Notes under the pieces: model-generated
What the model was told of the DNA's origin: nothing
Database searches by the model: none
The model's input: only the letters and a program-made list of their open reading frames with translations
Position numbers and translations under genes: made by a program
Source: Candidatus Mcinerneyibacteriota bacterium
GTDB lineage: Bacteria > AUK180 > JAQVHJ01
NCBI GenBank assembly: GCA_030630935.1
Contig: DAOVMD010000070.1
Span: 1 to 10,395 of the forward strand
DNA: 10,395 nt
Reading direction: 5' to 3'
Part shown: one piece after another, positions 1-10,395 of the stretch
How the letters are laid out: each line of letters starts with the position of its first letter
How positions within the stretch are numbered: position 1 is the stretch's first letter

Positions 1-7
1 TATTATA

Positions 8-98
8 TGGGATAAGAAAAAGAATATAAACACCTATTTGAATTTTATTATAAGTTCAATAATCACTTTTTTATATTATATTCTTTTTTATAATCCCA
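8..98. repeat. AT-rich imperfect inverted repeat
   Basis: Arms 8-29 and 76-98 are imperfect reverse complements. Both read TGGGAT at the outer end and AAGAATATAA at the inner end, with a few mismatches or a one-base gap between, around a loop of about 46 bases. The right arm shares the GATTATAAAAA core with the hairpin at 8315-8355, so the two may be members of one family. It could be a cruciform-forming or miniature-element remnant. No coding content is seen inside it. Confidence 0.6.
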
Positions 99-136
99 TT
101 AATAATGTAATCTTTGTTAAATACTCTTATCTTTTT

Positions 137-163
137 CTTCATGGTCTTCATGTCCTTCATGGT
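137..163. repeat. 9-bp tandem repeat, three copies
   Basis: Three back-to-back 9-bp units read CTTCATGGT, CTTCATGTC and CTTCATGGT. There is no open frame worth calling across them. The phrase looks like part of the short degenerate repeat vocabulary scattered through the spacers of this window. Confidence 0.75.
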
Positions 164-234
164 GAGAATTTTACATTCGGTTGATTACTAAGTAACTTCA
201 GCTCTAAACAAGTGTAACGAAATCAATAATACAG

Positions 235-257
235 CAGTGTGTTCAGTGTGTTCAGTG
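235..257. repeat. 9-bp tandem repeat, about 2.5 copies
   Basis: Two perfect copies of CAGTGTGTT (235-243, 244-252) are followed by a partial copy CAGTG. Together with the following GGTTAATTTTT, the unit resembles the reverse complement of the CCACGGAGAACACAGAGG phrase at 1921-1938, which suggests both derive from one interspersed non-coding repeat. Confidence 0.65.
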
Positions 258-341
258 GTTAATTTTTTGTTTGTTTAACTTTTTCGGGAGAGACAAGTAA
301 ATATTTAATAAAGATTGTATTATTCGATAAATAATAGGTTT

Positions 342-362
342 CTGTGAATAAACATTTCACAG
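342..362. promoter_or_regulatory. Palindrome upstream of the rsmG ribosome binding site
   Basis: CTGTGAA (342-348) and TTCACAG (356-362) are perfect 7-bp inverted arms around a 7-base centre, ending 26 bases before the rsmG ATG. It could be a dyad operator or a small mRNA hairpin. The half-sites look like TGTGA/TCACA of the CRP/FNR class, but the inner gap is 9 rather than 6 bases, so a CRP assignment is not supported. Confidence 0.35.
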
Positions 363-388
363 TAACATAAATTTAAATTGGAGAATTT

Positions 389-1045
389 ATGAATGAGAAA
401 ATATTGAGATATGTAGAATTTGTTTTAGAGATTAATAAAAAACTTAACCTAACCGCTTGCAGAACAAAAGATGTTTTTATAGAAAGATTAGTTAATCCTT
501 CTGTCAAGGTTATAAAGCCTTTGGAAATTAAAGAGGGGAATAAAATAATTGATATCGGTTCGGGTGCAGGGATCCCCGGAATTCCAATAGCAATTGAATT
601 AGGCAACTGTAACGTCACCCTTGTCGAGAGTGTGAAGAAGAAAGCAAGTTTCCTGAACAATGCCCGGGAAAATTTAAATTTAGAAAACTTAGAAGTTATT
701 AATCAAAGAGCTGAGTTACTTGGCCAGGATAATAATTATCGTGAGAAATTCGATTTCGCAGTATCGCGTGCTCTTGGCGGGTTTGGAGCAACTTTTGAAT
801 TATTAGCTCCATTTGTAAAGATCAATGGAGCTGCAGTTATTTTTAGGGGAACTAACGAGGAGCATAAATTGAACCTTAAACAAATTAAAAAAGAATTAGG
901 GCTTCATCTCGAACGTAAATTAAATAGTATTTTTGACGGGGTGGTTTGGATTTTTAGAAAGATTGCACCAACCAATTCGACATACCCGAGACGGGTAGGG
1001 CTACCGGCAAAGCGCGAAATGTTTATAATAAGGAAAAAGAAATGA
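389..1045 (+). CDS. rsmG: 16S rRNA (guanine-N7)-methyltransferase RsmG
   Basis: This SAM-dependent methyltransferase of the RsmG/GidB family makes m7G at position 527 (E. coli numbering) of 16S rRNA in the cytoplasm. The 218-residue length is normal (E. coli about 207). Visible signatures are NLTA at residues 20-23, the SAM-binding loop IIDIGSGAGIPGIP at 53-66, the acidic strand end LVES at 78-81, SRA at 126-128 and the family C-terminal motif YPRRVGLPAK at 199-208. The segment after NLTA (FIERLVNPSV) departs from the common HFLDS form. The ATG has GGAG five bases upstream. Its last codons overlap the next gene by four bases (ATGA), which implies translational coupling. The identification is secure; the mutation phenotype of low-level streptomycin resistance is known for the family, not seen here. 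Confidence 0.93.
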   Translation: MNEKILRYVEFVLEINKKLNLTACRTKDVFIERLVNPSVKVIKPLEIKEGNKIIDIGSGAGIPGIPIAIELGNCNVTLVESVKKKASFLNNARENLNLENLEVINQRAELLGQDNNYREKFDFAVSRALGGFGATFELLAPFVKINGAAVIFRGTNEEHKLNLKQIKKELGLHLERKLNSIFDGVVWIFRKIAPTNSTYPRRVGLPAKREMFIIRKKK

Positions 1046-1605
1046 TAGATGAAGTTTTAATAATTACATCTAACGAAAGTAAGATTAAAGAGATATCAAA
1101 GATACTCGAGGACTATGAAATTACAGCAATACCAAAAACATTTGATATTGAGGAAGCTCGGAAGGATACACTCGAAGAAGTTTCAAAACTAAAAGCAATT
1201 GCGGCATTTGAACACTTTAAAAAACCATTGTTAGTAGATGATACCGGAATCTTTTTTGAAGCATTTAAGGATTTTCCCGGGGTAGTTACAAGGTTTATTT
1301 TCGACCAGATCGGTTTCGAAGGTATATTAAAATTATTGATTGGTAAACGTCGTGGAGCATATTATAAAAGCTGCATTACCTTTATTGCGGAAAACATTGA
1401 ACCCGTTACTTTTACCGGTGAATTTCATGGAAAGATAGCTGAAGAACCATCGAAGATTGTAGATAACAAATTTCCATACGACAGTATTTTTATTCCAAAT
1501 AATGAAATAGTTCCAAGGATTGAACTGGAATACAATAAGAGAATTGAGTCATCCCACCGCCGTAAGGCATTGATGGAGTTCAAAGATTATTTAGACCGGC
1601 TATAA
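1042..1605 (+). CDS. Ham1/RdgB-type non-canonical purine NTP pyrophosphatase
   Basis: This house-cleaning enzyme hydrolyses dITP, XTP or ITP to the monophosphate plus pyrophosphate, keeping deaminated purines out of nucleic acids. The 187-residue protein carries the family landmarks in order: TSNESK at 9-14 (the T-x-N-x-x-K nucleotide loop), LVDDTG at 64-69 (acidic metal site), a DFPG turn at 77-80, FPYDSIF at 144-150 (usual form FGYDPIF) and SSHRRKAL at 170-177 (usual form SHR-x-x-A). Several positions differ from the E. coli RdgB consensus, including Pro for Gly in FGYD and Ser for Pro after it, so the group may sit nearer the ITPA or archaeal branch. The start is the ATG overlapping the rsmG stop as ATGA. 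No terminator hairpin follows. Confidence 0.85.
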   Translation: MIDEVLIITSNESKIKEISKILEDYEITAIPKTFDIEEARKDTLEEVSKLKAIAAFEHFKKPLLVDDTGIFFEAFKDFPGVVTRFIFDQIGFEGILKLLIGKRRGAYYKSCITFIAENIEPVTFTGEFHGKIAEEPSKIVDNKFPYDSIFIPNNEIVPRIELEYNKRIESSHRRKALMEFKDYLDRL

Positions 1606-1710
1606 AAAACTGCTTCGCTACGCTCTGCAATGAAGAAATAATAATGAACAATGAATAAGTAAAAATGGTTTTGCTTTATATATTACAATGCTTTGATTTA
1701 GATCATCTGT

Positions 1711-1736
1711 TGCTTAAAGATTCGATTGAATGCAAA
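1711..1736 (+). repeat. 26-bp direct repeat, copy 1
   Basis: This sequence starts TGCTTAAAG and ends GAATGCAAA, and recurs without mismatch at 1890-1915 in the same orientation, 179 bases downstream. The bases after each copy differ (AAAT here, TTTTA at the second copy). It has no coding role that I can see and may mark a local duplication or two copies of an interspersed repeat. Confidence 0.85.
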
Positions 1737-1750
1737 AAATAAATTGACAG

Positions 1751-1780
1751 GGAACTAAAGAGAACTAACGAGAACTAAAA
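1751..1780 (+). repeat. 10-bp tandem repeat, three copies
   Basis: Three 10-bp units read GGAACTAAAG, AGAACTAACG and AGAACTAAAA. They lie between the two copies of the 26-bp direct repeat, directly before an A-rich low-complexity run. Slippage is the simplest origin. Confidence 0.75.
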
Positions 1781-1889
1781 AAACAAAGAAAAATAAACAA
1801 AACAAAAAGAACAAAAAAAATAGACAGGGACTACAAATAGACTCATAATTGACTTACTTATGTTGTTTATATTTGTTTATAGCGCTTGC

Positions 1890-1915
1890 TGCTTAAAGAT
1901 TCGATTGAATGCAAA
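1890..1915 (+). repeat. 26-bp direct repeat, copy 2
   Basis: Exact second copy of the sequence at 1711-1736, same orientation. It runs straight into a CCACGGAGAACACAGAGG phrase, another short repeat type of these spacers. Confidence 0.85.
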
Positions 1916-1985
1916 TTTTACCACGGAGAACACAGAGGCTGTCCGACAACCTGTTGATAACTTATTTACTAAGAAAAACGAAAGG

Positions 1986-2173
1986 ATTGTCATTACGCAT
2001 CGAGTGGAACGAGATCTAGCTTGCGTCCGTGAAGTGCTCTAAACAGCGCACGAGCTTCCTCATTTTATTCGGAACAGGCTCCGTAATCTCGCTTTAAAGA
2101 AAAACTTTAGATTGCCACAGCACTAATGAATTAGAGCAAGACGCAGGCTAGATCTTCGATGCGCAATGACAAT
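1986..2173. repeat. Long imperfect inverted repeat (composite REP-like element)
   Basis: The left arm (1986-2026, extended to 2042) and right arm (2131-2173) are imperfect reverse complements. Both contain GTCATT-CGCATCGA, GATCTAGC-TGCGTC and, further in, a GTGCTCTAA/TTAGAGCA pair. The left arm has about seven extra bases (GTGGAAC region). The centre contains AATCTCGCTTTAAAG, which resembles the AATCTCGCTTTTAAAAAG end of the REP-like elements at 8231-8283 and 8543-8592. It therefore looks like two REP-like units in head-to-head arrangement. As RNA or single-stranded DNA it would fold into a long hairpin. It is notably richer in G+C than its surroundings. Confidence 0.7.
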
Positions 2174-2205
2174 GATCGGTTGATAATATTCAAGGAATTT
2201 TAGAC

Positions 2206-2234
2206 TTGACATAATAGATTAAAAATGATAAAAT
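2206..2234 (+). promoter_or_regulatory. Sigma70-type promoter of the lipoprotein-to-PilT operon
   Basis: A perfect -35 box TTGACA (2206-2211) is separated by 17 bases from TAAAAT (2229-2234), five of six matches to the -10 consensus. Transcription would start near 2241, giving a short leader of roughly 20 bases before the ATG at 2263. It is the only well-spaced promoter seen ahead of the eight-gene run. The AT-rich background raises the chance of a false -10, but the exact -35 and spacing make it credible. Confidence 0.6.
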
Positions 2235-2262
2235 ATTCTAACTATAAAAAACGGAGTTCCAA

Positions 2263-3402
2263 ATGAAAAAACTTAGTACAGTACTTATATTTTCTTTAGT
2301 TTTGATGTTATTTTTGGTATCATGTAATAAGCCCAATCCTGAAGAGGAATATAAGGAGCTTTCATTAAAAATTGCTGAGTTAAAAACAGCCAAACCTACT
2401 TCTAAAGAAGAGCAGGCAAAGGTTGACACAGAAATCAAAAGAATTATGACGGAATTCATTGCGAAATTTCCTAATTACGAGAAGACAGCAGACTTGAGTT
2501 ATGAGCTTGTTGAGGTTCGATTAGATGAATTGAAGAAGGCGAAACCATCAACTCAATTTAAAAATCCGAAAGCACCAACAGCTGAAGAGCTTAATAAAAT
2601 GACTGAGGAGCGTAATAAAATTATTGAAGAAGCAGTTCAGATATTAACGACGTTTATAAAGGATTATCCTGATTATGATAAGAGCCAGGATTTTCGATAT
2701 GAACTAAGGGATATATACTCATTTACAGGTAAGCATGATAAAGCGATAAATATGCTGGATGAAATCATAGCCCATACTCCTGAGTCAGATGGTAAAAGAG
2801 CCAAGATTGAAGAGCAGGTAACTATAGAAAAGATTATGATTGTCGAACAAAAACTAAAAGCTGCTTATTCAAAAGACCTTGAGGAAAAGTTAGTTAAGGA
2901 CATTGAGGAATTCAATAAAAAGTATCCGGACAGTAAAGCAAAATCATACTTGGACGGGATTAAACGAACCCTAACCCTTCGAATAGGCAGTCCGATTTTA
3001 GAATATGAAACAAAGGATATTAAAGGTGTTGCATTTTCATTTAAGAAGTATAAAGGTAAGGTTTTATTACTTGATTTCTGGGCTACCTGGTGTGCTCCAT
3101 GTGTACATGAGATGCCGAATGTGCTTGCAACTTATAATAAGTTCCACAAGAAAGGTTTTGATATCATTGGAGTTTCATTTGATAGTGACCTTAAGAAAAT
3201 GAAAGAATTTATTATTAAGGAAAAAATGTCATGGTGTCAGATTGCAGACGGTAAGGGCTGGAATTCGGAGTTTGGAAAGTTTTATAATATTCGGTCAATC
3301 CCGTCAACATATCTGATTGACAGAAAGGGTGTGATTCGTTATATGAATCTACGTGGTAAGGAATTAGAAGAGGCCGTGGATAAGCTTATAAAAGAAAAAT
3401 AA
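2263..3402 (+). CDS. TlpA-like thioredoxin-fold lipoprotein with helical N-terminal region
   Basis: Predicted envelope lipoprotein of 379 residues. A signal peptide (1-20) ends in the lipobox LVSC, with Cys21 as the lipidation site. Residues 22 to about 240 are charged and helical with TPR-like periodicity (segments around FPNYEKTADL, YPDYDKSQDF, TGKHDKAINMLDEII, YPDSKAKSYL). The C-terminal part (about 243-379) is a TlpA/ResA-type thioredoxin domain: DFWATWCAPC with active-site Cys277 and Cys280, and the cis-proline loop SIPSTYLID with Pro347. Proteins of this class usually act as periplasmic thiol-disulfide reductases, for example in cytochrome c or envelope protein maturation; the substrate here is unknown. 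GGAG lies six bases before the ATG and a good promoter precedes it. Only three bases separate it from the next gene, so it opens the operon. Confidence 0.88.
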   Translation: MKKLSTVLIFSLVLMLFLVSCNKPNPEEEYKELSLKIAELKTAKPTSKEEQAKVDTEIKRIMTEFIAKFPNYEKTADLSYELVEVRLDELKKAKPSTQFKNPKAPTAEELNKMTEERNKIIEEAVQILTTFIKDYPDYDKSQDFRYELRDIYSFTGKHDKAINMLDEIIAHTPESDGKRAKIEEQVTIEKIMIVEQKLKAAYSKDLEEKLVKDIEEFNKKYPDSKAKSYLDGIKRTLTLRIGSPILEYETKDIKGVAFSFKKYKGKVLLLDFWATWCAPCVHEMPNVLATYNKFHKKGFDIIGVSFDSDLKKMKEFIIKEKMSWCQIADGKGWNSEFGKFYNIRSIPSTYLIDRKGVIRYMNLRGKELEEAVDKLIKEK

Positions 3403-3405
3403 TAT

Positions 3406-3582
3406 ATGAAAACATTTCAGGAAGAGAAGGAACCTCCGGGGAAGATATTCAAAATTTTTATAGATTCAACCGGGAAAATTCATTTACCTCTTGATTTTCC
3501 TAATAAAGAAGGATTTATAAATTCTATTCCAAATGAAGGAATTTCAGAAAAATTAAAAAAATCAGGGGATTTTTGTGGATAA
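3406..3582 (+). CDS. Small 58-residue hypothetical protein
   Basis: This short open frame starts three bases after the lipoprotein stop and ends eight bases inside the AAA+ ATPase gene, so it fills exactly the space between two real genes. The product is charged, without a membrane segment or signal peptide. It contains a strand-turn-strand-like stretch, KIFKIFIDSTGKIHLPLDF (residues 13-31), and ends SGDFCG. That stretch loosely recalls the EIIIGKDGKLQVKIKGF start of the DUF2997 protein three genes on, but this is too weak to assign a family. No strong ribosome binding site precedes its ATG, so it probably relies on readthrough or coupling from the upstream gene. Its stop overlaps the GTG of the next gene, suggesting it couples translation into the ATPase. 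I do not recognise a function. Confidence 0.62.
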   Translation: MKTFQEEKEPPGKIFKIFIDSTGKIHLPLDFPNKEGFINSIPNEGISEKLKKSGDFCG

Positions 3583-5107
3583 ACAGAAAAATCAAAATTT
3601 ACACGAGATTGAAACTTTGATCCGTGCCAGGTATCCAATAATTTATATTGTAACACACGAAGAATACCGGGTAAAGGGTGAGTTGTTTAAGATAGGTAAG
3701 AAACTTAATAAAAATGTTTTTGAGTGGAGTATCACCAATGGTGTAATCAGGTATTCTGATAATATTGATATGACTCGTCATCCGGAAAAATCCACAAAAG
3801 ATCCGACTTCAGCATTAAGTCAAATTTCTACCGTTGAGGACCCTGCGGCTATATTTATATTAAATGATTTTCATCCGTATTTGAAGGATTCCACTGTTAT
3901 TAGAAAGTTAAAGGAGACCGCAAATAATTTTATTAATTCGTTTAAATCCTTAATTATTATTTCACCTGTGCTTTTAATTCCCTGTGAACTGGAGAAGGAG
4001 ATTACGGTTATTGATTTTGACCTTCCAACTGAAGAAGATTTAAAAGAGTTGTTATTCAGGGTAAAAAAGGAATTAAAAGATGCACAAAATATTGAGCTTA
4101 GTATTTTACCTGATGTCGTTGAAGATGTAATAAATTCGATAACTGGTTTGACTCTCCAGGAAGCGGAGAATGTTTTGGCTAAAGTAATAATTGAAAATAA
4201 AAAAATCACCAGGGAAGAAATTAAAATAATTCTAAATGAAAAGAAACAGGTAATTCGAAAGTCAGAGATACTTGAATATTATACTTCTGATGAAGGTTTT
4301 AATAATATCGGCGGGTTAGAGAATTTAAAGATCTGGTTAAGGCAAAGGAAATTAGCATTTTCTGAGAAAGCAGAAAAATTCGGATTACCAAAACCAAAAG
4401 GCGTTTTATTACTTGGAGTTCAAGGCTGTGGCAAGAGTTTATGTGCGAAAGCGATCTCTACACTATGGAATCTTCCTTTATTGAGATTGGATATGGGGAA
4501 GATTTTCGGGTCACTTGTCGGGTCTTCAGAAGATAATATCAGACGTGCAATTAAAACAGCTGAAAGTATTTCACCGTGTATTGTTTGGATAGACGAGATA
4601 GAAAAAGCTCTATCCGGAGTTCAAAGCTCTGGCTCAACTGATGCCGGCACAACCTCGAGAGTTTTTGGGACATTCATTACCTGGCTTCAAGAGAAAACCA
4701 AACCGGTTTTTGTAATTGCAACTGCTAATGATGTTACAATGCTGCCCCCGGAACTGATGCGAAAGGGCAGGTTTGATGAGATTTTCTTTGTTGACCTTCC
4801 TACACATAATGAACGAAAAACGATATTTAAAATTCATTTGGATAAAAGAGAAAGAACATCTGCAGAATTTGATCTTGAAAAATTAGCAACAGTATCTACA
4901 GGATTTAGCGGTGCAGAGATCGAGCAGGTTATTATCGCATCTTTATATGAAGCATTTTATAATAATACAGATATTGATACTGAGATAGTTACAAAAAAGA
5001 TAAAATCAACTGTTCCACTTTCAAGGTTAATGAAGGAACGGATTGATTCTTTAAGAACCTGGGCAAAAGGTAGAACGATCTCCGCATCGTACGTAGAGAC
5101 TGATTAG
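3575..5107 (+). CDS. Ycf46-type AAA+ ATPase
   Basis: Cytoplasmic AAA+ ATPase of 510 residues in the Ycf46/SpoVK/Vps4-like group. The N-terminal half (about 1-240) lacks a Walker A motif and starts with the Ycf46-type [16 protein letters not shown] segment (residues 15-30). The ATPase module follows: Walker A GVQGCGKS (281-288, Lys287), Walker B IVWIDE with Asp340 and Glu341, sensor-1 Asn385 in ATAND, and arginines 396 and 399 in the MRKGRFDE finger region. All catalytic positions are intact. Start is a GTG with AGGGGA five bases upstream, overlapping the small upstream gene by eight bases. Family members in cyanobacteria and plastids are poorly understood; a link to inorganic-carbon use has been reported for a Synechocystis homologue, as far as I recall. 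Here it sits with DUF1257 and DUF2997 genes. The family call is strong, the role unknown. Confidence 0.88.
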
Positions 5108-5158
5108 AATTAGAAAAGAAAACTAAAAGGCATTTATAATTATAATAGGAGGCTTAAT

Positions 5159-5611
5159 ATGTGTTCTGTAATAGTAATCGTTCCAATAATCGTAGCATGG
5201 CCATTTTTCATGGCTGCTGCAGGTTCAGTTGCGCTTCGGTTAGGTTACCATCTTCAAAAGGAACAAATTGAAGAAACTGAAGAAACTCGTCAGAAAGTCG
5301 AAGTGGATGTGAAAGGTTCAGATATTTTATCAGAATCAATGACTTACGAAGAGACCTTTACTATTCAAGCCGGAGATGTTGATGTTACATTTATGAAAAC
5401 ACCCCGGGGAAAAGTTAAAATGATTGTGACCGGGGAGAATCATTCTAATGACGAATTGAGAAATATAGGAAATGATATCCTCGATAAAGTAACACAACAA
5501 TATACTTTAGCAATGGTGAAGAAAGAGCTTGAATCCCGTGGTTTTGAAATGAATGAAGAAGATACCTTAAAAGATGGTTCGATCAAACTAAATGTAACCA
5601 GGTGGGATTAA
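5159..5611 (+). CDS. DUF1257 (Ycf35-like) protein with hydrophobic N-terminus
   Basis: A protein of 150 residues. Its C-terminal part, about 100-149 (DILDKVTQQYTLAMVKKELESRGF then EDGSIKL-type and TRW), matches the end of the DUF1257/Ycf35 family, which typically finishes with a QxY helix and a DGSI-K/R-L-x-x-x-RW strand. The middle (60-92) is strand-rich. The usual soluble DUF1257 N-terminus is replaced by a strongly hydrophobic stretch, residues 3-29 (VIVIVPIIVAWPFFMAAAG), followed by a Glu/Gln-rich link. This could be a membrane anchor or a buried helix. AGGAGG sits six bases before the ATG, the best ribosome binding site in the operon, which suggests high expression. DUF1257 has no settled biochemical function. 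The family call rests mostly on the C-terminal motif and on the DUF2997 and Ycf46 neighbours. Confidence 0.75.
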   Translation: MCSVIVIVPIIVAWPFFMAAAGSVALRLGYHLQKEQIEETEETRQKVEVDVKGSDILSESMTYEETFTIQAGDVDVTFMKTPRGKVKMIVTGENHSNDELRNIGNDILDKVTQQYTLAMVKKELESRGFEMNEEDTLKDGSIKLNVTRWD

Positions 5612-5630
5612 ATAGAGGAGTATTATATAA

Positions 5631-6419
5631 GTGAGCCGATTTGAATGGCTGGAAATGCCGGATAATAAGAATAAAAACAAACTTAAAAATGTGCACAGTG
5701 ATCCTGCAAATGCTGAAAGGTTTATGGCGCAGGCTGATGAGAAACTCAAGAAAGGAGATTTTGATAACGCATTAAAATACTATTCCAGGGCTTTGGGTGA
5801 AAATCCGAATATTGAAGAGGCCTGGTTTCAGCAAGTCTGGATTTTAATTCAATTTGACGAACTGAAGCAAGCCGAAATTTGGGCAAATAAAGCCCTTGAG
5901 AAATTCCCAAACTCTGTAGGGATTCTTGCGCTTAAGGGTTTATTAAGAGGTTTCCTTGGCGATTTTGAAAAAGCATTAGCGTATCTTGATAATTCAATTT
6001 CAAAAAAAGGAAACCATCGTTTTTGTTGGTTAGCACGAGCGTATGTTTTATTATTACAGAAACCTCATTTGAATTATAAAGCTGCGAGTAGGTGCTTTTT
6101 AAAGGCCATTGAGTCCGGCGGTAAGGACTGGTGGTTTCTTTTGCAAGTAGCAGCAGTTTATATTGAGACGGGTTATCCAAGTGAATCAATGGAACTTCTG
6201 AATAAAGTTAAAAAGATAAAAAGCAATTCCCCGTATTTTCATTATATAATGAGCAGAACATATATGGAGTTAGGGTTTCCAAATGAAGCTCAGGATAAAA
6301 TTACTAAAGCACTTACAATATATCCTAATTTTGAACTTGCACATCAGTATAGTGATTTCATCAGGAACAAAAGGGGGATTTGGTATACGATTAAAAAATT
6401 CTTTCAAAGAAAAATATAG
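5631..6419 (+). CDS. TPR repeat protein (about six repeats)
   Basis: A soluble 262-residue protein made almost wholly of tetratricopeptide repeats: about 27-60 (KKGDFDNALKYYSRALGENP), 61-94 (AEIWANKALEKFP), 95-127 (GDFEKALAYLDNSI), 130-163 (YKAASRCFLKAI), 166-199 and 202-235 (GFPNEAQDKITKALTIYP). There is no signal peptide. It ends with a short basic, aromatic tail (RNKRGIWYTIKKFFQRK, 245-261) that could be an amphipathic membrane- or protein-docking helix. TPR solenoids bind peptide partners, so a scaffold or adaptor for the neighbouring AAA+ or PilT ATPase is plausible but inferred. The start is a GTG with GAGGAG ten bases upstream; the start SRFEWLEMP looks like a conserved leader rather than a TPR. 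Confidence 0.82.
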   Translation: MSRFEWLEMPDNKNKNKLKNVHSDPANAERFMAQADEKLKKGDFDNALKYYSRALGENPNIEEAWFQQVWILIQFDELKQAEIWANKALEKFPNSVGILALKGLLRGFLGDFEKALAYLDNSISKKGNHRFCWLARAYVLLLQKPHLNYKAASRCFLKAIESGGKDWWFLLQVAAVYIETGYPSESMELLNKVKKIKSNSPYFHYIMSRTYMELGFPNEAQDKITKALTIYPNFELAHQYSDFIRNKRGIWYTIKKFFQRKI

Positions 6420-6431
6420 CAGGAGAATTTA

Positions 6432-6635
6432 ATGTCAAAAAAGAGAGAGTTAGAAATAATAATTGGTAAGGATGGTAAACTTCAAGTTAAGATAAAAGGT
6501 TTTCCCGGGAAGGTTTGTATGGATATTGCAAAAATCCTGGAAGAAGCTTTAGGTCCCATCCAAGAAGAAGAACACACATCAGAATATTACGAACCTGAGG
6601 AAGAGACAAAGATCAACTTAGAAAAAAATGAATGA
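6432..6635 (+). CDS. DUF2997 family protein
   Basis: A 67-residue protein with the DUF2997 pattern: a first strand-turn-strand EIIIGKDGKLQVKIKGF (8-24), GKVCMDIAKILEEALG (26-41, with the conserved Cys29), then an acidic tail with EYY (51-53). In cyanobacteria DUF2997 genes are found near DUF1257 genes, so its presence here supports that call too. The function is unknown for the whole family. AGGAG lies six bases before the ATG, and its 3' end overlaps the next gene by eight bases. The tail after the EYY motif is highly acidic (about six Glu in 15 residues), which could serve a binding role. Confidence 0.8.
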   Translation: MSKKRELEIIIGKDGKLQVKIKGFPGKVCMDIAKILEEALGPIQEEEHTSEYYEPEEETKINLEKNE

Positions 6636-7095
6636 TGAAATAAAGGAAAATAAACAATATTATCCGCCCCGGTCACCCAGGAGTATGAATAAAAAATTCT
6701 CACCGAAGATGAATTCATTTAAGAGAATAAAAGGAAAACTTATAGAATTCCGCAGGGGTGAAATTTATTATCATATACTATCAATTATCCCGGGTGTAGG
6801 CCACTTTACCCTGAAACTTTTTAGTCGGGGAGTTTGGTTTTTGGTTTCAATTATTTTATTAATATTGTTAAATATATGGGCATATCCCCACCCGATTTCG
6901 TTACTTCTTATTTTTATATTATTCACCGATCATTTACTAATGTTTCAGGATTTAAGTTTGCAGTATAATCTAAAAATTAATAAACAAAAAAAGATAAATT
7001 GGAAGATTGTAACTTGGGATCTTATTATTTTATTTGTAGTATATTTTTTAATAAGGTTATTCTTTAATTATAATATTCCATTATTTCGAATATGA
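6628..7095 (+). CDS. Small membrane protein, three predicted helices
   Basis: A 155-residue protein I do not recognise as a named family. A basic N-terminal region (1-47, with PPRSPRS and many Lys/Arg) is followed by HILSIIPGVGHFTLKLFSRGVW (49-70). This resembles the PG-G-HF/Y-L-x-R/K re-entrant or turn motif of TM2-like and related small membrane proteins. Predicted membrane segments lie at about 69-86, 88-106 and 128-147, separated by a polar loop (108-126, KINKQKKINW). Lys/Arg-rich N-terminal sequence suggests the N-terminus is cytoplasmic. The start overlaps the DUF2997 stop by eight bases and lacks its own strong ribosome binding site, so translation is probably coupled. It may give this cluster a membrane foothold. 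Confidence 0.78.
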   Translation: MNDEIKENKQYYPPRSPRSMNKKFSPKMNSFKRIKGKLIEFRRGEIYYHILSIIPGVGHFTLKLFSRGVWFLVSIILLILLNIWAYPHPISLLLIFILFTDHLLMFQDLSLQYNLKINKQKKINWKIVTWDLIILFVVYFLIRLFFNYNIPLFRI

Positions 7096-7122
7096 AGATA
7101 TTTTTAATATTAAGGAGTTAAT

Positions 7123-8169
7123 ATGAATAAATTTGAAGTTTTATTAGAGAAGGCAGTTCAGGAAGATGCATCTGACCTTCATTTAATCTGTGGTTTGAGA
7201 CCGATGTTACGAATCGGTGGAGAGCTTTATCCCATGAAGGAGAAAGTGCTGGAATCAGAAGATATTTCAAAGATGGTAGATTCAATCTTGAATCCGTTCC
7301 AAAAAGAAAAGTTTAAGAAGGAATTACAGTTAAGTTTTTCTATTTATTTCCCAGGGCTAGGAAGGTTTAGAGTTAGTGTTTATAAAGCGAAGGGGAATAT
7401 TGAAATGGCAATTAGGATTATCGGGGAGAGGTTAAAGAGTAAGGTTGAACTTCGGCTACCGGATTATATTGACGAGATTGCACATTTTCCAAACGGTTTG
7501 GTTTTAGTAACCGGACCGACCGGGGCAGGGAAGACAACCACTTTAAATATTATAATTGATATTATTAATAATGACAGGAGTGCAAAGATATTAACAATTG
7601 AAGATCCGATTGAGTATTACCATTCACATAAAAAAAGTTTGATAGTTCAAAAGGAAGTCTTGATTGATACCCCAAGTTTTGATATGGCGCTGTTTCATGC
7701 ACTCAGGGAAGATCCGGATGTGATTGTAATAGGTGAGATGCGGAACCTTGAAACTATTCAAACCGCATTAACCGCAGCAGAAACCGGACACCTCGTCTTA
7801 GCTACTTTACATACGGCAGATGCAACGCAAACTATCCAGAGAATTGTAGATGTTTTCCCCCCGCATCAGCAGTCTCAGGTCAGGGTACAGCTTGCATATA
7901 CATTAAGAGGGGTTTTATCTCAAAGATTATTACCTGTGGTTGGTGAGAAAAAGAGGGTGCTTGCGCACGAGATATTGAAAAATAATGCTGCGGTCAGAAA
8001 TTGTATTAGAGAAAATAAACCGTCAAGTATTAGGAATATAATTCAAACTCATTATCGCGATGGTATGATTCTAATGGATTCTGTTATTAAAGAACTTTAT
8101 CAGGAAGGAATAATCTCTTATGATACTGCTCTGATTAATGTCGTAAATGAAAAAATAATTAAAGGATAA
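7123..8169 (+). CDS. PilT-family hexameric ATPase (type IV pilus retraction-type)
   Basis: A GspE/PilT-class ATPase of 348 residues, normal PilT length. An N-terminal domain (1-110; ASDLHL and GRFRVSVY) is followed by Walker A GPTGAGKTT (131-139, Lys137), the Asp box IEDPIEY with Glu160 and Asp161, Walker B with Glu205, the His box LATLHTADA with His230, and a PilT C-terminal pattern (AVRNCIRENK, IQTHYRDGMILMDSVIKELYQEG). The usual GEMRDLET is GEMRNLET here (Asn208), a mild change next to the Walker B glutamate. PilT motors drive pilus retraction and twitching motility. No pilin, PilC, PilB or secretin gene lies in this window, so it may work with pilus parts elsewhere or power a different complex. 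AAGGAG lies five bases before the ATG, 27 bases after the membrane protein gene. It is the last gene of the operon. Confidence 0.9.
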   Translation: MNKFEVLLEKAVQEDASDLHLICGLRPMLRIGGELYPMKEKVLESEDISKMVDSILNPFQKEKFKKELQLSFSIYFPGLGRFRVSVYKAKGNIEMAIRIIGERLKSKVELRLPDYIDEIAHFPNGLVLVTGPTGAGKTTTLNIIIDIINNDRSAKILTIEDPIEYYHSHKKSLIVQKEVLIDTPSFDMALFHALREDPDVIVIGEMRNLETIQTALTAAETGHLVLATLHTADATQTIQRIVDVFPPHQQSQVRVQLAYTLRGVLSQRLLPVVGEKKRVLAHEILKNNAAVRNCIRENKPSSIRNIIQTHYRDGMILMDSVIKELYQEGIISYDTALINVVNEKIIKG

Positions 8170-8230
8170 AAAATAAAAGACAGTGAGCTGGTTGGTAACA
8201 AATGAAGTTGGTTGGATTAACTACGTATGA

Positions 8231-8283
8231 GTGTCATCGCGAGGGAGCATCGCGACCGTGGCGATCTCGCTTTTAAAAAGAAA
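8231..8283 (+). terminator. REP-like GC-rich hairpin with T tract, downstream of the PilT gene
   Basis: GCGAG (8239-8243) pairs with CTCGC (8266-8270), and inside them ATCGC (8249-8253) pairs with GCGAT (8261-8265), leaving a five-base bulge and a seven-base loop. TTTT follows directly at 8271. The element starts 62 bases after the PilT stop. It belongs to the same repeat family as 8543-8592, sharing the TCTCGCTTTTAAAAAGAA end exactly. It is plausible as a factor-independent terminator borrowed from a repeat; the bulge and short T tract make its strength uncertain. Confidence 0.45.
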
Positions 8284-8314
8284 ATTCATCTTTGTAATTT
8301 ATTTAATAATATCT

Positions 8315-8355
8315 GATTATAAAAAAATAATAGGAATTAATTTGTTTTTATAATC
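8315..8355. repeat. AT-rich inverted repeat
   Basis: GATTATAAAAA (8315-8325) and TTTTTATAATC (8345-8355) are perfect 11-bp reverse complements around 19 bases. The core matches the right arm of the inverted repeat at 8-98, which suggests a family of AT-rich elements dispersed in the spacers. Confidence 0.6.
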
Positions 8356-8393
8356 CTTTCATACGGGTGTTTAAATCCGTTTGGTCAGGGCAT

Positions 8394-8418
8394 GTTTGGT
8401 TAACTTTGTTAACCAAAC
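8394..8418. repeat. Perfect 11-bp hairpin with 3-base loop
   Basis: GTTTGGTTAAC (8394-8404), loop TTT, GTTAACCAAAC (8408-8418). It is perfect and tight, but no T tract follows on either strand, so it does not look like a standard terminator. It lies midway between two convergent operons and might block readthrough, bind a dyad-recognising protein or be the tip of an old inverted insertion. Confidence 0.7.
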
Positions 8419-8480
8419 CGAGAGTAGATAGCAGAGAACAGAGAGCAGTCGTTTTATAGATAGCAGTAGGGGCTTCGATG

Positions 8481-8508
8481 CAAACGTTCTTTTAAAAGCG
8501 AGAATGCC
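8481..8508 (-). repeat. Truncated REP-like unit
   Basis: This runs parallel to 8538-8566: both read CAAA, C or T, GTTCTTTT, then AAAAGCGAGA and TGCC, with a one-base gap. Only the CTCGCTTTT half of the REP-like unit (minus-strand sense) is present; the stem partner is missing, replaced by CGGAGGCACAGCC. It is a decayed or partial copy. Confidence 0.6.
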
Positions 8509-8542
8509 GGAGGCACAGCCTCTTTAATAATGATATTCAAAT

Positions 8543-8592
8543 GTTCTTTTTAAAAGCGAGATTGCCGCGTTGCTTCGCTCCTCGCAATGACA
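8543..8592 (-). terminator. REP-like GC-rich hairpin with T tract, downstream of the HD gene
   Basis: On the minus strand GCGAG (8585-8581) pairs with CTCGC (8560-8556) and TTTT follows (8555-8552). The remaining interior can pair further (TTGC with GCAA). It starts about 20 bases after the stop of the HD-domain gene and is an inverted copy of the element at 8231-8283. The position and orientation mirror that element relative to the PilT gene, as expected if each acts as a terminator for its own operon. Confidence 0.45.
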
Positions 8593-8611
8593 AGATGAAG
8601 CTGATGGCGAA

Positions 8612-9418
8612 TTACAAATACAATAGTTCTGTTCCGTCTTTTAATTGTGCAACAATATGAATATATTTTTTAATTGAGCTTTTTGAAACCTTGCCGTATA
8701 AAACTTCTTCAATTTGAAAAACCCCTGCCTTATCTTCCATGTCAACTGTTATCTTGATAGGTCGTTCTTCATCACCTGGGCCGATGATAACCTTATTAAT
8801 GCTCATTGCGGAATATTTATGAATATCACCTATCGTAGGTTTTTTCTGGAGAACATAAGGAATTCTTGCGCGGCCTTTACTCATATCGCAGCCGTCACTT
8901 ACAAGTATAATTCCCGCTTCAATTGACGTGACATTAAAATCTCCCATGTGCCCGAGAATTGCTTCAAAAACCATTGCTTTATATATTAAGGCTTTGTTTT
9001 TATCGTCATAAAGTTTGAATAAAATATTCTCAATTATTTCTGTGCCGATAATAATGGAGTTGCGCTCATGGCTTTTTCTTCCCATTGCCATACCGATATC
9101 ATGACAAAAGCCCGCAATTAAAATCAGGATTGTAGAGTCTTCAAATGTTCCTAATTTCTCTTCTTCAAGAGATGTCTCAATCTTATTTTCAAGCAGGTTC
9201 AGAATATCAAGAGAGTTTCTTGCAACCATTCTCGCATGAACAGGACCATGATCGTTATAACCAAGTCGGTTAATAGAGACGATATTGGCATATTCCTGGA
9301 GATGATTCAGCTGTTTATCTTTAATGAGTAAGTCTAAAGTTTCTTGGACTTTGCCTGTAACTGAAGCAAGCATTTCCTTTTCTAAATGTTTTTGAAATCT
9401 GCTAACTGGAAAACGCAT
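8612..9418 (-). CDS. HD-domain metal-dependent phosphohydrolase
   Basis: A 268-residue HD-superfamily protein. The metal ligands are visible in order: His57 and His61 (NDHGPVHA), His106-Asp107 (CHDIGM), His117 (SHE), His157 (LGHMGD) and Asp175/Asp178 (VSDGCDMSKGRARIP). The long C-terminal signature (SIEAGIILVSDGCDM, DIHKYSAMSINKVII, then KAGVFQIEEVL) matches a group of HD phosphohydrolases found in archaea and some bacteria whose substrate is, to my knowledge, not established. There is no signal peptide or membrane segment; it is probably cytoplasmic and may act on a nucleotide or cyclic nucleotide. GGGAGG lies five bases before the ATG. It starts 15 bases after the UPF0158 stop, so the two are surely co-transcribed. 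Confidence 0.85.
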   Translation of the reverse strand: MRFPVSRFQKHLEKEMLASVTGKVQETLDLLIKDKQLNHLQEYANIVSINRLGYNDHGPVHARMVARNSLDILNLLENKIETSLEEEKLGTFEDSTILILIAGFCHDIGMAMGRKSHERNSIIIGTEIIENILFKLYDDKNKALIYKAMVFEAILGHMGDFNVTSIEAGIILVSDGCDMSKGRARIPYVLQKKPTIGDIHKYSAMSINKVIIGPGDEERPIKITVDMEDKAGVFQIEEVLYGKVSKSSIKKYIHIVAQLKDGTELLYL

Positions 9419-9433
9419 GGAATCCTCCCGGTA

Positions 9434-9853
9434 TTAAATGTTTATATAATTTTCTCTTAACCATTGAATAACTTCTTCTTCTATACATTCTTCCAAATAA
9501 TCATACCACTCTCTTAAAATCGCCTGGTCTTCAACTGAAAGAGTATCTTTGAATCGGGAAAATGCCCCTTTCTCTGTTGAGATTGCACGCCTAAGTTTTT
9601 CCTGGAGACCTTTATTGGAAATTTTGGTATTGATAAATGTCCTCATATCTTCAAAACTCTGGTGACCCTGACGCTTGGGAATGGGGATATAGCGGTCTGG
9701 AGACTTCTGAACCTTCGCAGCAATCTCTAATTTGTAATCTTCATCATCTTCGTCCGAAACTTCAAATACTTTCAAAGTATTCTTATCCAGAATATAAATC
9801 CTATCCCTGTGGGTTGATGAGAACGCTTCTTTGATTGGTGTAATATCTTTCAT
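9434..9853 (-). CDS. UPF0158 family protein
   Basis: A 139-residue protein matching the UPF0158 family: RYIPIPKRQGHQSFEDMRTFI (a strand then the start of a helix), KLRRAISTEKGAFSRFKDTL (the characteristic GAF-RFKD core) and a C-terminal REWYDYLEECIEEEVIQWLREN helix. The function of the family is unknown. I chose the ATG at 9853 because GAAGGAG lies six bases upstream. A longer frame could begin with a TTG at 9880, but that codon lies at the -10 box of the predicted promoter, upstream of the likely transcript start. It is the first gene of the two-gene minus-strand operon with the HD phosphohydrolase. Confidence 0.82.
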   Translation of the reverse strand: MKDITPIKEAFSSTHRDRIYILDKNTLKVFEVSDEDDEDYKLEIAAKVQKSPDRYIPIPKRQGHQSFEDMRTFINTKISNKGLQEKLRRAISTEKGAFSRFKDTLSVEDQAILREWYDYLEECIEEEVIQWLRENYINI

Positions 9854-9880
9854 CTTTTTCTCCTTCAAAATATATTTCAA

Positions 9881-9909
9881 AGTATAACATAAATCTTTTA
9901 ACTTTGCAA
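9881..9909 (-). promoter_or_regulatory. Extended -10 promoter of the UPF0158-HD operon
   Basis: Read on the minus strand, TTGCAA (9909-9904) is followed after 17 bases by TATACT (9886-9881), preceded by TGT to give the extended -10 form TGTTATACT. Initiation would be near 9874, about 20 bases before the ATG at 9853, with the ribosome binding site in between. The -10 is a five-of-six match and the -35 a weaker one. Confidence 0.6.
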
Positions 9910-10027
9910 TGTAAATTTAACAGCGAAACAAAGAAAATAATAGTTTCGCTTCGCTACACATTTATGATTTATGATTGATAATTATTAATTTAAGATTGAT
10001 TTTGCATTATGTATTACAATTCAGTAG

Positions 10028-10047
10028 GGGCGACCGGCCGGGCGCCC
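10028..10047. repeat. GC-rich palindrome
   Basis: GGGCG, AC, CGGCCG, GG, CGCCC forms a near-perfect 20-bp palindrome, with one pair of mismatched dinucleotides. The preceding CAGTAGGGGC also occurs at 8464-8473. The GTAGGGGCG...CGCCC type of sequence is common as an interspersed repeat in bacterial genomes. It stands out as a GC island in a very AT-rich stretch. Confidence 0.6.
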
Positions 10048-10196
10048 TGACCGTAAGAAATAAAACACCCATTCGATAAAAAAATATAAAACAAAAGGAG
10101 AAAAGAAAAACAAAGAAAAGAATAAAACAAATTTTTAACAGGGATGGACGGGATGAAAAACAACAAATTCGCTTCGCTCAAACTTTTTTTTAACCG

Positions 10197-10215
10197 CCCC
10201 GAAGTGAATTCGGGG
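10197..10215. repeat. Short perfect hairpin
   Basis: CCCCGAA (10197-10203), loop GTGAA, TTCGGGG (10209-10215). A seven-pair GC-rich stem. On the minus strand AAAAAAAA/TTTTTTT lies upstream of the left arm (10183-10191 on plus reads CTTTTTTTT), so on neither strand does the T tract follow the stem correctly for a terminator. Probably another repeat-derived palindrome. Confidence 0.55.
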
Positions 10216-10348
10216 TAAACTCCGGACGCAGAGAAAAATAAAACAACAAAAGAAGAATAAAGATCAAAAAAATATTCTACTGCCTTACCCCCATTTTTTT
10301 GTATTAGATATTTGTAAGTATTAAACTATTGGATAAAAATGTCGAATT

Positions 10349-10376
10349 ATTTTTTGAAATTCATTTTTTGAAATTC
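10349..10376 (+). repeat. 14-bp perfect tandem duplication
   Basis: ATTTTTTGAAATTC occurs twice back to back (10349-10362, 10363-10376). AT-rich and close to the window edge; likely replication slippage. Confidence 0.85.
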
Positions 10377-10395
10377 TTAAGAAATGTTGATATAA

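Follow-up and report, generated by a model that had tools for sequence, protein, structure and literature searches.

The seven-gene cassette

The window, namely the whole stretch of 10,395 nucleotides that was analysed, carries seven closely spaced plus-strand open reading frames (ORFs) at positions 3406-8169, directly behind a lipoprotein gene:

2263-3402: redoxin lipoprotein, ending 3 bases before the HPD ORF
3406..3582, plus strand: small hairpin protein (HPD), 58 aa, without a library family, overlapping ycf46 by 8 bases
3575..5107, plus strand: Ycf46-type AAA+ ATPase, 510 aa, GTG start (PF00004, 1.6e-29)
5159..5611, plus strand: DUF1257 (Ycf35-related) protein, 150 aa (PF06868, 30 bits)
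5631..6419, plus strand: TPR protein, 262 aa, GTG start (Pfam TPR models)
6432..6635, plus strand: DUF2997 protein, 67 aa (PF11211, 4.4e-15)
6628..7095, plus strand: small membrane protein, 155 aa (alignments; weak DUF6677 match)
7123..8169, plus strand: PilT-family ATPase, 348 aa (TIGR01420, 414 bits)

An ORF check of the window placed all seven consecutive genes at these coordinates, with intergenic gaps of -8, +51, +19, +12, -8 and +27 bases in order, which bears out a preliminary description that had given gaps between -8 and +51 bases and a lipoprotein gene three bases upstream. Its further statement that the cassette has no internal terminator is not contradicted, because a terminator scan of both strands yielded 7 sites in total, matching the 6.2 expected from shuffled sequences; three of these are weak terminator-like sites inside cassette genes on the plus strand.

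Proteins of the cassette

Both Ycf46 and PilT retain their catalytic motifs, in line with the earlier claim of two different ring ATPases. Ycf46 shares 47-49% identity with named cyanobacterial loci over residues 10-505, and its Walker and arginine-finger residues are invariant in a 33-row alignment. Its C-terminal domain is predicted to be an active-type AAA+ domain, while the N-terminal domain appears AAA+-shaped and lacks a P-loop, so that the protein models as a p97/Rix7-like tandem AAA+ ATPase with a degenerate first domain. In the model, residues 2-399 align with the tandem AAA+ protein Rix7 (Z 19.1, 364 residues, rmsd 4.1); the model also aligns to p97, and the Ycf46 profile matches p97. 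Two serial AAA+ domains are likewise present in p97/Cdc48, Rix7 and NVL, whereas the first AAA+ domain of Ycf46 is without a P-loop, there is no N-domain for ubiquitin adaptors and the partners are bacterial. The cassette Ycf46 proteins were not supported as monophyletic (a clade of 21 with a support of 0.09 holds 18 of the 22). A role in anti-phage defence was considered and rejected: the AAA+ domain resembles the ATPase IetA (2.3e-28, PADLOC), but this match is limited to the generic AAA+ core, and IetAS has a subtilisin partner, whereas no protease is found among the cassette neighbours.

The PilT protein has the whole TIGR01420 architecture (414 bits against a cut-off of 319) and keeps Walker A and B, the Asp and His boxes and an AIRNLIRE-like motif. 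Architecture and catalytic motifs are common to the PilT/PilU retraction ATPases of type 4a pili, from which the cassette PilT differs by a GKT instead of the usual GKS in Walker A, by its location outside pilus operons, by its tie to Ycf46 and by its phylogeny, as cassette PilTs group in a single clade that excludes other PilTs, among them paralogues from the same genomes (support 0.999). This clade comprised 17 PilTs as first collected and 21 in a wider sample, with a support of 0.98 when more loci were included. None of the cassette genes encodes a pilin, PilC, PilB, platform, extension ATPase or secretin. Type IV pilus-type genes occur elsewhere in the cassette genomes, which have several PilT/PilB paralogues, and the platform family PF00482 is found in 17 of 18; the exception is G001, the sole genome of the same family as the window, whose assembly is 72% complete.

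The membrane protein has an I-P-G-V-G-H motif in alignments, and no family scores above its cut-off. It is the short form of a zinc-ribbon/transmembrane/S26-like protein of other cassettes, the long-form profile of which matches it with 33 bits. In most cassettes the protein ends in an S26-like domain (PF10502, 32.3 bits in L008 against a cut-off of 22.9), which is missing from the window protein. The long form thereby resembles signal peptidase I (S26), yet by eye neither the catalytic Ser nor the catalytic Lys is conserved at the aligned positions of nine long-form members.

In the DUF1257 protein only the C-terminal part matches PF06868 (cut-off 22.2 bits), and an alignment with 22 relatives revealed a hydrophobic N-terminal segment that is typical of the cassette form and absent from cyanobacterial DUF1257. 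The protein is modelled, with a pLDDT of 70, as a sheet over a long helix. Structure matches comprised many unrelated mixed alpha/beta folds, and no clear relative emerged from Foldseek/VIA (best Z 10.0 over 84 residues, a phosphoglucomutase domain). The DUF2997 protein, which reaches 55.7 bits against a cut-off of 24.1, is 78% identical in G001. Sequence searches of solved structures returned no relative of either DUF protein, and homology between the two is unsupported (hhalign probability 1.1). The TPR protein has a conserved N-terminal M-x-R-F-x-x-L-E motif and 28 invariant columns in eight cassette members.

HPD, a conserved small protein encoded directly upstream of ycf46, contains a central I-x-I-D-x-x-G-K-I-x-L hairpin, ends in DFCG and has no match in the family libraries searched, Pfam included. 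It is conserved in G001, where the -8 overlap with ycf46 is kept. The Cys-Gly C-terminus, invariant in eight aligned members, is shared by the window's family and by each of the six class-1 Omnitrophota loci that were sampled, which all have HPD upstream of ycf46. Relatives occupy the same position in Planctomycetota, and four of them were recovered though absent from the search seed. In a domain-wide search seeded with the initial alignment of eight members, the matches above noise were confined to the own family, and one weak match came from G586, near a DUF2997 gene; a broader seed performed better locally. Homology of HPD to DUF2997 is suggestive only (58-80% probability). The hairpin occurs stand-alone or fused to the C-terminus of a radical-SAM enzyme (L195, L196, L235, L236 and probably L194).

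Conservation and recurrence

All seven genes are present in G001 in identical order, with 34-78% identity and a pN/pS of 0.12-0.68 relative to the window. The lipoprotein gene upstream of the cassette is absent from G001, where another copy of ycf46 lies in its position; the lipoprotein is probably incidental and was dropped as a cassette component. The preliminary description had regarded the association as incidental should PilT and the membrane protein adjoin the other genes in this genome alone. Instead, PilT adjoins other cassette components in 24 loci, drawn from Planctomycetota, from the phyla of G061 and of the window, and from four families that lie beyond the window's own class. Incidental linkage is rejected, because G001 keeps all seven genes in order and PilT recurs in these 24 loci, and the set including PilT, the TPR protein and the membrane protein stands as a real conserved unit. 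Two further loci, L095 and L097, were wrongly labelled as PilT-adjacent owing to weak TPR matches. In an unselected search of 294 Planctomycetota genomes, 12 full-type (cassette-type) membrane proteins were found, all 12 with DUF2997 adjacent and 11 also with the TPR protein and PilT. Within cassettes, the distances of Ycf46, PilT and TPR proteins are correlated (r 0.79-0.86, reached by 0 of 999 permutations), which can also stem from shared species history.

Gene content varies around this pattern. L195 retains it in shuffled order, L177 has DUF1257, DUF2997 and the membrane protein with no PilT, TPR or Ycf46 match nearby, and L011 has Ycf46, TPR and PilT with no match to DUF1257, DUF2997 or the membrane protein. 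DUF1257 and DUF2997 are absent from same-class genomes, a patchy distribution. The core trio of Ycf46, DUF1257 and DUF2997 is also found in cyanobacteria, Myxococcota and Omnitrophota with no PilT; Ycf46 therefore does not depend on PilT, which is one of several partners. Conservation of these three families extends from plastids to Planctomycetota; in the papers found, as in the preliminary description, they have no settled molecular role. In cyanobacterial loci ycf46 adjoins DUF1257, and those examined have no PilT and no cassette-type membrane protein; DUF2997-ycf35-fed7 is the published cluster g (PMC4284462). In Synechocystis, slr0373 and slr0376 share an operon with ycf46 (PMC7496141).

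Across lineages the genes stay linked as a set, and the seven almost certainly form one conserved module. Since the set recurs in several bacterial groups that are unrelated to each other, the genes probably make up one undescribed machine; a text search of the literature found no paper linking the cassette genes and no description of the cassette, in keeping with the initial view of an undescribed system.

Possible roles of the cassette

As a tentative best explanation overall, we regard the seven genes as a single functional module with a link to pili, which contains two ATP motors and probably sits at the cytoplasmic membrane. It may serve type IV pilus-type machinery as an accessory motor anchored in the membrane, in which Ycf46 does the remodelling. 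The PilT hexamer would be an extra retraction-type motor that acts on the platform of a type IV pilus, or of a related filament, whose genes lie elsewhere in the genome, and it would be anchored or scaffolded by the membrane and TPR proteins. HPD, DUF1257 and DUF2997 would present a client protein to the p97/Rix7-like Ycf46 hexamer, which would remodel or recycle it and might, for example, dismantle a stalled motor/platform complex or gate loading of the motor. Taken alone, this pilus-linked mechanism is possible yet doubtful. In favour of the explanation as a whole are the order kept in G001, the 24 loci, the content retained in L195, the Planctomycetota linkage of the membrane protein, the PilT clade and its retained motifs, the invariant catalytic residues of Ycf46, the correlated distances and the frequency of PF00482, together with an envelope-side effect from a 2015 study cited in PMC7496141. 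The lack of filament genes in the cassette, the core trio without PilT, the missing PF00482 match in G001, the shared species history that may underlie the correlated distances and the negative searches for solved-structure relatives of DUF1257 and DUF2997 count against it. The PilT clade, the membrane protein and the new HPD are concrete, testable partners for Ycf46, Ycf35 and DUF2997. A functional link would mean that an unfoldase-type ring is coupled to a pilus-type motor, which would help explain the cyanobacterial proteins too; we know of no described system with this combination. A somewhat unlikely elaboration is a new class of bacterial envelope machine in which the p97-like remodeller and the PilT-type motor act in series on one client, with HPD, Cys-Gly-tailed or radical-SAM-fused, as tag or substrate.

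PilT could also have been recruited from pili into a filament-independent envelope machine, with the cassette membrane protein as platform, for instance for moving or processing envelope proteins, and Ycf46 supplying or clearing substrate. The tie of the membrane protein to the cassette PilT clade, its usual S26-like end without catalytic residues, a rhomboid gene upstream in five loci and the absence of filament genes fit this reading, which is nevertheless unlikely, as a filament platform exists in all cassette genomes tested but one, PilT retains its whole architecture and the window membrane protein has no S26 domain. Still less probable is a modification system, in which a radical-SAM enzyme would modify HPD, perhaps as a glycyl-radical or RiPP-like substrate, or the Cys-Gly tail would be a handle, Ycf46, DUF1257 and DUF2997 would mature or unload the product and PilT would give force or location. 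It draws on the fusions, on the invariant tail and on a radical-SAM gene that adjoins ycf46 at 14 of the 24 cassette loci but at none of the others retrieved; however, no such gene flanks the cassette in the window, in G001 or in the phylum of G061, where homologues are found elsewhere in the genomes, and CG-tailed and fused forms were never seen in one locus. That the genes are a loose neighbourhood of separate stress or envelope housekeeping functions, under a common promoter and jointly passed on by transfer, with no shared machine, would suit the patchy distribution and the trio without PilT, but is highly improbable given that a single PilT clade among several paralogues is always at the cassette, that content outlasts the change of order in L195 and that the linkage of the membrane protein in Planctomycetota holds in 12 of 12.

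Cassette organization in the window and in its closest relative

The seven consecutive plus-strand ORFs laid out in the preliminary description are all present, separated by gaps of -8, +51, +19, +12, -8, and +27 bases, and lie among the following features:

2206-2234, TTGACA-17-TAAAAT, the top-ranking promoter-like site in the window, preceding the lipoprotein-like gene
2263-3402 (+), lipoprotein-like gene with an LVSC lipobox and TPR-like and thioredoxin/redoxin domains; the cassette begins 3 bases downstream
3406-8169 (+), cassette: 58-codon ORF, ycf46, DUF1257, TPR, DUF2997, membrane protein, and pilT
8230-8580, from pilT to the convergent HD gene: recurring short pieces (GCGAG...CTCGCTTTTAAAA) resembling dispersed repeats
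8612-9880 (-), convergent pair 3' of the cassette, HD-domain and UPF0158 proteins, 70% and 65% identical to those of G001, the sole same-family genome found

Family searches assigned the AAA+, DUF1257, TPR, DUF2997, and PilT genes, while the membrane protein fell below every cut-off and the first ORF matched no family. One DUF1257 locus is found in the window's genome (80% complete). The one same-family genome found, G001, is of a different genus; there the set of seven is complete and its order unchanged, with identities of 53-61% (58-codon ORF), 76% (Ycf46), 54% (DUF1257), 51% (TPR), 78% (DUF2997), 34% (membrane protein), and 75% (PilT), and the 58-codon ORF likewise overlaps ycf46 by eight bases. 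The upstream lipoprotein is not kept there, its place being taken by a second Ycf46 (L086, 9436-10875, minus strand), which is divergent, 49% identical to that of the window and directly 5' of the cassette. DUF1257 and DUF2997 are absent from the same-class genomes G002-G006, hence the distribution is patchy.

Recurrence of the gene set across lineages

Among 80 loci sampled by Ycf46 similarity, Ycf46 is followed downstream by a same-strand PilT in Planctomycetota and one locus titled Chloroflexi (L003), and most of these Ycf46-PilT loci also carry DUF1257, DUF2997, the membrane protein, and the TPR protein. Further examples came from searching for DUF2997 in Planctomycetota (294 genomes), in the phylum represented by G061 (149 genomes), and in a domain-wide sample of 386 genomes. 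Four cases from the domain-wide sample (G618, G677, G759, and G719) fall outside the window's class, and the total is 24 loci with PilT beside other components. With roughly five copies of PilT in a genome of about 4 Mb, we estimate that any chosen gene would have one within 5 kb in about 1% of cases, so this linkage is far beyond chance. The order may differ with unchanged content, as in L195 (ycf46, DUF1257, TPR, DUF2997, PilT, membrane protein). With the membrane protein as the only query, the 294 Planctomycetota genomes gave 12 matches starting at its N-terminal zinc ribbon, all adjoined by DUF2997 and 11 accompanied by TPR and PilT (the exception being L177); the other matches covered only the signal-peptidase-like half.

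The preliminary suspicion of an undescribed system is thus supported as regards a conserved, recurring set, while the envelope-associated machine with two ring ATPases is still conjectural. Full-text searches of open-licence papers returned no description of this cassette, no paper that names both Ycf46 and PilT, and just three in which DUF1257 or DUF2997 is named.

The planctomycete G308 has seven DUF2997 loci (L133, L137, L138, L147, L148, L156, and L168) whose DUF1257 and Ycf46 are divergent, so that the Ycf46-DUF1257-DUF2997 trio has a second type here, in multiple copies; the two examined, L133 and L148, contain a small lipoprotein-like gene. Ycf46 is also present on contigs labelled Hodarchaeota (L031) and Methanoregulaceae (L022); L031 has DUF1257 and DUF2997 upstream as well, so archaea may possess the trio, unless the bins are contaminated.

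Predicted properties of the components

When modelled (pLDDT 79), Ycf46 can be superposed along residues 2-399 on tandem AAA+ proteins, such as Rix7 (Z 19.1, 364 residues, rmsd 4.1) and, similarly, p97. No P-loop was found in the sequence of the first domain, whereas the catalytic residues of the second are invariant across 33 relatives, hence the protein most likely acts like a remodeller built of two rings, of which one is active, judging from fold and motifs. Cassette Ycf46s show no clean monophyly.

In a tree that included other PilT genes from the same genomes, 17 cassette PilTs form one clade (support 0.999), as do 21 from a wider locus set (0.98). Nearly all keep Walker A, Walker B, the Asp and His boxes, and an AIRNLIRE-like motif, and Walker A reads GKT in all of them, in contrast to mostly GKS in other PilTs. 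The genomes tested have additional PilT or PilB paralogues, and 17/18 have the filament platform family PF00482, so the cassette PilT is an extra, specialised copy in bacteria with type IV filament genes. Within cassettes, the pairwise distances of Ycf46, PilT, and TPR correlate (0.79-0.86), for part of which shared species history may account.

Cassette-form DUF1257 has an N-terminal hydrophobic stretch, missing from cyanobacterial Ycf35, that would fit a membrane location; its predicted fold has no clear functional relative among those found. In other cassettes the membrane protein is long: a zinc ribbon forms its N-terminus, and besides a transmembrane part it has a domain resembling signal peptidase (PF10502, 32 bits in L008) from which the Ser-Lys catalytic pair is absent; the window and G001 retain the transmembrane part alone. 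At the Omnitrophota locus L005, a separate zinc-ribbon protein gene (9524-10228) between ycf46 and DUF1257 is perhaps the counterpart of this zinc ribbon.

Possible roles and the hairpin protein

The set is conserved, its motors are intact, and it occurs against a pilus-gene background. The likeliest reading, which we hold tentatively, is that the cassette serves type IV pilus-type machinery as an accessory module bound to the membrane: PilT would supply force on a platform encoded elsewhere in the genome, and three small proteins would guide Ycf46 in remodelling or recycling a client. Contact between the proteins, their location, and the client are inferred. An envelope machine independent of pili, against which the near-constant PF00482 weighs, is rather unlikely. 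Loose housekeeping linkage, for which the patchy distribution might speak and against which the content kept under a changed order in L195 weighs, has only a slight chance of being correct. A modification system linked to radical-SAM is improbable, though a little less so.

A radical-SAM gene adjoins ycf46 in 14 of the 24 cassette loci, mostly just upstream, and in none of the other fetched loci. The radical-SAM protein ends in a hairpin domain in L195, L196, L235, and L236, and probably in L194; other Planctomycetota loci encode this domain as a stand-alone protein ahead of ycf46. In class-1 Omnitrophota, a small ORF lies directly 5' of ycf46 in 6/6 loci of an unselected sample, and all six share the hairpin motif and Cys-Gly end with the 58-codon ORF of the window and its G001 counterpart. 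Over 55,782 translated segments, the hairpin profile retrieved the stand-alone proteins of L008, L006, L002, and L161, none of them part of its seed, directly ahead of ycf46 (E 8e-5 to 0.02). When the profile of the Cys-Gly proteins was compared with that of the tail set, the probability was 89%; no Pfam family covers the hairpin protein. A rhomboid-family gene lies ahead of the radical-SAM gene, 5' of the cassette, in L002, L006, L007, L008, and L161.
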